Assembly: GCA_019637075.1 (NCBI GenBank)
Contig: JAHBWI010000004.1
Coordinates: 310,001 to 374,000, forward strand
Length of the DNA: 64,000 nt
Reading direction: 5' to 3'
Origin: Nitrospiraceae bacterium
GTDB lineage: Bacteria; Nitrospirota; Nitrospiria; Nitrospirales; Nitrospiraceae
Below the pieces are notes generated by a model. It was given only the letters and a program-made list of their open reading frames with translations, was not told where the DNA came from and did no database searches. How positions within the stretch are numbered: the first letter of the stretch is position 1; each line of letters begins with the position of its first letter. The translations under genes were made by a program, and so were the position numbers. This document shows, piece after piece, positions 1 to 64,000 of the stretch.

Positions 1-740
1 AGAAAGTCGAAGACCGTCAGCTGCTGCCAGGCGTCGGCCGGTCGATCCGTCGCCTCATAACCGCAGGGCATCGGCGTCACGGCAAAGCCTTGCTTTTCGA
101 ACAGGGCGACCGCTCGGGGAAGGTGATTGGCTGAGGTCACGAGGAGGATTCGCCCCGCACCCAAGAGTTCCTTGGTCTTGAGGGCGTTTTCATACGTTGT
201 GCGGGAGCGGTCCTCGAGGAGGATAGCCGAGGCTGGAACGCCGAGACGGAGCGCCCACCGTTTCATCTCGTGTGATTCTAGCGTACCGGTCCCGAAGACG
301 CTGGCGTCCCCGCCCGACAGAACCAGGCGAGGTGCAATCCCTTGCAACCATGCTTCCGCGCCGCAGGTCGTCCGTTCCCGCGAAGCTTCTGAGATTTCGG
401 GCGCGGGACGGAGGCTTCCTGCGCTGTAGACTCCGCCTGCTAACACCACTACGGCATCGAACCGAGCCGTGGGAGTGGGATGGTAAGGGGGATACCAAGC
501 TTCCAAGGTGCCGATGAGCATTCTGGCGGGTAACGGGGTCGTCGTCAGCAGTGTAACCAACACCGTGGCGAATCCAAATCGGCGGACCCAGCGCGTTTGC
601 CAGGGCGTAGCCGGAAGGCAGGCCGTCAGGAATGTCAGCAGGCTTCCGGCTGCAATCCATGACAGCGGGTAGAGCAGATATTTGATTATCTTATAGGTCC
701 CGTAGAGGGCCGGTGTCAGGTCCAAAGGTAGGACTCGCAC
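1..740 (-). CDS. YdcF/ElyC/SanA-type DUF218 protein (partial)
   Basis: The reading frame runs off the left edge of the window, so the C-terminus is missing. The N-terminal ~85 residues hold two hydrophobic segments (around LLYPLSWIAAGSLLTFL and FGFATVLVTLL). The DUF218 domain follows: DAVVVLAGGVY, then LVLSGGDA, LEDRSRTTYENA and ILLVTSANHLPRA. This order (VLGGG-like strand, SGG, E-x-R-S-x-T-x-EN, VTSxxHxxRA) is the hallmark of the YdcF/ElyC/SanA family, inner-membrane proteins linked in E. coli to envelope polysaccharide or lipid-carrier homeostasis. The start is uncertain: I use a GTG at 738-740, but the open frame extends further and no clear Shine-Dalgarno decides it. Confidence 0.82.
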   Translation of the reverse strand, partial: MRVLPLDLTPALYGTYKIIKYLLYPLSWIAAGSLLTFLTACLPATPWQTRWVRRFGFATVLVTLLTTTPLPARMLIGTLEAWYPPYHPTPTARFDAVVVLAGGVYSAGSLRPAPEISEASRERTTCGAEAWLQGIAPRLVLSGGDASVFGTGTLESHEMKRWALRLGVPASAILLEDRSRTTYENALKTKELLGAGRILLVTSANHLPRAVALFEKQGFAVTPMPCGYEATDRPADAWQQLTVFDF

Positions 741-809
741 GCAAGGAAATCCATGGTATGCAGCATACACCCACTGGAGGTTGGTACCAAGCGTTGAGGA
801 GGTTTTGCG

Positions 810-1283
810 ATGAAGCGGGCCGTTCAATACTGGTTGATGAAATCGGAGCCGGAAGTATTTTCCATCGATGATCTCAAGCGAGCACCGGGCAAGACGACCT
901 GTTGGGAGGGGGTGCGCAATTACCAAGCAAGAAATTTCATGCGGTCGATGCAGATCGGCGATCGGGTCCTCTTCTACCACAGTAATGCGGAGCCTCCGGC
1001 TGTCGCCGGCACCGCAGAGGTAGTGAAGACCGCTTACCCGGACCCGACCCAATTCGACCGGAACGACGGACACTTCGATCCGGCCAGCAAGCCCGATGCT
1101 CCTCGATGGGATATGGTGGACATTCGGTTTGTCGATCGGTTTGAGCAGCCGCTCTCGTTGGATCGTCTCAGGAAGGAGCCGGCATTGGCGCGCATGGAAC
1201 TATTGCGGAAGGGCTCGCGCCTTTCTGTTCAGCCGGTGACGGAGGCCGAATGGAAGCACATTCTCAAATTAGCGGGAGAATGA
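810..1283 (+). CDS. EVE domain-containing protein
   Basis: A 157-residue protein covering a complete EVE (PUA-like) domain, similar in length to bacterial homologues of thymocyte nuclear protein 1. Diagnostic segments are YWLMKSEP at the N-terminus, WEGVRNYQARN, GDRVLFYHS and the PRWDMVDIRFV region. EVE domains bind modified bases (for example 5-methylcytosine derivatives) or modified RNA in a hydrophobic cage; the ligand here cannot be told. The ATG is preceded by GAGGAGG, which supports this start. It appears monocistronic, diverging from the YdcF-like gene to its left. Confidence 0.9.
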   Translation: MKRAVQYWLMKSEPEVFSIDDLKRAPGKTTCWEGVRNYQARNFMRSMQIGDRVLFYHSNAEPPAVAGTAEVVKTAYPDPTQFDRNDGHFDPASKPDAPRWDMVDIRFVDRFEQPLSLDRLRKEPALARMELLRKGSRLSVQPVTEAEWKHILKLAGE

Positions 1284-1456
1284 TTGGATTCTCGAGGCTT
1301 CGCTCCCGCGTTGCTCAGCGATGCGAGACGCGGATGCTCAAAAAGGCCGAGTCGGCTAGGCTGCCGGCGATGCAATAGTCGCAGGCGGACCCTCACGGGT
1401 GCGCTGGGGCCTTCTTCAAGCTGAGAACGAAGCCGGTGGGATCTTACAGGATACGG

Positions 1457-1738
1457 CTACGTGCGGGCTTTGCCGTCATCTAAGTACCGGTGTTGCCAAT
1501 CCAACCACGCGTGCCCCAGTTCGTGTGCAAGGATGTATCGTCGGCGGGTGACAGGCAGCCGCTTTCTGATGAAGATGGTTTTGGTATCGTTATCCCAAAT
1601 GCCGTCTGCATTGGGGTCTCGGCGGTCCATTTCGGAATCGGTGACCTGCCGAACCGTGATGTGATAGCCGAACGGCAGGACGACACGTTTGGGTATGCGC
1701 AACATCAAGACTGACGCCTCATCGTGAGATCGCCGCAT
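1457..1738 (-). CDS. Small HExxH metallopeptidase-like protein
   Basis: A 93-residue protein whose C-terminal half carries ILAHELGHAWLDWQH, a zincin HExxH motif in a helix. Upstream a short beta-rich part (ITVRQV, IWDNDTKTIFI) resembles the region before the catalytic helix in ImmA/IrrE-type or minimal gluzincin-like peptidases. The third zinc ligand is not obvious; the only residues after the helix are about ten, so the domain is compact or a downstream ligand is missing. It stands alone between an EVE gene and a gene-poor stretch. Regulator partners typical of ImmA (XRE family) are absent, so I assign only the fold class. Confidence 0.65.
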   Translation of the reverse strand: MRRSHDEASVLMLRIPKRVVLPFGYHITVRQVTDSEMDRRDPNADGIWDNDTKTIFIRKRLPVTRRRYILAHELGHAWLDWQHRYLDDGKART

Positions 1739-1741
1739 TCA

Positions 1742-2095
1742 TAGCGGCGGCTGCATGTAGCCTAACACACTTTTCCGTCAGGCATCCCACCGAAAATCCC
1801 CGTCATCTCCGTATGTTCCAGCATTAGGGCGAAGTCCCCGGCGCGGCACTCTGCGCGTGTTGGACTTGGTCCGCCTTGGATGATCACTCGTCCAACGAAG
1901 CCCGGATACGCTCGTCGCGTTCCGTCTATGCGAAGTGTCTCGGCTTGACGGGCCATTCCGAGAGTGTGTTCCGAGATGGCACACCGGCGAACGCAATCGA
2001 GCTGATGTTGTCGCAATGTGAGTCATATTTTGCCGTGTGAATGCGGTGAGTTACGTAGTGCATTCAATTTCACGCGAAGCGACGGAAATTCTATC
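1742..2095. other. Gene-poor stretch
   Basis: About 350 bases between the small metallopeptidase and the CHRD promoter. Frames on both strands are open in places, but none shows a recognisable protein, a good ribosome site or sensible composition. I see no convincing gene here. Confidence 0.5.
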
Positions 2096-2124
2096 TTGAC
2101 GAGTACCGGCTGCTCGCGTATAGA
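2096..2124 (+). promoter_or_regulatory. Sigma70-type promoter of the CHRD gene
   Basis: TTGACG at 2096-2101, a 17-base spacer and TATAGA at 2119-2124 make a near-consensus sigma70 promoter. It predicts a start near 2131 and a leader of about 125 bases before the CHRD gene. Confidence 0.55.
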
Positions 2125-2155
2125 CAGGCATGTTCGATGTGATGTGACGTGATAA

Positions 2156-2169
2156 TACGTATATACGTA
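2156..2169. promoter_or_regulatory. 14-base perfect palindrome in CHRD leader
   Basis: TACGTATATACGTA is its own reverse complement. It lies about 25 bases downstream of the predicted transcription start, a position suited to a repressor operator. The cognate regulator is unknown. Confidence 0.4.
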
Positions 2170-2254
2170 GAGTTTCCTGGGGCCGTGTGCTGGCGTGTGA
2201 TGTGTCAGCGTGATACAGCATGGGACTGAAGATTACGGAAGGAAGGGGGACGAC

Positions 2255-2815
2255 ATGATGCAAAGGTTGCGATGGTCGTGGAGGAAAGGCTTGGTGGTCT
2301 TCGGGGTGGCGCTGGCCATCGGATTGGGGCAGGCACCGAACGGAACAGCCGCGATTATTCCGCTGTCCTCCTTCTTGAACGGTGCTCAGGAGACGCCGCC
2401 GAACGCTTCGCCGGCGATCGGGGCTGCGGCGTTGCAATTGGACAATGCAACCGGCAACCTGACCTGGAACATCGTATATAGCGGTCTTCAAGGCACACCG
2501 ACGGCGGCGCATTTTCATCAGGCCCAGGCTGGACTGGCTGGTCCTGTCGTGCAGGATATTGCCTTGCCGTCTCCCGCCGGATCTCCCTTCGGAATCCTGA
2601 CCGGCAGTGCCGTTCTGAACGCGGTGCAACAGAGCAATCTTTTGTCCGGCCTCTGGTACATCAACGTTCATAGCTCCTTGTTCACGAGCGGAGAGATTCG
2701 GGGGCAAGTTGTCGTGAATGCGGTCCCGTTGCCGGCCTCGCTGATTCTGTTCGGTGCCGGGCTGGTCGGGGTTGTGGGGTTGGGTCGGCTCGTTCGCCGG
2801 CAGGAACTCGTCTAG
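2255..2815 (+). CDS. CHRD domain protein with PEP-CTERM-like tail
   Basis: A 186-residue exported protein. A basic, hydrophobic signal segment (residues ~1-32, ending near GTAA) is followed by a CHRD domain: LNGAQETPP, AALQLDNATGNLTWNIVYSGL, AAHFHQ, and LWYINVHSSLFTSGEIRGQV. The C-terminus VPLPASLILFGAGLVGVVG followed by RLVRR is a PEP-CTERM-like sorting tail (Pro-rich motif, transmembrane helix, basic end), which would need an exosortase outside this window. CHRD domains occur in chordin and in bacterial secreted proteins of unclear function. The start at 2255 is chosen over the upstream in-frame ATG at 2210 because GGAAGGGGGA sits just before it. Confidence 0.85.
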   Translation: MMQRLRWSWRKGLVVFGVALAIGLGQAPNGTAAIIPLSSFLNGAQETPPNASPAIGAAALQLDNATGNLTWNIVYSGLQGTPTAAHFHQAQAGLAGPVVQDIALPSPAGSPFGILTGSAVLNAVQQSNLLSGLWYINVHSSLFTSGEIRGQVVVNAVPLPASLILFGAGLVGVVGLGRLVRRQELV

Positions 2816-2836
2816 GTCAGATGCCCATCCATGGAG

Positions 2837-2872
2837 CCAGGGCCTTTCCCTTCCAGGAGGGAGAGGCCCTGG
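2837..2872. terminator. Hairpin after CHRD gene
   Basis: CCAGGGCCT at 2837-2845 pairs with AGGCCCTGG at 2864-2872 and the inner bases extend the stem. There is no long T run, so termination strength is uncertain, but it lies 22 bases beyond the CHRD stop. Confidence 0.5.
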
Positions 2873-3041
2873 TTGCTCCTCTTCCCATTTGCCGGACCGC
2901 TTCCGGAACAAACAAGGCAAAGTGCCAGATCCCCATACAAAATAGCGCGATTTACGCCTCCATCTGCCCGGTGTCGGTGATAGGTAATCCCCGTATTTTG
3001 ATCGGCATGACGATTCCAATTCGAAGCGCAGATGGTGTATC

Positions 3042-3803
3042 ATGCCCCCTATGGTCGACAAATTAATTGCCCAGGAATTGGCGGTTCCCTATCCGGCTTC
3101 GGTTCGCGTGGTTGGGCTCAAGATTCGCGATCGGGGCGAGGTGAAGAAATTCGATGCCGGAGACTGTTCGCTCAGGATGGGCGACCGGGTGGTCATCGAC
3201 CTCGACGGGGATCTGACCTACGGCGTGGTGTATGCCGAACCCTACTCGGTGCCGTTTGTGCCGCAGATGCGGGTCATGAAGGCGATTACGCGAGTGGCCA
3301 CTCGTGAGGATATCAACGTAATCGACCGGTATGAACGCTTGGCTGCCGATGGCATGGTCGCTTGTCGTCAACAGGCTGCCGCGCTCGGGCTCCGTATGAA
3401 GTTGGTCGAGGTGTTCTGTTCGCTGCAGCGGCGCCAGATGACGTTCGTATATACGGCGGACGACCGCATCGACTTCCGGGAACTTGTGCGGCAACTCGCG
3501 CGCCGGTTCGGTGGGCGCATCGAGATGCGCCAGGTGGGCGTGCGGGATGAAGCCAGCCGACTCGGAGGGATTGATACCTGCGGACTCGTCTTGTGCTGCG
3601 CAAGCTTTCTCACCGAGGTCAAGCCGGTCAGCGTCAAACAAGCGCGTGGGTTGGGATTGCCGGTTGATGATCCCAAGTTGCTCGGGGTGTGCGGTCGATT
3701 GAAATGCTGCCTTCTGTTCGAAGCTATGGAATCCTCTCCCCCGGCCACCCCTCGGAACCAATCCCTTCTTCAGCCCGCCCGTCCTCGACAAGCCTCTTCG
3801 TAG
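3042..3803 (+). CDS. PSP1 domain protein, RicT/YaaT-like
   Basis: A 253-residue PSP1 C-terminal-domain protein. Typical RicT/YaaT features are visible: VVGLKIRDRGEVKKFDAGD near the N-terminus, the LRMGDRVVIDLDGDLTYG segment, MKLVEVFCSLQRRQMTFVYTADDRIDFRELVRQLA, and the cysteine-bearing core DTCGLVLCCASFL followed by GVCGRLKCCLLFE. In Bacillus RicT, with RicA and RicF, binds iron-sulfur clusters and affects RNase Y-dependent RNA processing; the clustered cysteines here would allow cluster binding. The C-terminal ~25 residues (proline/serine rich) look like a disordered tail. A second ATG at 3051 is an equally possible start. No RicA/RicF partner is adjacent. Confidence 0.85.
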   Translation: MPPMVDKLIAQELAVPYPASVRVVGLKIRDRGEVKKFDAGDCSLRMGDRVVIDLDGDLTYGVVYAEPYSVPFVPQMRVMKAITRVATREDINVIDRYERLAADGMVACRQQAAALGLRMKLVEVFCSLQRRQMTFVYTADDRIDFRELVRQLARRFGGRIEMRQVGVRDEASRLGGIDTCGLVLCCASFLTEVKPVSVKQARGLGLPVDDPKLLGVCGRLKCCLLFEAMESSPPATPRNQSLLQPARPRQASS

Positions 3804-4008
3804 CGTTCCCTCGGCTCAGTCCCAAGTTCCTCTCCACGTTCGATTTCATCTCAGTCTCTTTTCCAATATCGCTCGGTCCGCCCTAGGTTGAGTCGGGGTT
3901 TTATTCTGCGGGCGTCGACCACCATGGCATCGGTGTCTTGGACGATCGATTTGAGAGAAATCCTCCCTCGTCCTATTTGGAAGCGTATAATGAGCAGAGG
4001 GTGATTCC

Positions 4009-5100
4009 ATGGCTCGGGTTCTCGTCCTTGGTGCCGGGAAGATCGGATCGCTGGCGGCCGGCTTGCTGTCTGGACTCGGAGGCTATGACGTCCATCTGGC
4101 GGACCTGACGCTGGATGCGCCAAAGCGGGTGGCCGAGGATCTGGGAGTGCCGTCGGTAACACCTTGTGCGCTCGATGTCAGAAACGACGAGGCCGTGACG
4201 CACTATGTGCAATCTCACCGCTTCGATGCCGTCGTTTCCGGGCTCCCTTACTTCTGCAATGCGGCGGTCGCCGGGATCGCCCGGACTCAATCTCTGCACT
4301 ACTTTGATCTCACCGAAGACGTCTCCGTCACTCGGCGGGTGAAGGCCATCAGCACCGGAGCCGATCGCGCGTTCGTACCGCAATGCGGCCTGGCGCCGGG
4401 CTACATCAGTATCGTCACCAACGAACTTATGGGCCATTTTGATTCGCTCGATACCGTCAAGATGCGGGTGGGCGCCTTACCGGTCCATCCCAGCAATGCA
4501 TTGAAGTACTCGCTCACCTGGTCGACCGACGGGTTGATTAATGAGTATGGGAACGTGTGTTTCGGGATCGAGGGCGGCAAGGAAGTGCAGCTCCAGCCGC
4601 TGGAGGGGTATGAAACCATCGAACTGGACGGTCTGCTCTACGAGGCGTTCAACACGTCCGGGGGATTGGGTACGCTTGCGGATACGTATGACGGGCGCGT
4701 GCAAACCATGAATTACAAGACGCTCCGGTATCCCGGACATTGTGAGAAGATTCAACTGCTGATGAAGGATCTCAAGCTGAACGAAGACCGGCCGACGCTG
4801 AAGCGTATTCTGGAGCGAGCCGTGCCGCAAACCCTGCAGGACGTGGTGTTGATCTACGCGTCGGTGACCGGAACCAGACAAGACGAGCTCTTCGAAGAAA
4901 CGTACGTCAAGAAGGTGTATCCGCAACGATGGATGGGCCGCTTGTGGTCCGCGATCCAGATCACGACGGCCTCGGCGCTCTGCTGCGTGGTCGACCTCGT
5001 GCTGGCGACGCCGGGCGCCTATCGGGGTTTCATTACGCAGGAACGATTCCGTCTGGACGACGTGCTCGCCAACCGCTTCGGTGCCTGCTTTCGCCCGTGA
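4009..5100 (+). CDS. Saccharopine dehydrogenase family protein
   Basis: A 363-residue NAD(P)-dependent dehydrogenase. The N-terminus MARVLVLGAGKIGSLAA holds the Rossmann GxGxxG motif; CGLAPGYISIVTNELM and KYSLTWSTDGLINEY match the catalytic half of saccharopine dehydrogenase/LYS9-type enzymes, which interconvert saccharopine with glutamate and 2-aminoadipate 6-semialdehyde. It is six bases upstream of an aldehyde dehydrogenase of the aminoadipate-semialdehyde type, and that gene overlaps a VOC protein, so the three probably form one transcript. The pairing supports lysine catabolism, or handling of related amino-semialdehydes. Substrate specificity is inferred from family and context. Confidence 0.85.
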   Translation: MARVLVLGAGKIGSLAAGLLSGLGGYDVHLADLTLDAPKRVAEDLGVPSVTPCALDVRNDEAVTHYVQSHRFDAVVSGLPYFCNAAVAGIARTQSLHYFDLTEDVSVTRRVKAISTGADRAFVPQCGLAPGYISIVTNELMGHFDSLDTVKMRVGALPVHPSNALKYSLTWSTDGLINEYGNVCFGIEGGKEVQLQPLEGYETIELDGLLYEAFNTSGGLGTLADTYDGRVQTMNYKTLRYPGHCEKIQLLMKDLKLNEDRPTLKRILERAVPQTLQDVVLIYASVTGTRQDELFEETYVKKVYPQRWMGRLWSAIQITTASALCCVVDLVLATPGAYRGFITQERFRLDDVLANRFGACFRP

Positions 5101-5106
5101 GGGCCC

Positions 5107-6666
5107 ATGACCAAGGCCGAAATCTTTGAACAACTGGGACTGGCCTCCGAACAAGGAGGGGGCTCAGCATCATCCACCGGCTGGACCACTGGCCGAACCG
5201 CAGAAGTCATCGAATCCCGCAATCCCTCGACCGGTGAGCTGCTGGCGAGCGTGTATGGCTGTTCCGAGGAGGACTACCGGAGGTTGGCCGCTCAGGCGCA
5301 ACGAACGTTCGGCACCTGGCGCATGGTTCCCGCTCCCAAACGAGGGGAAGTGATCCGGCTCATCGGTGAGGAACTGAGACGACGCAAGGCCGCATTGGGC
5401 GAACTGGTGTCGCTCGAAGTCGGAAAGATCAGAGCCGAGGGGGAGGGGGAAGTTCAGGAGATGATCGACATGGCGGATTTTGCCGTTGGGCAGTCCCGCA
5501 TGTTGTACGGTCTGACCATGCATTCCGAGCGACCGCAGCACCGGATGTATGAACAGTGGCATCCGTTAGGCCTGGTCGCAGTCATCACCGCGTTCAATTT
5601 TCCCGTCGCTGTGTGGGCCTGGAATGCCTTCATCGCAGCCATTGCCGGGAACACCGTCATCTGGAAACCTTCCCCGCGCGCTCCGTTGTGTGCCGTGGCG
5701 GTGCAACATATCTGCAACCGCGTGTGTGAGCGTGCCGGTTACCCGGGTGTCTTTAGTTTGTTCTGTACGGGTCGGCAGGAATTGGCTGAGCTTGTGATTC
5801 GTGATGAAGGCGTTCCCCTGGTGTCGTTCACGGGATCGGTGTCGGTCGGGCGGCACGTGGCGGAGGCGGTTGGGCGACGATTGGGTCGGGTGCTCCTCGA
5901 ATTGAGCGGCAACAATGCTGTAATCGTCGATGAGACCGCCGACCTCGAGCTGGTCCTGCGCGCCTTGTTGTTCGGGGCAGTTGGTACGGCCGGACAGCGC
6001 TGCACCACCACGCGGCGGTTGATCGTGCATGAATCCCAATATGACAAGCTTGTGCCGAGACTGTTGGAGGCTTATCGCGGAGTGATCATCGGTGATCCGC
6101 TTGATTCGGGCGTGGTCATGGGGCCATTGATCAGCCACGATGCGGTGCGTGTTTATCAGGATGCGTTAGCAGAGGCCGTCCGCGAGGGCGGAGAGATTCT
6201 GTTCGGCGGGCGGGTGCTGGATCGGCCCGGTCATTTCGTCGAACCCACGATCGTGCGGGCGCAGAACCATTGGGCGGTCGTCCAGCGGGAGACCTTCGCC
6301 CCGATTCTCTACGTCATGACGTACCGAACGCTGGAGGAAGCGATCAGGCTACAAAATGCTGTGCCGCAAGGACTCGCTTCGTCGCTGTTCACGTCGAATG
6401 TTCGTCACAGCGAAACATTTCTGTCGACAATGGGCAGCGATTGCGGGATTGCCAATATCAATATCGGTACTTCAGGTGCGGAGATCGGCGGGGCGTTCGG
6501 CGGAGAGAAGGCCACGGGCGGAGGACGAGAGGCGGGGTCCGACTCGTGGAAAGCATACATGCGTCGGCAGACCAACACGATCAATTGGGGAACCGAGTTG
6601 CCGTTGGCGCAGGGGATTGCGTTCGGGCGACAAGGCGAAGGAGGGCGGCATGGGACAGGCGGCTGA
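5107..6666 (+). CDS. ALDH7-like (aminoadipate semialdehyde) dehydrogenase
   Basis: A 519-residue NAD(P)+-dependent aldehyde dehydrogenase. The general base region LLELSGNNA (Glu265) and the nucleophile region GTAGQRCTTTRR (Cys299) are intact, and the cofactor-binding segment AFNFPVAVWAWN plus WKPSP is clear. The N-NNA form of the Glu motif and the TTRR after the catalytic Cys are typical of ALDH7 (antiquitin), which oxidises 2-aminoadipate 6-semialdehyde to 2-aminoadipate. The preceding saccharopine dehydrogenase would make exactly that substrate. The gene starts six bases after its neighbour and its end overlaps the VOC gene by 17 bases, indicating an operon. Confidence 0.88.
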   Translation: MTKAEIFEQLGLASEQGGGSASSTGWTTGRTAEVIESRNPSTGELLASVYGCSEEDYRRLAAQAQRTFGTWRMVPAPKRGEVIRLIGEELRRRKAALGELVSLEVGKIRAEGEGEVQEMIDMADFAVGQSRMLYGLTMHSERPQHRMYEQWHPLGLVAVITAFNFPVAVWAWNAFIAAIAGNTVIWKPSPRAPLCAVAVQHICNRVCERAGYPGVFSLFCTGRQELAELVIRDEGVPLVSFTGSVSVGRHVAEAVGRRLGRVLLELSGNNAVIVDETADLELVLRALLFGAVGTAGQRCTTTRRLIVHESQYDKLVPRLLEAYRGVIIGDPLDSGVVMGPLISHDAVRVYQDALAEAVREGGEILFGGRVLDRPGHFVEPTIVRAQNHWAVVQRETFAPILYVMTYRTLEEAIRLQNAVPQGLASSLFTSNVRHSETFLSTMGSDCGIANINIGTSGAEIGGAFGGEKATGGGREAGSDSWKAYMRRQTNTINWGTELPLAQGIAFGRQGEGGRHGTGG

Positions 6667-7249
6667 GCTCGATATGCTGATCGCGAGAATGGTTGGGGAG
6701 TTTTTGTCCAAGAATCGCGCGGGGCGGGTGATCCGCGATGCGCTGAACGAGGTCGGGATCGGGCTCATGCCGGTCGTTGATCACCTTACGATTCGCACAA
6801 CGGACATCGATCGGCGGGCGGCGGAATTCACGGCGCTGGGCTTTTCGTACGACGAAACGATCAATTTCGAAGATTGGTATGCCAAAGTGTTTCGCAGGCC
6901 GGGCTATCCCGCCCTCTTCATCGATCAGGCCTATGCCGACGAGCGCGGCAAAACCAGCATCATCCCCGGCTGGGTGGGTCGGTTCGGCGATCGCGTCTTT
7001 CACCATGTAGCGGTTCGAGTGGAGGACATCGAAGCGGCGATCGCAAAGTTGAAAGGGCGGGGCGTGGTCTTCACCGGAGAGATCGTCGGAGCTCGCGGCG
7101 GCACCTTGCGACAGATCTTCACGGCGCCTGAAATGGTCGATGGACATCCCTTCTCGGTGCTCGAACTCGCCGAGCGTCATCAAGGCTACCAAGGATTCCT
7201 CCCGCCCCAGGCCGACAGTCTCATGAAGTCGAGCGCAGCCAGGGCGTGA
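6650..7249 (+). CDS. VOC-superfamily metalloprotein, candidate oxo-acid dioxygenase
   Basis: A 199-residue vicinal-oxygen-chelate protein. The start at 6650 is supported by AAGGAGGGC just upstream; longer in-frame extensions only translate the end of the dehydrogenase gene in another frame. Likely metal ligands are His45 (VVDHLTIRT), His118 or 119 (VFHHVAVRV) and Glu172 (VLELAER), a 2-His-1-carboxylate set as in HPPD- and glyoxalase-type VOC enzymes. The DHxxxRT segment recalls the DUF1338/HglS family, which turns 2-oxoadipate into 2-hydroxyglutarate in bacterial lysine catabolism, but this protein is shorter than most of that family. The overlap with the ALDH7-like gene makes a role downstream of 2-aminoadipate plausible; this is inference. 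Confidence 0.75.
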   Translation: MGQAAELDMLIARMVGEFLSKNRAGRVIRDALNEVGIGLMPVVDHLTIRTTDIDRRAAEFTALGFSYDETINFEDWYAKVFRRPGYPALFIDQAYADERGKTSIIPGWVGRFGDRVFHHVAVRVEDIEAAIAKLKGRGVVFTGEIVGARGGTLRQIFTAPEMVDGHPFSVLELAERHQGYQGFLPPQADSLMKSSAARA

Positions 7250-7439
7250 CCCTGGATCCTGCTGGAGCCTCTTCTGGAAACGGTTCTCGCTGATGGGGCT
7301 CTGCTGCGGATTCGCCGGCATCGACCGACGCGCCTCGACGAACCGGCGCATTTCCAGTACAATGCGTCCTCGGTCACACCTTCTTTCCAGGCAACGGTAG
7401 CGTTTCAATGGCACCTTCTCATGCAGGGAGGTTCACCCT

Positions 7440-8510
7440 ATGAGCGTCGTCCGTCTCGCAGGATATACCGTATTGGCCGCAGGTGCCGCGCTTGCGGCGA
7501 TCCAACTCCCATCCAGCGTGTCCGCCTCACCGGCTGGATACGCTCCGCATGGAGTCGTCACGGTCGATGGCGTGACGGTCCCTGATATCGGTCCACTCCC
7601 GACTGCGATCCCCGTGCCGTCCACGAATCTCAACTATGCCGCGAAAATCGAACTCGGCAAGCAATTGTACTTCGATGGGCGACTATCGAAGAACAATGCG
7701 ATCTCATGTGCCTTCTGTCACAACCCCGGGACGGGGTTTGCCGATTCCCGACAGACTTCCATCGGGGTCGGCGGCGGGGTCGGCGGCAGGCAAGCACCGA
7801 CCGTCTTCAATACGGCTCTCAACCCCGTGCAGTTCTGGGACGGACGCGCCCGTTCGCTGGAGGAGCAGGCGATCGGGCCTATTCACAATCCGATTGAGAT
7901 GGCGGAGACGCACGAGCATGTCGTTGCGAAACTGGGCAAGATCAAGGGGTACCAACAGCAGTTCCGCACCGTTTTCGGCACGGACGTGAATCTGCAGGGG
8001 ATTGCGGAGGCGATTGCAGCCTATGAGCGGACGGTTATATCCACGAATTCGGCGTTCGACCGGTACGTCCTAGGCGATCAGCGGGCGATGGACGAGTCGG
8101 CGGTGCGAGGGCTGACGCTTTTCAAGGGGAAGGCGCGCTGCATTCTTTGTCACAATGGCCCGAATTTCACCGACAATCAATTTTACAATCTCGGTGTCCC
8201 GCAAGTGGGACCATTGAAGGAAGACCTCGGCCGTTACAATGTCACGCGGGCCGAAAAGGACAAGGGTGCGTTCAAGACTCCGACACTCAGGAGCATTGCG
8301 GACACGGCGCCCTATATGCACGACGGGGCGTTCAAGACGCTCGAAGAGGTGGTCGGATTTCTGAACAATGGGGGCGGAACCAATCCCCATCTGAGCTCAC
8401 TGATCAAGCCGCTTGGATTGGCGAATGAGGAGCAGGCCGACCTGCTCGCCTTTCTACGGGCGCTGACCGGTGAGTCGACCAAGTTCAGCATGCCTAAGCT
8501 GCCCCAGTAG
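7440..8510 (+). CDS. Di-haem cytochrome c peroxidase (MauG/CcpA family)
   Basis: A 356-residue periplasmic protein with a cleavable signal sequence (residues ~1-30). Two c-type haem sites are present: CAFCH at residues 90-94 and CILCH at 234-238. The segments LGKQLYFDGRLS, GTGFAD, QFWDGRARSLEEQA, FKTPTLRSIADTAPYMHDG and a C-terminal LLAFLRALTG are the standard bacterial cytochrome c peroxidase signatures. It reduces H2O2 using electrons from small cytochromes. A GGAGG ribosome site precedes the ATG. Downstream lie a DUF1264 lipoprotein, a monohaem cytochrome c and an outer-membrane barrel, all in the same direction. Confidence 0.93.
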   Translation: MSVVRLAGYTVLAAGAALAAIQLPSSVSASPAGYAPHGVVTVDGVTVPDIGPLPTAIPVPSTNLNYAAKIELGKQLYFDGRLSKNNAISCAFCHNPGTGFADSRQTSIGVGGGVGGRQAPTVFNTALNPVQFWDGRARSLEEQAIGPIHNPIEMAETHEHVVAKLGKIKGYQQQFRTVFGTDVNLQGIAEAIAAYERTVISTNSAFDRYVLGDQRAMDESAVRGLTLFKGKARCILCHNGPNFTDNQFYNLGVPQVGPLKEDLGRYNVTRAEKDKGAFKTPTLRSIADTAPYMHDGAFKTLEEVVGFLNNGGGTNPHLSSLIKPLGLANEEQADLLAFLRALTGESTKFSMPKLPQ

Positions 8511-8643
8511 AGTTCCGATCGGTACGGCCGAAAATTGTTGAATCGTTTTTGAGCAGCCGGACTCTAAGGATGTGGATCTGGCGAGTGGTACAGTTACGTG
8601 GTTCGGTGATGTGTCCAACCCATATCATAGGAGGTCAATTGTG

Positions 8644-9162
8644 ATGAGAAAGGGATTGTTAGCCATTATTGCGATCGCCACCATTGGGTGCGCCGGAGTC
8701 GCCCCGCAAAAAGCCGTCAGCGGGGAGCCGAAGTCCCCGGTGGAAGGATTTGATATTCACGTGCAGGCTCCGCACATGATGCCCAATGGCGAGCCGGGTG
8801 GACCGTTCCATCACTATTGCAAGGGCGTTACCGATCAGATTCTCCAGTGCCTACTCTTCGAGTCGACCGATCCCAAGGCCAAGCTGGTCGCGATCGAGTA
8901 TTTCGTGGCGAAGGATTTGACGCGCAAGCTGCCGGCCATACAATGGCACCGCCACTTCCACGATCACAAAGTAGAAATTGCGACGGGTCGCGTTCAGGTG
9001 CTCGACATGCCGGCTGATCAGGCCGCGAAGGTAGCGGAAGCTGCCGCCGGAACCGACGGTGTGATCTACCACTTGTGGCAGCACGGGCAGGAATTCCCGG
9101 ACGGCACAGTGACGTTCCCGCAGTCGCTCGGGCACAAGTTCCCGGGCCACGCTGACAAGTAG
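8644..9162 (+). CDS. DUF1264 (OBAP-like) protein, likely lipoprotein
   Basis: A 172-residue protein with a short signal segment ending near IGCAG, which is a plausible though not perfect lipobox. The remainder matches the DUF1264/oil-body-associated-protein family: FHHYCKG, QCLLFESTDPKAKLVAIEYFV, WHRHFHDHKVE and IYHLWQHGQEFPDGT. The conserved histidines and cysteines suggest metal or haem contact, but no activity is established for the family. An AGGAGG at 8629-8634 serves GTG 8641 or ATG 8644; I take the ATG. It sits between two cytochrome genes. Confidence 0.8.
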   Translation: MRKGLLAIIAIATIGCAGVAPQKAVSGEPKSPVEGFDIHVQAPHMMPNGEPGGPFHHYCKGVTDQILQCLLFESTDPKAKLVAIEYFVAKDLTRKLPAIQWHRHFHDHKVEIATGRVQVLDMPADQAAKVAEAAAGTDGVIYHLWQHGQEFPDGTVTFPQSLGHKFPGHADK

Positions 9163-9169
9163 CCCTCCT

Positions 9170-9212
9170 GATACGCATCAGTCCGGCAGAAGCTGCCGGA
9201 CTGATGCGTATC
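9170..9212. terminator. Perfect 20-bp inverted repeat after DUF1264 gene
   Basis: Bases 9170-9189 and 9193-9212 are exact reverse complements separated by a 3-base AAG loop. The repeat starts eight bases after the stop codon. There is no T run, so it may act as a transcript-end stabiliser or Rho-assisted terminator rather than a classical intrinsic terminator. Confidence 0.6.
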
Positions 9213-9256
9213 GCAGGTCGTCCATGCCTCGGGGGGGCGGCTGAGGATATCCCATC

Positions 9257-9709
9257 ATGATGAACGGACTGGTTCGGTTCAGCTCTTGCCGTATGTTTGC
9301 GGCCTGGGTGGTCTCATCAACACTGATGGCCTCGGCTGCAGATGATGCGGTCCTGAGGCCTCGTGTGCCGGTCGATCAGATCGAAGAGGCGCGAACCTGG
9401 AAGAATCCCCTCCCCGTGACGGAGGAAACCCTGGAGAAGGGGAAAGCGCTCTTTCAGGGCAAAGCCTTTTGCATGACATGTCACGGACGGGATGGAATGG
9501 GTTTGAAAGATGTGGAAGGACTCCGCGGCAAGCTCCCGCGGAACTTCACTGATCGCATGTGGCAGCAGACAAGGACCGACGGCGAATTGTTTTGGATCTT
9601 GAAGAACGGAAGCCCAGGGACGGACATGGCGTCTTTCGTTCCATTGGTTCTCACCGAAGAAGAGGCTTGGCAGGTGATCACCTACGTACGCTCGTTCGGC
9701 GGGCGATGA
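9257..9709 (+). CDS. Periplasmic monohaem cytochrome c
   Basis: A 150-residue class I-type cytochrome with a signal peptide (about 27 residues, ending near MASAA). The single haem site is CMTCH at residues 72-76, followed by GRDGMG. The GTDMASF segment near the C-terminus supplies the likely axial Met, and EEEAWQVITYVRSF is the usual closing helix. It could donate electrons to the peroxidase encoded 750 bases upstream. The stop is three bases before the next start, so it is probably co-transcribed with the barrel protein. Confidence 0.88.
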   Translation: MMNGLVRFSSCRMFAAWVVSSTLMASAADDAVLRPRVPVDQIEEARTWKNPLPVTEETLEKGKALFQGKAFCMTCHGRDGMGLKDVEGLRGKLPRNFTDRMWQQTRTDGELFWILKNGSPGTDMASFVPLVLTEEEAWQVITYVRSFGGR

Positions 9710-9712
9710 CCG

Positions 9713-10735
9713 GTGCGGCGGGGACGGGTTGTGCCGCGGTTTCGGCAACTATGGCTCTTCGCACTGGGAGGAATCCTCGGAGTAGCGTGGCCGGCGGAAT
9801 CGCCGGCCGGAGAATGGTCCGCCGTCACCGAAGCCAGGGTGCTGTACACTGATAACGTGTCCGAATTGTCTGCGACCCGACGCTTAGCCTTGTCGGAAGA
9901 TCCAAGCCAGCCGACGATCGTCCCGCTCAAGAAGCCCCAAGATGTGGTGTGGGAACCCTTCCTCGATCTGCGTCATCGCTCGAGCAATCCTCTCGGGAGC
10001 AATGAAGTCTCCCTGAAGGCCGCCGGTTTCATCTACACCGACCATACCATCTTCAATCACGGCAACTATCGGGTGCAGGTCAAGCAGGCCTTCTCGCCCG
10101 ATACATCCCTGTTACTGCGCTATCGGTATGTGCCGAATTTGTTTCTCGGCCCCAATAATGAACGGCGGACCGGCGCCCGCTTGCTTGAAGAAGAGCGGGT
10201 GACCTCCCATGTGTGGCGAGCGCAACTGGAGCAGCGTCTGTCCCAGGCCTGGACAGGGACCCTGATTGCTCGTTACGGCATTCGCCTGTTCAATGAGGCG
10301 TTCGCAGAGCGGGACACCAAGTTTTGGACGCTGGGGTCTCAAGCGGAGGTGGCAGTCACGTCACGTATTACCGTCGTGTTGTCCTATTTGTTTGAACGAG
10401 GGGCGGCAGACGGGCGGGACGAGGTCCAATTCCGCGACGATGTATCCTACCGGCAGCATTTCGCTTCGCTGGGTGCGACGATCGCGCTTGGGCGGGGGTT
10501 CTTCATGGACCTGGCCTATGCGTATCGGCGCAAGGAGTTCACCAGCGAGATCCTGGGAGATTCGAATCGAGGCGTTGTTGATTCGACCCACGTCGGCACG
10601 GCCGGTCTACGCTACCAACTGTCACCGGCTTCAGCCTTGAGCTTGGAGGTCCAGCGGGCTCAACGCTCCTCGAACAGTGCCAGTCGTGACTTCTTCAATA
10701 CCAACATGTCGTTAGGGGTTCAGTACCGGTTTTGA
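9713..10735 (+). CDS. Outer-membrane beta-barrel protein
   Basis: A 340-residue protein starting at a GTG three bases after the cytochrome gene. It has an N-terminal signal sequence (LWLFALGGILGVAWPAESPAG) and many alternating amphipathic strands with aromatic girdles (for example LLLRYRYVPNLFLG, RITVVLSYLFE, FFMDLAYAYRRKEF), ending in VQYRF with the terminal Phe expected for BAM recognition. No plug or enzymatic motif is visible. Context suggests an outer-membrane component of the cytochrome cluster, but its cargo is unknown. Confidence 0.75.
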   Translation: MRRGRVVPRFRQLWLFALGGILGVAWPAESPAGEWSAVTEARVLYTDNVSELSATRRLALSEDPSQPTIVPLKKPQDVVWEPFLDLRHRSSNPLGSNEVSLKAAGFIYTDHTIFNHGNYRVQVKQAFSPDTSLLLRYRYVPNLFLGPNNERRTGARLLEEERVTSHVWRAQLEQRLSQAWTGTLIARYGIRLFNEAFAERDTKFWTLGSQAEVAVTSRITVVLSYLFERGAADGRDEVQFRDDVSYRQHFASLGATIALGRGFFMDLAYAYRRKEFTSEILGDSNRGVVDSTHVGTAGLRYQLSPASALSLEVQRAQRSSNSASRDFFNTNMSLGVQYRF

Positions 10736-10768
10736 TCGGGTACCGGCGAGGCAAGATTCGGCGGGCAA

Positions 10769-11143
10769 TCAACGGCGGTGATGAACCAAAAACTCATCGA
10801 GTCGGGTTCGTTCGGCTTCAGTCAGCCTGAGGAACTCCAGGCCGAAGTACTGTTCACGGACCCACCGCACTGCCGCGAGGTCGATAGCCAGCGCGCTCGC
10901 CCCGTCCGCCAGCCACAGTCGAAGCTTTACATAGCTCCCCTGAAGGACGATCCGGTCGCATTCGACGGTACAGCCGTCCCGAGAGATGTTGCGGATAAAC
11001 CCCTCGCCGATGAAGGGCACTCCGGCAAACATCACCGGGCACAGGACCGGGAGGCGGTCCCAGGCTCGCTGAAAGTGGAGTTTCGTAACGACTCGGTGGC
11101 GGATTGTGTCCGGCGCCGCGGGAAAGGAGTGCGATGAATGCAT
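10769..11143 (-). CDS. PilZ domain protein
   Basis: A 124-residue cytoplasmic protein with the two halves of a c-di-GMP-binding PilZ site: RAWDR (RxxxR) in the N-terminal part and NISRDGC (the D/NxSxxG motif) after it. The fold continues with VRWVREQYFGLEFL and a C-terminal helix. The start at 11143 (MHSSHSF) is preferred because the upstream in-frame extension shows no domain and has odd composition. It is convergent with the barrel gene and likely acts as a c-di-GMP effector; its partner is not identifiable here. Confidence 0.8.
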   Translation of the reverse strand: MHSSHSFPAAPDTIRHRVVTKLHFQRAWDRLPVLCPVMFAGVPFIGEGFIRNISRDGCTVECDRIVLQGSYVKLRLWLADGASALAIDLAAVRWVREQYFGLEFLRLTEAERTRLDEFLVHHRR

Positions 11144-11424
11144 GGGCACAATGTACGATGGCCCGGTTTGGAATCGACATCCCACCTTGGAGGGGCGGGA
11201 CGCCTGAGGGGATGGGAAGTTTCTGGACAGGGCTCCGTCAATAGCGGCGGCGGTAATAGTCACGCCTGCCGCAGGCTTGGCATCGCCAGGGGTAATGACC
11301 AAACAGAGACCATAGCAGGTCCCGAAATCCGCGCCGGGCGGAGCGTCGGATCAGGCCAGGACATGTGGTGCAGGAGGGGTGCATGGCTACCGATGTTATG
11401 GGGATTAGGAAGGGGAAACGGATG

Positions 11425-11631
11425 CTAGAGGATCGCTGCCAACTCCGGTTCGTGAGCCTGCCGGTTCTCCCATCTTTCCTGGAATCGACTCCCCATCCGG
11501 TACAACCGAGCCCGGTAGGGCAAGGTCAACAGCCCAAAGGGATCGTGAAGAATATGCGCCACGATACCATGAGGGCAATTCACCACAGTGCTTTCGAGTG
11601 CGACCCGTTCGACAGCTTTTCCCATGGCCAT
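11425..11631 (-). CDS. 68-residue conserved-looking protein, coupled to microprotein
   Basis: A small basic protein beginning MAMGKAVERVALES and continuing with PHGIVAHILHDPFGLLTLPYR and a charged helix ending in ELAAIL. The start codon overlaps the stop of the upstream 25-residue membrane ORF by one base (TAATG), a classic translational-coupling arrangement, and the ribosome site would be GCAGGAG inside that ORF. The DPFGLLTLPYR segment suggests an amphipathic or interfacial stretch. I do not recognise a family. Confidence 0.5.
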   Translation of the reverse strand: MAMGKAVERVALESTVVNCPHGIVAHILHDPFGLLTLPYRARLYRMGSRFQERWENRQAHEPELAAIL

Positions 11632-11708
11632 TACTCCTGCCACCACACCAACCGGATGAGATAGATGCCAGCCACATAGGTGCCGATGATCATTGCCGCT
11701 AGTACCAT
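11631..11708 (-). CDS. 25-residue single-helix membrane microprotein
   Basis: A 25-codon ORF encoding MVLAAMIIGTYVAGIYLIRL followed by VWWQE: one membrane helix with an aromatic belt and a C-terminal charge. A strong AGGAGG is placed eight to nine bases before the ATG, and the stop overlaps the next start (TAATG). Size and layout resemble accessory subunits such as CydX or KdpF that stabilise membrane complexes, but no large partner is adjacent, so the resemblance is only structural. Confidence 0.55.
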   Translation of the reverse strand: MVLAAMIIGTYVAGIYLIRLVWWQE

Positions 11709-12007
11709 GATGCTGCCCTCCTTGGCTCAAACTCGCTGGGATCCTGCGAGGCGTTGTGATGTCCCTAGGGAACAGCAACTACCGTACCAAGGGTGGAGTG
11801 TGCGACGTGCGAGTCGTAACTGCTTGTTTTTCTGCACCGGATGAAATCGTGGCTCTGTGCGGACAACTCAGCGGCTAAGAAAGTGAGGCCGTTCTGTATC
11901 TGATTTGATAAACAGGTGAGTCGAAATAGATAAAGCAAAAATCACACGTTGCGAATCGAGACGCTGATGGGCCGGTCCGTCGAAAGATTAGCCAATAAAG
12001 AATTCAG
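11709..12007. other. Intergenic region, AT-richer
   Basis: About 300 bases between the lipoprotein gene and the microprotein pair. The part from 11880 to 12005 is clearly richer in A and T than its surroundings and could hold the microprotein promoter, but I cannot fix a convincing -35/-10 pair. No coding frame is supported. Confidence 0.4.
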
Positions 12008-12385
12008 CTATGGTGGGACTCCGTCTTTGGGATCAGTCCATCGGGGTGGGGTTGTGAAGCGGTCCCAGGAAATGACGGAATCCCCTTCAAAATAGACACG
12101 GAAGTCGGCTGTGACGCAGGGATCTCGACCGATCGGCGGATAGAGCCAGACTTCGACCTGCGTCTCACCGCGATAATCCTCTTTGCGACACACGGGGTTG
12201 CCGAGGGAGAGATAGACTTGGTTCCGCGTCATCCCACGAACCACATGGCCGTGATCGATCGCATGCCGGACGCCGACCGGATAGGAAGGATACTCGTCGC
12301 GCATGAGTCGGTGCCGTTCCGACTCACAGGCCTCCGTCAGCAGCAGGAGCGCAAGGATTCCCAGGATGTGGCACCGTGTCGTCAT
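12008..12385 (-). CDS. Small lipoprotein-like protein, BamE/SmpA-like
   Basis: A 125-residue protein with a hydrophobic leader (ILGILALLLL) ending at a Cys (TEAC) that may be lipidated, although the lipobox is imperfect. The body has GHVVRGMTRNQVYLSLGNPVC, which resembles the G-M-T-x-x-x-V-x-x-x-L-G-x-P pattern of the SmpA/BamE/OmlA fold, followed by EVWLYPP and a beta-strand. I start at 12385 because the 20 residues before it are basic and have no signal character. It is probably an envelope protein downstream of the glycosyltransferase. Confidence 0.65.
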   Translation of the reverse strand: MTTRCHILGILALLLLTEACESERHRLMRDEYPSYPVGVRHAIDHGHVVRGMTRNQVYLSLGNPVCRKEDYRGETQVEVWLYPPIGRDPCVTADFRVYFEGDSVISWDRFTTPPRWTDPKDGVPP

Positions 12386-12449
12386 CGTTCGTCGCGGCTG
12401 CTTTTTCGACAGACGACCGTCGGCGACAGCGAGCGTTTGATCCACATGC

Positions 12450-13733
12450 CTACTGAGGCTGACGGAGTGAGCTGACCAGGGTGGTAAGTTTTTTGGGGGA
12501 AAACCACGAGGAGGGATTCATCACAATGGAGGTCGCTGCGACAATCCAGGCACGCCGCGGCGATCCGGCTTTCAACCGAATGGCGGCTTGGGCCAACAAC
12601 TCGCCGAGCAGTCGCCGTTGCGCCAGAAACGACCGTGTGCTCCCGCCTTCGGCCAGTTGATGCTCGATTTCTCTCCAGAACGAGCAGACGGCCTGCTCCG
12701 GCGCATCGGATGTGGTCGTAAGGGCTCCTGCCATACGGTGCAGACAACCCAGGAAGCAGGGTTCGTTCACCAACCACGGGGCCGAGGGCAAGATCGAGAG
12801 CGTATACCCTTGAGCGGCGGTGACGCCTGCGACCGCCCATCGTTGTCCGATAACGGTCGCAACCACCGCGGCTCTGGCTTTTTGTCGCAGCTGGTCGGTA
12901 TGCGGAGAGTCTGGTAACCGCGCCAGGGCACCTTCGACGATGCGGGACAGATGTCGCTCATTGTTGCCGTTGACGATGTTGCTATACCACTTCCCGCTTC
13001 TGGAAAACCTTCCGCGTGCGACCGGCCCTCCCGACACGAACATCCACTTGGTAACGAGGGCCAAGCGGAGCGCCATGTCGTAATGCTCCATGGTGCGGTG
13101 TTGTTCATCGAACCACCCGGCAGCTTCGAAACATTCGCGACGGATGAGCCATGTCGGGGGATGGAGAAAGTCGTCGGTTTGAGTGACAAAGGCTTCGAAG
13201 ACGTCGCCGGAAGGGCCGGACTCCGGCCACAAGAGCAGCGGAACATCGCTGCCGGTCACGACGCTCTGACCATACAGAGCGCCGACCTGCGGATTGGCTT
13301 CGAGCAGCGGGACCTGCACCTGCAATTTCAACGTGAGGAACTCGTCGTCGTCGTCCAGCAGGGCGATGTATTTGCCCGCTGCGCGACGGATACCCTCGTT
13401 TCTGGCTCCCGACGCACCACGGTTGGTTAAGAGCCTGACGTACTGTACGGAGGGATACCTTCTGGCAACCTCACCGGTGTTGTCGCTGGAGCAGTCGTCG
13501 ACGACGATGATTTCAATATCGAACAGGCAGCCGCAGCCCTCTTGCGCGAGCACGGATTCAATGGCTCGCTTGAGGAGCTTCGCTCGGTTATGCGTCGGGA
13601 TGACGACGCTGACCAATGGCCGAGTCGATGTCCATGTCGTCGGCATAAGGGGGGAATCCATGGAGGACAGCTCCCTGAGTTGGGCTGTACCGTGACCGTC
13701 AACGAATCGGCTCTGGTTTGGTTGACTGATCAT
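12450..13733 (-). CDS. GT2 family glycosyltransferase
   Basis: A 427-residue protein with a GT-A fold domain at residues ~38-260: VSVVIPTHNRAKLLKRAIESV, IIVVDDCSSDNT, NRGASGARNEGI and LLDDDDEF (the DxD-type metal site), then HRTMEHYDMALRLAL with an acidic catalytic patch. The C-terminal ~170 residues are helical and lack a clear domain; there is no obvious transmembrane segment. It likely transfers a sugar from a nucleotide-sugar to a surface glycan. The acceptor is unknown. Flanking minus-strand genes are 12 bases upstream and 64 bases downstream, so it may share their transcript. Confidence 0.88.
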   Translation of the reverse strand: MISQPNQSRFVDGHGTAQLRELSSMDSPLMPTTWTSTRPLVSVVIPTHNRAKLLKRAIESVLAQEGCGCLFDIEIIVVDDCSSDNTGEVARRYPSVQYVRLLTNRGASGARNEGIRRAAGKYIALLDDDDEFLTLKLQVQVPLLEANPQVGALYGQSVVTGSDVPLLLWPESGPSGDVFEAFVTQTDDFLHPPTWLIRRECFEAAGWFDEQHRTMEHYDMALRLALVTKWMFVSGGPVARGRFSRSGKWYSNIVNGNNERHLSRIVEGALARLPDSPHTDQLRQKARAAVVATVIGQRWAVAGVTAAQGYTLSILPSAPWLVNEPCFLGCLHRMAGALTTTSDAPEQAVCSFWREIEHQLAEGGSTRSFLAQRRLLGELLAQAAIRLKAGSPRRAWIVAATSIVMNPSSWFSPKKLTTLVSSLRQPQ

Positions 13734-13745
13734 GAGCGAGACAAT

Positions 13746-14246
13746 CTATGGGTGAGCGGCGGTAATTGACGATGCGGTTGCGCTCGCTTCCTGGGTCGGT
13801 TCAGTCGAGCGAAGTAGGTCGCGCTCCGGAGTTGAGCTGCCGAATTGTTTCAGAAAAAGACGTGATCGCTCCCAATGGTTTTGAATTTGCGCGTAGATCT
13901 CACCGAGCTCGTCTTGCTGGTCAGGATTCAGATAGTCGTTCAGTTGCACGATGGATCGAGTCACAATGCGCTCAACTTCGGGTTGCTGGCTTAGACGTAA
14001 CTCCAGGAGTTCCAGGTATGCCTGTCCGACAATCGGTTCTACGGCTGCCTGCTGGCTGTCCGTCAGCGAAAGTTGGCGGGCAAGTTGGTGTGCTGTTTCC
14101 GTAAGCCGAGCCGACGATTCCTGCTCCCACCAGTAGTTCTGTAGGGCGCGATGATAGAGATCGTCCGCAAAGGCTCCGACCGAAATTCCTGCCACAAAAA
14201 CCAAGGCAGCTTGGATTCCCACGGGCGGTTTCAGTTCGGTGCTCAC
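13746..14246 (-). CDS. Membrane-anchored periplasmic helical protein (Spy/CpxP-like)
   Basis: A 166-residue protein with one N-terminal membrane segment (GIQAALVFVAGISVGAFA) and a helical body. The segment ARQLSLTDSQQAAVEPIV resembles the L-x-L-T-x-x-Q motif of Spy/CpxP and periplasmic metal-sensor proteins. The C-terminus is a low-complexity Ser/Thr/Ala tail. Function is unknown; a periplasmic chaperone or sensor role would fit. It is 12 bases upstream of the glycosyltransferase gene. Confidence 0.6.
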   Translation of the reverse strand: MSTELKPPVGIQAALVFVAGISVGAFADDLYHRALQNYWWEQESSARLTETAHQLARQLSLTDSQQAAVEPIVGQAYLELLELRLSQQPEVERIVTRSIVQLNDYLNPDQQDELGEIYAQIQNHWERSRLFLKQFGSSTPERDLLRSTEPTQEASATASSITAAHP

Positions 14247-14575
14247 AATCCGTCCATCTATCCGAACGGTTGCAGAAGTCTCGTCTCACCGCACACAGCC
14301 TTGGATCAGGGCCTGCCTCAAGAAGTGCTGCTTCTGTGTGTCAAAGGCGTACGATGTACGAGTCAGCCGGCAGAGTCGGAACCTGATCGGGCACTCTGTT
14401 CTGCGGCTACTGATTCTCGGAGTATAAGCGTGTCTATCGGCGTGATGGATCAGCGTGGAGACCGTCCGTCGTAGGATCTCCGTTGTATTTTGTGTAGGAC
14501 TGGCCCTACGCGCGGCGGCCATCGGGGGGAGTTCGGGGTTGCGAATGAGCCTCGGCTGGACAGCAAGCGCCGAGG
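14247..14575. other. Intergenic region, no gene seen
   Basis: Roughly 330 bases between the response regulator and the Spy-like gene. An open frame exists on the minus strand (14286-14579) but its arginine/serine-rich content and lack of a ribosome site argue against it. Confidence 0.4.
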
Positions 14576-15214
14576 TCACGCTAAAAGCTGGTGCTCCACG
14601 GCATACCGAGCCAGGTCGGCATTCGTCTTGAGATTCAATTTAATGAGAATGCGCGTTCGGTAGGTACTGACGGTCTTCATGCTGAGTGACAGGCGGTCTG
14701 CGATCTCCGTCACGGTGCTGCCCCCGGCCAACAGCCGAAAGACGTGGTATTCGCGGTCTGAGAGTGCGGTGTGCGGCGGCTGCTCATTGGCGCCATATTG
14801 CTGCAAATGGACGGCGAGGAGTGCGGCGGCTTTCGGTGTAATGTACCGTCCTCCTTGGGAGATTGTTTTGATGGCCTGCACCAACTCCTGGGGAGCGCTT
14901 TCTTTGGTCAGGTAGCCGGCTCCTCCGGCGCGCATCACGCGTACCGCAAACTGGTCCTCGGGATGCATGCTTAAGACCAATACCGGCAGGGTGGGGCAGA
15001 GCCGTCGAAGTTCATGCAGGGCGTCCAGTCCGCCGCGTCCCGGCATTGTCAGGTCCAGCACGACGATGTCCCATTGGCGTTTTTGTGCGAGTTCAAGGAG
15101 TTCGGGAACGGAGGAGACTTCGCCGATCGTGACTCCCGGGAAGGAGTCAGTGAGAATTTGGATTAAGCCCCGACGGAGATACGGATGGTCGTCAGCAAGG
15201 ATGATGTGCATCAT
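14576..15214 (-). CDS. NarL/FixJ-family response regulator
   Basis: A 212-residue two-domain regulator. The receiver domain has the acidic pocket at the N-terminus (LADDH), the phosphoacceptor Asp54 in VVLDLTMPG, the conserved Ser/Thr segment VLVLSMH and Lys in YLTKES. The LuxR-type helix-turn-helix follows at residues ~145-205 (LSDREYHVFRLLAGGSTVTE, then LSLSMKTVSTYRTRI). Its ATG overlaps the end of the histidine kinase gene by four bases, so the two form a cognate two-component pair. Targets are not visible. Confidence 0.93.
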   Translation of the reverse strand: MMHIILADDHPYLRRGLIQILTDSFPGVTIGEVSSVPELLELAQKRQWDIVVLDLTMPGRGGLDALHELRRLCPTLPVLVLSMHPEDQFAVRVMRAGGAGYLTKESAPQELVQAIKTISQGGRYITPKAAALLAVHLQQYGANEQPPHTALSDREYHVFRLLAGGSTVTEIADRLSLSMKTVSTYRTRILIKLNLKTNADLARYAVEHQLLA

Positions 15215-17313
15215 TCACCCAATCCATACAGCGGGATACGGACGGTAACGGTTGTGCCGGAACCGCTGGTTCCTTCAATTGCAAAGTCCCCTCCCTGTTG
15301 ACGGGCGCGCAGGCGCATCCCAAGGAGTCCAAATCCACGACGCCCGGACCGATCTTGTTCTTGGATCCCGCGTCCGTTGTCCGTGACCCGCAGCGAAAGT
15401 TCCTCGTCCGATTCTTCCAGTGCAATGTGCGCGGATGTCGCCTGGGCATGGCGGGCCACATTGGTCAGAATCTCTTGGAGGATTCGGAACAGGGCGGTCG
15501 ACTGCTCTTTTCCGGCGCCGATTCGATGCGGTCGGATAACGACCTGGCAAGCGATTCCGGTTCGCGTCTGGAAGTCGCTCGCCAGCCATTCCACGGCTGC
15601 CGCGAGACCGAGCTCATCCAGGACGCCGGGACGCAACGTCGTGACGAGCTCGCGTACGGACCCAATGGTCGAGCTGATCAACCCGAGGGCGGAATCCAGT
15701 CGAGCGTGCGTCGGTCCCATGCGAGCCTGGTCGTTGGAGTCGCCAATCTGTTGGGCGATCCAGGTAAGGTCGAGTTTCAGCGCAGTCAGGGCTTGTCCTA
15801 AGACGTCGTGCACTTCCAGCGCGATCCTTGTCCGTTCCTCCTCCCGGACCGACTCCAGCCGAACGGCAAGGGCCTCAAGTTGATTGCGGGATTGGACCAG
15901 CTCCTCTCGGGCCCGTTTGCGATCCGTGATATCCATCGAAAGTCCGACAATGCCGACGGGTACGTGCGCCTCATCCCGCAACAGCGTGAGCGACAGCTGC
16001 GCGAACCGCACCTCACCGCTCTTGGTCTGCCTACGAACTTCGACCTGAGAGGTACCCGTGGTTTTCACCCGGTCGATAATCTCGTGTTCCAAAAACGCGC
16101 GGTCGTCCGAGGGATAAATGAATGAAATGTGCTTGCCGAGGGCTTCGGTGAGAGAATAGCCCAAGGCCTTTTCCGCGCCCTTGTTCCAACTGGTGACTCG
16201 TCCGTCGAGATCGACCGTGATGACGGCCTCCTCGATTTGATCGATGATGTCCGCTTGCCGTCGGATGACCGATTCCGCTTGTTTGCGAGCAGTCACGTCG
16301 GCCCAGAGTCCCACGATTTCCTGGGGAACGCCGTCCGGCCTACGGATCAACACCGCTTCATCCCGAAACCATCGATACTCGCCAGGACGCGTCTGCCACC
16401 GGTATTCCATCGACAGCGTGTTCTCCTGCGGAAGTTTGGCGAACTCCGCCAAGGCTCGTTCCTCGTCCAGGGGATGCAGCCGCGAACTCCACAGCGATGA
16501 ATCACTGATGAACTCCTGCGGCGAGAACCCGGTCAGGGATTTCACATTGTCGCTTACCCAGAGCGCGCCGAAGTCTTCGGATGCCTTTGCAACATACATG
16601 ACGATCGGTAATGAGCGCAGGACCAAGTCCTGCGACGCCTGCTTTTCGCGCACTTCCTCTTCGGCGGCCTGTCGGCGCATATGTGTTTGAAGGATGATCA
16701 GGCCGCCGCCCCCGGCAAGGAGGAGAATCAGGAAGGCTTTTCCGATGACGAGCACCAGTGCGAGTGAGGCGGCCTGTTTGGCCTGTTGAGACCGTGAACG
16801 GATGGCGGCCTCTGCATTATGTCGTAAGGTGTTCAGTACGGACGTGAGTTTGTCCTGATCGCTGATGGCGGCGTGAGGTTCGGTCGTCGCCGAAGGGGAT
16901 TGAGGTGTCCCAGCCGGCGATGTCTTTTCGGGAACCAAAGGGCGAGTGATCCGCGACTGCATCAAAGTTCGAAGGAGTTGGAATTGGGCCTCCTGGGCAG
17001 GGTCGTGACCAAGCCGCTGCGCCAGCAAATCCAAAGACTCCTGCACACGGCGGCCGAACTCACCAACCTGCTCTTCCTGCGGAGCGGGCTGCTTGGCGCT
17101 CCGGGTCCGGTGCTGAATCGCCAGGCGATCTGCGAGATCGGCCAAGTGTTCCACTGCCGCAAGTTGCTCGTGTGCCTGGGCCAGACCAGTCTGGCGCTCG
17201 GCAAGGTCAACGGTGTTCTGATAGGAGATCACGCTCAGCCCGAGTAGCAGCACCAGGACGAGTGCGACGCCGACGGCAATCGTGGAGTCTCGAGTCAATC
17301 TCATGCGTGGCAC
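15211..17313 (-). CDS. PAS-domain sensor histidine kinase (HisKA_3)
   Basis: A 700-residue membrane kinase. Membrane helices lie at residues ~12-30 and ~183-208 and enclose a ~150-residue periplasmic, helical sensor region. Two PAS/PAC units follow (about 230-345 and 350-465). The dimerisation and phosphoacceptor box has His502 in RTRIALEVHDVLGQALTALK, and the ATPase domain carries LFRILQEILTNVARHA, VTDNGRGI and GFGLLGMRLRA. This is the NarX/DegS (HisKA_3) class, matching the NarL-type regulator whose gene overlaps its end. The signal sensed is unknown. Confidence 0.93.
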   Translation of the reverse strand: MPRMRLTRDSTIAVGVALVLVLLLGLSVISYQNTVDLAERQTGLAQAHEQLAAVEHLADLADRLAIQHRTRSAKQPAPQEEQVGEFGRRVQESLDLLAQRLGHDPAQEAQFQLLRTLMQSRITRPLVPEKTSPAGTPQSPSATTEPHAAISDQDKLTSVLNTLRHNAEAAIRSRSQQAKQAASLALVLVIGKAFLILLLAGGGGLIILQTHMRRQAAEEEVREKQASQDLVLRSLPIVMYVAKASEDFGALWVSDNVKSLTGFSPQEFISDSSLWSSRLHPLDEERALAEFAKLPQENTLSMEYRWQTRPGEYRWFRDEAVLIRRPDGVPQEIVGLWADVTARKQAESVIRRQADIIDQIEEAVITVDLDGRVTSWNKGAEKALGYSLTEALGKHISFIYPSDDRAFLEHEIIDRVKTTGTSQVEVRRQTKSGEVRFAQLSLTLLRDEAHVPVGIVGLSMDITDRKRAREELVQSRNQLEALAVRLESVREEERTRIALEVHDVLGQALTALKLDLTWIAQQIGDSNDQARMGPTHARLDSALGLISSTIGSVRELVTTLRPGVLDELGLAAAVEWLASDFQTRTGIACQVVIRPHRIGAGKEQSTALFRILQEILTNVARHAQATSAHIALEESDEELSLRVTDNGRGIQEQDRSGRRGFGLLGMRLRARQQGGDFAIEGTSGSGTTVTVRIPLYGLGE

Positions 17314-17861
17314 GATCGCATTCTTGCGGCCGAAGGATGCATGGGCTGTAGTGACCGTTCCGTTTGGCCTGGGCGACTGGGGGCTTTATCGTGGGTTGAG
17401 TCCGGTGACGATCTCACGTGATCCGTCTCGCCAATGGTCTTGCTGGGAGTTTTCATTCGTTCGTCGGCGCGCTAGAGAAATCATGGCTATTTTCGTTGGC
17501 ACTCAACCGATAACGCAGTGCCCTCAGAGGTCGCGGACATTCACGGGCACAATTGCTCACCGCGCCACCGGCACTCGCCAAATCAATCTGATCCTTGCCT
17601 CTGTGGCTACGGAAAAACCCGATCCTATGCTTGTTATGGTAGAGGGTTCGATGCGAGCAAGCAAGAGAGGGCCCCGGTCACCTGGAGGGTCGGCTGACTG
17701 CCACGACGAGCGGCGACGGATGAAGGATTCCGGTCGAAGAGTGGGATGGGTACGTCAGAGATCGCGAGAGGCCTTGGCACCAAGGCGGCACCAAATCGAC
17801 AGCCTCGTGATGTTGCAGGTTCAATCGGAAACGGAAGTAGTGGAGAATCTGGAGAAAAGTT
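17314..17861. other. Intergenic region upstream of the kinase operon
   Basis: About 550 bases between the histidine kinase start and tRNA-Lys. Several frames are open, but all run into the tRNA or show no protein-like composition. The region presumably contains the promoter of the two-component operon; no element is clear enough to name. Confidence 0.4.
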
Positions 17862-17937
<76 letters not shown>

Positions 17938-18043
17938 CACCGTAACTGCGTATGTAGGAACGAAAAACGTCAGGCGTGAAATGGATGTGCGGGCATCAAG
18001 CTTGGTATTGCCCTTTCACGACTCACGTCTCGCGTGTTGTTTT

Positions 18044-18119
18044 TGGTGCGCCTGACAGGATTTGAACCTGTGGCCCTCAGCTCCGGAGGCTGATGCTCTA
18101 TCCACTGAGCTACAGGCGC
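18044..18119 (-). tRNA. tRNA-Arg(CCG)
   Basis: A 76-base cloverleaf on the minus strand. Acceptor GCGCCTG pairs with CAGGCGC, the D arm is AGCTCAGTGGATAGAGC, the anticodon loop CTCCGGA gives CCG, the T arm contains GGTTCAAATCC, and CCA is encoded. It lies about 110 bases upstream (in minus-strand direction) of tRNA-Lys. Confidence 0.95.
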
Positions 18120-18166
18120 TCCAGCCGAACAACCCTGCCACATTAGCACAGCATTTCCTGTGCTGT

Positions 18167-18787
18167 CTAGCGTCCGGTTGCGCGGTCCGGACAAAACGCA
18201 TAGGGGAGGAGGATTTCCTCACTCATCGCTGGGCGAATCTGTCGGAGGACGTCCAGTGCTTCCCCTTCCAGCCTGGCGATTTCATCTTCCTCGCTTCGGA
18301 GTCCGGCAGACAGTCGTGCAATTGGCACGAAGGTTTGGACCGTGCAGGCTCCTTGCACGATCCCATCCGCTTCAGTGGGGACTCCCATCATCCGGCAGGT
18401 GATGGGACGGAATGCGTAGACCCCGCAGCTGCCGTCCGCTTGGAGTGCCGGGCAGGGGCGGTCTGCGAATTGTGCGACCAGGCGGTCAATGGTCTGATCT
18501 TTCCAGCCATCCAGGCTTGGGTCGGTCCGGAGTTCGGGGTAGGCCTGTTCCAGTTCAGCGACTTGTTCGGCGGCACGGGACTGGATACCGACGCGATGGT
18601 CGTCCGGCAAGAGTGTCAAACCGCGTCGCAATTCCAGCATGTCCAACTGCGTGACCGGAAAGGGGCCGATGCAGCAGGAGGAACAGCCCTGTCGGCAAGG
18701 AAGCTCATTCCCCAAGGAGACTCGGGCCTGATCGAACCAGTGGTCGGCGAGGGAGAACAGGGAATTTGTGGAGGCGGCGGCCCCCAT
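18167..18787 (-). CDS. YkgJ-family cysteine-cluster protein
   Basis: A 206-residue protein of the YkgJ/UPF0153 type, thought to bind zinc or iron. The pattern is present in full: CRQGCSSCCIGPFPVT near residue 31, then CPALQADGSCGVYAFRPITCR in the middle, and a late Cys near the C-terminus (AFCPD). Function is unsettled; some members are Fe-S or zinc proteins. It begins five bases after a 186-residue hypothetical gene, so both are likely co-transcribed. Confidence 0.82.
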   Translation of the reverse strand: MGAAASTNSLFSLADHWFDQARVSLGNELPCRQGCSSCCIGPFPVTQLDMLELRRGLTLLPDDHRVGIQSRAAEQVAELEQAYPELRTDPSLDGWKDQTIDRLVAQFADRPCPALQADGSCGVYAFRPITCRMMGVPTEADGIVQGACTVQTFVPIARLSAGLRSEEDEIARLEGEALDVLRQIRPAMSEEILLPYAFCPDRATGR

Positions 18788-18792
18788 TGGGA

Positions 18793-19353
18793 TTACTCCT
18801 CCATAGCGACGGTCAGGTCCACGATCAATTCGCCCTTGGGGGAGAAGAAGCCCTGGCCGTCGACTTGCACGATGCCGTTACACTGTTCCTGGTAGAACTC
18901 CAAAATCCATCCGTTGAAATCGTAACCCTCGTCGGTAATGTCGTCCTGGGCCATCCGCGTCGTCAAGATGAAACGGGCGCGAGTGACGTATTCGCTGGCA
19001 ATGCTTGCTTCGACGTCATCGAACGCGGCGAGGATGCGGAGGAATTCCTGTTGTTCTTGTTCGTATACATCTTTGAATGTGCCGCGATCTCGCACACAAA
19101 AGATTTGAACGGGCTTTCGATCTCTTGCGTATCCGAGCGATACCTGTGTCCAGGCCCACTCGTCGAGCAGCGCTTCATCCATGTCGGGCGGCAAAATCGG
19201 GAGCTGGCCCCGTGACTTGAGGAATTCGATCAGCAGTCGAAGCGGGGGGGAGTTCTCTTTCTGGCAAAACACGCGAGAATAGGTCACCGCCTCCGGCGCG
19301 GCTGCCTCGGCGGGCTGCGCCGATGCGGGAAGGATAGGAAGTTCTTTGCCCAT
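18793..19353 (-). CDS. Hypothetical protein in YkgJ operon
   Basis: A 186-residue soluble acidic protein without signal peptide. Recognisable stretches are VTYSRVFCQKENSPPLRLLI, LPPDMDEALLDEWAWTQVSLGY and a C-terminal FSPKGELIVDLTVAMEE. I do not recognise a domain. The start at 19353 is set by the open frame and position. Its stop lies five bases before the YkgJ-type start, suggesting related function. Confidence 0.65.
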   Translation of the reverse strand: MGKELPILPASAQPAEAAAPEAVTYSRVFCQKENSPPLRLLIEFLKSRGQLPILPPDMDEALLDEWAWTQVSLGYARDRKPVQIFCVRDRGTFKDVYEQEQQEFLRILAAFDDVEASIASEYVTRARFILTTRMAQDDITDEGYDFNGWILEFYQEQCNGIVQVDGQGFFSPKGELIVDLTVAMEE

Positions 19354-19479
19354 GGGCGGTCCTCGTATGCTTCAGTGGTACACGTCGAAAGAATCGTAGG
19401 GTACTCTACTCTGCGGCACCGGCCTGGCGCAAGGGCGCGCGGGGCGCAGTCCAGCCGCGCCAGATGCGTGTTTTTCCGG

Positions 19480-19508
19480 TTGACAGCCTATAGGCCTTTC
19501 GTTACACT
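19480..19508 (+). promoter_or_regulatory. Consensus sigma70 promoter of HU gene
   Basis: TTGACA at 19480-19485, exactly 17 bases, then TACACT at 19503-19508. Predicted start near 19515, leaving a leader of about 125 bases before the HU gene. This is one of the best promoter matches in the window. Confidence 0.7.
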
Positions 19509-19639
19509 CTCGCCCTGTTTTCGGGCTGAATCCACGAAATCAATGCAGTGTTGCAACTCCACGGCTGCAGGGACGAGCCCATAAGTACGCCACCTCAGTT
19601 CACCGTTCACTACTTATCGTCTTTCAAAGGGAGGGACGC

Positions 19640-19927
19640 ATGGCCAAGTCGATGACGAAATCGCAGATTGCTGACCATCTTGCCGGCAAGGCGGGGATTA
19701 CGAAGAAGACCGCCGTCCAACTGCTGGACGACCTCGCTGCCCTGGCCTACCGCGAGGCCAAGAACGCCTTCGTGGTGCCCGGCATTGGGAAGCTGGTGCT
19801 CGCCAATCGGAAGGCGCGCATGGGTCGCAACCCGCAGACGGGTGAGCCGATCAAGATTCCGGCCAAGCGGGTGGTGAAGTTCCGCGTGGCGAAGATGGCC
19901 AAAGACTCGATCCTCGGCAAGAAGTAA
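19640..19927 (+). CDS. HU-family DNA-binding protein
   Basis: A 95-residue HU/IHF-fold protein. The helical dimerisation part (MTKSQIADHLAGKAGITKKT) is followed by the beta saddle (VVPGIGKLVLANRKARMGRNPQTGE) and the DNA-binding arm ending with PIKIPAKRVVKFRVAKMAKD. The GRNPQTGE arm with Pro is the residue set that intercalates in HU and IHF. AAAGGGAGGGACGC precedes the ATG. It is a single gene with its own promoter and a strong terminator, as expected of an abundant nucleoid protein. Confidence 0.93.
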   Translation: MAKSMTKSQIADHLAGKAGITKKTAVQLLDDLAALAYREAKNAFVVPGIGKLVLANRKARMGRNPQTGEPIKIPAKRVVKFRVAKMAKDSILGKK

Positions 19928-19953
19928 GCTGTCGGGTCGAATGACGGTGGGGA

Positions 19954-19994
19954 AAGGGCCGGCGCCCGTGCAGGGGGCCGGCCCTTCCTTTTTC
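19954..19994 (+). terminator. Intrinsic terminator of HU gene
   Basis: AAGGGCCGGC at 19954-19963 pairs perfectly with GCCGGCCCTT at 19977-19986, followed by a T-rich tail (CCTTTTTC). It lies 27 bases after the HU stop. Confidence 0.85.
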
Positions 19995-20024
19995 GAGACG
20001 ATGATGGGTGCGAGACGAGAAAGG

Positions 20025-20297
20025 TCAGAACGATGGGGCGAGGCCGGTTCCCCCATGCCCATCGTGGCCGACAAAGCGCAATGCGTCCCCGTCCTGTACC
20101 ATCGAATCCTCGCTGGCAATTCGTTTGTTGATGGTGACGATCACTTTCTTTTCCCGCAAGAGCTGGAGAAGGTGACGCAGCCCCTGGCCCTGCCGCTGAA
20201 TGACCTGCCGAACGCTCAATGGCGCGGCGAGTTCGCAGGCAAGGTCCCGTTCGCCGTCGGTAGTTTGGAGTTGTCCCATCAAGGTGATCGTAATCAT
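20025..20297 (-). CDS. MoaD/ThiS-like ubiquitin-fold protein with C-terminal extension
   Basis: A 90-residue protein with the beta-grasp layout of MoaD/ThiS carriers: ITITLMGQL, a helix with VRQVIQRQGQGL, VIVTINKRIA and DGDALRFVGHDGHGG. Classical members end in Gly-Gly. Here a GHGG is followed by seven residues (TGLAPSF), so sulfur-carrier use would need trimming, or the protein has another role. AAAGGACC precedes the ATG. It is convergent with HU and divergent from the next small gene. Confidence 0.6.
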   Translation of the reverse strand: MITITLMGQLQTTDGERDLACELAAPLSVRQVIQRQGQGLRHLLQLLREKKVIVTINKRIASEDSMVQDGDALRFVGHDGHGGTGLAPSF

Positions 20298-20393
20298 CGG
20301 CCGCGGTCCTTTCAGTAAGTCGCTTTATGGTCTGCTGGTCGTGGGGGCGGGTGGTGATTGACTCCCCTGCCCGCTTCTCCCGATAATGTACGT

Positions 20394-20780
20394 ATGCAAA
20401 CTCTAGATCTCCAACGGCCGGGGATGCCCGACCTCCAGTTCGTGCTGATGGTTACAGCGCTCTGTACATCGGGACTGACCGATATCAACGTGCCGGACGA
20501 CCTGCGTCGAAAGGTGTTCGACAGTTGCTGGGCTTTGGTCAATACCGATCCTCCCCCCACCGATCCTCGCGAGCGCGTGCTTGATCTGCGATTCGGTACC
20601 GAGCTGACCTTGGATGCCATGGTGGTGACGATTCGCAAGGTGTTTGCGGAGGCAGGTGTATCGGTTCTGACGTGGGACCATCCGCCCAGCGACCCGACCA
20701 GGCCCAGCACTCCCGAAGCGGCGCCGCTGATCGAGCGGCTTCAGCAGCTGTACCCGCAACCTCCGTCTCCCTCCGAATAA
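20394..20780 (+). CDS. Hypothetical protein
   Basis: A 128-residue protein, MQTLDLQRPGMPDLQFVLMV at the N-terminus and a Pro-rich C-terminal tail. The middle (DDLRRKVFDSCWALVN, VLDLRFGTELTLDAMVVTIRK) predicts an alpha/beta fold. No family recognised. I choose the ATG at 20394 over the in-frame start at 20358 because the frame upstream reads through a pyrimidine-rich intergenic stretch. It precedes rfbC by about 180 bases. Confidence 0.5.
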   Translation: MQTLDLQRPGMPDLQFVLMVTALCTSGLTDINVPDDLRRKVFDSCWALVNTDPPPTDPRERVLDLRFGTELTLDAMVVTIRKVFAEAGVSVLTWDHPPSDPTRPSTPEAAPLIERLQQLYPQPPSPSE

Positions 20781-20956
20781 GCCCTCTGCGCAGTGAAGCT
20801 CAACCATCTCGGCCGATCCGCTGTCAGTATGGAGGAGGACTCCCGGCCGTTTCAACGGGGGATCCACTCCGACTCGATACAGAAAGGACACTTCCGTCGT
20901 CATTCGGAACTCGGTATCATGCGCGCTCGCACGTTTCCCATTGGCGAGGAGGCGCC

Positions 20957-21508
20957 GTGAAAATCACCCAATTGTCTCTTCCGGGCTTGTTTCAAATCGA
21001 TCCTGATGTCTTTGAAGATTCGCGAGGCCGCTTCGTCGAAGTATTTCGCGAGCCTCGTTATGAGGAGATCGGAATCGGCAAATCGTTTGTGCAGGACAAT
21101 CTGTCCTGGTCGGTGAAGGATGTAGTGAGGGGGTTGCACTATCAGCTGTCCAAGCCTCAAGGAAAACTGGTCATGGCCGTCAAGGGGAGGGTGTATGACG
21201 TGGCGGTTGATATCAGAAAAGGCTCGCCCACATTCGGTCAGTGGTACGGTACGGAACTGTCCGACACCAACATGCGGCAGCTCTATATTCCGCCGGGGTT
21301 TGCCCATGGGTTCTGCGTGTTGAGCGAGGAAGCCGGCTTTCTGTATAAATGTACGGAGCTGTATGCCCCAACCGATGAGCGAGGGATCCTCTGGAACGAT
21401 CCGGCCCTCGCCATTCCCTGGCCGGTCACGAGACCGCTCCTTTCACCAAAAGATTTGACCTACAAGCGCCTCGCCGACATGACGGACGAGTTGCCGAGTT
21501 TCGTCTAA
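20957..21508 (+). CDS. rfbC: dTDP-4-dehydrorhamnose 3,5-epimerase
   Basis: A 183-residue RmlC cupin enzyme that epimerises dTDP-4-dehydro-6-deoxyglucose in dTDP-L-rhamnose synthesis. Family segments are FEDSRGRFVEVFR, FVQDNLSWSVKDVVRGLHYQ (catalytic His in RGLHYQ), GKLVMAVKGRVYDVAVDIR, YIPPGFAHGF and YKCTELYAP (catalytic Tyr). Length matches the family. The start is a GTG with GAGGAGGC upstream; longer in-frame readings only add the previous gene's tail in another frame. rfbA, B and D are not in the window. Confidence 0.93.
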   Translation: MKITQLSLPGLFQIDPDVFEDSRGRFVEVFREPRYEEIGIGKSFVQDNLSWSVKDVVRGLHYQLSKPQGKLVMAVKGRVYDVAVDIRKGSPTFGQWYGTELSDTNMRQLYIPPGFAHGFCVLSEEAGFLYKCTELYAPTDERGILWNDPALAIPWPVTRPLLSPKDLTYKRLADMTDELPSFV

Positions 21509-21583
21509 ACCACGCTCCATCCGGTAGAGTGAATCCTGCCTCCAGCGCCGGCGGCAGGCTTGCCGTGGTGCTTTGCTTCATGG

Positions 21584-21606
21584 TATCTAGGAACGATTCC
21601 TAGATA
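21584..21606. promoter_or_regulatory. Perfect PerR/Fur-type operator
   Basis: Ten-base arms TATCTAGGAA and TTCCTAGATA around a central CGA form a perfect palindrome. It ends seven bases before the start codon of the Fur-family regulator, which fits autoregulation. Confidence 0.65.
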
Positions 21607-21613
21607 GGACTCA

Positions 21614-22069
21614 ATGAATCAGTCAACCCACGTCATCCACGATCAGTTTCGTCGCCAGGGGGTTCGTGTGACCCCGCAACGTGTCGCCATCTACGAGGCG
21701 CTGGCATCGACGACGAGCCACCCGACGGCCGATGCGCTCTACCGAACGGTCAAGCAGCGACATCCCATGATGTCCCGCAACACCGTGTACTACACGTTGA
21801 CGGCGCTGCGAGAGGCGGGACTGATCCAGGAAGTGAACGGTGGGGATGGAGTCGCCCGGTTCGACGCCAATCTCTCCCCGCATCACCATTTGATTTGTCT
21901 GGGTTGCAGACGGATCATGGACGTGATGGACGAGCGGCTGAATAGCTTGGCGGTCACCGAGCGTCAGGCACGTGGATTTCGGGTCGTGGGGCATCGAGTG
22001 GAGTTTCATGGGTATTGCCCGACATGCCGACAGGCTATGCCGGGCAAGCGTCGCCCAGCCGGGCGATGA
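21614..22069 (+). CDS. Fur-family regulator, PerR-like
   Basis: A 151-residue Fur-fold repressor. The winged helix contains VRVTPQRVAIYEAL, HPTADALYRTVKQRHPMMSRNTVYYTLTAL, and the metal/dimer half has RFDANLSPHHHLICLGC and a second CxxC (CPTC) forming the structural zinc site. NTVYYTL in the recognition helix plus the linked rubrerythrin gene argue for a peroxide-sensing PerR role, not iron uptake control. It is preceded by a perfect palindromic operator. Downstream at 40 bases is rubrerythrin, probably part of the same regulon. Confidence 0.88.
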   Translation: MNQSTHVIHDQFRRQGVRVTPQRVAIYEALASTTSHPTADALYRTVKQRHPMMSRNTVYYTLTALREAGLIQEVNGGDGVARFDANLSPHHHLICLGCRRIMDVMDERLNSLAVTERQARGFRVVGHRVEFHGYCPTCRQAMPGKRRPAGR

Positions 22070-22080
22070 GCGGCTTGTAT

Positions 22081-22094
22081 TGAACGATCATTCA
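22081..22094. promoter_or_regulatory. Imperfect palindrome before rubrerythrin
   Basis: TGAACGATCATTCA is palindromic except for one mismatched pair and overlaps the upstream edge of the rubrerythrin translation start region. Its ACGAT core is shared with the operator at 21584-21606, so it could be a second, weaker site for the PerR-like repressor. Confidence 0.35.
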
Positions 22095-22108
22095 TGTAAG
22101 GAGGACGC

Positions 22109-22537
22109 ATGGGCAAGAGCTTAAAAGGGACCAAGAGCCACGACAATCTGAAGCACGCGTTTGCCGGCGAGTCGCAGGCAAACCGGCGGTATCTCTATTT
22201 CGCGCGTCGCGCGGACATCGAGGGATATCCGGATATCGGTGGATTGTTCCGTGATACGTCGGAAGCGGAGACCGGGCATGCGTTCGGGCACTTGGACTTC
22301 TTGAAGGAAGTCGGGGATCCGGCGACGGGTATTCCCATCGGCAACACCGAAGCGAATTTGAAATCAGCGATCGAGGGAGAAACCTACGAGTACACCCAGA
22401 TGTACCCGGGTATGGCTAAGACCGCCCGTGAGGAAGGGTTCTCCGAGTTGGCGGAGTGGTTCGAGACGCTCGCCAAGGCGGAACGCTCGCACGCCAATCG
22501 CTTCACCAAGGGGTTGGACAGTTTGAAGCAGAGCTAG
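22109..22537 (+). CDS. Rubrerythrin (erythrin type, no rubredoxin domain)
   Basis: A 142-residue ferritin-like di-iron protein. Metal ligands are in [51 protein letters not shown] and [12 protein letters not shown] (E-x-x-H pairs). The C-terminal rubredoxin FeS4 domain of classical rubrerythrins is absent. It probably reduces peroxide with electrons from an external donor. AAGGAGGAC precedes the start. It lies in a regulator-rubrerythrin-Fe-S oxidoreductase-DUF3501 series, a combination known from other bacteria. Confidence 0.92.
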
Positions 22538-22643
22538 AAGCAGCGGTCGGTTTTCAGTGGTCAGCGATCAACGGAAGACGCGTTTGGTTTTCCTGTTGAT
22601 GGCTGGCTGCTGATGGCCGACAGCGTTGCTGCGCGGACACTCC

Positions 22644-23915
22644 ATGAACGGCCTCAATCTCCTCCAACCGATCGACTCTGCGGCGCTTGAGAAAGAGACG
22701 CTGCGGATTTATGACATTTGTGACGGCTGCCGGCGGTGTTTCAACCTCTGCCCCTCCTTCAACACCCTTCTTGACCGCATCGATGACTACGAGAGCGACG
22801 TCAGCAAGTTCGCGCCGGCCGATCACGAGCGGGTGGTGGACGAGTGTTACTACTGCAAGCTCTGTTTCAACCACTGCCCCTACACGCCGCCGCACCAATA
22901 TGCGATCGACTTCCCGTTGTTGATGGTGGTGTGGAAAAAGCATCTGGCTGAGCAACGAGGCACGCGGTGGCGGGATCGTCTGCTGATTCAGACGGATCTG
23001 TTGGGCCGGCTCGGCACGTGGTTCGCACCGCTCGTCAATTGGATGTTGGGGCAGGGCTGGGTTCGCGCGCTCATGCAATCGCTGCTGGGGGTGCACCAAG
23101 AGCGACAGGTGTTGCGGTACCAACCGGAAACGTTCGCCCGTTGGTGGTCACGCCGCCCGAGTGCTCAATCTGCCCCCGCCAAGCGGAAAGTGGCGTTGTT
23201 TGCCAGCTGTCTGGTCAATTACCAGGCGACGGATGTGGGCAAAGCGACGGTTCAGGTTCTGGAAAAGAACGGCGTTGAAGTGATCCTGCCGGAACAGTCC
23301 TGCTGCGGAATGCCCTCATTCGATACCGGGGACAGTGCCTCGATGGTGGCAGCGGCCAAACGGAATCTTGCCACCCTGACTCCGTGGGTCGAACAGGGCT
23401 ATGACGTGGTGGTGCCGGTGCCGAGCTGCAGTTTGATGCTGAAACGCGAATACCCGCAGCTGGTTCCCGGCGAGCAGGCTGGGAAAGTGGCGGCTCGGAC
23501 GTTCGATGTGTGCGAATATCTGATGAAACTGAAGCGAGACGGCGCGTTAGCGATGGATTTCTCGAAAAGCCCCGGACGGGTTGCCTACCAGATTCCATGC
23601 CACTTGCGAGATCAAAACATCGGTTTCAAGTCGAAGGAATTGATGGAGTGCGCGGGTGCCAAAGTCGAAGTGATCGAAAAGTGTTCAGGCCACGACGGGA
23701 CCTGGTCCGCCAAGACCGAGTTTTTCCCCCTTTCGATGAAGATCGCCCAGAAGGCCGTGCGGGTGATCGAACAGACGCCGGCCGACGTGGTGGCGTCCGA
23801 TTGCCCTCTCTCGGGGCTGCAACTCGACCAGGCTGGGGCTTCGTCTCATGTCGGTGGCAAGGGGGCGCGGCATCCCATTCAGATCGTGCGCGATGCCTAC
23901 GGCTTGCCCTCTTGA
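22644..23915 (+). CDS. GlpC/HdrD-like Fe-S oxidoreductase
   Basis: A 423-residue protein with two N-terminal 4Fe-4S motifs (CDGCRRCFNLCP and CYYCKLCFNHCP) and a C-terminal CCG-domain half (FASCLVNYQ, SCCGMPSFDTGD, VPVPSCSLMLKREYP, PCHLRDQN, KCSGHDGTW). This is the GlpC/GlcF/HdrD class of membrane- or partner-associated electron carriers. Neighbouring rubrerythrin and DUF3501 suggest it delivers electrons to peroxide detoxification. I take the ATG at 22644 (MNGLNLL), since an earlier TTG lacks support. Confidence 0.88.
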   Translation: MNGLNLLQPIDSAALEKETLRIYDICDGCRRCFNLCPSFNTLLDRIDDYESDVSKFAPADHERVVDECYYCKLCFNHCPYTPPHQYAIDFPLLMVVWKKHLAEQRGTRWRDRLLIQTDLLGRLGTWFAPLVNWMLGQGWVRALMQSLLGVHQERQVLRYQPETFARWWSRRPSAQSAPAKRKVALFASCLVNYQATDVGKATVQVLEKNGVEVILPEQSCCGMPSFDTGDSASMVAAAKRNLATLTPWVEQGYDVVVPVPSCSLMLKREYPQLVPGEQAGKVAARTFDVCEYLMKLKRDGALAMDFSKSPGRVAYQIPCHLRDQNIGFKSKELMECAGAKVEVIEKCSGHDGTWSAKTEFFPLSMKIAQKAVRVIEQTPADVVASDCPLSGLQLDQAGASSHVGGKGARHPIQIVRDAYGLPS

Positions 23916-23935
23916 ATCGGTAACGAGGAAGGCGC

Positions 23936-24538
23936 ATGACTGCCAACCTGATTAAGCTCGAAGACGTCATTCCCATTGAGGAATACGAGCGGCAAAGGGA
24001 AACCTACCGACAGCGGATCATCGCCTTGAAGCGTCGCCGACGGATTACGGTTGGAGACAAGGTTACGCTGGTGTTTGAAAATCGACAGACCCTCCAGTTT
24101 CAAGTGCAGGAAATGATCCGGGTGGAGCGAATTCTCGATCCCGCCAAGGTGCAGGATGAGCTGGACGTGTACAATGCGCTCCTGCCCGAGGATGGGGAGC
24201 TGAGCGCAACGTTGCTGATCGAACTGACGGATCCCGACACGATGAAACACTGGCTCGACCTTTTTATGGGGTTGGATCAGGGGGAGACGGTCGGACTTCG
24301 TGCCGGCGGAGACATAACGTACGGGCGGTTTGAGGGCGGTCACAGCCATGAGACAAAAATCAGTGCCGTCCATTTCGTCCGCTTCAAGCCGTCCGAACGG
24401 ATGGTGAAGGCGATCGGCGACCCGGCCGCACGGGTGGCCCTCAGCGTGACGCATCCCGGTTATGAGGCGGAAGCCGACGTGCCCTGGGACATGCGTCAGG
24501 AATGGCTCTCCGATCTGCAAGTACGTTGTGCCGGTTGA
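23936..24538 (+). CDS. DUF3501 family protein
   Basis: A 200-residue protein beginning near IKLEDVIPIEEYERQRETYR and continuing with KRRRRITVGDKVTLVFENRQ, MIRVERILDPAKVQDELDVYN and FVRFKPSERMVKAI. DUF3501 proteins are found beside GlpC-like oxidoreductases and rubrerythrins, as here (20 bases after the previous stop). Activity is unknown. No signal peptide or metal-binding cysteine cluster is seen, so it may be an assembly or coupling factor of the upstream oxidoreductase. Confidence 0.85.
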   Translation: MTANLIKLEDVIPIEEYERQRETYRQRIIALKRRRRITVGDKVTLVFENRQTLQFQVQEMIRVERILDPAKVQDELDVYNALLPEDGELSATLLIELTDPDTMKHWLDLFMGLDQGETVGLRAGGDITYGRFEGGHSHETKISAVHFVRFKPSERMVKAIGDPAARVALSVTHPGYEAEADVPWDMRQEWLSDLQVRCAG

Positions 24539-24597
24539 GTCTGGAATGGTAAGTTGATCAGTCCGCACTGTACGCGTAAACCGTTTGCCCAATAATC

Positions 24598-25350
24598 ATG
24601 GCTGCTGTTCTGCTCACCAAACGTATCGAATTCGCCGCCTCCCACCGTTATTGCAAGCCGGAGTGGGATGAGGCGAAGAACCGCGCGGTCTTCGGCGCCT
24701 GCTACAATGAGCCGGGCCACGGGCACAACTACATGCTGGAAGTGACGATCGCCGGTGAGGTTGATCGCCGCACCGGTATGGTCATCAACCTCTTTGACCT
24801 CAAGCGCATCCTCCTGCAGGTGCTGGAAGAATTCGATCACAAGCATCTCAATCTGGACTTGCCTTACTTTACGAAGCGTATTCCGACCTCTGAGAACATC
24901 GCCCGCGTGTTATGGGAAAAGCTGCAGTTCCAACCCGACATCGGCACATTGCACACGGTGCGACTTTATGAGGACGAGGATCTCTGCGCAGACCTCACGG
25001 CCGGAGGTGGGTTGGACGCGGCGTCAGTCACGCGGCGCTACTCATTCACGGCGGTTCATGAATCCCATGCCGGGCATACGTGGGACCTGTACGTCACGGT
25101 GCATGGCCGAATCGACCCTGAGACCGGCATGGTGACCGATATCGTAGCGCTCGACCGATTGCTCAAGGAGCGGGTCCTGGCCCTGTTCGACGGGCAGGAT
25201 CTTCGGACTGCCCTCGGCACGCAGGCTATCACCGGCGAATTCTTGGCCAAGACGGTGTGGGATCGGATCGTGTCTTTTGTCCCTGGTGGAGTCCTCCAAT
25301 CCGTGAGGCTGGTCCGAACACGTGACCTCGCGTATGAATACGCGGGGTAA
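24598..25350 (+). CDS. Tandem PTPS/QueD-like protein
   Basis: A 250-residue protein with two 6-pyruvoyltetrahydropterin synthase folds in one chain. The first (residues ~1-120) keeps zinc ligands His16, His41 and His43 (ASHRY, GHGHNY), catalytic Cys35 (FGACYN), and the DHKHLN and PTSENIA segments expected of QueD. The second (residues ~128-250) starts RRYSFTAVHESHAGHTWDL: it has a spaced H-x-x-H instead of HGH and lacks the FGxCxN stretch, so it may be catalytically dead. QueD (EC 4.1.2.50) makes 6-carboxytetrahydropterin for queuosine synthesis. Other queuosine genes are not nearby. Confidence 0.85.
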   Translation: MAAVLLTKRIEFAASHRYCKPEWDEAKNRAVFGACYNEPGHGHNYMLEVTIAGEVDRRTGMVINLFDLKRILLQVLEEFDHKHLNLDLPYFTKRIPTSENIARVLWEKLQFQPDIGTLHTVRLYEDEDLCADLTAGGGLDAASVTRRYSFTAVHESHAGHTWDLYVTVHGRIDPETGMVTDIVALDRLLKERVLALFDGQDLRTALGTQAITGEFLAKTVWDRIVSFVPGGVLQSVRLVRTRDLAYEYAG

Positions 25351-25557
25351 TGGATTCAGTCGGTCGTCCCTAGTCACCCTGCAGATTCTTCCCTAGCCTG
25401 GGCAGTTCTTGCCCGGTCCCTCGTATCAGACGCATGCTTTTCCCGCGAACGGCCCGGATTTCCTTGTATCAGCTTGCCCGCGCGCTGGCCTGAAAGTTGA
25501 ACACGACTAGGAGGCAAGGCAAGACCTTGGTGAAGGGATTTGGGGGAGGACGCAAGC

Positions 25558-26889
25558 ATGACCGGATTCTGGGAATTCCTCAGCCGCGATATCGCATTAT
25601 TCGGCGGGCTTCACAGCCCGATGTTGAGCTGGCTCGGCTCCTGCGGCCTGGTGGTATTTTTCCTCTGGCATGTGACCAGGCTTACCGTAGGGGTGTCCGG
25701 CATCCAACGATGCTATCTGCGGGTGCATCCGACCCTGAGCGCGCTTGCCAAGGCGCGAAAGGGTCTGCAATCCGAGTGGCTGTCGATCGGGGCGCTGAGC
25801 GATCCGAAAAAACAGTCCAAGCAGGCGGTCGCCAGGCCCAACCGTATCGATTTGGATGATTTACAAGCTCTGGATGTGGCGGTCAGGCGAGAGCCTCTGT
25901 TGGAGCAGGCCTGGCTCCATTTCCGAAAGACGTTTGTCATTGAGCGGACCGCCTGGTTCATTGAACCTCGGGTGTTTGCGACGCGTCCCGCCGCGGAGTT
26001 TTTTCCCCGCGACTTGTTGAACAGCAAATTGAATTTGGCCTTCTACCACCAGTTCCCATCCCTCATCACCGGCATCGGTCTGCTGCTGACGTTTTTGGCG
26101 ATTCTCATCGGGCTCAGCAAGCTCCATGCGGACGGGTCGCAGATCGTCGGGATCCAGGGGTTGATCAACGGACTGGCCGGCAAGTTTCTCACGTCGATCG
26201 TCGGCTTGGTTTGTGCCAACCTCTTCGTGCTCCTGGAGAAATCAGCGTTCCACCGTCTGACAACGACCCAGCAGGAGTTCCTCACGATGGTGGATGAACT
26301 CTTCCCGCGCAAGACGATGGAACAGATGTTGGAGAATTTCACGCCAGCCGGGCAGGCACAGGCCTCGACGGTGGTGGCCAGCTCGGTCCCGACGGGAGAC
26401 CTGGCCGAGCGGTTGGCCGGAACGCTCAGCGACCGGTTGACACCGACTGTCTCGGCGCTGCGTGATGCGGTCGAAGGCCTGACCCGCTGGGAGCCGAGCA
26501 GTGGAAGCGGAAGCCAGGCGCGCTCGACGGAGGAGCTCACGCGCATCATGCAACAGACCATCGCGGCGCCGATTTTGGAACTGAACCACGCGATTCAGGC
26601 GCTGTCGCGGTCGGTGGAGGAACTGAAGCTGGACCGCGAGGGGAAGCCTAGGCCCCATCGCTCGGCGGCTGCTCCGCGTCAGGATGCTCGGAGCTTCGAT
26701 GAGAGTCGGCGGCCCATGCCGGAGGAAATGGTCACGATGGAGTCGATACAGGCGATGGAGCCGATCGAGTCCGCCGAGCCGGTGGTAGTTGGTCAGGGCG
26801 CCGGCGAGCAAGAGGCGGACGAGGGCATGATGGGGTTGCGCTGGTTTGCCAATTGGCGACAGGGGATCGAAGCGAAGGGGGCGGTCTGA
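25558..26889 (+). CDS. ZorA-like MotA/TolQ/ExbB membrane protein
   Basis: A 443-residue inner-membrane protein. Membrane helices are around residues 24-46, 163-185 (FPSLITGIGLLLTFLAILIG) and 195-223, which is the MotA/ExbB channel topology. A ~220-residue cytoplasmic tail follows, with a TerA-like Ser/Ala-rich stretch and a predicted coiled coil (ELNHAIQALSRSVEELKLD). This matches ZorA of the Zorya anti-phage system better than flagellar MotA or TolQ, because of the long tail and the P-S-L-x-T-G-x-G-L-L-x-T-F segment. The start at 25558 is chosen for the strong GGGGGAGGA. The stop is one base before the ZorB-like start. Confidence 0.7.
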   Translation: MTGFWEFLSRDIALFGGLHSPMLSWLGSCGLVVFFLWHVTRLTVGVSGIQRCYLRVHPTLSALAKARKGLQSEWLSIGALSDPKKQSKQAVARPNRIDLDDLQALDVAVRREPLLEQAWLHFRKTFVIERTAWFIEPRVFATRPAAEFFPRDLLNSKLNLAFYHQFPSLITGIGLLLTFLAILIGLSKLHADGSQIVGIQGLINGLAGKFLTSIVGLVCANLFVLLEKSAFHRLTTTQQEFLTMVDELFPRKTMEQMLENFTPAGQAQASTVVASSVPTGDLAERLAGTLSDRLTPTVSALRDAVEGLTRWEPSSGSGSQARSTEELTRIMQQTIAAPILELNHAIQALSRSVEELKLDREGKPRPHRSAAAPRQDARSFDESRRPMPEEMVTMESIQAMEPIESAEPVVVGQGAGEQEADEGMMGLRWFANWRQGIEAKGAV

Positions 26890-26890
26890 C

Positions 26891-27643
26891 ATGAAACGAC
26901 CTCTGCAATCGGAATCGGGGGAAGGGACGTCGGTCCTGACTGTCGGCATCACGGATCTGATGACGTCCCTCGCGGTCATCTTCATCCTCCTGTTTACGGC
27001 GTACGTGACGAAAGTGTCGGAAACCGAGTCTCAAGCCAAGGTCCAGGTGCCGGAGCCGGTACCGGAACGGAAAACGGCGCGGGCCATGGCGGAAGACATT
27101 AAAGGACAACTTCGGGACCATTTTCAGCGCTTCGACCTCTCGTTGGATGCGGACCCGGCCGATCCGAACGTTCTGCGGATCGTGGTTCCGGAGCAACTGC
27201 TGAATTTTGAATTTGGGAAGGGTACGCTCTCGTCCGTGGCCGACCGGTTCCTGGTCGAATCGATGCCGACCTATGCCGGGCTGCTGTGCGGCGCACTCAG
27301 GGAAAAAATTGATTCTCTGGTCATCGAGGGCCATACGGACGACCGAGGTTCCGACATCCACAACCTGCGATTGAGCCAAGAGCGGTCGCTCAATGTCATG
27401 GTGAAAAGCCTGCAAGTGATCGAAGAGCGAGTACCCTGGGCCTCCCGCTGCTTTCAGGAGAAAACGTCGGCGAGCGGTCGAGGCCGGCAGGACCTTGTGC
27501 TGGATGGAGCGCGGATGCCGGATCGGGACAAGAGCCGGCGAGTAGTCTTCAAGATCCGACTCAGGGCCGGCGAAGCCGCGCCGGAGTTGGAACGGATGAC
27601 GGCAGCCAAACCGATGGCCCACGCCGTGTCGCGCCAGTTCTAA
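26891..27643 (+). CDS. ZorB-like OmpA/MotB-type protein
   Basis: A 250-residue partner of the upstream motor protein. The N-terminal membrane helix contains the ion-binding candidate Asp22 (VGITDLMTSLAVIFILLF), as in MotB, TolR and ZorB. After a linker comes an OmpA-like peptidoglycan-binding domain: LNFEFGKGTL, LVIEGHTDDRGSD and NLRLSQERSLNVM, where the Asp and Arg contact diaminopimelate. Together the pair would form an ion-driven, cell-wall-anchored motor. ZorC, ZorD and ZorE effectors are missing. The 3' end overlaps a convergent gene by four bases. Confidence 0.7.
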   Translation: MKRPLQSESGEGTSVLTVGITDLMTSLAVIFILLFTAYVTKVSETESQAKVQVPEPVPERKTARAMAEDIKGQLRDHFQRFDLSLDADPADPNVLRIVVPEQLLNFEFGKGTLSSVADRFLVESMPTYAGLLCGALREKIDSLVIEGHTDDRGSDIHNLRLSQERSLNVMVKSLQVIEERVPWASRCFQEKTSASGRGRQDLVLDGARMPDRDKSRRVVFKIRLRAGEAAPELERMTAAKPMAHAVSRQF

Positions 27644-28419
27644 TCCGCATTCTTTGCACAACGAAACCCGACATCGTTTCGGCGGGCATTGGGGGCATAG
27701 GCAGCACGGTTTGCCGCTCTGATCGCCCGTGAGTCGTTATTCCAAGCCCCTCCTCGCAGAACTCGTAAGGGGCCGGCAGCGGGCCCCGGCGGATTGTTGC
27801 GTGGTGCGGATTGGTAATAGGCCTGGTCGTACCAGTCAGCGACCCATTCCCATAGGCTCCCGGCCATATCGTAGACGCCATACGGACTTTTCCCCCGCTC
27901 GTAACGGGCGGCCCGTGCGAGCGAGTCGTATCCGACCCACTTGGTTTGCCCTGCATTCACGTGCGCCTTGGTCGGATGTTCTTCACCCCAGGGATAGGTT
28001 CGGCCGTCCGTACCTCTTGCGGCCTTCTCCCACTCGGCTTCGGTCGGAAGCCGTCCGCCTCTCCACCGGCAGTATTCCCGGGCATCGAACCAGTCGATCC
28101 CGACGACCGGCTTATTCCCGTGGCTGCTCTCCCGCGCCTCGTGCCATTTGAAGGGTGGATCGGCGTGCTCAAGCCTCAGAAAGTCCGCGTACTGTGAAAC
28201 CGTGACCTCGGTTCGGTCGATGTAAAAACTGTCGAGCGACACCTGATGCATCGGGCGCTCGTCATCTTCTCCCTTATCGCTCCCCATCGTGAAGGCGCCG
28301 GATGGAATCAGGACCATCCCGGATCGGCCATCAGGGGGCAGGATATCGGTCTGGGCTTCACTGGTCGAAAGGAACAACGTCAGCAGCAGCGCGAGAGCGT
28401 GACGAATTGGCCGGCGCAT
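27640..28419 (-). CDS. SUMF1/FGE-like secreted protein
   Basis: A 259-residue protein with a signal peptide (RHALALLLTLFLSTSEA) and a formylglycine-generating-enzyme-like domain. Conserved segments are MVLIPSGAFTMGSD, YIDRTEVTVSQYADF, PVVGIDWFDAREYCRWRGGRLPTEAEWE, AARGTDGRTYPWG and RGGAWNNDSRAIRAANRAA, ending in VGFRC. The paired cysteines that bind copper and catalyse in true FGEs are replaced (AWNNDSRAI has no Cys), so it is likely a non-catalytic or differently active family member, as many secreted C-type-lectin-fold relatives are. It converges on the ZorB-like gene with a four-base overlap. Confidence 0.85.
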   Translation of the reverse strand: MRRPIRHALALLLTLFLSTSEAQTDILPPDGRSGMVLIPSGAFTMGSDKGEDDERPMHQVSLDSFYIDRTEVTVSQYADFLRLEHADPPFKWHEARESSHGNKPVVGIDWFDAREYCRWRGGRLPTEAEWEKAARGTDGRTYPWGEEHPTKAHVNAGQTKWVGYDSLARAARYERGKSPYGVYDMAGSLWEWVADWYDQAYYQSAPRNNPPGPAAGPLRVLRGGAWNNDSRAIRAANRAAYAPNARRNDVGFRCAKNAD

Positions 28420-28480
28420 CGAGTTATTGTACTCGATCCTCCCCGGGAGGCAATCGGAGGGTTGGCGGACAGGGATGCGG

Positions 28481-28810
28481 CTACTTCAGCAGGTGGTCGT
28501 TGATCAGAGCGGCAAGTTCCGCCGGCTCGACGACACCTTCACGGGTCAACAACAGCTTCCCGTGCGCAAAGAAATGCGTCGTGGGGTAGGTTTCGAACGT
28601 ATGGGATTTCTTGATCTCGCGGCAGCGACCAGGCACATGCATCTTCGCCTTGCCGACCTTGATAGTGGGGAACTTAGCGGCGGTTTCTTCCAAAATGGGA
28701 TCGTATTGCTTGCAGGGCTCGCATGTCGCCAGGCCATAGGCGACGACGGCTCCGGCGCTCTCGGTAAATTCTTTGTAGTTTTCGTCCCTGACGTCTTCGA
28801 CGGTACCCAT
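28481..28810 (-). CDS. Thioredoxin-like protein with CEPC motif
   Basis: A 109-residue thioredoxin-fold protein. The active-site tetrad is C-E-P-C (ATCEPCKQYDP), differing from CGPC, and the cis-Pro loop is FETYPTTHFF. No signal peptide, so it is cytoplasmic. It lies near a peroxiredoxin on the same strand (about 95 bases apart) and may be its reductant; that is inference from context. A CREIKK segment holds an extra Cys. Confidence 0.82.
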   Translation of the reverse strand: MGTVEDVRDENYKEFTESAGAVVAYGLATCEPCKQYDPILEETAAKFPTIKVGKAKMHVPGRCREIKKSHTFETYPTTHFFAHGKLLLTREGVVEPAELAALINDHLLK

Positions 28811-28904
28811 CTATATTTTCCCGCTGGCAGATTGTCCCGCGTATGCTGTGTAAAGGATCGTCGGGACCGGAAAGTCGATACTTCCCGGTCCCGATGACTT
28901 CGGT

Positions 28905-29375
28905 CTATCCGAGCTTTTGCAATGCCGCGAGAATGTCCTTGTCTTCCCGCGCCACCTTGATCTCCTGCACCTTCACGTAGGCGACCTTGCCGTTCTTATC
29001 GATGATGACGGTCGCGCGCTTGGAGCAGTTCAGCGGTTCGAAATACAGGCCGTAGGCCTTGCTCACCGTGCGATGCATGTCGGCCAGCAACCGATGCTTG
29101 AGGTCGAGCGAGTCGGCCCAAGCCTTGTGTGAAAAGAAGCTGTCGCAGCTCACGCCGAAGACTTCGGCATTGGCACCCTGGAACTTGGGGAAGTCGTCGG
29201 TCAGACACTTGTTCTCACCCTGGCAGACCGGGCTCCAGTCGAGCGGATAGAAGCAGAGCACGACGTTCTTCTTGCCCTTGAACTCGCTCAGCTTCACGTC
29301 TTTCTGATCCTGATCTTTTAACGTAAAATCCGGCGCGGCATCGCCGACTTTAATTTCTGCAGCCACATCACCCAT
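28905..29375 (-). CDS. Peroxiredoxin (AhpC/TSA family)
   Basis: A 156-residue thiol peroxidase. The peroxidatic Cys is in [11 protein letters not shown] (PxxxxC variant with Thr replaced by Ser/Pro), preceded by VVLCFYPL. The segments [14 protein letters not shown] and [14 protein letters not shown] are AhpC/TSA signatures. A possible resolving Cys is in [13 protein letters not shown]. Length suits a one- or atypical two-Cys enzyme. The upstream thioredoxin-like gene is a likely redox partner. Confidence 0.9.
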
Positions 29376-29538
29376 CGGAATCCTCCCTGCTAGGTTAGGT
29401 CACTAAGAGGTACGCGGAGTACCAAGCGAGTCTCGTGGTATCACGCCCGGAAAAACCTTGTCAACGGGGCCAGAAGACCTAGCGCGATATCGAAAAATTC
29501 TGTAACTGGCTGGAAAGACGGGGAGAAACGGAGAGCGT

Positions 29539-30285
29539 TCAGGTCGCGATCTGACGGAAGCTGGTCATTCGGCCGGTCGGCGCAGCAGTGCGGTGTTTGA
29601 CGAAACGAACCGTCTGGGCCAGGGTCGGCAAATCGAGGGCGTTGCCGACTTTTGGGTTCTGCCCCGACCGCAAGACCCCATTGCTGGTCTCCGTGAGTAA
29701 CTCGATGGCATCCAAGGCAGGCAGCCCGCGTGGACGGAGCAGTTCAATCTCATCCAGGCCGAATTTGCTCATGCCCAAGGTGTAGAACCACTCAAACGCC
29801 GGGTCTTCCGCCTCGGTGTGGTGCACGGAGACGTGGTCCTGTCCTTGAAAGGCCGTCAGCGGCCGATCGCTCCAGTCAGAGGGATTGAGGTACTGTTGTG
29901 CAACGACGTCGAATGCCGTGCCCTGCGTCAGCAGCGTCATTCCGCGTGCGACTCGTGCGGCGAACAGCACGGTGTCGAGGACCATGCCGGGCGTCGTTCC
30001 GGCCGGTGAGACGACCGTGAGCGCCTCGTGATCCCAGGTCAGCACCTCCTGCCACCTCGCGGCCTCCGATTCGGGCATGCGCATGAGTAATCGGGCGTGC
30101 CAGGGCCCATGGCTGAGCGCGGAGCTGTTGCCCGGCTCGCCGGGGGCCGCGTTCAGCGGGCCCCCGTATTCCAAGTCGTACCAGATTTTCAGCTCATCGA
30201 GCGACGGGGCGGAGTAGCGGTAGCCGATCAGGTAAAGCGGTGGTTTCGATGGGGAAGGTTTCGGCGCTTTCTTCCGAATCTTCAT
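29539..30285 (-). CDS. Hypothetical protein downstream of typA
   Basis: A 248-residue soluble protein. It begins MKIRKKAPKPSPSK (start chosen at 30285 because the longer reading is a short tail without support) followed by LYLIGYRYSAPSLDELKIW. Other stretches are HGPWHARLLMRMPESEAARW, LDTVLFAARVARGMTLLTQG and EWFYTLGMSKFGLDEIELLRP. The length and pattern suggest a two-domain alpha/beta protein, but I recognise no family. It is probably co-transcribed with typA (39 bases). Confidence 0.6.
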   Translation of the reverse strand: MKIRKKAPKPSPSKPPLYLIGYRYSAPSLDELKIWYDLEYGGPLNAAPGEPGNSSALSHGPWHARLLMRMPESEAARWQEVLTWDHEALTVVSPAGTTPGMVLDTVLFAARVARGMTLLTQGTAFDVVAQQYLNPSDWSDRPLTAFQGQDHVSVHHTEAEDPAFEWFYTLGMSKFGLDEIELLRPRGLPALDAIELLTETSNGVLRSGQNPKVGNALDLPTLAQTVRFVKHRTAAPTGRMTSFRQIAT

Positions 30286-30323
30286 GTCGGCCGCCCACAG
30301 GCGGGTGCACTGCAATCCTGCGG

Positions 30324-32210
30324 CTACTTGCCGCTCTTTTTGGCTTTCCGGCGATCTTCCGGGTTCAACATCCGCTTCCGCAAACGGAGGTTCTTCGGCG
30401 TGACTTCGACGAGTTCGTCTTGACCGATGTATTCCATGGCAAATTCGAGCGTCATTTCGCGCGGGGGTGTGAGCACCAGCGCTTCGTCGGAGCCGGCCGC
30501 GCGCATGTTGGTGAGCTGCTTCTGTTTGCAGACGTTGACGTCCAGGTCTTCGTCGCGGCTGTTTTGCCCCACGACCATGCCCTGATAGACCTCCACGCCC
30601 GGGCCGATAAATAACTCGCCACGCTCCTGCGTCATGAACAGCGCATAGGCGGTGCTGGTTCCGGCTTCGAAGGCCACCAACGACCCGTGCGGAGCGACGA
30701 GCAAGGCTTTTTCGTCCGCTGCCGCATAACCTGAAAACACGTGGTGCAGAATCACGGTGCCGCGAGTCTTGGCCAACAGGATGTTCTTCAAGCCGATGAT
30801 GCCGCGGGTGGGGATATGGTACTCGATGTGCATTTCGCTGGCGCTGCCTTCCGAATGCGCCAGCTTCATGTGTCGCAGTTCGCCCCGGCGCTTGCCGATT
30901 TCTTCGATGACCGGTCCCTGGTATTCCGACGGGACTTGGACGGTGAGTTCCTCATACGGCTCGGTGACGGTGTCGCCGTCCCGATGGAGAATAACTTCCG
31001 GTTGCGAAATTTGCAGTTCGTAGCCCTCGCGACGCATCTGTTCGATGAGGACTCCGAGATGGAGTTCGCCCCGGCCCGCCACGAGGAAGCGATCCGCACT
31101 GTCGGTCTCCTGCACGCGAAGCGAGACGTTGGTCTCGAGTTCCTTGAAGAGCCGCTCGCGAAGGTGGCGCGACGTGAGATATTTCCCTTCGCGTCCGGCA
31201 AAGGGGCTGTTATTCACCGAAAACGTCATCTGAACGGTCGGTTCGTCGATGGTCACGCGCGGGAGTCCTGATGGGCTGGCTGCGTCCGCGATCGTATCGC
31301 CGATATTGACCTCGTCGAGCCCGGCGACGGCCACGATCTCGCCGGCCTCCGCCTCTTCCACGTCCGTGCGATCAAGCCCGGAGAAAACCGACAGGTCGGA
31401 AACGCGCCCCTGGACGAGTCCGCCGTCCTTCACGATGGTGACGACCTGCTGGCGACGAGAGAGTGAGCCAGACTGGATCTTGCCGATGCCCATTTTCCCC
31501 TTATAAGAGTCGTAGGCCAAGGCCAGCACGAGCATTTGCAGGGGGGCCTCCCGGCTGATGGCGGGAGCGGGAATCTTGTCGAGAATCGTATCGAGCAGCG
31601 GCGTGATTTCGGTGCCGGGTTTGTTGATGTCGAGCGTGGCGATGCCCTTGATGGCTGCCGCGTAGACGATGGGAAAATCCAATTGCTCGTCGGTCGCGCC
31701 GAGGTGGACGAACAGATCGAACGTCCGGTTCACCACGTCGTCGATGACGGCATCGGGGCGGTCGATCTTGTTGATGACCACGATGGCCTTATGGCCCAGC
31801 GCCAGGGCCTTTCTCAGCACGAAGGTCGTTTGGGGCATGGGCCCCTCTTTGGCGTCCACGAGCAGCAGCACGCCGTCGACCATGCGGAGCGTTCGCTCGA
31901 CTTCGCCGCCGAAGTCGGCGTGACCCGGCGTGTCGACGATGTTGATCTTCACATCCTTATAGGTGACGCTCGCGTTCTTGGCGCGGATGGTGATGCCGCG
32001 TTCCCGCTCCTGGTCCATGGAGTCCATGATACGCTCGCCCATGTCTTCGATCTTGCGATGGACGCGGGTCTGGCGCAGCAGGGCATCGACGAGGGTGGTT
32101 TTCCCATGGTCGACGTGCGCGATGATGGCGATGTTGCGAATGTCGGTCCGACGCCCTTGCGGAGCGCGCAGACCATGAGCGGTTGTCGACGTACTGTTCT
32201 CCTGTCCCAT
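30324..32210 (-). CDS. typA: Ribosome-associated GTPase TypA/BipA
   Basis: A 628-residue translational GTPase, close to the usual ~610. G1 IIAHVDHGKTTLVDALLRQ, G2 within ERERGITI, G3 DTPGHADFGGEVER and G4 NKIDRP are intact, followed by EF-G-like domains II, III and V and the BipA-specific C-terminal domain (EYIGQDELVEVTPKNLRLRKR). It binds the 70S ribosome and helps 50S assembly under stress. I start at 32210 (MGQENST), 26 bases beyond a terminator-like leader hairpin described separately. Confidence 0.94.
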   Translation of the reverse strand: MGQENSTSTTAHGLRAPQGRRTDIRNIAIIAHVDHGKTTLVDALLRQTRVHRKIEDMGERIMDSMDQERERGITIRAKNASVTYKDVKINIVDTPGHADFGGEVERTLRMVDGVLLLVDAKEGPMPQTTFVLRKALALGHKAIVVINKIDRPDAVIDDVVNRTFDLFVHLGATDEQLDFPIVYAAAIKGIATLDINKPGTEITPLLDTILDKIPAPAISREAPLQMLVLALAYDSYKGKMGIGKIQSGSLSRRQQVVTIVKDGGLVQGRVSDLSVFSGLDRTDVEEAEAGEIVAVAGLDEVNIGDTIADAASPSGLPRVTIDEPTVQMTFSVNNSPFAGREGKYLTSRHLRERLFKELETNVSLRVQETDSADRFLVAGRGELHLGVLIEQMRREGYELQISQPEVILHRDGDTVTEPYEELTVQVPSEYQGPVIEEIGKRRGELRHMKLAHSEGSASEMHIEYHIPTRGIIGLKNILLAKTRGTVILHHVFSGYAAADEKALLVAPHGSLVAFEAGTSTAYALFMTQERGELFIGPGVEVYQGMVVGQNSRDEDLDVNVCKQKQLTNMRAAGSDEALVLTPPREMTLEFAMEYIGQDELVEVTPKNLRLRKRMLNPEDRRKAKKSGK

Positions 32211-32235
32211 GGTATTCCAGTGCTGTGAACGTGGC

Positions 32236-32265
32236 AAAAAAAAGACGCCTTCGTAGGAAGGCGTC
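32236..32265 (-). terminator. Terminator-like hairpin in the typA leader
   Basis: Read on the minus strand: a 9-bp GACGCCTTC/GAAGGCGTC stem with a 4-base loop, followed by eight T residues. It sits 26 bases before the typA start codon. The only gene to its right is divergent, so it cannot end an upstream minus-strand gene; it is either an attenuator, the end of a small RNA, or a residual element. Confidence 0.65.
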
Positions 32266-32275
32266 ATGGCACTGC

Positions 32276-32305
32276 AGTATACCTGAATGTCCGCATGTCC
32301 CACAA
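32276..32305 (-). promoter_or_regulatory. Candidate typA promoter
   Basis: On the minus strand, TTGTGG (32300-32305), an 18-base spacer and TATACT (32276-32281). A start about seven bases later falls just before the leader hairpin, making that hairpin the first structure in the transcript. Confidence 0.45.
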
Positions 32306-32438
32306 GTCGACGCGCAATTTCGCGACGGCCTGTAACTCATTGATGAAATGGAAGCTTGCTTGAGTTTATCGCACATGCATTGTATGGTGTACGAGACGCT
32401 GTTCGATATCTTCCCCCCGAGTATCATTATCCGACTGC

Positions 32439-34826
32439 ATGCCCGAACTGGATCACCTACTCGATAAGCCGGAGAAGCCGCGCCGGCGATGGCGCTGGTG
32501 GAAAATCACCCTGATCGTCGCGGTGTTGGGCCTCCTTCTGGGGGGCGGCGGCACGGCCGGCGTGCTCTACTACTTCTCCCAAGACTTGCCCTCGCTCGAG
32601 CCTTTGCAGAACTATCAGCCGAGCCTCGTGACCCGGGTCTATTCCGATGACCGGCAGATCATCGGCCAGTTTTTCATCGAACGCCGGTTTCTGAAACCTC
32701 TTCCCGAAATTCCCAAGAGCCTCACACAGGCGGTCATTGCGACCGAGGACACCCGGTTCTTTGAACATCCCGGTTTGGATATCGTGGGTATCCTGCGTGC
32801 GGCTGTGACGAATCTTCGGCATGGAGGGAAAAAGGTCGAGGGCGCCAGCACGATTACCCAACAGCTTGCGCGCTCATTGTTTCTGTCTGCCGATCGGACG
32901 TTCGACCGAAAGCTACGGGAATTGATCCTGGCCTATAAGATGGAGTTGGTGCTCTCGAAGGAGCAGATTCTCGAGATGTACCTCAACCAGATTTATTTCG
33001 GTCAGGGCGCCTATGGAGTGGCGGCGGCTGCGCAATCCTACTTCGGCAAAGACTTGGGCAATCTCACGCTGGCCGAATCCGCGTTTCTCGCCGGGCTTCC
33101 GAAGTCGCCGAGCCACTATTCTCCGTTCAAGGCCTATGACCGAGCGAAGAAGCGGCAGGAGCACGTGCTGGCCCGTATGGAGGACGCCGGTTTCATCAGC
33201 CCCGCTGACCGTGAACAGGCTGTTGCGGAGAAGTTGAACTTCCGTCGTCCCGGCAGCGAACACCTCGGCCCCTATTTCGTCGAATATATCCGCCAGCTCC
33301 TGGTCGCCAAGTTCGGCGAGACGATGGTGTACAAGGGTGGGCTGGAAGTGTTCACGACGCTCAACGTCGAGATGCAGAAGGCCGCCGAGGCCTCGGTGTT
33401 ACAGGGGTTGCGGGAGTTGGACAAGCGGCAAGGTTGGCGCGGTCCGGTCCGCACGGTCGATCTCACCACGCTGGAAACGCCGTCGCCCGATCCCACGCTC
33501 AAGTTGAAAGAAGGCGACATGATGGAAGGCGTCGTCCTCAAACTCGCCAAGGACCACGTACTGGTGCAGATCGGCGCAATGACGGGTCGGCTGGCGTACG
33601 AGGATTTTGCCTGGGTGACGAAGCGCCTTAAAGGGAAGGATCCAACCAAGGACGCCGTCCCGGTCAAGAACGTCAAACAGTTGCTGACCCCGGGCGACGT
33701 GATCGAAGTCGCGATCAAGAAGCTCGACAAGGATACCATCCATTTGCGGCTCGAACAGACGCCGGTGGTCGAAGGTGCGATGGTTGCGATCGACCCCAAG
33801 ACCGGTGCGATCCGTGCAATGGTCGGTGGGTATGATTTTGCGAGAAGCGAATACAACCGTGCGGTCTTGGCCCATCGGCAGCCGGGGTCGTCGTTCAAGC
33901 CGATTATCTACGCGACGGCGATGAACCAAGGGATGAGCCCTGCCACGGTGGTGCTCGATGCGCCGGTGGTCTACGAACAGGAAGAAGAGGACAAGACCTG
34001 GAAGCCCGAAAACTATGGCCGGCGGTTTCACGGGATGGTGAGTCTGCGAGAGGCCTTGATCCACTCGCACAACCTGGCCACGGTGCGGCTCCTGGACAAG
34101 GTAGGTATTCGCAACGTCATCGACTTCGCCCGTACAGTCGGAATCACGAGTCCGTTGGCAGCCGACCTGTCGCTGGCCTTGGGCTCATCCAGTGTCGGGA
34201 TGCTGGAGTTGGTGTCGGTCTACGGAGTTTTCGCCAATCAAGGGATGCGGGTGGAGCCCTATGCGATCGCCAGCGTTCAAGACAACAGCGCGCGCACGCT
34301 CGATCAGGCGGTGATTCAACCGAGGCAGGTTGTTTCCAAGGAAACGGCCTATTTGATCACGAATATGATGGAAGACGTAATTCAGCGTGGAACGGGGATT
34401 GCCGCGAAGGCCGTAATCGATCGGCCGGTCGCGGGAAAAACGGGTACCACGAACGATTACACGGATGCTTGGTTCATTGGGTCGACGCCGAACCTTGCAG
34501 CGGGCACCTGGGTGGGATTCGACGATCGTCGCCCCCTGGGCGAAACCGAGTCGGGCGCGCATGCGGCTCTGCCGATTTGGATCGGTTTCATGCGCGAGGC
34601 CTTGAAGCAGCTTCCCGTCGTGCCGTTCGAGATTCCCGATGGCGTGATGTTCGTGAAGGTCGATCCTTCCACTGCGCTGCTGAGCGATCAGGACGAACAG
34701 CAGGGCACGGTCGAACTGTTCACCAAAGGCACCGAACCCACCAAGAGCGTCGGCCCCAAACTGGACCCCACCGATTTTTATAAGCTGGACCAGATCCCAG
34801 ACAGCAGTGCGTCGTCAAACCCGTAG
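32439..34826 (+). CDS. mrcA: Penicillin-binding protein 1A
   Basis: A 795-residue class A PBP. A cytoplasmic basic start and membrane helix (residues ~23-47) precede the GT51 transglycosylase domain with Glu103 in ATEDTRFFEHPG and the EGASTITQQLARSLFL and LNQIYFGQGAYGV segments. After a linker with an ODA-like insert lies the transpeptidase: SSFK (Ser484), then SHN (HSHNLATVRL) and KTG (667-669) with TNDYTDAWFIG. It polymerises and cross-links peptidoglycan at the inner membrane. It is divergent from typA and monocistronic. Confidence 0.93.
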   Translation: MPELDHLLDKPEKPRRRWRWWKITLIVAVLGLLLGGGGTAGVLYYFSQDLPSLEPLQNYQPSLVTRVYSDDRQIIGQFFIERRFLKPLPEIPKSLTQAVIATEDTRFFEHPGLDIVGILRAAVTNLRHGGKKVEGASTITQQLARSLFLSADRTFDRKLRELILAYKMELVLSKEQILEMYLNQIYFGQGAYGVAAAAQSYFGKDLGNLTLAESAFLAGLPKSPSHYSPFKAYDRAKKRQEHVLARMEDAGFISPADREQAVAEKLNFRRPGSEHLGPYFVEYIRQLLVAKFGETMVYKGGLEVFTTLNVEMQKAAEASVLQGLRELDKRQGWRGPVRTVDLTTLETPSPDPTLKLKEGDMMEGVVLKLAKDHVLVQIGAMTGRLAYEDFAWVTKRLKGKDPTKDAVPVKNVKQLLTPGDVIEVAIKKLDKDTIHLRLEQTPVVEGAMVAIDPKTGAIRAMVGGYDFARSEYNRAVLAHRQPGSSFKPIIYATAMNQGMSPATVVLDAPVVYEQEEEDKTWKPENYGRRFHGMVSLREALIHSHNLATVRLLDKVGIRNVIDFARTVGITSPLAADLSLALGSSSVGMLELVSVYGVFANQGMRVEPYAIASVQDNSARTLDQAVIQPRQVVSKETAYLITNMMEDVIQRGTGIAAKAVIDRPVAGKTGTTNDYTDAWFIGSTPNLAAGTWVGFDDRRPLGETESGAHAALPIWIGFMREALKQLPVVPFEIPDGVMFVKVDPSTALLSDQDEQQGTVELFTKGTEPTKSVGPKLDPTDFYKLDQIPDSSASSNP

Positions 34827-34871
34827 GTGATTTCAAGATTACGTAAACGATGAGTGGTGGGGCGTGCGGCC

Positions 34872-35084
34872 TTAGGAGCGCGAGTCCTGATACTCTTCGT
34901 GCCAAGCCATCTGGATCGACTCGAGGATCTTTTCGTTCGACTTCTTCGGGTCGTCCTTGAAATCGGGGAGTGCGATGATCCAGGCGTGCAGATCGGTGAA
35001 CCGGACCGTGAGTGGGTCCGTCTCGGGGTGGGCTTCTACGAGCTGAATCGCGATATCCTCGGCATCATTCCATTTCAAATTCAT
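34872..35084 (-). CDS. iscX: Fe-S assembly protein IscX
   Basis: A 70-residue acidic protein, full length for IscX/YfhJ. Hallmarks are MNLKWNDAEDIAIQLVEAHP, TVRFTDLHAWIIALPDF and a C-terminal acidic helix (ILESIQMAWHEEYQD). IscX binds IscS and modulates sulfur transfer. It is the last gene of the isc operon, 21 bases after hscA. Confidence 0.92.
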   Translation of the reverse strand: MNLKWNDAEDIAIQLVEAHPETDPLTVRFTDLHAWIIALPDFKDDPKKSNEKILESIQMAWHEEYQDSRS

Positions 35085-35105
35085 GGTGGTACCCGTCTCC
35101 TGTTC

Positions 35106-36926
35106 CTAGGTCACTTCCGTGACTCTCTTGCCCTGTAGCCCCCGCTTTAAGGACTCATCCAACATTTTCACCGACAGGGGCTTGGCCGTGTCTTCCAATG
35201 CCGCCATGCAGGCGCGAATCGCCTTGGGGTCCGAGCCGTCCTTTGCTGCCGTGAGAGCCGACAGTGCCTCACGAATAGCGGCGAGTTCACTGGCGGCAAC
35301 CAGGTGGCTCGCCTCAGCCAGGGATTTTTCCGTGGTGGTGATCAGTGCTCCCGCGTCGAGTCTGGTCTCGATCAACTTCCTGGCGCTCACGTCTTCACTC
35401 GCGAACTTGAATGAATCTTCGATCATCCGTTCTACTTCTTGATCGGACAATCCATAGGACGGCTTCACATCGACGGACTGGCTCTGGCCCGTGCGCATAT
35501 CCTTTGCCGTCACGTTCAAGATGCCATTGGCATCGATGAGGAACGTCACCTCGATGCGGGGCACTCCCGCTGGGAGCGGCGGAACCTTCAGCCGGAACTT
35601 TGCCAGGCTTCGGTTGTCCTGCGCCAATTCGCGCTCGCCTTGGAGAATATGGATGTCGACGCCGGTCTGGCCGTCCACATAGGTTGTGAACAACTCCTTC
35701 GCGCTGGCCGGGATGGTAGTGTTGCGTCGAATCAGGCTGCTCATGACCCCGCCCATGGTTTCAATGCCCAGTGACAATGGGGTCACGTCGAGCAGCAGCA
35801 TATCCGTCGTGCCGCCGCTCAAAATATCGGCCTGTACCGCGGCGCCGAGCGCGACCACTTCGTCGGGATTCAATTCGCAGTGCGGGGGTTTGCCGAAGAG
35901 TTCTTCTACGCGGCGTCGGACAAGGGGCATGCGAGTGGATCCGCCGACCAAGACCACCTCGTCGATGTCGGTCGGCTTGAGGCCCGCGTCCTTCAACGCT
36001 AAGCGGCAGGGAGCCAATGTCCGCTCGATGATATCGAGAGTCAGCGACTCGAGTTGCTCCCGCGTGAGTTCTCGCGTGAAGCGTCCTTTGCCGTCCGGAA
36101 GGTCGACGACGATGTCAGTCTTGAACTCGTCGGAAAGGAGGATCTTTGCCCGTTCTGCCTCGAGGCGCACAGCCTGCATGTGGTCAGGGTGCGCATTGAG
36201 ATCGATGGAGCGGGACCGGCGGATTTCATCCACGATCAGGTTACCGAGCCGGTGGTCTAAATCGTCGCCGCCTAGGTGGGTATCCCCGTTGGTGGCGAGT
36301 ACCTCGAAAATTCCGTTCTTTAACTTCAGGATGGAGATATCGAATGTGCCCCCGCCGAAGTCGTAGACCGCGATGGTCCCCTGCGTTTTTTCCTGGAGGC
36401 CATACGCCAACGACGCGGCGGTCGGCTCGTTGATGATACGCAGGACTTCCAGCCCGGCGATCATGCCGGCATCTTTCGTGGCTTGCCGCTGGCTGTCGTT
36501 GAAATAGGCCGGGACGGTAATGACGGCTTTCGTGATGCTTTCACCCAGATGTGCTTCCGCGCGCAGTTTCAGTTCCTTGAGGATCATCGCCGAAATCTGC
36601 GGGGGCGAATACGTCTTCTCGGCCAGCTTGATCCGGATGACCCCGTTCTGTTCCGTCAGCGCATATGGGAAGTATGCCAGTTCTCCCTGCACATCCTGCA
36701 GTCCCTTTCCCATGAACCGTTTCACGGAATACACGGTGCGTTCGGGGTTTCGCGTCAGGTGATCTTTGGCTGGATCTCCGACGATGAGTCCGTTGTCCGT
36801 CATTGCCACGACGGAAGGTACCATCGTCCGGCCGTTTCGGCCGGCGATAACGCATGGCCTGCCGTCCTTCATGTAGGCGACGAGGGAATTGGTGGTGCCA
36901 AGATCGATGCCGACGATTCTAGCCAT
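35106..36926 (-). CDS. hscA: Fe-S assembly chaperone HscA
   Basis: A 606-residue Hsp70-type chaperone. GIDLGTTNSLVAYM, the nucleotide-binding segments AVITVPAYFNDSQRQATKDA, VYDFGGGTFD and VLVGGSTRMPLV, and the substrate domain (TTIPASAKELFTTYVDGQ) are intact. The length, the neighbouring hscB and iscU, and the TSLVAY start distinguish it from DnaK. It accelerates transfer of Fe-S clusters from IscU. Confidence 0.93.
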   Translation of the reverse strand: MARIVGIDLGTTNSLVAYMKDGRPCVIAGRNGRTMVPSVVAMTDNGLIVGDPAKDHLTRNPERTVYSVKRFMGKGLQDVQGELAYFPYALTEQNGVIRIKLAEKTYSPPQISAMILKELKLRAEAHLGESITKAVITVPAYFNDSQRQATKDAGMIAGLEVLRIINEPTAASLAYGLQEKTQGTIAVYDFGGGTFDISILKLKNGIFEVLATNGDTHLGGDDLDHRLGNLIVDEIRRSRSIDLNAHPDHMQAVRLEAERAKILLSDEFKTDIVVDLPDGKGRFTRELTREQLESLTLDIIERTLAPCRLALKDAGLKPTDIDEVVLVGGSTRMPLVRRRVEELFGKPPHCELNPDEVVALGAAVQADILSGGTTDMLLLDVTPLSLGIETMGGVMSSLIRRNTTIPASAKELFTTYVDGQTGVDIHILQGERELAQDNRSLAKFRLKVPPLPAGVPRIEVTFLIDANGILNVTAKDMRTGQSQSVDVKPSYGLSDQEVERMIEDSFKFASEDVSARKLIETRLDAGALITTTEKSLAEASHLVAASELAAIREALSALTAAKDGSDPKAIRACMAALEDTAKPLSVKMLDESLKRGLQGKRVTEVT

Positions 36927-36989
36927 GTTGTGACGCTGAAAGAGCCCTCCTGTTTCGTTCGTGGTCGGGTCCCGTGACCAGTCGATTGG

Positions 36990-37706
36990 TCAGCTGATCG
37001 TCGCGACGAGATCGTTGACGATGTTTTTGACGTACGTGCGATTGGAGAGAATTTCCCGCATTTGCTTCAAGAGCCGGTCGCGTGTTTCTCGAGCCTGGCT
37101 TGTGGCCTCGCCACGGTCTTGAAGTGTGTCCCAATCGCCGAAGAGCCGTAGCAGCTGCGTTTCCATGTCCTGTTTGCGTTGTTCGAGCGCCTGCTGTTCG
37201 GTCTGGAGTTTTGCCTGGAGCTGGCGGCCTGACTCAGACCCTCGGTCGGATGCTCGGTATTCCTCGAGCGTGTCCTGCAGCTCGAGGATCTCTTCGAACA
37301 GGTCGGCGGGCGGGGTATTGCGAATCTCTTTCACCGCACCGGCTTCGAGATCCAAGAGATATTCGGCGCGTTGAATCGGATCGCGAAGCGTCCGGTAGGC
37401 GGTATTGAGCATCGCTGCGTTGCCCAGGCTAATATCCTGTTCGGTTGCGCTCTTGTTTTGATAGAAATCCGGATGGAAGGCGCGGCTGAGCTCGTAAAAC
37501 TTGGCCTCCAGTTTGCTCGGATCGATCGTGAGTCGCCTGGGAATACCGAAGCAGCTGAAATAATCGGTGTCTTTCGAAACCGGCTGCACTTTGACGCAGC
37601 GGTCGCAAAAATACTCCCCCGTCATTTCCGACTGACAATGCCAGCACATGCTGCGTGCCATCTGCAGTTCTGTGCGGCCGCTTGGGCTGCTATGGGTATG
37701 TTCCAC
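36990..37706 (-). CDS. hscB: Co-chaperone HscB with N-terminal zinc-ribbon
   Basis: A 238-residue J-domain co-chaperone. The start is a GTG at 37706 with AGGAG spaced six bases. A short Cys-rich N-terminus (CWHC and CDRC) forms a zinc-ribbon-like unit, absent from E. coli HscB but present in human HSCB. The J-domain has YFSCFGIPRRLTIDPSKLEAKFYELSRAFHPD (HPD) and LGNAAMLNTAYRTLRDPIQRAEYLL. The C-terminal coiled helix (LEEYRASDRGSESGRQ) binds IscU. Confidence 0.9.
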   Translation of the reverse strand: MEHTHSSPSGRTELQMARSMCWHCQSEMTGEYFCDRCVKVQPVSKDTDYFSCFGIPRRLTIDPSKLEAKFYELSRAFHPDFYQNKSATEQDISLGNAAMLNTAYRTLRDPIQRAEYLLDLEAGAVKEIRNTPPADLFEEILELQDTLEEYRASDRGSESGRQLQAKLQTEQQALEQRKQDMETQLLRLFGDWDTLQDRGEATSQARETRDRLLKQMREILSNRTYVKNIVNDLVATIS

Positions 37707-37798
37707 GGGATCTCCTAAACACGAGGGGCATGGCCGCGATAGCACCATGCCCACGTTGCTGTCACCAAGAATCCGACGTTACCGAGGAATCCGGCCAT

Positions 37799-38158
37799 CT
37801 AGGCCGAAAATGATTCACCGCACCCACAGGTCTTGGAGGCATTAGGATTCACAAACTTGAACTGTCCCCCCATAAGGCCTTCCTTCTGAAAATCGAGCTG
37901 TGTCCCCTGCAGGTAGATGGCGCTTTTGGCATCGACGATGACCTTGATGCCCTCGAATTCGTACACTGCGTCGTACTGGCCGATCTTTTCGTCGAAGTTG
38001 ATGGTGTAGCTCAAACCGGAACATCCGCCGCCCTTCACTCCGAGGCGCAGCCCTCCTTCCGTCATGCCCTGCAGATCGATCAGGCGTTTGACTTCCTTGA
38101 TGGCTGCAGGTGTCAAGGTGACGGAGGGAGTTGAGGTCGAGGTCTCGGGAGTATCCAT
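37799..38158 (-). CDS. iscA: A-type Fe-S carrier, IscA/ErpA family
   Basis: A 119-residue HesB-family protein. The start (MDTPETST) has AAAGGAG upstream. The three cluster-binding cysteines are in VKGGGCSGLSY and in the C-terminal TCGCGESF, with typical LTPAAIKEVKRLI and LRLGVKGG. The first ~15 residues are Ser/Thr-rich and non-conserved. It sits between iscU and hscB, the usual isc order. Confidence 0.94.
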   Translation of the reverse strand: MDTPETSTSTPSVTLTPAAIKEVKRLIDLQGMTEGGLRLGVKGGGCSGLSYTINFDEKIGQYDAVYEFEGIKVIVDAKSAIYLQGTQLDFQKEGLMGGQFKFVNPNASKTCGCGESFSA

Positions 38159-38187
38159 GCTTGCGACTCCTTTGTTGCGGATCCTGG

Positions 38188-38598
38188 TTACTTGTTCTGG
38201 CCTTCGGTCGCAGGGACCTGGTCTTCGCTCTTTTTCTTGTAGTCGGCCAAAGCCGCCTTGATGGCATCTTCCGCCAGCACGGAGCAGTGGATCTTGACCG
38301 GAGGCAGATTCAACTCCTGCACGATGTCCGTGTTCTTGATCTTGCCCGCCTCCTCGATCGTTTTGCCCTTCAGCCATTCCGTAGCGAGGCTCGAACTCGC
38401 GATCGCCGAGCCACACCCGAAGGTCTTGAACTTGGCATCCACGATCGTGTCGTTCTGCACCTTGATCTGCAGCTTCATGACGTCGCCGCATTCCGGCGCG
38501 CCCACCATCCCGGTGCCGACGCCTTCTTCATCTTTCTTGAAGCTGCCCATGTTTCTGGGATTGTTGAAGTGATCGACAACTTTATCGCTGTAGGCCAT
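38188..38598 (-). CDS. iscU: Fe-S cluster scaffold IscU
   Basis: A 136-residue scaffold with the three cluster ligands: Cys in GAPECGD, in FGCGSAIASSS and in KIHCSVLAEDAI. The IscU-specific LPPVK (LNLPPVKIH) that HscA recognises is present. The ~15-residue C-terminal tail is charged and variable. It assembles [2Fe-2S] clusters on iron from the cell and sulfur from IscS. Confidence 0.95.
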   Translation of the reverse strand: MAYSDKVVDHFNNPRNMGSFKKDEEGVGTGMVGAPECGDVMKLQIKVQNDTIVDAKFKTFGCGSAIASSSLATEWLKGKTIEEAGKIKNTDIVQELNLPPVKIHCSVLAEDAIKAALADYKKKSEDQVPATEGQNK

Positions 38599-38687
38599 AC
38601 AAACCTCCTTGATATTCCATCATGCGCGACGCGCCGTTCGCCGGGTGTGAACGCGCATTCGCGAGAAAGTGATCATCCTTCACGCTG

Positions 38688-39905
38688 TCAGTGTGCCGCC
38701 CATTGCACCGTCTTGAGATCGATGCCTTCCTTTGCCATTTCGTACAACGGAGACATCTCACGAAGCTTGGTGACGGTTTCGATAATCCTCTTGGCCGCGT
38801 AGTCAACCTCTTCATCCGTTGTGAAGCGGCCCAGCCCGAACCGAATCGAGGAGTGCGCCAGTTCCGTTCCGACACCGAGTGCACGCAAAACGTAAGAAGG
38901 TTCGAGGGTGGCGGAGGTGCAGGCCGATCCGGACGAGAGCGCAATTTCTTTGCAACCCATCAACAACGATTCCCCCTCCACATAGGCGAAGGACAGATTC
39001 AGGTTGTTTGGGAGTCGCTCGGTCGGGTGACCGTTGAGATAGACGTCCTCCAGCGCGGTCGTGATGGTTTTGTGAAGTCGGTCACGCATGGTCGTGAGCC
39101 GAGCCGCCTCGGCTGCCATTTCCTGTTCGCAGAGTTCGCAGGCCTTACCGAAGCCGACGATCAACGGCACCGCCAACGTACCCGAGCGCATCCCCCGCTC
39201 GTGGCCTCCGCCGTCCATCTGGGCGGCGATACGCACGCGCGGATTCTTCTTGCGCACATATAAGGCGCCGACGCCCTTCGGGCCATAGATTTTGTGGGCC
39301 GTGAATGACATCAGGTCGATGCCCATCTCCTGAACATTGACCGGCACCTTGCCGACGCCTTGAGTCGCGTCACAATGGAACAGAATGCCCTTCTCCTTGG
39401 CGATCTTCCCGATCTCCTTCACCGGATTCAGGGTGCCGATCTCGTTGTTGGCGAACATGATCGAGATGAGGATGGTCTTGTCGGTGATGGCGTTCCGGAC
39501 GTCCTCTGGGTTCACCATGCCGAACTTGTCGACCGGGAGATAGGTCACCTTGAGGCCGCGTTTGGCTTCCAGCCCCTTCGCGGTATCGAGGACGGCCCGA
39601 TGTTCGGTGGACGACGTGATGATGTGATCGCCTTTCTCGTGGTACATCTCCACGACGCCCTTGATCGCAAGGTTATCGGATTCCGTCGCTCCGCTGGTGA
39701 ACACAATTTCCTTTGGGTCGGCGTGGATCAACTTGGCGATCTGTTTCCGAGCATTCTCGACGCCCTCTTCCGCCTGCCATCCGAACGCATGGTTGCGGCT
39801 TGCCGCGTTTCCAAATTTTTCGGTGAAGTAGGGGAGCATGGCTTCCAGCACCCGAGGGTCCATCGGCGTCGTGGAATGGTTGTCCAAGTAGATCGGGAAC
39901 TTCAT
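38688..39905 (-). CDS. iscS: Cysteine desulfurase IscS
   Basis: A 405-residue PLP-dependent enzyme. Key elements: [42 protein letters not shown] region ([12 protein letters not shown] with the PLP Lys) and the persulfide Cys in [14 protein letters not shown]. It provides persulfide sulfur from cysteine to IscU and others. Its start overlaps the end of iscR by four bases. Confidence 0.95.
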
Positions 39906-40381
39906 CGCTCGACTCCTTCTTGTTCCGTAGTCATAGATTGAATGGTAATGAGAGGGGTTCCTCCCATCATATCCTGCAAGGTCATGCTATTGAGCAATTG
40001 GTAGATACTGCTTTGAATCTTCAGCAACGGTGTGCGGATGTTACAGTGCTCCCGCTGCATGCAGGGATCACCGTCCTTTTCATGCGAACAGTCCATCATG
40101 CCGAGGGGACCCTCAAGGCTCTCAAGCACCTGGGCGATCGTAATCTCCCGCGGGCTCTTACCCAAAAGGTAACCACCCTTTGGTCCGTTGTGGCTTTCAA
40201 TGATGCCGCTTTTCGCCAACGTTTGGAGTACCTTTGCCAAGAGCTCGGCCGGAATATGATATTCTTCTGCGATCTCCTTGGTGTTCACCACACGTGCGCG
40301 GCTCACATCATCAAACTGGTGTAAGGCGATGTGCTGGAGTGCCATGAGGCCGTAATCTGCTTTTTTGGAAAGTTTAAGCAT
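39902..40381 (-). CDS. iscR: Rrf2-family regulator IscR
   Basis: A 159-residue repressor. The winged helix ([53 protein letters not shown]) is followed by the cluster-binding Cys set ([16 protein letters not shown]) and a C-terminal dimer helix. Cluster-bound IscR represses its own operon. It is the first gene of isc and ends overlapping iscS. Confidence 0.92.
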
Positions 40382-40402
40382 ATGGCTATTGCCGATTTGT
40401 TA

Positions 40403-40429
40403 GATCGGAGACTATAATGATCTCCGATC
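40403..40429. promoter_or_regulatory. Candidate IscR operator
   Basis: Nine-base arms GATCGGAGA and TCTCCGATC separated by nine bases. It lies 22-48 bases upstream of iscR, so it can control iscR-iscX and the divergent ferredoxin. It does not match the E. coli consensus closely, which fits a different phylum. Confidence 0.55.
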
Positions 40430-40444
40430 AAATGAGTCGTATAA

Positions 40445-40474
40445 AAGTTAGCACGTGATCTTCGAGGCTGTCAA
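40445..40474 (-). promoter_or_regulatory. Candidate isc promoter
   Basis: On the minus strand, TTGACA (40469-40474), an 18-base spacer and TAACTT (40445-40450). The predicted start is near 40438, placing the operator just downstream of it. Confidence 0.45.
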
Positions 40475-40570
40475 TAGGAGCTCCTTCTAAATGGTAGTCT
40501 GGAAGTGACAAGCATGTGAAGCAACATTCATTAGAATTTTTGAACACTTAAACGTTGTTTGAGGTGTGTG

Positions 40571-40987
40571 ATGGGCGGCACGAATCCATATATTCAGAAG
40601 GCTGAAGCAGAGTTACCGAGCAAGGCCTACACGATCACATTCATTCATCCAGACAAGTCCGAGGAGAAGGTGGTCGTGCAGCCGGACAAGATTCCCTATG
40701 GCCCCACCGGCTTGCCGGGCAGCATTCTGGATATCGCAATGGGCAACGGCATCGATTTAGAGCATGTCTGTGGCGGCGTCTGCGCCTGTTCCACCTGTCA
40801 TGTGATCGTGCGCAAGGGGCTGGAAACCTGCAATGAAGGGACGGACGACGAGTTCGATCAGTTGGAAGAAGCGCCGGTAACGACGTTGCAGTCGAGGTTG
40901 GGGTGCCAGTGTGTGCCCAACGGTACGGTAGATGTGGTGGTAGAGATTCCGGCCCTCAACAAGAATCTCGTGAAGGAATCTCACTAG
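40571..40987 (+). CDS. fdx: Isc-type [2Fe-2S] ferredoxin
   Basis: A 138-residue adrenodoxin-type ferredoxin. Cluster ligands are in the CGGVCACSTC segment (C-x5-C-x2-C) and in CQCVP near the end; an additional Cys lies inside the loop. It is divergent from the isc operon and shares the operator region. Such ferredoxins donate electrons for cluster formation. The start at 40571 has GAGG upstream; GTG at 40568 is an alternative. The N-terminal ~20 residues (MGGTNPYIQKAEAELP) are non-conserved. Confidence 0.88.
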   Translation: MGGTNPYIQKAEAELPSKAYTITFIHPDKSEEKVVVQPDKIPYGPTGLPGSILDIAMGNGIDLEHVCGGVCACSTCHVIVRKGLETCNEGTDDEFDQLEEAPVTTLQSRLGCQCVPNGTVDVVVEIPALNKNLVKESH

Positions 40988-40993
40988 CCTGCG

Positions 40994-41692
40994 TTAGTCG
41001 TAGGTTTCGAGCTTCACTTCCTTCCTGTCGAATCCCAGCTCCAAGAATAACTCCCGCAACGGGTGGGCAAAGGCTCTGATACCGGCGATCATGGGCACGC
41101 AAGCCCGGTCGCCGTTCACCAGCTGCCGGACTTTCGCCAGCGTGCCGTCGAGAGTACCAGCGGGTTCGTTCACGACGGCCTCATAGGTGAAATTTGGATT
41201 CGTCTTGGCCAACGCCGTGAACTCTTCATGGTAGAGATGCTCGTCTGGGCTTGGTGCGTGGGCGATCAGGGTCGTTCGTGGCAGGTTCTGTCGATCGGCC
41301 ATTGCCCGGATCATGCAGCGTAGCGGGACCAGTCCCGAGTAGCGTCCCAGGAGCAGCAGCCGCTTCCCCTGTAATTCCGGCAGCACGAATCGACCGTAGG
41401 GGCCTGAAAAGGGGAATCGAGCACCCGGTTGCAGGCCACACAAATAGGTTGAGGCCAGTCCATCCGGTACATGGTCGAACACGAGGCAGAGATCACCATT
41501 GTCGGACGGTGGAGCCGCCAGCGAATAGGCGCGATTGAGTGGCGGCCGGTCCCCGATGGGCAGCTGCAGGGAGATCCACTGTCCCGGCTGAAAACTCAGG
41601 GGGCGCTCAATCGGACGAAGGATCAATTGCCTCGTATGCGTAGTCAGGGTGGTGACGGAGCGGATTTCGGCCAGTTGAGCTTGTTCAGACAT
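40994..41692 (-). CDS. FAD/NAD(P)-binding oxidoreductase, ferredoxin-reductase type
   Basis: A 232-residue FNR-family flavoprotein. The FAD segment PLNRAYSLAAPPSD (RxYS), GPYGRFVL and the nucleotide part LLLLGRYSGLVPLRCMIRA and a C-terminal VKLETYD are visible. GRYSG replaces the usual G[TG]G[IV]AP motif, so the NAD(P) site is atypical. It ends seven bases from the ferredoxin stop, tail to tail, and could reduce that ferredoxin. Confidence 0.82.
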   Translation of the reverse strand: MSEQAQLAEIRSVTTLTTHTRQLILRPIERPLSFQPGQWISLQLPIGDRPPLNRAYSLAAPPSDNGDLCLVFDHVPDGLASTYLCGLQPGARFPFSGPYGRFVLPELQGKRLLLLGRYSGLVPLRCMIRAMADRQNLPRTTLIAHAPSPDEHLYHEEFTALAKTNPNFTYEAVVNEPAGTLDGTLAKVRQLVNGDRACVPMIAGIRAFAHPLRELFLELGFDRKEVKLETYD

Positions 41693-41829
41693 GCCTCGTT
41701 CATAGCAAAAACCGATGGAGAATGGAAAGCGCCGATTCTGTACATCACCAGGGGGCCATGTTATAGATACCGCCCCCGTCCTCGCACCGCGAGAGACATC
41801 CTTATGATCCGGAAAGGTAGACGACGAAC

Positions 41830-43245
41830 ATGAGTCAGGTTCGGGTTCGATTCGCTCCGAGTCCGACAGGGTTTCTGCACATCGGCGGGGTCCGTACTGC
41901 GCTGTTCAATTGGCTTTATGCAAAACAGCAGAACGGTGTGTTTGTGCTTCGGATTGAGGATACCGATCAAAGTCGCTCCACCGACGAGTCGATTCAAGCA
42001 ATCATTCAGGGGATGCAGTGGGTCGGGCTTGACTGGGATGAAGGGCCTTTCCGCCAGACGGAGCGCATGGAGCTCTATCGCGCTCACGCGTTGCGCCTGC
42101 TGGAGCAGGGGAGGGCTTATTGGTGCGTATGCAAAGCCGAGGAGTTGGAAGCGCGCCGGAAGGAAGCAGAAGCTAAGGGGCTGTCGCCGCGCTATGACGG
42201 CCGTTGCCGCAACCTCGGCCTGACCTCGCCTCCCGGGGATGCTGCGCTGCGCTTCAAGGCGCCTCAGGAAGGCCAGATCGTCATCGAGGATCTGATTAAA
42301 GGGCGGGTCGTCTTCGACAACCAGGTGCTCGATGATCTCATCATTCTACGGTCCAACGGCTATCCGACGTACAATTTCTCGGTTGTCGTGGACGATGCTT
42401 TAATGGGAATCACCCACGTCGTGCGCGGAGATGATCACCTCACGAACACGCCGCGGCAGGTCCCCATATTTGAAGCCCTCGGGTTTCCGTTGCCTCGGTT
42501 CGGTCACCTGCCGATGATTCTCGGATCCGACAAGACCCGCCTCTCCAAACGACATGGGGCGACCTCGATCATGGCCTACAAGGATATGGGCTATCTCCCG
42601 GATGCCATGGTGAATTATCTGGTTCGTTTGGGCTGGTCCCACGGCGACCAAGAAGTATTTTCGCGCCAGGAGCTGATCGAGAAATTTTCCTGGAAGAGTG
42701 TGCAGACCTCACCGGCCGTTTTCAATCCAGACAAACTGCTCTGGCTCAACGCCGAATATATCAAGACCAGTCATCCCGGCCAGATTGCCGAAGCCTTGCG
42801 GCCGCTGCTGGAGGCGGCCGGACTGGGTGATCACCTGAAAGGCGTTTCCACGGAGTGGCTCGGGCAGCTCGTAGTGTTGGTCCGCGAACGGACGAAGACA
42901 TTGGTGGAAATGGTGCAGTGGGTGACACCCTACTTCGGCGAAGCCGTCGTCTTTGAAGAAGAGGCTGCCAAGAAGTTCCTCTCTGCGGCTATCGCGCCGG
43001 TTTTAACCAAGCTGACGGACCGGTTCGAATCACTGCCGACCTTTGATAAGCCGACGTGGGAGGCCACCTTTAAGCAATTCGTCGAGGCGGAAGGCCTGAA
43101 AATGGGCCAAATTGCCCAGCCGGTCCGCGTGGCCCTGACCGGCCGCACGGCGAGTCCAGGACTCTTCGAGGTAATGGAGGTGCTGGGGCGGGAACGTACC
43201 CTTGGACGGCTTCGCCGGGGCATCGAGCGGGCAGCCGGAACCTAA
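41830..43245 (+). CDS. gltX: Glutamate-tRNA ligase
   Basis: A 471-residue class I synthetase. HIGH-like HIGG (FAPSPTGFLHIGGVRTALFNW), KMSKS-like TRLSKRHGATSI, and IEDTDQSRSTDESI are intact, and the C-terminal anticodon-binding cage ends the protein. It charges tRNA-Glu. The two tRNA-Gln genes directly downstream raise the question whether it is discriminating; since glnS is also in this window, a discriminating GluRS is expected. Confidence 0.94.
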   Translation: MSQVRVRFAPSPTGFLHIGGVRTALFNWLYAKQQNGVFVLRIEDTDQSRSTDESIQAIIQGMQWVGLDWDEGPFRQTERMELYRAHALRLLEQGRAYWCVCKAEELEARRKEAEAKGLSPRYDGRCRNLGLTSPPGDAALRFKAPQEGQIVIEDLIKGRVVFDNQVLDDLIILRSNGYPTYNFSVVVDDALMGITHVVRGDDHLTNTPRQVPIFEALGFPLPRFGHLPMILGSDKTRLSKRHGATSIMAYKDMGYLPDAMVNYLVRLGWSHGDQEVFSRQELIEKFSWKSVQTSPAVFNPDKLLWLNAEYIKTSHPGQIAEALRPLLEAAGLGDHLKGVSTEWLGQLVVLVRERTKTLVEMVQWVTPYFGEAVVFEEEAAKKFLSAAIAPVLTKLTDRFESLPTFDKPTWEATFKQFVEAEGLKMGQIAQPVRVALTGRTASPGLFEVMEVLGRERTLGRLRRGIERAAGT

Positions 43246-43273
43246 CGATGTTGTGCGAGAATCGGCGTCGATC

Positions 43274-43300
43274 TTGACTGAACGGAAGCCCTTATATTAC
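43274..43300 (+). promoter_or_regulatory. Candidate tRNA-Gln promoter
   Basis: TTGACT at 43274-43279 and TATTAC at 43295-43300 with a short 15-base spacer. The predicted start lies about seven bases before the first tRNA-Gln. Confidence 0.4.
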
Positions 43301-43313
43301 TGTGAGGGCCGGT

Positions 43314-43387
43314 TGGGGGATCGTCTAGCGGTAGGACGTCAGTCTCTGGATCTGACTACCTAGGTTCGATTCCTAGTCCCCCAGCCA
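43314..43387 (+). tRNA. tRNA-Gln(CTG)
   Basis: A 74-base cloverleaf with acceptor TGGGGGA, D arm TCTAGCGGTAGGA, anticodon loop CTCTGGA giving CUG, T arm GGTTCGATTCC and an encoded CCA. Confidence 0.92.
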
Positions 43388-43444
43388 AAATTTCCCCAAC
43401 ACCCTGCGATCCGAAACTGCGTCTGGATTGGTTCCGTACCGCGC

Positions 43445-43518
43445 TGGGGGATCGTCTAGCGGTAGGACGCCGGCCTTTGGAGCCGGCTACCTAGGTTCGA
43501 TTCCTAGTCCCCCAGCCA
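43445..43518 (+). tRNA. tRNA-Gln(TTG)
   Basis: A 74-base cloverleaf identical to the preceding tRNA except in the anticodon arm; loop CTTTGGA gives UUG. CCA is encoded. The two genes are 57 bases apart. Confidence 0.93.
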
Positions 43519-43548
43519 ATTTTCCTCACAGCCGTTCTTTCATCACGA

Positions 43549-45384
43549 TTATTGCTCGAACTGCGCGCGCTTTTGGTCGAGTTCGGCCCAGCGGTGGTAC
43601 AGCCGTTCGACTTCATGGTGGGCTGCGGTCAAGGCCTCGGTTCGCGCCACGAGTTCCGCGGCGTTGGATATGACGGCGGGATCACTCACGGCCGTTTGAC
43701 ATCGTTCAACGAGCGCCTCGGCCTCGAGGATGGCACCTTCGATCGATTCCCATTCCTGTTGTTCTCGATAAGAAAATTTCTTCGCGCGGCGCGCTGGAGC
43801 GGCGGCGCTGTCCGTTCCTCCCCCGAGAGAGTTCCCGTCCGGCTTCATCGCTGATGATCCAGCTTGCCGTTCTTGGGCCGCTTCCCACTGCGCGTAGTCC
43901 GCAAACCAGCCGGTCCCACCCCTGCCGTCCAAGGCCAGCAGCATCGTTGAGACACGGTCCAGCAAGTATCGGTCGTGCGTCACGAGGATCAGAGCGCCGG
44001 GAAACTCCAGGAGACTGTCTTCCAGCACCTCGAGGGTGGGAATGTCGAGGTCGTTCGTGGGCTCGTCCAGGATGAGCAGGTCGGCCGGTTGCAGCATCAG
44101 CCGGGCGATCAACAGGCGAGCCTGCTCGCCGCCCGAGAGGCGTGAAACCGGCAGGTCGAGTTGCTCGGGGCGAAACAGAAACCGTTTGGCCCAGGAAGCC
44201 AGGTGAATGGATCGGTCTTGGTATACCACCGCGTCCCCCGACGGCGCCAACGCGCGCCGAAGCGTGGCCTGCTGATCGAGCGAATCGCGATGCTGTTCGA
44301 ACAACACCACGCGCAATGCCTCGGCGCGGCGAATCGTTCCGGAATCTGGCTCCATCGTTCCGGCCAGCAGCCGAAGCACGGTGGTTTTTCCGCTTCCATT
44401 CGACCCCAGGAGTCCCAACCGCTGGCCTGGCCCTAAGGTCAGCTCGAGGTCCGACACGATCGGCTTCCCGCCGAAGGCCTTGGAGACATGCTCCGCCACC
44501 AAGAGTTGTTTGGACCTTCGGCCTGAGGAGGAGAAGTCGATGCCGACCGTGCCGTGAACGGCTCGCGCTTCGGCTTGTCCCAATTCATCGATGAGCTGCT
44601 CGGCAGACTGGATTCGGCCCTTGGCCTTGGTCGTCCGCGCCTTCGGTCCCCGGCGCAGCCATTCCACCTCACGCCTCACACGATTGGCGAGCGAGGCCTG
44701 CGCATCAGCTTGCGATTGCAGCAGGGCGACGCGTTGCTCCAAGAAGTCGCTGTAATGCCCCTTCGCTTCGAACACGCCGCCGGCGTAACAGCGGTTGATC
44801 TCGATCATCCGCGACGCGACAGATTCCAAAAAACGCCGGTCGTGGCTGATGACGAGAAAGGCCTTGGCGTCGGCCTTAAGCAACTGTTCGAGCCACAGGA
44901 TGCCCTCCAGGTCCAGGTGGTTGGTCGGCTCGTCCATGAGCAACACATCCGGTTCCATGAGCATGGCCTGCGCGATGGCCAGTCGTTTGCGCCAGCCGCC
45001 GGACAGCGTGCCGACCCGTTGTTCGGAATCGGGGAATCCCCCGATGCTCATGGCCTGGGCGATGCGGCCGGCTTCTTCGTGCGGATCCAATCCTTCGGCC
45101 AACAGGGTGTCGGTCAGTACCTGTTCAATCGAATGGTCCGATGGAAATTGTGGCTCTTGGGGGACATAACCGACTCGAATCTGGCGGCGCGCGGTTTTGG
45201 TACCCGTGTCGGGAGTCTCCAGACCGGCGAGGATCTTGAGCAGTGTGGATTTGCCCGATCCGTTCGGACCGACCAGCCCCACGTGGTCGCCTTCGAAAAT
45301 GGCCAGGGAGAGATCGGAGAAGAGGGCCTTGATGCCGAAGCTTTTACTGATCGATTCGCAGCTCAATAAGATGGCAGGGGGCAC
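43549..45384 (-). CDS. uup: ABC-F ATPase, Uup-like
   Basis: A 611-residue protein with two ABC domains and no membrane part. Walker A are GLVGPNGSGKSTL and GLLGSNGSGKTTV; signatures are TLSGGWRKRLAIAQ and RLSGGEQARLLIAR; Walker B are LLMDEPTNHLDL and LILDEPTNDLDI. The middle linker has the Arg-rich RRGPKARTTKAKGRI typical of Uup. The C-terminal ~70 residues form the Uup coiled coil that binds DNA or ribosome. Members of ABC-F act on the ribosome, and Uup affects precise transposon excision. Confidence 0.9.
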   Translation of the reverse strand: MPPAILLSCESISKSFGIKALFSDLSLAIFEGDHVGLVGPNGSGKSTLLKILAGLETPDTGTKTARRQIRVGYVPQEPQFPSDHSIEQVLTDTLLAEGLDPHEEAGRIAQAMSIGGFPDSEQRVGTLSGGWRKRLAIAQAMLMEPDVLLMDEPTNHLDLEGILWLEQLLKADAKAFLVISHDRRFLESVASRMIEINRCYAGGVFEAKGHYSDFLEQRVALLQSQADAQASLANRVRREVEWLRRGPKARTTKAKGRIQSAEQLIDELGQAEARAVHGTVGIDFSSSGRRSKQLLVAEHVSKAFGGKPIVSDLELTLGPGQRLGLLGSNGSGKTTVLRLLAGTMEPDSGTIRRAEALRVVLFEQHRDSLDQQATLRRALAPSGDAVVYQDRSIHLASWAKRFLFRPEQLDLPVSRLSGGEQARLLIARLMLQPADLLILDEPTNDLDIPTLEVLEDSLLEFPGALILVTHDRYLLDRVSTMLLALDGRGGTGWFADYAQWEAAQERQAGSSAMKPDGNSLGGGTDSAAAPARRAKKFSYREQQEWESIEGAILEAEALVERCQTAVSDPAVISNAAELVARTEALTAAHHEVERLYHRWAELDQKRAQFEQ

Positions 45385-45532
45385 GCGTATATTCCTCGAA
45401 TTAGAGGTGAAATGGTGACTATACGGGAAGGAGGTGGTCGGTCGCTATGGGCCTGTATGTGTCGGGGGTTCGTGTGCCGGCGTGTTATGGGGATGTGAGC
45501 CGCGACGGCACAGCCGTCGCGGGAGGGAACCT

Positions 45533-45868
45533 TCAAGTTGCCGTCCTGGCCCGTCCGGCGTGGACTCGATGAGTGAAACAGGCCGGGCAGAGGTGATAGC
45601 CGCCCTCCTTCGACGTATGGAAGCTCTCCATCCTGCCCGTTCCGCAATCGAAGCAGCGAATGCCGCTGGTGATGGAGCGAGGCAAGGGTGGGGTAACGTC
45701 GATGCGCTGCAGTGCCTCATGGGTTCGCCGTGCGGCTCGGTGGATTGCGGTCAGGATCGGCTGAGCCTGTAAATCGGCGCCGGGGATGGCGGTTTCCAAC
45801 GTGTCGAGGCAGTCGTGGAAGGTTGGGTGGTCCGCAAGAGCATGGTCTAAACCAGAGAGACTGTTCAT
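45533..45868 (-). CDS. Small zinc-ribbon protein
   Basis: A 111-residue protein with an N-terminal helical part and a C-terminal zinc-ribbon: CFDCGTG, then after 18 residues CPAC. The start has no strong ribosome site. There is no recognisable family beyond the ribbon. It is upstream (minus strand) of the Uup-like gene but 150 bases away. Confidence 0.55.
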   Translation of the reverse strand: MNSLSGLDHALADHPTFHDCLDTLETAIPGADLQAQPILTAIHRAARRTHEALQRIDVTPPLPRSITSGIRCFDCGTGRMESFHTSKEGGYHLCPACFTHRVHAGRARTAT

Positions 45869-46013
45869 TGTCAGGACTCCATGTGTATCGGGTGTGACTG
45901 TCGCAGGAGCCGTGATCTTGCACGATGTGCCTCTCGCCGCTCAAGGCAGCCGAAGGTCTGCAGGCCCGTACTTTTGTGGGATCCAGGACGGTGCTAAACG
46001 GAAGGCCCGGCGA

Positions 46014-47717
46014 TCAGCGCGGAGCTTGGGCCTTCTCCAACTTGGCCCAGGCGTCCTTCAGCGTCACGGTGCGGTTGAAGACCGGTTTGTCCGGCTTCGA
46101 GTCCGGGTCGACGCAGAAGTAGCCGATGCGCTCGAATTGCACACTGGTTCCGGCCGGGAGCGTTGCCGACCCCGGCTCGACTTTGCAGGAAAGGAGCCGC
46201 TCCAGCGAATTTGGATTCAAGTACAAGGTCCAATCGTGGTCGGACGGAATCTTGGCCAGATCCGCCTTCAAGAGACTCTCGTACAGTCGCACTTCCGCGT
46301 CTACCGCATGGGATGCCGATACCCAATGGATGGTCGCCTTGACCTTCCGCTGCTCCTGCGCGGCGCCGCTTTTCGTCTCGGGATCGTAGGTGCAATGGAG
46401 CTCGACGACCTCGCCGGTCGCAGGATCCTTTACCGCGCCCACACACTTAATGATGTAGGCATAACGCAGACGCACTTCACGGCCAGGGGCCAGACGAAAG
46501 AACTGCTTCGGCGGATCTTCCTTGAAATCATCCCGTTCGATATACAGGACGCGGGAGAAGGGCAACCGCCGTGTCCCGGCCGCGGGATCTTCAGGATTAT
46601 TGACCGCGTCCAACTGCTCGACCTGAGCTTCCGGGTAATTGTCGATCACGACCCGCAGCGGCCGCAGCACCGCCATGACGCGGTTGGCGCGTTTGTTCAA
46701 ATCCTCCCGGACAAAATGCTCGAGCATCTGCATCTCAACCACGGCGTCGCGCTTGGCAATCCCGATCGCTTCGCAGAAGGCCCGCAATGATTCGGGCGTG
46801 TAGCCGCGACGGCGCAGGCCCTTGAGGGTCGGCAGGCGCGGATCGCTCCAGCCGCTGACGAGCTTGCGCTCCACGAGATCCAGAAGCTTACGCTTGCTCA
46901 TGACTGTGAAGCTGAGGTTCAGCCTGGCGAACTCGATCTGCTGCGGTCGGTGCGGCGCCCCGCTCTGCTCCACGACCCAGTCGTAGAGCGGCCGGTGGTC
47001 TTCGAACTCCAGCGTGCAGATGGAATGCGTGATTCCTTCGATCGCGTCCGACAGGGGATGCGCAAAGTCATACGCGGGGTAGATGCACCAGGCGGAGCCG
47101 GTTCGGTAATGGGCCTCGTGGCGGATGCGATAGAGCACCGGGTCGCGCAGGTTGATGTTGGGCGAGGCCATATCGATCTTGGCTCGGAGCACCTGGGTCC
47201 CGTCCGGGAATTCTCCAGCCCGCATGCGACGGAAGAGATCGAGGTTTTCTTCGACGGATCTGGTGCGATAGGGGCTGTGTTTTCCCGGCTCCGTCAGCGT
47301 GCCGCGGTATTGTCGCATCTCGTCCGCGCTGAGGCTGTCCACGTAGGCCAGGCCCTTCTTGATCAGGACGACGGCGAACTCGTAGAACCGCTCGAAATAG
47401 TCCGAGGCATAGAAGAGCTTGTCGTGCCAGTCGAAACCGAGCCAGCGGACGTCCTCTTGGATCGCCTGCACGTATTCGGGATCTTCCGTAGTGGGATTGG
47501 TGTCGTCCATCCGGAGGTGGGTAATCCCTCCAGGGTTCTCGGCCGCGATGCCGAAGTTGAGGCAAATGGATTTCGCATGGCCGATATGGAGATAGCCGTT
47601 CGGTTCCGGGGGAAATCGCGTGACGATGCGCCCGCCGTGCTTTCCCGCAGCGCGGTCAGCCGCCACGATGTCGCGGATGAAATCCGAGCGGGTAGAAGAT
47701 TCCGGTTCGTTCGCCAT
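46014..47717 (-). CDS. glnS: Glutamine-tRNA ligase
   Basis: A 567-residue class I GlnRS. HIGH motif in [22 protein letters not shown]-like [11 protein letters not shown], and [27 protein letters not shown] and a two-domain beta-barrel C-terminus are as in E. coli GlnRS. GlnRS is patchy among bacteria and is thought to come from eukaryotes; its presence means tRNA-Gln is charged directly. It is divergent from the secreted cysteine-repeat gene. Confidence 0.95.
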
Positions 47718-47905
47718 GACCAGTCGGCTCCGTCGGGATTGGACGATGCGCGCCTTCTTCTATCACAGATGGGCGGGGAGGGAGAAGGGCCGCTGGTGAT
47801 CGGCGTCGGCGACGCTGTCCGGAAGGGATTTTTGCTGGATCGATTCGGGTGAGTCACTTAGAATTACTGTATGTCACACCAGGGGGCCGGGACCGGAGGA
47901 AACAC

Positions 47906-49072
47906 ATGAGCAAGGTCGGGATCGTCACGCGTCAGGGGCTGGGGTGGTGCTGTGCGCTGGTGTTGCTGCTCGTCGGCGCGGGCGGGGTGTGGGCCGACGA
48001 CGCTACAGGACCGGAGGCCTGTCGAGGTAAAGAGTTCGTGCAGAAGATGCAATGTTACAAGGCCTATCTCGAAACGGTGCTGCAGGCGCAAGGTTCCGAA
48101 CAGGCCCTTACCGCTCTCGAACAGATCACCGCCCAGGACGGCGAAGCCCTCCGCGAGGCGCATCCGTTGGTCCACCACATCGGACAGCAATCCTACACCA
48201 AGTATGGCACTGCTACCGAAGCGATGGCTCACTGCCGAGACGTGTTCTGGTCCGGTTGTTACCACGGGGTGTTGCAGGCGTACCTCAGCAGCCTCTCAAC
48301 GGTCGAGCCTCAGCATATTCTTCCTCTGTGTCCCACGAGCGAGAAGGTTTCGGCCTACTCGTTCCAGCGGTACAACTGTCTGCACGGGTTGGGACACGGC
48401 CTGACGATTCAGTTCCGATACGACGTGCTGAAGAGCTTGGCGTTTTGCGATGCGCTGCCGGGAAGCTGGGATCGCGAGTCCTGCTATGGCGGGGTCTTCA
48501 TGGAGAACATCGTGACGTTCCAGAATGCGCGGCACGCCCAGCTGAGCGCGGAACATCAACACCATCATGAAGCCACGAGTTTCTTGAACGCGCAGGATCT
48601 GCTCTATCCCTGCTCGGTACTGACCGAGAAATACCTCCGCGCCTGCTACCTGATGCAGACCTCCGCCATTCTCACGTTCCTAAACTATGATTTTGCCCAA
48701 GCCTTCACGTATTGCGCGCGGGTGCAGGGCGAACACCAAACGACCTGCTATCGCAGCCTCGGCCGTGACATCAGCGGGTACACGCTCCGTGACGCTGTCC
48801 GGGTGAATGAACTCTGTCGGTTGGGCGTGGGAGATCAAGTTCGGCAATGTTTCATCGGAGCCGTGAAGGATTTCATCCTCACCGACGCCAGTCCCGATCC
48901 GGGCGTGAAGCTCTGCCGCAGTCTCGACGTTCCGTTCAAGAAGGATTGTTACGCCACCGTTGGGGAGATGTCCGTTCCGCTCTTCGACGATAAGGCGTTG
49001 CGCGTTCAGGCCTGCCGCAAAGGCGAAGAAGAGTTCGTCGACGCGTGCCTCGCCTCCGCCACCGCGTTCTAA
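47906..49072 (+). CDS. Secreted cysteine-repeat protein
   Basis: A 388-residue exported protein; signal peptide about residues 1-30 (CALVLLLVGAGGVWA). The mature part has 18 cysteines arranged as at least six repeats of the form C-x(8 to 13)-C-[YFL], for example AHCRDVFWSGCYHG, TYCARVQGEHQTTCYRSLG, ELCRLGVGDQVRQCFIGA and KLCRSLDVPFKKDCYATVG. The middle is histidine-rich (HHIGQQ, CLHGLGHG, EHQHHHEATSF). No CxxCH haem motif. It looks like a solenoid of disulfide-bonded helical hairpins, with possible metal sites. Family not recognised. Start supported by GGAGG. Confidence 0.7.
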   Translation: MSKVGIVTRQGLGWCCALVLLLVGAGGVWADDATGPEACRGKEFVQKMQCYKAYLETVLQAQGSEQALTALEQITAQDGEALREAHPLVHHIGQQSYTKYGTATEAMAHCRDVFWSGCYHGVLQAYLSSLSTVEPQHILPLCPTSEKVSAYSFQRYNCLHGLGHGLTIQFRYDVLKSLAFCDALPGSWDRESCYGGVFMENIVTFQNARHAQLSAEHQHHHEATSFLNAQDLLYPCSVLTEKYLRACYLMQTSAILTFLNYDFAQAFTYCARVQGEHQTTCYRSLGRDISGYTLRDAVRVNELCRLGVGDQVRQCFIGAVKDFILTDASPDPGVKLCRSLDVPFKKDCYATVGEMSVPLFDDKALRVQACRKGEEEFVDACLASATAF

Positions 49073-49233
49073 GCAGGGGCCGTCCGACCGGCGCGGAACC
49101 AGATCAACATCTTGTCGTTCGAAAGCGTGTCCTGCGGCTCCGATTCAGAAAGGAGTGACGGGAGACGAGCAGCGTGGCTCGTCCTTACGGGTATCGATGC
49201 CGAAAGAAGGGCTTTGATGAGAGGCTGGGCCGA

Positions 49234-49758
49234 TCAGCCGAGCGTGGCGGTGCCTCCGCGGGCTTCGAACACATCGCCGAAGAGGGTTTGTGTCGAGCCG
49301 ACGCGACAGAAGTGCGAAGTGATTTCGATGAGCTGCCCCCGGTGGGAGTAGAACTTTCCGGTCGCCACATGAATTTTGTCCCCCGGCGAGACGGCCGCCT
49401 CCAGGATGGTGTCTCCTGATTCTTGATCGCTGAGTTTCAGCCAGGCGAGATTTGGGAAAAGCGTCGGCGGAGATTCGCTGGTGCTGATGACAAACCGCCC
49501 GCCGTCGTTGAAAGCCCAGCGGTTTCTGCGAAGGTGCGCGACGTGGTTGCCGCTCCCATCGTACAGATCCATCGTCAGCAGGATGCGATCATGCTCAGGA
49601 GCCAGCTCCAAGACCAGCTGTTCCTTGCCTTGGATTTTTAGAACGCCGTTCGTGTTGCGGAAAATGTTCGAGCCGAGGCGAATTTCCAGCCCGGGTTTGC
49701 GTCGGTCCGGTTCGACCGAGGATGGCGAGTTCAGGGGATCCGCTCCTCGAAAGTCCAC
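49234..49758 (-). CDS. Hypothetical beta-rich protein
   Basis: A 174-residue soluble protein. The N-terminal ~30 residues are disordered and charged; the rest is beta-rich (LEIRLGSNIFRNTNGVLKI, LVLELAPEHDRILLTMDLYD, NRWAFNDGGRFVI, GKFYSHRGQLIEITSHFC). No domain recognised. Its C-terminus abuts the end of the cysteine-repeat gene in convergent orientation. Confidence 0.6.
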   Translation of the reverse strand: MDFRGADPLNSPSSVEPDRRKPGLEIRLGSNIFRNTNGVLKIQGKEQLVLELAPEHDRILLTMDLYDGSGNHVAHLRRNRWAFNDGGRFVISTSESPPTLFPNLAWLKLSDQESGDTILEAAVSPGDKIHVATGKFYSHRGQLIEITSHFCRVGSTQTLFGDVFEARGGTATLG

Positions 49759-49865
49759 GTTGCCGGTTCGTCCGATGGCGCCAAATTCTGTGGGTCCAGA
49801 GCGTGAATGTGTCGGTGTTCTAGGCTGTTAGGCTGCGACTGTCAAGAGCGTTCTGGCCCTGGTGG

Positions 49866-50306
49866 CTAGGGCGAAGCGGGACCTTCCCGGTCGTCCGTAT
49901 CCGTAGCCGACACGCAAACCAAGACGTCCTGTTCTTGCGGCTTCGTCAGACGGATCACGATCGGTTGCGAGACCGTTCCGCCGCCGGTCTTGGCCGAAGC
50001 CGGCACGACCTTGGCGATCACCGGCCCGTCTCCGGCGTTGTAGTAGATCGTCGTCCGCTCGAGATTCTTCAGCGGCTTGCCGTCCGTGCCCGTCGTCGGT
50101 TCGGTGTACGACACCGTGACGGTCGTCTGCGGCGGCTTCACGTGGACCTTGGTGGCGTTCCCGCACTTCATCCAGGCGCTGGAATAGGGGGGAGCCATGG
50201 TTCCTTCCATCATGCTGGCACCGCACCCGGCTAGGCTGAGGAATCCAAGCGTGAGAAGCGAGGAGACCAGCAAGGACGAACGTGCTTGATCGGTGGCTGT
50301 ATCCAT
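49866..50306 (-). CDS. Putative lipoprotein
   Basis: A 146-residue lipoprotein with a clean lipobox (LSLAGC). The mature chain has KVHVKPPQTTVTVSYTEP, ERTTIYYNAGDGP and IVIRLTKPQEQDVLVCVSATD, a fibronectin-III-like strand pattern. I start at 50306 (MDTATDQ) because longer forms disturb the signal. Function unknown. Confidence 0.7.
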   Translation of the reverse strand: MDTATDQARSSLLVSSLLTLGFLSLAGCGASMMEGTMAPPYSSAWMKCGNATKVHVKPPQTTVTVSYTEPTTGTDGKPLKNLERTTIYYNAGDGPVIAKVVPASAKTGGGTVSQPIVIRLTKPQEQDVLVCVSATDTDDREGPASP

Positions 50307-50437
50307 GGAGCGTACTCTAGGCGAAATGGGGCCCTCGCGCAAGTAGAAGCAGGGCGTAGGCGGAAGCTGTTCTTCGCGTTGAAACGTTGGAAACCCCTGT
50401 GTTACAGTTCGCCTTCCGCTTAGTCAGTGAACCTCTC

Positions 50438-50515
50438 GGTCCCATCGTCTAGCCTGGCCTAGGACGGAGCCCTCTCAAGGCTCAGACACGGGTTCGAATC
50501 CCGTTGGGACCACCA
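50438..50515 (+). tRNA. tRNA-Glu(CTC)
   Basis: A 78-base cloverleaf: acceptor GGTCCCA pairs with TGGGACC, anticodon loop CTCTCAA gives CUC, T arm contains GGTTCGAATCC, CCA encoded. A tyrosine recombinase gene begins immediately beyond, pointing to this tRNA as an integration site. Confidence 0.93.
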
Positions 50516-50544
50516 CCTTGAAATTGTTGAAGATTTTCCTTCCC

Positions 50545-50576
50545 GGTTTAGGGAACTTCCGAATGTTCCTTAAACC
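50545..50576. terminator. Hairpin between tRNA-Glu and integrase
   Basis: GGTTTAGGGAAC at 50545-50556 pairs with GTTCCTTAAACC at 50565-50576 (one wobble), followed by AGTTTT. It would terminate tRNA-Glu transcription; the integrase remnant's stop codon (50570) lies inside it. Confidence 0.6.
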
Positions 50577-51536
50577 AGTTTTCGCTCCGTGATCGTCGTG
50601 CTCAGCAATCGGTTCGCGCGTTCCTCGTAAAATCCCACCGTGTGTTTCAACTGCGGCGGACGAATCCGCGCGTAGATTTGCGTCGTATCGATGCGCGCGT
50701 GACCCAAGCGCGCGCACCTCTTCGAGATCATGATGCTGTGCGTAAACTTCCATCGCCACACCATGACGCAGGTCATGGGGCTTCAGCATGGGCGCGCCGA
50801 TCATGCGGCCATAGACTTTCGCCAGCCGCCAGATGTTTTTTCCCGTCATCGGTTGCCGGGTTTTCCCCGTGCCGCGACGCTCCCAGCTCGACCAGAACAA
50901 CGGCGTCTCCGCTTCTACGGGAATCCCGAGCCGACTGACGACCTGTTCGACGTAGCCCCACAGGAACTGCATGACTGCCAAGGGTAACGGAATGTCGCGG
51001 GTGCGGCCGCCTTTGACCGTCACCCCGCGCAAGCCCCAGTTTTCGTCTAAATGCCGCAGGCGCAACGTCGCGACCGATTCTCGGCGCATCCCTGAATACC
51101 GCAGGATCAGGAAGATCGCCATGTCGCGTGGCCGTTGCCGCCGCCTGGCTGCATCAATCAGGGCATCCATGAGGGATGCACTGGGCACTTGCCTCGGCGG
51201 CTCTGACCGATGCGGTGGGCGGTCCAGCTTGGCCACGGGATTGCTCACCAGCAGGTCCCGTTTCACCAGCCACCCGCAGAGGCTGGAGAGTGTCGCCTGT
51301 CGGGTGCGCATCGTACTTAAGGCCAGATCATTGGCGGCCATGTCGTCCATCCATCCTTGAATGGTCTCCGTCGTGAGATCCGTCACGCGGGCCTTGCGCC
51401 CCATCTGTCGCCGCACGAACCGAAGAAATTGTTCCAACACCCAGCGAGAGGCTCCCACCCCTCCTTTCGTCCGACCCCGCTGTTTGAATTGATACAGACA
51501 AAACTGCTCCACCAGTTCGACTAAGGGCTGTGTCAT
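50570..51536 (-). pseudogene. Frameshifted tyrosine recombinase
   Basis: A phage/ICE-type integrase cut by a one-base frameshift. From MTQPLVELVEQFCLYQF (51536) the frame carries the N-terminal SAM-like domain, RYSGMRRESVATLRL (catalytic Arg), VKGGRTRDIPL (Lys) and HDLRHG (His, Arg). Near 50706-50716, in a GCGCGC run, the frame shifts; the adjacent frame resumes with LGHARIDTTQIYARIRPPQL, holding the last catalytic His and nucleophile Tyr, and ends at 50570. Either the gene is inactivated or the run contains a sequencing error. The unshifted frame runs into tRNA-Glu instead. Confidence 0.85.
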
Positions 51537-51661
51537 GCCATGGCCTTTCTGGCCCCGCCCACAGCCATGGTTTCGCCGGGCAGCAGTATGGGGAGGGATG
51601 ATCCAGGCGTCAAGCGGGGCTGGCACAGAAAAGGCGGTGAAGGGCAGATCGGGTTCTGGAG

Positions 51662-52750
51662 TCATGACGGCAGCGAATCGGGGGAGTCTGGCGACATCCC
51701 CGCACCCCCGCCCTTGCGCCCGCGTGGGACGCCGGCGTCTTCAGCCGGATGCGATGGCTCATTCCGAGCTCGCGGCGGTTTCTTCATGGTCCCTCGCTTC
51801 ACGAGCTTGCGATGCCGGTCTCTCCACCGGTCGGCCCCGGTGACGATGGCCTCCTTCATCCATTGCTCCCCTTTCGGGATCGCACAGAGGGCGGCCAGCA
51901 TCGGCGCCACCGATCGCGTGACCCAGGCTTTGACTTTGTCCACGTCCGGTTCCGGTTGGGAGACCGTAAGGCGAGCCGATTTGAATCCTTCGGTCAGCAT
52001 CTCGTACCAAGCAACCCTTGGGGCTCGCGCTCGCGCTTCTTCCTCAGCCTCGCGGGTCGTCTCTCGAAAATCGACATATGACCGCAGCAGGCCGACAACG
52101 GATTCCTTCCAATCGGTTTCGTCCAGATTCAGCAGCAATCGCGCACAGAGATCGGCTCGGTCCTGCTTGAACTCCAATTCCCAGCGGACCCCATACTGTT
52201 CCGCGTCCGCATGTTTCTTAGCCAGCAATTCGAGCCGTTTGTCATAGACCCGCAAGAGTGTTTGGCTCTGGGGACTGCCGACGTACATTGTGGCTCCATA
52301 GGTCGTGCCCTTGTGCAAGGAAAAGGACCGGATGACTTGCGCGCGATCCGCCCGGGTAATGCATTGCCCGGCCTCTGCCGCGGTTTGGATCACGTCGAGC
52401 GCGACCAGAGGCCGACGATCATCCAGCGCACAGTCCACTCGCGTGATGTGGCCTCGCTGTTGAATAATCCAACGCAGCATGTCGCGCACCCGGCCTCGTT
52501 CCCAGGCGGAGACGATCCCCGCGGAAAGATCGACATGGACCTCTCGCGGTTGTCGAGGCGCGCCTGTTCCGAGGAGCCCTATCCCGGCACCGGCGTTCCA
52601 GAGCCATGACAGGGGATAGCCCCGAAACCCTGCCTTGCCTCGTGTCCAGTCTCCGCCGAGTGCCGCCATGACGATGTGCGCGGTGCTGTCCGGGACGGTG
52701 AATGCCAACCAATCGATGGTGAGTGTGAAGGGTTCTGGTTGTACGGTCAT
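51662..52750 (-). CDS. Replication initiation factor (Rep_trans-like)
   Basis: A 362-residue protein similar to rolling-circle initiators of filamentous phages and integrative elements. Signature-like parts are TIDWLAFTVPDS, GGDWTRGKAGFRGYP, HITRVDCALDDRRPLVALDV and LLRVYDKRLELLAKK (the Y-D-K-x-x-E motif). The C-terminal ~40 residues are basic and disordered. It abuts the integrase remnant on the same strand, so the two make a minimal integrative element. The start is set at 52750 (MTVQPEPF); GTG at 52765 is possible. Confidence 0.78.
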   Translation of the reverse strand: MTVQPEPFTLTIDWLAFTVPDSTAHIVMAALGGDWTRGKAGFRGYPLSWLWNAGAGIGLLGTGAPRQPREVHVDLSAGIVSAWERGRVRDMLRWIIQQRGHITRVDCALDDRRPLVALDVIQTAAEAGQCITRADRAQVIRSFSLHKGTTYGATMYVGSPQSQTLLRVYDKRLELLAKKHADAEQYGVRWELEFKQDRADLCARLLLNLDETDWKESVVGLLRSYVDFRETTREAEEEARARAPRVAWYEMLTEGFKSARLTVSQPEPDVDKVKAWVTRSVAPMLAALCAIPKGEQWMKEAIVTGADRWRDRHRKLVKRGTMKKPPRARNEPSHPAEDAGVPRGRKGGGAGMSPDSPDSLPS

Positions 52751-52778
52751 GGCGCTATGCGTCACGATGTCAGCCGAG

Positions 52779-52803
52779 CCCCCGTGTTACCAGGACGGGG
52801 GCC
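52779..52803. repeat. GC-rich hairpin upstream of rep gene
   Basis: GCCCCCGT (52779-52786) pairs with ACGGGGGC (52796-52803) with a 9-base loop. It lies 28 bases from the replication gene start and could be part of an origin or a leader structure. Confidence 0.5.
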
Positions 52804-52922
52804 TCTCTGCGCGCCCCCGGCTGTCGCCGTGCGGCGCGCACAGGTGTGCCCCCCACCTGATGCTAACGAGACGCTCTCCTAACGACTTCCCTCGCAATTC
52901 ACCCTCTTTGAGCCGCAGTGCC

Positions 52923-52936
52923 TGAACACGTGTTCA
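52923..52936. promoter_or_regulatory. 14-base perfect palindrome
   Basis: TGAACACGTGTTCA, followed ten bases on by a GTGAAC half site. Such arrays bind phage-type repressors or mark replication origins. Confidence 0.5.
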
Positions 52937-53339
52937 CCCTATGTGAACGCGTCGGCTCAGTAAATACACCGCGAGAGGTCACGACAGGACACTAGGGGAC
53001 AACAGCGGACAATATTTCATCATCGACCAGTTCAGTGAGAAGAAGCTGGAGATTTGAAGGCGTGCCAATCGCCGCGTCGATGGCTGCGTTCCGAAGCTTC
53101 GCCGTCGCGTGATCGATGATTACCCGTGCAAGAAAGACCGTGCAGTGTGTGATCCTTCAAAAATCTTTTGGATCTATCCCGCCTGACGAATGGCCCTAGT
53201 CGCGTGGAACATGCCGGGAGACAGTGGCTATGGAGAGTCACTAAGCCTATGTACACTACGATAGGGCCATAATCCGTCTTGTGGTTTCCTCGCACAACGT
53301 GTAGAAGCCTGCGCGGTCACACCCGAAGGGAGGTGCTGG

Positions 53340-56300
53340 TTGCGAGACACGCATCCGCAGCGACTCATGACACGGCTTCCACGTCCCCTGTCTCTCGTCG
53401 CCAGCCTTCTCCTCGCTCTCACGGTTTCCCCTCCCGGTCTCTTTCAACTCACCACTCTATCTCTATACGCACAGCAACTGGACCCTCCGAAACCCGCTCG
53501 CGTCGTCACTGGTCAGGTCCTGTCCGCGCGCGACAAGAAACCGCTCAAGGATGTGCCGGTTCGTTTAGGCAGCAAGACGGCGAAGACCGACGACCGCGGG
53601 CTCTATCGATTCGTGAATCCGGCGGCAGGCGATCAGTTAGTGGCGGTCGATCCGACCTGGCTCGCCGGCAAGCGACAGAAGCTCTCTGACGGCACGCTCA
53701 CCGGCGCCTTTCATGCCGATCCAGTCATGGTGGACGTCGCCGCCGAAGGCGTCACACAGGCCAAGGCGCCGATTTTCGTGATCGAGCCGGCGAAGAAGAG
53801 TCATCAGTTAAGCTCCGGCAAAGCCGTCACCATTCAGCCGGCTCACATCCCGGATCTCATCGTGACGATTCCCGATGGCACGACGATTGTCGGTCCCGAT
53901 GGCACACCGCAGACGGAGTTGACCGTCACCCAACTGTCACCGGACCGAGTGCCACCGTTACCGGAGGATACGGCTCCGAGGAGCGTGTACCTCTTCAGTT
54001 TCGAGAAGCCCGGTGGCGGCACCCCGTCCAAACCCGTGCCAATCATCTACCCCAACGATCTTGGGGCCCCGCCGGGCGAACGGATCGACCTCTGGTACTA
54101 CGACAAGACCGACCGGCCCGACAGCCAGTCCCATCAGTGGAAGAAGTATGGGCAGGGGACAGTGAGTCCCGATGGCAAGACGATCGTGCCGGACCCCGGT
54201 GTGGGGCAACCGAAGTTTTGTGTGAGTTATCCCACCTGGCCCAATTTCACCTATCCGAACCTGGGATTCATGACTGCTGGCGATCCCGTCGATCCGTCTT
54301 CCGGCGTGTTGAGCATCGAAAAGACCGATCTCGTCTTGTCCGGGGTGCTTCCTATTGCCATCGTGCGGGCCTACCGCACGCAAGCCCAAGGGGTCGGCGC
54401 ATTCGGGATGGGAGGAGAGTTTAATTACAATCTCTACCTCTCAGGCATCGGCACGGCCGCGCTCTCCCTCCTGATGCCCAACGGCAACCGCTATACGTTT
54501 TCGCAAGAAGCAGACGGGTACTTCCGGAACCAGAACTATCCCTTCCTCAAAGGCGCCCGCGCCCAGGTCTTCCCCGACAGTCATGTCGAGATCCGGTGGA
54601 AAGACGGGATGGTCTATGTGTTCAGTCAGGCCTCGGCCGGCGCCGCCTGGCTCATGCAGCAGAAGGACCGCTACAACAACTCAATCACCATCACGCGAAG
54701 TCCGCTGAACCAACGAGTCGACAGCATTGCGGATCAATACGGCCGCACGCTCAAGTTCGGTTACACCACCACGGCCAACCAGGCTGGCTCGGCGCTCATC
54801 ACGTCCATCACCGACCCAATGGGACGGACGGTCGGCTACCAGTACGATGCCCTCCACCGCTTGAGCACGATCACTGCTCCCGACGGCGGCGTCACCATCT
54901 ACACCTACGAGGTGAACAACCGCCTAACCACGATCACGGACGCCCGAGGCATTACCTATCTGACGACACTCTATTATCCGAGTGGCCTGGTGGCCAAGCA
55001 GATCCTGGCGGACGGCGGGACCTATCGATTCGAATACACGCTGGCGGGATCGACCATCACCCAAGCCAAGGTCACCGATCCCCGCGGCAACCCCACGACC
55101 TATACCTTCAACAACTATCAGTTCGTGAGCCAGATCGATGCCCCGGGGCAAACGACGCAATTCCAGTTGCAGTCGGGTACGAACTATCTCACGCAGGTCA
55201 CCGACGCGCTCGGCCGGACCACCGCCTATACCTACGATAGCAACGGGAATGTGGCCTCGATCACCGATCCGGAGAACAACACCACGAGCTTCCAGTACGA
55301 GCCGACCTACAGTCGGCTCACGCAGATCACCGATGCGATGATGCCGGCCAACATCACGACCTTTGCCTATAACGACGTGGCCAGGACCACGACGATCACC
55401 AACCCACTCAACAAACAGACCGTGATTCAATACAACACGGCCGGCCGGCCGACCAGCATCACCGATCCCCTGTCCCATGCGACGACCTTTGAATACGACT
55501 CGTTCGGCAACCTCAAGGCCACCGTTGATGCCCTGAACAACCGTACGGAGCGAACCTACGATGCGATCTCCCGGTTGGTCGGGATCAAAGATCCACGCGG
55601 CTTTGTCACCACCTTTCGCTACAACAGCGCCAACCGGGTTCGCTTGATCACAGATGCCAAGAATGGGACGACGCAGTTTGCGTATGACCTGAACGGCAAT
55701 CTCCTCACCGTGACCGATGCCAAGAGCCAGACCACAGCGTATACGTATGACCCAATGGATCGGCTGGCCACCCGCAAGGACGCGCTGAATCGGCAGGAAA
55801 GCTATCAATACGATCTGGCCGGCAATCTCACGCAGTTCATCGACCGCAAGAATCAAACGACCACGTTTGCCTATGACGCATTGAACCGCCGGACTGGTGC
55901 CACCTATTCCGATGCGACCGTGACCTTTGGTTACGACGCGATCAATCGGCTGACGAGCGTCAACGATTCAGTCAGCGGCACGGTCTCCTGGACCTACGAT
56001 ACGGTGAGCGGCGGGCACCATCCCCGCGTGCTGGAGACCACCACGCCGGGAACCGTGACGGTCGAATACGATGAAATCGGGCGACGGGCGAAACTCTCGG
56101 CCACCGGCCTGACCGATGCCACGTATGCCTACGACAACAATTCGCGCCTGACCGGTGTGACGCAAGGAACGCAGGCTGTCACCCTGGCCTACGATGATGC
56201 CGGACGCCGAACCTCACTCACCTATCCGAATGGCGTGGTCACGAGTTATGGCTACGACAATGCCGACCGCCTGTTGACGATCAATCACGTCAAAACGCCA

Positions 56301-57482
56301 ACCACCATTGAGGCCTTAACCTATCAATACGATCCGGCGAGCAATCGAGTCTCATTGAATCGCGCGAATGCCGCCGCTTCGCTCATTCCTACGGCTGTCT
56401 CTTCGAATAGCTACGATGCCGCCAATGAACAGACGCAGTTCAATGGCGTGACACAGACGTTCGACGCGAACGGCAACCTCACGAACGATGGAACGAACAC
56501 CTATACATGGGACGCTAGGAATCGACTGACAGGAATCTCCGGAGGCGTGACGGCAAGCTTCGTCTATGATGGACTGGGCCGACGGAAGAGTAAGACAATC
56601 GGTGGCACGACGACGGGATTTTGGTATGACGGCAACGACATCCTAACAGAGCTGAGCGGTGGGACGCCCTCGGCCACCTACATTCGTGGCCTCAGCATCG
56701 ATGAACCGTATATCCGAAAAGGGGGCAGTGATGAATTTTACGAAACGGATGCACTGGGGACATCCGTAGTGCTGACTAATGCCGCAGGTGCCGGCCAAAC
56801 GACGTACACGTATGAACCGTTTGGCAAGACTACTCAGGCCGGAACGGCGAGTACCAATTCATTCCAATACACTGGGCGTGAGAATGATGGGACAGGGCTT
56901 TACCAATACCGCGCCAGATACTATGGGCCAATTCCTCTACGCTTCAACTCTGAAGATCCATTTTTGTTTGGTAGTGGCGACGCAAACTCATACCTTTACG
57001 CTCTAAATAATCCCCTCAAATATACCGATCGCCGAGGATTATTCGTCGATACGCTACTGGACGTGGCATTTATCGGCTACGACATCTATAGCCTCGTGAC
57101 AGGTGGTCGGAAAGACTTCAAGAACAATCTTACTGCACTGGGGCTTGATATTGTCGGAGCTGTTCTTCCTGGCGTGACCGGCTTGGGGATGGTGGTCAGG
57201 GCAGAGAGAGAAGTTGCCATTGTATCGAAAGGGCTTGGGAATGTTGCTGGGGGCGCAACGACAGTAGAAAGCGCATTAGTGCATGGAGAAAAATGGCTTG
57301 GGCCAGGTTACAGAGAAATAGCGCCGGGTGTATTTCGATCCGCTGATGATACAAGACAATTTAGAATGACTACTCGTGACTTAACTGATCCGATACAAGG
57401 GCCGCACGTTCATTTTGAATCCATTGGGGCGAATGGTCGAACCATACTGGAAAGCTCCCATGTCACAATAATCAATCCTTAA
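53340..57482 (+). CDS. Secreted RHS-repeat protein with toxin-like tip
   Basis: A 1380-residue polymorphic-toxin-like protein. The TTG start is preferred: AGGGAGG is six bases before it. A Sec-type signal (LSLVASLLLALTVSP) is followed by a carboxypeptidase-regulatory-like beta domain (VTGQVLSARDKKPLKDVPVR), a DUF6531-like entry (GDPVDPSSGVLSIEKTDLVL) and more than 20 YD/RHS repeats (such as YQYDALHRLSTITAPDGG). The core ends RARYYGPIPLRFNSEDP, LNNPLKYTDRRGL, where the usual DPxG is DRRG. A hydrophobic pretoxin segment and a ~70-residue tip with GPHVHFE follow. The last ~550 bases are AT-richer than the core. It is paired with an immunity candidate eight bases downstream. Confidence 0.85.
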   Translation: MRDTHPQRLMTRLPRPLSLVASLLLALTVSPPGLFQLTTLSLYAQQLDPPKPARVVTGQVLSARDKKPLKDVPVRLGSKTAKTDDRGLYRFVNPAAGDQLVAVDPTWLAGKRQKLSDGTLTGAFHADPVMVDVAAEGVTQAKAPIFVIEPAKKSHQLSSGKAVTIQPAHIPDLIVTIPDGTTIVGPDGTPQTELTVTQLSPDRVPPLPEDTAPRSVYLFSFEKPGGGTPSKPVPIIYPNDLGAPPGERIDLWYYDKTDRPDSQSHQWKKYGQGTVSPDGKTIVPDPGVGQPKFCVSYPTWPNFTYPNLGFMTAGDPVDPSSGVLSIEKTDLVLSGVLPIAIVRAYRTQAQGVGAFGMGGEFNYNLYLSGIGTAALSLLMPNGNRYTFSQEADGYFRNQNYPFLKGARAQVFPDSHVEIRWKDGMVYVFSQASAGAAWLMQQKDRYNNSITITRSPLNQRVDSIADQYGRTLKFGYTTTANQAGSALITSITDPMGRTVGYQYDALHRLSTITAPDGGVTIYTYEVNNRLTTITDARGITYLTTLYYPSGLVAKQILADGGTYRFEYTLAGSTITQAKVTDPRGNPTTYTFNNYQFVSQIDAPGQTTQFQLQSGTNYLTQVTDALGRTTAYTYDSNGNVASITDPENNTTSFQYEPTYSRLTQITDAMMPANITTFAYNDVARTTTITNPLNKQTVIQYNTAGRPTSITDPLSHATTFEYDSFGNLKATVDALNNRTERTYDAISRLVGIKDPRGFVTTFRYNSANRVRLITDAKNGTTQFAYDLNGNLLTVTDAKSQTTAYTYDPMDRLATRKDALNRQESYQYDLAGNLTQFIDRKNQTTTFAYDALNRRTGATYSDATVTFGYDAINRLTSVNDSVSGTVSWTYDTVSGGHHPRVLETTTPGTVTVEYDEIGRRAKLSATGLTDATYAYDNNSRLTGVTQGTQAVTLAYDDAGRRTSLTYPNGVVTSYGYDNADRLLTINHVKTPTTIEALTYQYDPASNRVSLNRANAAASLIPTAVSSNSYDAANEQTQFNGVTQTFDANGNLTNDGTNTYTWDARNRLTGISGGVTASFVYDGLGRRKSKTIGGTTTGFWYDGNDILTELSGGTPSATYIRGLSIDEPYIRKGGSDEFYETDALGTSVVLTNAAGAGQTTYTYEPFGKTTQAGTASTNSFQYTGRENDGTGLYQYRARYYGPIPLRFNSEDPFLFGSGDANSYLYALNNPLKYTDRRGLFVDTLLDVAFIGYDIYSLVTGGRKDFKNNLTALGLDIVGAVLPGVTGLGMVVRAEREVAIVSKGLGNVAGGATTVESALVHGEKWLGPGYREIAPGVFRSADDTRQFRMTTRDLTDPIQGPHVHFESIGANGRTILESSHVTIINP

Positions 57483-57489
57483 GACCTCT

Positions 57490-57843
57490 ATGCGTCTAAT
57501 TGCGCGCGTAATCGGAAATTTGGAGCACCTTAAAGTCAAACATTATGAGGGCCTCCCTCCAGATTTGACTGCAGGCAAAGATCTTCGAAAGGAAATGAAA
57601 GCGCCCGCAGTTGTGGTGATCGAAGATCATCGGGATGGAGTATTTCTGTATCGGTACGATGCTGAAGCCAATTGTGTTGGTGACACCTGGCACCAAGATC
57701 TTGATGAAGCTAAAGACCAGGCGTGGTTCGAATTCGAGAGTATCCTTTCCGAATGGGTCGAAATTCCGCTTAGCATACAAGGCGTTCATCAAGTCGTTCA
57801 ATTTGGACTTAGCCTCTTTCTAGACAAAACCTCAGGGCAGTGA
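57490..57843 (+). CDS. Candidate immunity protein
   Basis: A 117-residue acidic soluble protein (KAPAVVVIEDHRDGVFLYRYD, WHQDLDEAKDQAWFEFES, then VEIPLSIQGVHQVVQF). No family recognised. It starts eight bases after the RHS gene, in the same direction, and shares its low GC, which is the position and base composition of an RHS cognate immunity gene. The pairing is inferred, not shown. Confidence 0.6.
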   Translation: MRLIARVIGNLEHLKVKHYEGLPPDLTAGKDLRKEMKAPAVVVIEDHRDGVFLYRYDAEANCVGDTWHQDLDEAKDQAWFEFESILSEWVEIPLSIQGVHQVVQFGLSLFLDKTSGQ

Positions 57844-58008
57844 ACGGCTTCATGAAGACCAAGATAGAAAATAGTTCTCGGCGCGAAGTGTATTATGAGA
57901 ATCAATCAAGTAATTGACCGGCAAATCAGCAAATTTGTGTAGAGTCTGGAGCGGAAGAACCGAAAAAGATAAAAGTGACCCATGACAGCTGCACGGAGTC
58001 ATGAATCC

Positions 58009-58950
58009 ATGGGGTGTCCACCTTCTTTACATCTACTGGCTACTTATTGCCTCGCTCTCTTCCTTCCTATCGCGGCACTAGCCGATACAGCTGAGTATTT
58101 CTACGATGAACTCAGCCGTCTGATCGGCGTCGCCGACGGCAACGGTGTGACGGCTGTGTACAATTACGATGCCGTCGGCAACCTCACGAGTATCGATCGC
58201 TTTACGCCGCCTGGGAGCGGCATCGGCATCTATCTGGCCGCACCGGGCAGCGGTCCAGCCACGACCCAGGTCACGATTGAAGGCTACGGATTCGATCCAA
58301 CCCCGGCCAACAATACGGTGCAATTCAACGGGACCGCCGCGACGGTCAACTCTGCGTCTGCCAACACGTTGGTCGTGTCCGTGCCCACAGCCGCCACGAC
58401 CGGCTCCATCACGGTGACCAATGCAAACGGCACGGCGACCAGTCCACAATCGTTTACGGTGCCCGCCTTGCCGACCGTGACGAGCGTCGACCCGGTGACC
58501 GTTCCACCGGGCGCCGCCAGCGGCGTGCAGATCACCGGGACCAATCTCCTGAACGCGACGGCCGTGACCTTTACGCAGGGAGGGCTCAGTGCTTCCATTC
58601 GTGACGGCGGCACCGCGACGACGCTCCCGATCAGTTTCACGGTGGCCTCCTCGGTTCCAGCCGGCAATTATGCTTTCACGGTGACGAGTCCGGCCGGGTC
58701 AGCGTCCAGCGGCTCGGTCACGATCGGCGTGAGCAGTGCCAACAAACTGATTTACAGCACCGGCCCGCTGGTGAGCGTGGCGATGCCGCTCAATGCCACC
58801 GTGCTGCCGTTCCTGTCTCCGTCCGGCTGGAGCGTGACCGTGGCCCCGCCGACCAGCGTCCAGGCCCCCTATCCAGATGTCCCGGCGACCAAAGCGCCGT
58901 CGGGTTGGAGCATCACGGTGGCACCGCCAACGAGTACCTCCATGCCATGA
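58009..58950 (+). CDS. RHS-remnant/TIG-domain secreted protein
   Basis: A 313-residue protein with a signal sequence (LATYCLALFLPIAALA). It opens with one-and-a-half YD repeats (YFYDELSRLIGVADGNGVTA, YNYDAVGNLTSIDRF), then two IPT/TIG-like Ig domains (ATTQVTIEGYGFDPTP; GVQITGTNLLNATAVTFTQ). The C-terminus repeats PSGWSVTVAPPTS and PSGWSITVAPPTS 28 residues apart. It starts 165 bases after the immunity candidate. Function likely surface or adhesion related; unrecognised beyond domains. Confidence 0.7.
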   Translation: MGCPPSLHLLATYCLALFLPIAALADTAEYFYDELSRLIGVADGNGVTAVYNYDAVGNLTSIDRFTPPGSGIGIYLAAPGSGPATTQVTIEGYGFDPTPANNTVQFNGTAATVNSASANTLVVSVPTAATTGSITVTNANGTATSPQSFTVPALPTVTSVDPVTVPPGAASGVQITGTNLLNATAVTFTQGGLSASIRDGGTATTLPISFTVASSVPAGNYAFTVTSPAGSASSGSVTIGVSSANKLIYSTGPLVSVAMPLNATVLPFLSPSGWSVTVAPPTSVQAPYPDVPATKAPSGWSITVAPPTSTSMP

Positions 58951-58964
58951 GGAGGCTCAAGACG

Positions 58965-60161
58965 ATGAAGAAAACTCGCATAGGCTGGCGGCACCTCTTT
59001 CTCCTCCCGACCTTGTGTCTGGTATCTCCGTTTGCCGCCCATGCCTTCGACACCGGGAGCACCGGTGCGCTCGGTGCCCTGGCGCCGGTTTCGAACACCG
59101 TCATCACCCTGCCGCCAGACGGCATCCTGAACTACACCACGGTGAATATCCCGGGCGGAGTGACCGTCAGCTTTACCCGCAACGCCGTGAATACCTCGGT
59201 GATCCTGCTCGCGCAGGGCGACGTGCTCATCAACGGGACCATCCACGTCAACGGCAGCAACGGCCTGGCGGCCAATCCGTCGAGCCTGAATGCCGGCGGC
59301 CTGGGCGGCCCCGGCGGCTCTCAAGGCGGCAATGGCGGCATGAAGGGACTCGGCAACACGATTGGCTCACCAGGTCAGGGGCCGGGCGGCGGGAACGCCA
59401 CGCCGCACGGAACCTACGGCACGCTCTATGGTGGGCTCAATGACTTTCGCACTCTGATTCCCTTCTTCGGCGGCTCCGGCGGAAACGGCGGGACTGGCAC
59501 CACGACCAATTTCGGACCGTCGGGTGGCGGTGGAGCCGGCGCGCTGATTATTGCCTCCAACACGAAGATTACGGTCAGCGGCATCGTGCGGGCGAACGGC
59601 GGTGATTCCGGCGATTGCTCTGCGGCGGGTGCGGGAAGCGGCGGCGCGCTTCGGTTCGTGGCACCGGAGTTCAACAACACGGGCACCATCGAGTCGCGTG
59701 GCGGCTGCGCGAGCCAAGGCTTTGGCCGGGTGCGATTGGAGTACCAAACCTCTCCCAGCGGCATCGGCACCCCTTATCCCTCGCCCTACACCTCCAATAC
59801 TCTTGGGCCGCTCACCGCGACGAGCACGCCGACACTCACGAATGTGCCCACGGTCTCGATTACGGCCGTGGGTGGCACCAGTGCGCCCGGCACGCCCGGC
59901 GGCTCGTTCACGACCCCGGATGTGTCGCTTTCTGCCCTGACCACAAATCCGGTGCCGGTCACAGTGACGGCGACCAACACACCGGTCGGGAGCGTGTTTC
60001 AGATCCGCGTGATCCCGCAATTCGGGCCACTCCTCACGGTCTACACGACCATGTCCACCGGGACCTTTGCCAGTTCCACTGCGACGGCCAACGTGATGTT
60101 GCCGGTGGGAGTAACCAGTCTCCTCGATGTCTATGGCAGTTACTTGCTGGTCGGCCCGTGA
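58965..60161 (+). CDS. Glycine-rich secreted protein A
   Basis: A 398-residue exported protein. The start has GAGGAGG eight bases away and lies 14 bases past the previous stop. A signal peptide (LFLLPTLCLVSPFAAHA) is followed by a conserved block (GSTGALGALAPVSNTVITL, DGILNYTTVNIPGGVTVSF), a glycine-rich middle (for instance GGLGGPGGSQGGNGG) and a C-terminal Thr/Val/Pro-rich beta part. The same block appears in the next gene, so the pair arose by duplication. No catalytic motif. Confidence 0.75.
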   Translation: MKKTRIGWRHLFLLPTLCLVSPFAAHAFDTGSTGALGALAPVSNTVITLPPDGILNYTTVNIPGGVTVSFTRNAVNTSVILLAQGDVLINGTIHVNGSNGLAANPSSLNAGGLGGPGGSQGGNGGMKGLGNTIGSPGQGPGGGNATPHGTYGTLYGGLNDFRTLIPFFGGSGGNGGTGTTTNFGPSGGGGAGALIIASNTKITVSGIVRANGGDSGDCSAAGAGSGGALRFVAPEFNNTGTIESRGGCASQGFGRVRLEYQTSPSGIGTPYPSPYTSNTLGPLTATSTPTLTNVPTVSITAVGGTSAPGTPGGSFTTPDVSLSALTTNPVPVTVTATNTPVGSVFQIRVIPQFGPLLTVYTTMSTGTFASSTATANVMLPVGVTSLLDVYGSYLLVGP

Positions 60162-60194
60162 GGGCCACAGGACTCATAACCAAAGGGCACAACC

Positions 60195-61439
60195 ATGATG
60201 CGAACCATCTGGGCGCTCGCGATGCTTCTGGGCACCATCCTCGTGGGTCAGCCTGCTGTCTGGGCTCAAGCGTTCAGCAGCGGCAGCACCGGGGCGTTGG
60301 GGGCGCTCAACGCCACGACGAATCAGACGATCACGCTGCCCGCCGACGGAATCCTGAACTACACGACCATCACCGTCGCCGCCGGCGTGACCGTCCAGTT
60401 CACCGCCAACACCTTAAATACGCCAGTGACGATGCTGGCGACCGGAGATGTGACCATCAATGGCACCATTGCGTTGAATGGCCAGGCTGGGGCTGGAGGT
60501 TCCAGCACGGGCGCGGCAGTATTAGCCGGAGGGAACGGGGGACCCGGCGGCTACCGCGGGGGCAACGGCGGCTCTCGCGGGGCCACCAATAATACGGGAG
60601 CTGGAGGACAAGGCCCGGGTGGCGGCAACGTCGCCGTGACGGCCTTCGGGGTCTGGGGGGTGCCGGGCTATTCCGCCGTTGTCAATCTCTTGCCACTCTT
60701 TGGCGGCTCGGGTGGCGGGGGCGCAGTGGGGAATGGCACCTATTCCGGGAGTTCTGGAGGTGGGGGAGGCGGTGCCATCGTGATTGGCTCGACCACGCAG
60801 ATCACGATCAGCTCCACCGGCGCCATTACGGCACTTGGCGGGGATGGAGGCGTGGGCCAGCAAGGCTGCGGGACCAGTTACGGTGGCGGTGGCAGCGGAG
60901 GTGGGATTCGTCTGGTCGCGCCCAAGATCACGAACCTAGGGAATCTTCAAGCGACCGGCGGGAGCACGGCCTGCAGTCCAGCCACCGTGAATGCTGCCGG
61001 CCGCATTCGTATCGAATCGCACGTGACCGGGACCATTTTGAATACGAACCCGACGGCATCCATCGTCACCTCGCCCGGTCCGATCACGGCCGCAAGTCGT
61101 CCGGCCCTGATCAATCTGCCCACCCTTGCGATCAGCACCGTCGCGGGCGTCAGTGCCCCGGCCAACCCGGGCGGGTCCTACACGACCCCCGACGTGACGC
61201 TGCCGCCCGGCACGGTCAATCCGGTCAGTGCCGTTACCGCGGAAACCAATACGCCGGTGCCCGGCAGCCCGGCCACGACCGTGTGGATGAAGGTGTTGCC
61301 GCAATTCGCCGCACCGACCACGACGAGCACGACCACGCTCACCGGCACGTTCGCGAACTCGACCGCGACGAATTCGGTGACCCTCCCGAACGGTGTCACC
61401 AGCGTCTTGCAAGGCTACAGTGCGATGTTCCTGCCGTAA
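60195..61439 (+). CDS. Glycine-rich secreted protein B
   Basis: A 414-residue paralogue of the preceding protein. After the signal (AMLLGTILVGQPAVWA) come GSTGALGALNATTNQTITL and DGILNYTTITVAAGVTVQF, then glycine-rich stretches (GGSGGGGAVGNGTYSGSSGG) and a Thr-rich C-terminus. It starts 33 bases after its neighbour, so both with the TIG protein form an operon. A hairpin follows the stop. Confidence 0.75.
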   Translation: MMRTIWALAMLLGTILVGQPAVWAQAFSSGSTGALGALNATTNQTITLPADGILNYTTITVAAGVTVQFTANTLNTPVTMLATGDVTINGTIALNGQAGAGGSSTGAAVLAGGNGGPGGYRGGNGGSRGATNNTGAGGQGPGGGNVAVTAFGVWGVPGYSAVVNLLPLFGGSGGGGAVGNGTYSGSSGGGGGGAIVIGSTTQITISSTGAITALGGDGGVGQQGCGTSYGGGGSGGGIRLVAPKITNLGNLQATGGSTACSPATVNAAGRIRIESHVTGTILNTNPTASIVTSPGPITAASRPALINLPTLAISTVAGVSAPANPGGSYTTPDVTLPPGTVNPVSAVTAETNTPVPGSPATTVWMKVLPQFAAPTTTSTTTLTGTFANSTATNSVTLPNGVTSVLQGYSAMFLP

Positions 61440-61470
61440 TTCTTTCCTTGCCCACAAACAAAAAATTCAG

Positions 61471-61500
61471 GGTGAGCCGGCTGCGATGCCGACTCACCCC
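61471..61500. terminator. Hairpin at end of the RHS island
   Basis: GGGTGAGCCGGC (61471-61482) faces GCCGACTCACCC (61489-61500) with one mismatch. An A run on the left and T-rich bases on the right suit a bidirectional terminator between the glycine-rich operon and the convergent small genes. Confidence 0.6.
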
Positions 61501-61627
61501 TCTGATTTCATCCGCCTTCACGACCTTCTTGTTTAAGTCCTGCCTGTGGATTCAGGGCACTGCATGACGCAATGCATTGGAATGGTTGGCGAAACCATCG
61601 CTGCGGTTAAAACGCGGGTTTTGAACG

Positions 61628-61969
61628 TCACCCGAACCAGCGTTTGATCGCCGCGAGGAGCCCGTCTGGTTGCAGCTCAGGCGGGTCCGGGTATTCGATC
61701 CAGGGTTCCTGCGAGCCGAGATAGGTACCGTTGCGAAAACTCTGCTGGCTGCGGAGTTGCCGGTACCCTTCGGTCTGCAGCGACGCGATCAAGAGACCGA
61801 GGGCTTCCGTCGCGGTTGCGGCAGCCGACGACACCACCCGCCGTTGCTCGTATCGCAGCACGGCCTGGAAGCCCGAAGGCGACGCGAGAAACTCGACCGG
61901 CCGGTTGAACCCGCGGGCCTGTTCATCCAAGCCCGCGAGTTGATGTTTGTCCCCGGCAGGGTCCGGCAT
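61628..61969 (-). CDS. Hypothetical protein
   Basis: A 113-residue soluble protein (FNRPVEFLASPSGFQAVLRY, then ALGLLIASLQTEGYRQLRSQ) with a tryptophan-containing end (LLAAIKRWFG). No domain recognised. It is five bases after the next minus-strand gene, in an operon with the Rieske and Mrp genes. Confidence 0.6.
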   Translation of the reverse strand: MPDPAGDKHQLAGLDEQARGFNRPVEFLASPSGFQAVLRYEQRRVVSSAAATATEALGLLIASLQTEGYRQLRSQQSFRNGTYLGSQEPWIEYPDPPELQPDGLLAAIKRWFG

Positions 61970-61974
61970 GGGAA

Positions 61975-62343
61975 TCAGAGCGCGCGATAGACGGCCAAGA
62001 GGTCACTGAGGGCGATGGTCTTATTCTTGAGCACGACCCGTTCCGCGCCCAGCACGTCGAGTGCCGCAACCTTTTCCGTTCCGCCCTTCAACGACTTCGC
62101 ACCGATGGTCAGGACGCGCTCGCACTCCTTCTCGACCTTGCCCTTGACCACCGGATTTACCTTCAAGATGTCCAGCAGCTTAGTCCGTGTCTCGCTGAGG
62201 TGCTTTTGGAGTTCTTCTTCCGGATACTCCTTGCGGCTGGCCTCGTCCTCGCACCGGTCGATGTACTGCGTCAGGAACACGTAGAGCCGGACGAAGGTCT
62301 CGGCGATTTCGATGTGCTGCGGGGTCAAGCCGGCGACGGTCAT
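61975..62343 (-). CDS. Hypothetical helical protein
   Basis: A 122-residue, mainly helical protein (IEIAETFVRLYVFLTQYIDR, EEELQKHLSETRTKLLDILK, then ALDVLGAERVVLKNKTIALS). The start at 62343 (MTVAGLTPQ) has GAGGG upstream; longer readings add the Rieske gene in a wrong frame. Not recognised. It probably acts with the Rieske protein encoded 13 bases upstream. Confidence 0.65.
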   Translation of the reverse strand: MTVAGLTPQHIEIAETFVRLYVFLTQYIDRCEDEASRKEYPEEELQKHLSETRTKLLDILKVNPVVKGKVEKECERVLTIGAKSLKGGTEKVAALDVLGAERVVLKNKTIALSDLLAVYRAL

Positions 62344-62356
62344 GGGAACCTCCCTC

Positions 62357-62662
62357 TTAGAGTCGGACCTTGATGTCGGTGCCTTCCACTTTCGTTTCGT
62401 AGACGGTGACTTTTGCCGATGGGTTTGTCGGACAGGCGCCCGTCTTAATGTTGAATTGCCATCCGTGCCAGGGGCAGGACACCACTTCTCCCTCGACGTC
62501 CCCTTCTCCCAGCGGTCCGCCTCGGTGCGTGCAGGTGTTGTCGATGGCATAGAACGTATCGCCGAGATTGAACACTGCGATGGCCTTGCCGTTCACTTCG
62601 GCCACAATGCCGCTTCCCGGCTTCACATCGGCCGTACCGGCCACTCTGACGAACTCACCCAT
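62357..62662 (-). CDS. Rieske [2Fe-2S] ferredoxin
   Basis: A 101-residue soluble Rieske protein with both half-sites: CTHRGGPLGEG and CPWHGWQFN (C-x-H and C-x2-H). The start VRVAGTADVKPGSG and end KVEGTDIKVRL are typical of NirD/BphF-type ferredoxins. GGAGG precedes the start. Partner unknown. Confidence 0.92.
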   Translation of the reverse strand: MGEFVRVAGTADVKPGSGIVAEVNGKAIAVFNLGDTFYAIDNTCTHRGGPLGEGDVEGEVVSCPWHGWQFNIKTGACPTNPSAKVTVYETKVEGTDIKVRL

Positions 62663-62706
62663 AACTCCTCCTGTCTAACCTGGTCACTGCCTTGATTCGG
62701 CGCGGC

Positions 62707-63594
62707 TCAGTTGCCCGGCGCCGGACGTTTGATCTTCTGCAACAAACTCTCGATACGGCTCTTCTTCTCGGTGCCCTCCCCACCCTGCAGCCGGGCCGCA
62801 ATTTTCCCGGCGATCTCACGAAACGCCTTCGCCTGCGGCGAATCGGGATTGGCAATCACGATCGGGTTGCCGGTGTCGCCGCCGTCGCGGATTGCCGGGT
62901 CGATGGGAATGCGCCCAAGAAACGGGATGCCGAGTTTTTCCGCCGCGCGCTCGCCGCCGCCATGAGAAAAGATTTCGGTCCGCTCGCCGCAGTGACCGCA
63001 GACGAAAAAGCTCATGTTTTCGACGATGCCGAGCAGGGGCACATTTACTTTCTGGAACATCATCATGCCCTTGCGCACGTCGTGCAGCGCGACCTCCTGC
63101 GGGGTCGTCACGGTCACGGCGCCGGCCAACGGCACCAGTTGCGACAGCGTCAGCTGCGCGTCGCCGGTACCGGGCGGGAGATCGATTACGAGGTAATCCA
63201 ATTCGCCCCACAGCACATCCCGGAAGAGCTGCTGGATGGCCGTGTGCACCATCGGTCCGCGCCACACGACGGCGGTGTCTTCCGGGACGAAGAATCCCAT
63301 CGAGATCAACTTGACGCCGTGGCTTTCCGCCGGCGCGATCTTGCCGTCTTTCTGTTCTGGGGTCTTTTCGACCCCCATCATCATGGGGATGTTAGGACCG
63401 TAGATATCGGCATCCAGCAAGCCCACCTTGGCGCCCGTCAGGCCCAAGGCGACGGCCAGATTGACCGAGACGGTGGATTTGCCGACGCCGCCCTTGCCGC
63501 TGCTGACGGCGATGACGTGTTTGACTCCGGGAATGATATTGGGTCTGGCGGCCGCCTCATCGTGATGGTGGCCACCTTCTGCCTGCTCTGCCAT
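62707..63594 (-). CDS. Mrp/NBP35-family Fe-S carrier ATPase
   Basis: A 295-residue P-loop ATPase of the ApbC/Mrp group. Deviant Walker [49 protein letters not shown] and the CxxC (FVCGHCGER) that binds a bridging cluster are present. The first ~20 residues are His-rich (EGGHHHDE). It inserts or transfers [4Fe-4S] clusters. No MIP18/DUF59 domain at the N-terminus. Confidence 0.92.
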
Positions 63595-63746
63595 GTCGTC
63601 GCCTCCTCGAATGGCCCCGTTCGGCCAACGAATTCAATGGTATCTCGTCATCTTATGCCATCGCGGCGGGGAAAAGAAATGGGCCAGGAGACGCAGGAGG
63701 GGCTAGGCACAAGAGACCGCGGAACCGAACGGCCCGCGGTCCGGCA

Positions 63747-64000
63747 TTAGAACTTTTCGCGATACAGATTGTAGGTCAGTCCGACGAGGGACAGAGAATA
63801 AATCAACCACTTGGACGGATCGAAGTTGTACCACTTCGGGCCGTTGCGATAGTCGTGCGAATAGGTATGGTGATAGTTGTGGTAGCCCTCGCCGAAACTG
63901 ATGAAGGAGATGAGCCAGCTGTCCCGGCTGCTGTCCTGCTTTCCGTGCGGCTGGGTCCCGACCATGTGGCACAGGGAGTTAATCGTAAACGTGGAATTGA
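63747..64000 (-). CDS. Fatty acid desaturase (partial)
   Basis: The C-terminal ~84 residues of a membrane di-iron desaturase; the N-terminus is beyond the right edge. NSLCHMVG and the last histidine box GEGYHNYHHTYSHDYRNG are those of Delta9 acyl-CoA/acyl-lipid desaturases. The end WLIYSLSLVGLTYNLYREKF is the final membrane-proximal part. Confidence 0.88.
   Translation of the reverse strand, partial: NSTFTINSLCHMVGTQPHGKQDSSRDSWLISFISFGEGYHNYHHTYSHDYRNGPKWYNFDPSKWLIYSLSLVGLTYNLYREKF

What the first reader, a model, noticed from the sequence alone, without database searches (positions are those of the whole stretch)
53340..57843. RHS toxin/immunity pair with base-composition shift at the tip
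The RHS core is GC-rich, but from about 56,930 onward the tip and the next gene are visibly AT-richer. This is the pattern of recombinational exchange of toxin tip plus immunity cassette. The tip ends in a GPHVHFE-containing domain; the immunity candidate resembles no family I know.
Basis: partly seen in the sequence, partly recalled or inferred. Interest (0 to 1): 0.6.

Follow-up and report, generated by a model that had tools for sequence, protein, structure and literature searches.

The report
Swapped RHS toxin-immunity cassette
A large bacterial surface protein carries an exchangeable poison tip, probably an RNA-cutting enzyme of the loosely known 'Ntox7' kind, followed by a small, previously uncatalogued gene that most likely protects the producer from it; the swap itself can be seen in the DNA.

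Summary
Observation confirmed, with a sharper boundary. GC falls from 0.59 to 0.48 between about 56,825 and 58,095. Two RHS paralogues in the same genome match the window DNA up to 56,824 and 56,930 (84%, 79%). All homology is then lost until 58,096, where the next gene matches again (80-81%). Four paralogous loci hold four unrelated cassettes, each with GC 0.46-0.48, between the same flanks. This is tip-plus-immunity exchange.

The tip is an 82-residue domain absent from Pfam and NCBIfam but found in more than eight phyla. Profile comparison ties it to the Imm8-linked toxin domain that fits the published Ntox7 description (predicted BECR-fold RNase).

The 117-residue protein is also in no library. 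A relative follows a related tip directly in seven other loci (four other phyla). Tips with this immunity class are the nearest relatives of the window tip. In Myxococcota both domains occur fused in one protein. It is therefore very probably the cognate immunity protein. Orphan copies are few.

The window tip keeps all six near-invariant residues but departs at three frequent ones. RNase activity and neutralisation are inferred, not shown. New member of a known kind, with a new immunity family and an unexpected fused form.

The parts
53340..57482 (+). RHS polymorphic toxin, 1380 aa; hydrophobic N-terminal stretch that looks like a Sec signal (by eye), weak CarboxypepD_reg domain, DUF6531, 13 RHS repeats, Rhs_assc_core, exchangeable tip; no PAAR domain found
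53340..56824 (+). Conserved RHS body, GC 0.59, 79-84% identical in DNA to paralogues L063/L064 of the same genome
56825..58095 (.). Exchanged low-GC cassette (about 1.2-1.3 kb; left edge between 56,825 and 56,930): end of core, pre-toxin linker, toxin domain, immunity gene, intergenic spacer and first bases of the next gene
57042..57233 (+). Pre-toxin hydrophobic linker; its first 59 residues are 58% identical to RHS tips of another genome of the family that carry other toxins
57234..57479 (+). Ntox7-like toxin domain (82 aa; helix plus beta sheet; AlphaFold2 mean pLDDT 90.5). Conserved S1334, D1336, R1342, H1356, E1360, H1374 (protein numbering)
57490..57843 (+). Cognate immunity candidate, 117 aa, alpha+beta, 'GDTWH...EAK.QA.FEF' signature, 7 bp after the toxin stop
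57982..58950 (+). Downstream TIG-domain protein with an RHS-like stretch; the constant right flank shared by the paralogous loci (homology resumes at 58,096)

Best explanation
This is a polymorphic RHS toxin whose C-terminal toxin domain and immunity gene were brought in together as one cassette by recombination between a constant RHS body and a constant downstream TIG-domain gene. The RHS body most likely displays and delivers the tip at the cell surface after Sec export (inferred). Inside a competitor the tip most likely acts as a small Ntox7-like endoribonuclease that uses the conserved R, E and H residues (inferred). The 117-aa cytosolic protein binds the tip and blocks it in the producer (inferred from linkage and fusion). 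Shown here: cassette boundaries, homology of the tip to a widespread toxin family, conserved adjacency and fusion of tip and immunity domains. Step probabilities: cassette exchange 0.95; toxin-immunity pair 0.9; nuclease, most likely RNase, 0.6; tip of this copy still active 0.7.
For: Boundaries against paralogues L063/L064 and four unrelated cassettes with GC 0.464-0.476. One paralogous tip is a recognised toxin, Ntox44 PF15607. Tip relatives at the C-terminus of RHS and other large proteins, or as tip fragments, in many phyla. Profile-profile match to the Imm8-linked domain, probability 97.8, E 1e-12, whose motif and partner fit Ntox7 as published (PMC3482391). Relatives are followed by Imm32, E 1e-18, or Imm8, E 3e-36. 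Relatives of the 117-aa protein follow related tips in L011, L018, L019, L020, L021, L023, L025. In three of those genomes and one plasmid the hit beside the tip is the only hit. Immunity class follows the tip tree: 7 changes against a shuffled mean of 21.4, 0 of 200 as low; the five rows nearest to the window tip all carry this immunity class. Tip-like and immunity domains are fused in Myxococcota proteins.
Against: No toxicity, rescue or binding data. The tip departs from the family at D1337 (G in 31 of 36), D1350 (H in 30 of 36) and S1372 (N in 33 of 37), and sits on a long branch, so it could be weakened. Fold search gives only one moderate match, a CDI complex chain at Z 6.2, so RNase activity rests mainly on a published prediction. 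Orphan immunity homologues exist.
Confidence: 0.78

Rival explanations
1. The tip is a decayed relic: the cassette was exchanged, but this toxin copy has lost activity and the immunity gene is a passenger.
For: Departures at three frequent positions and a long branch.
Against: Open frame is intact; six near-invariant residues (G23, S36, D38, R44, E62, H76 of the domain) are kept; the D-P-[IV]-Q variant at the H position also occurs in L028, and D for G also in L034 and L043; confident fold.
Confidence: 0.2
2. The domain is a toxin but not a BECR tRNase-type RNase: another activity, or a translation-blocking rRNase of the colicin E3 kind.
For: Best structural match is to a CDI complex chain (5t86_A, Z 6.2, rmsd 3.4 over 74) of unpublished activity as far as the held library shows; no known nuclease was matched clearly.
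Against: Homology to the domain that fits Ntox7, predicted BECR RNase by profile methods (PMC3482391).
Confidence: 0.35
3. The 117-aa protein is not the immunity protein but an unrelated or accessory gene that travels in the cassette.
For: Orphan homologues such as L002 beside an IS110-like transposase ORF, L084, L085, L098; no binding data.
Against: Direct adjacency in five phyla (window included), co-segregation with the tip tree and fusion to the tip-like domain.
Confidence: 0.08
4. The AT-rich stretch is not imported; RHS tips and immunity genes simply drift to low GC in this lineage.
For: All four cassettes of the genome have nearly the same GC, 0.464-0.476, rather than the varied GC expected of varied donors.
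Against: Cassettes are unrelated to each other while both flanks stay similar (79-84% for the two closest paralogues), which drift cannot give.
Confidence: 0.05

Closest known systems
Ntox7 toxin domain (Zhang et al. 2012, PMC3482391; MafB and CdiA tips with Imm8)
   Same: Same position at the C-terminus, same size, S-x-D-[GD]-x-R-x-[FY]-R motif, F-E and an x-x-H end; profile match 97.8%, E 1e-12; relatives of the window tip pair with Imm32 and Imm8, both on the published Ntox7 list
   Different: Window tip lacks the G of DGx+xhR and the N; has HVH where Imm8-linked members have QAN; partner is not Imm8, Imm32 or any catalogued family
RHS and CDI polymorphic toxins with exchangeable tips (PMC3150448, PMC3482391)
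   Same: Constant body, variable tip plus immunity gene, breakpoint near the end of the core
   Different: No PAAR domain; seems Sec-exported; constant downstream TIG gene on the right flank
Imm32 (PF15566) and Imm8 (PF15586)
   Same: Immunity genes of the same toxin clan, directly downstream
   Different: No detectable sequence relation to the 117-aa family by Pfam
YxiD/YxxD of Bacillus subtilis (PMC12700104; Ntox50, BECR tRNase with immunity protein)
   Same: Proposed mode of action: small BECR RNase, sterically blocked by a small immunity protein
   Different: Different toxin family and different residues

Membership tests
Polymorphic RHS toxin-immunity system | RHS repeats and RHS-associated core before a variable tip | tested here: met
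   PF05593 x13, TIGR03696 at aa 1158-1234
Polymorphic RHS toxin-immunity system | Tip and downstream gene exchanged as a unit between related proteins | tested here: met
   Homology ends at 56,824/56,930 and resumes at 58,096; four unrelated cassettes
Polymorphic RHS toxin-immunity system | Conserved linkage of tip and immunity gene | tested here: met
   Seven other loci with direct adjacency
Polymorphic RHS toxin-immunity system | Tip toxic, neighbour protein protects | not testable with these tools
   Needs expression and rescue assay
Ntox7 | Sequence homology to the Imm8-linked domain | tested here: met
   hhalign A3 against A5: 97.8%, E 1e-12; the published alignment itself could not be consulted
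Ntox7 | DGx+xhR motif and N | tested here: inconclusive
   Family has it (G 31/36, R 36/36, N 33/37); window reads DDTRQFR and SSH, so strictly it departs
Ntox7 | BECR fold | tested here: inconclusive
   alpha+beta model, pLDDT 90.5; only one structural match stands out, Z 6.2
Ntox7 | Partner from Imm8, Imm31, Imm32, NMB0513 or SuFu (a usual, not strictly defining, feature) | tested here: not met
   No Pfam or NCBIfam hit for the 117-aa protein or its relatives; relatives of the tip do have Imm8 or Imm32
T6SS-delivered RHS effector | N-terminal PAAR domain | tested here: not met
   Pfam finds only RHS_repeat, DUF6531 and a weak CarboxypepD_reg
Imm8 / Imm32 | Match to the family profile | tested here: not met
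   No match for window protein, L021, L025, L002

The most novel reading that the evidence does not exclude
The 117-aa family is a new immunity family for Ntox7-like toxins, and in one order of Myxococcota it and its toxin partner have been fused into single, apparently membrane-anchored proteins: a domesticated, self-contained toxin-immunity pair that may serve as a sensor or a regulated RNase.
Probability: 0.35. Interest if true: 0.55.

Novelty: new member of a known kind. Interest (0 to 1): 0.42.

Why it matters
Ntox7 is a predicted RNase toxin clan that Pfam and NCBIfam profiles do not detect here, and only one paper in the held library names it. This locus extends it to more phyla, ties it to a further class of partner, and gives an immunity family that would now be annotated only as hypothetical. 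The four loci of one genome, with one constant frame and four cassettes, are a clean natural example of tip exchange with both breakpoints visible. The Myxococcota fusions offer a direct test of whether toxin and immunity domains can be kept as one protein.

Tried and rejected
Pfam and NCBIfam for tip, whole tip family and immunity family: nothing. PDB by sequence: only chance-level matches for tip, Imm8-linked and immunity alignments. Foldseek for the tip: weak OspA beta-sheet matches, taken as a common arrangement. Immunity model: best Z 5.3 to pieces of sugar kinases, not meaningful; model only moderate, pLDDT 76. Direct genome scan with the immunity protein alone: none confirmed. Phage and viral contig collections: no tip or immunity relatives, so no sign of phage carriage. 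My first ORF listing missed the immunity ORFs of L018-L020 because of upstream start codons; corrected. The in-frame stops reported for those copies lie at their C-terminal ends, so they are intact. A complex model of tip and immunity could not be run with the tool on hand. The Ntox7 reference protein named in the 2012 paper was not fetched (listed germ); Imm8-linked tips from other bacteria were used instead. Ntox12 and Ntox37 labels considered because of Imm32: no Pfam hit, no alignment on hand, left open.

Full report
What is there. The window holds an RHS gene at 53340-57482 (1380 aa) and, 7 bp further, a 117-aa gene at 57490-57843. The RHS protein starts with a hydrophobic stretch that looks like a Sec signal, then a weak carboxypeptidase-regulatory domain, DUF6531, 13 RHS repeats and the RHS-associated core at aa 1158-1234. 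No PAAR domain was found. GC is 0.59 in the core and 0.47 in the toxin domain and in the 117-aa gene; third-position GC falls from 0.74 to 0.34-0.43 and returns to 0.73 in the next gene.

Cassette exchange. The genome (G000, 4.06 Mb) holds three close RHS paralogues. Against two of them the window DNA is 84% and 79% identical from about 53,250 to 56,824 and 56,930. It then has no similarity until 58,096, where the downstream TIG-domain gene matches again at 80-81%. The four loci carry four cassettes of 1.1-1.7 kb that are unrelated to each other, all with GC 0.464-0.476, between a core of 0.58-0.61 and a right flank of 0.63-0.64. One of the other tips is Ntox44 (PF15607, E 1.5e-10). The exchanged segment is therefore 56,825/56,930 to 58,095. 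It begins inside the end of the core and includes the 117-aa gene and the spacer after it. The first part of the tip (57,042-57,212) is a hydrophobic pre-toxin linker, also found before other toxins in a genome of the same family.

The toxin family. Neither Pfam nor NCBIfam knows the tip. tblastn found relatives at the ends of RHS-type proteins on plasmids of Miltoncostaea and Exiguobacterium and as a fragment in Streptomyces. A scan of 84,980 species gave 29 loci, by their record titles in Planctomycetota, Myxococcota, Pseudomonadota, Bacteroidota, Bacillota, Actinomycetota, Acidobacteriota, Chloroflexota, Chlamydiota and Bdellovibrionota, most of them C-termini of long open frames. In an alignment of 37 tips G, S, D, R, E and H are invariant or nearly so, and all are kept in the window. 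The window departs at D1337 (G in 31 of 36), D1350 (H in 30 of 36) and S1372 (N in 33 of 37). L028 has the same D-P-[IV]-Q form at the H position, and L034 and L043 have D for G. A model built on 28 sequences has mean pLDDT 90.5: one helix, then a beta sheet.

Identity of the toxin. The tip of a Neisseria ORF that looks like MafB and tips of filamentous haemagglutinins of Paraburkholderia and Pantoea, followed by Imm8, carry the motif S-x-D-G-x-R-x-Y-R. Zhang et al. 2012 (PMC3482391) define Ntox7 as a predicted BECR-fold RNase with DGx+xhR and N, found in MafB and CDI proteins with Imm8 as main partner and also Imm31 and Imm32. The profile of the window's tip family matches the Imm8-linked profile with probability 97.8 and E 1e-12 over 78 columns. 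I call the tip Ntox7-like: it works like one by inference, but the window copy strictly departs from the published motif at two letters, so full membership is left open. The same paper lists Ntox12 and Ntox37 as Imm32-linked; without its alignments I cannot exclude that part of the set was filed there. The best structural match is 5t86_A, a chain of a CDI complex of E. coli A0 34/86 (Z 6.2, rmsd 3.4, 74 residues; next 4.4). That is suggestive only.

The immunity family. The 117-aa protein has no library match. Relatives lie directly after a related tip in L011 (Actinomycetota), L018, L019, L020 (Planctomycetota), L021 (Pseudomonadota MAG), L023 and L025 (Myxococcota), with gaps of about -1 to 29 bp. 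In the genomes of L021, L023 and L025 and in the plasmid of L011 the copy beside the tip is the only hit. Other branches of the tip tree carry other partners: a 75-aa family (ten loci) or Imm32 (nine). The partner class follows the tree: 7 changes against 21.4 in shuffles, none of 200 as low. The nearest five tips to the window's all carry the window's class (many inner branches are weak, and near-copies inflate such counts).

Presence without a toxin. In 395 genomes of the window's phylum the only other close homologue is an orphan beside an IS110-like transposase ORF in G141. In 246 genomes of the phylum of L018 three close solo copies were seen in two genomes (L084, L098, L085) besides the paired one. 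More distant proteins that share only the DTWH half occur alone somewhat more often.

Fusions. Searching 329 genomes of the phylum of Sorangium (L025) with the immunity profile led to single ORFs in which a tip-like domain is followed by the immunity domain (L080, L081, L083). The tip profile scores 21.4, 13.9 and 11.7 bits there, against 5.7 for the best of 900 shuffles. A search of 183 genomes of that order found six such proteins with both domains detected in four genomes, and two more (L103, L104) in which only the immunity part was detected. Hydrophobic stretches before the tip-like part suggest membrane anchoring (by eye). This supports physical partnership of the two domains by an independent route and is the most unusual thing found.

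How it most likely works. The RHS body is exported and displays the tip; the tip enters a competitor and cuts RNA; the 117-aa protein binds the tip in the producer. Shown: exchange, family, linkage, fusion. Inferred: export, entry, RNase activity, binding. I hold the pair at 0.9, RNase at 0.6, activity of this copy at 0.7.

Novelty. Tip-and-immunity exchange in RHS genes is established. New here are an immunity family absent from the libraries searched and from the published Ntox7 partner list, the reach of the toxin family, and the fused Myxococcota forms.

Noticed in passing
L080, L081, L083, L099-L102, L110, L111 (Myxococcota genomes G616, G588, G1140, G1141): Single ORFs with hydrophobic N-terminal stretches, a Ntox7-like domain and then the immunity domain in one polypeptide.
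   Followed up: partly
L063, L064, L065 (genome G000, contigs C5 and C1): Three paralogous RHS loci with the same TIG-gene right flank and unrelated cassettes, one Ntox44, followed by genes with lipoprotein-like or membrane-like N-termini; all four cassettes share GC 0.464-0.476, an oddly uniform value for imports from varied donors.
   Followed up: partly
L027, L029, L030, L031, L032, L034, L036, L038, L041, L043: A second uncatalogued partner family of about 75 aa ('VGKIVAGDELGRYIKV...GGFLI') directly after Ntox7-like tips; the one member scanned had no Pfam match above threshold.
   Followed up: partly
window 50475-52765 (-): Tyrosine recombinase and a Rep_trans replication initiation factor side by side, the look of a small integrated element just upstream of the RHS gene.
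   Followed up: no
window 58905-61439: Two adjacent paralogous surface-protein-like ORFs ('STGALGAL...TLPPDGILNYTT', glycine-rich) without Pfam match.
   Followed up: no
L068, L069 (genome G012): Several RHS tips with their own small downstream genes in tandem, the look of orphan cassette arrays.
   Followed up: no
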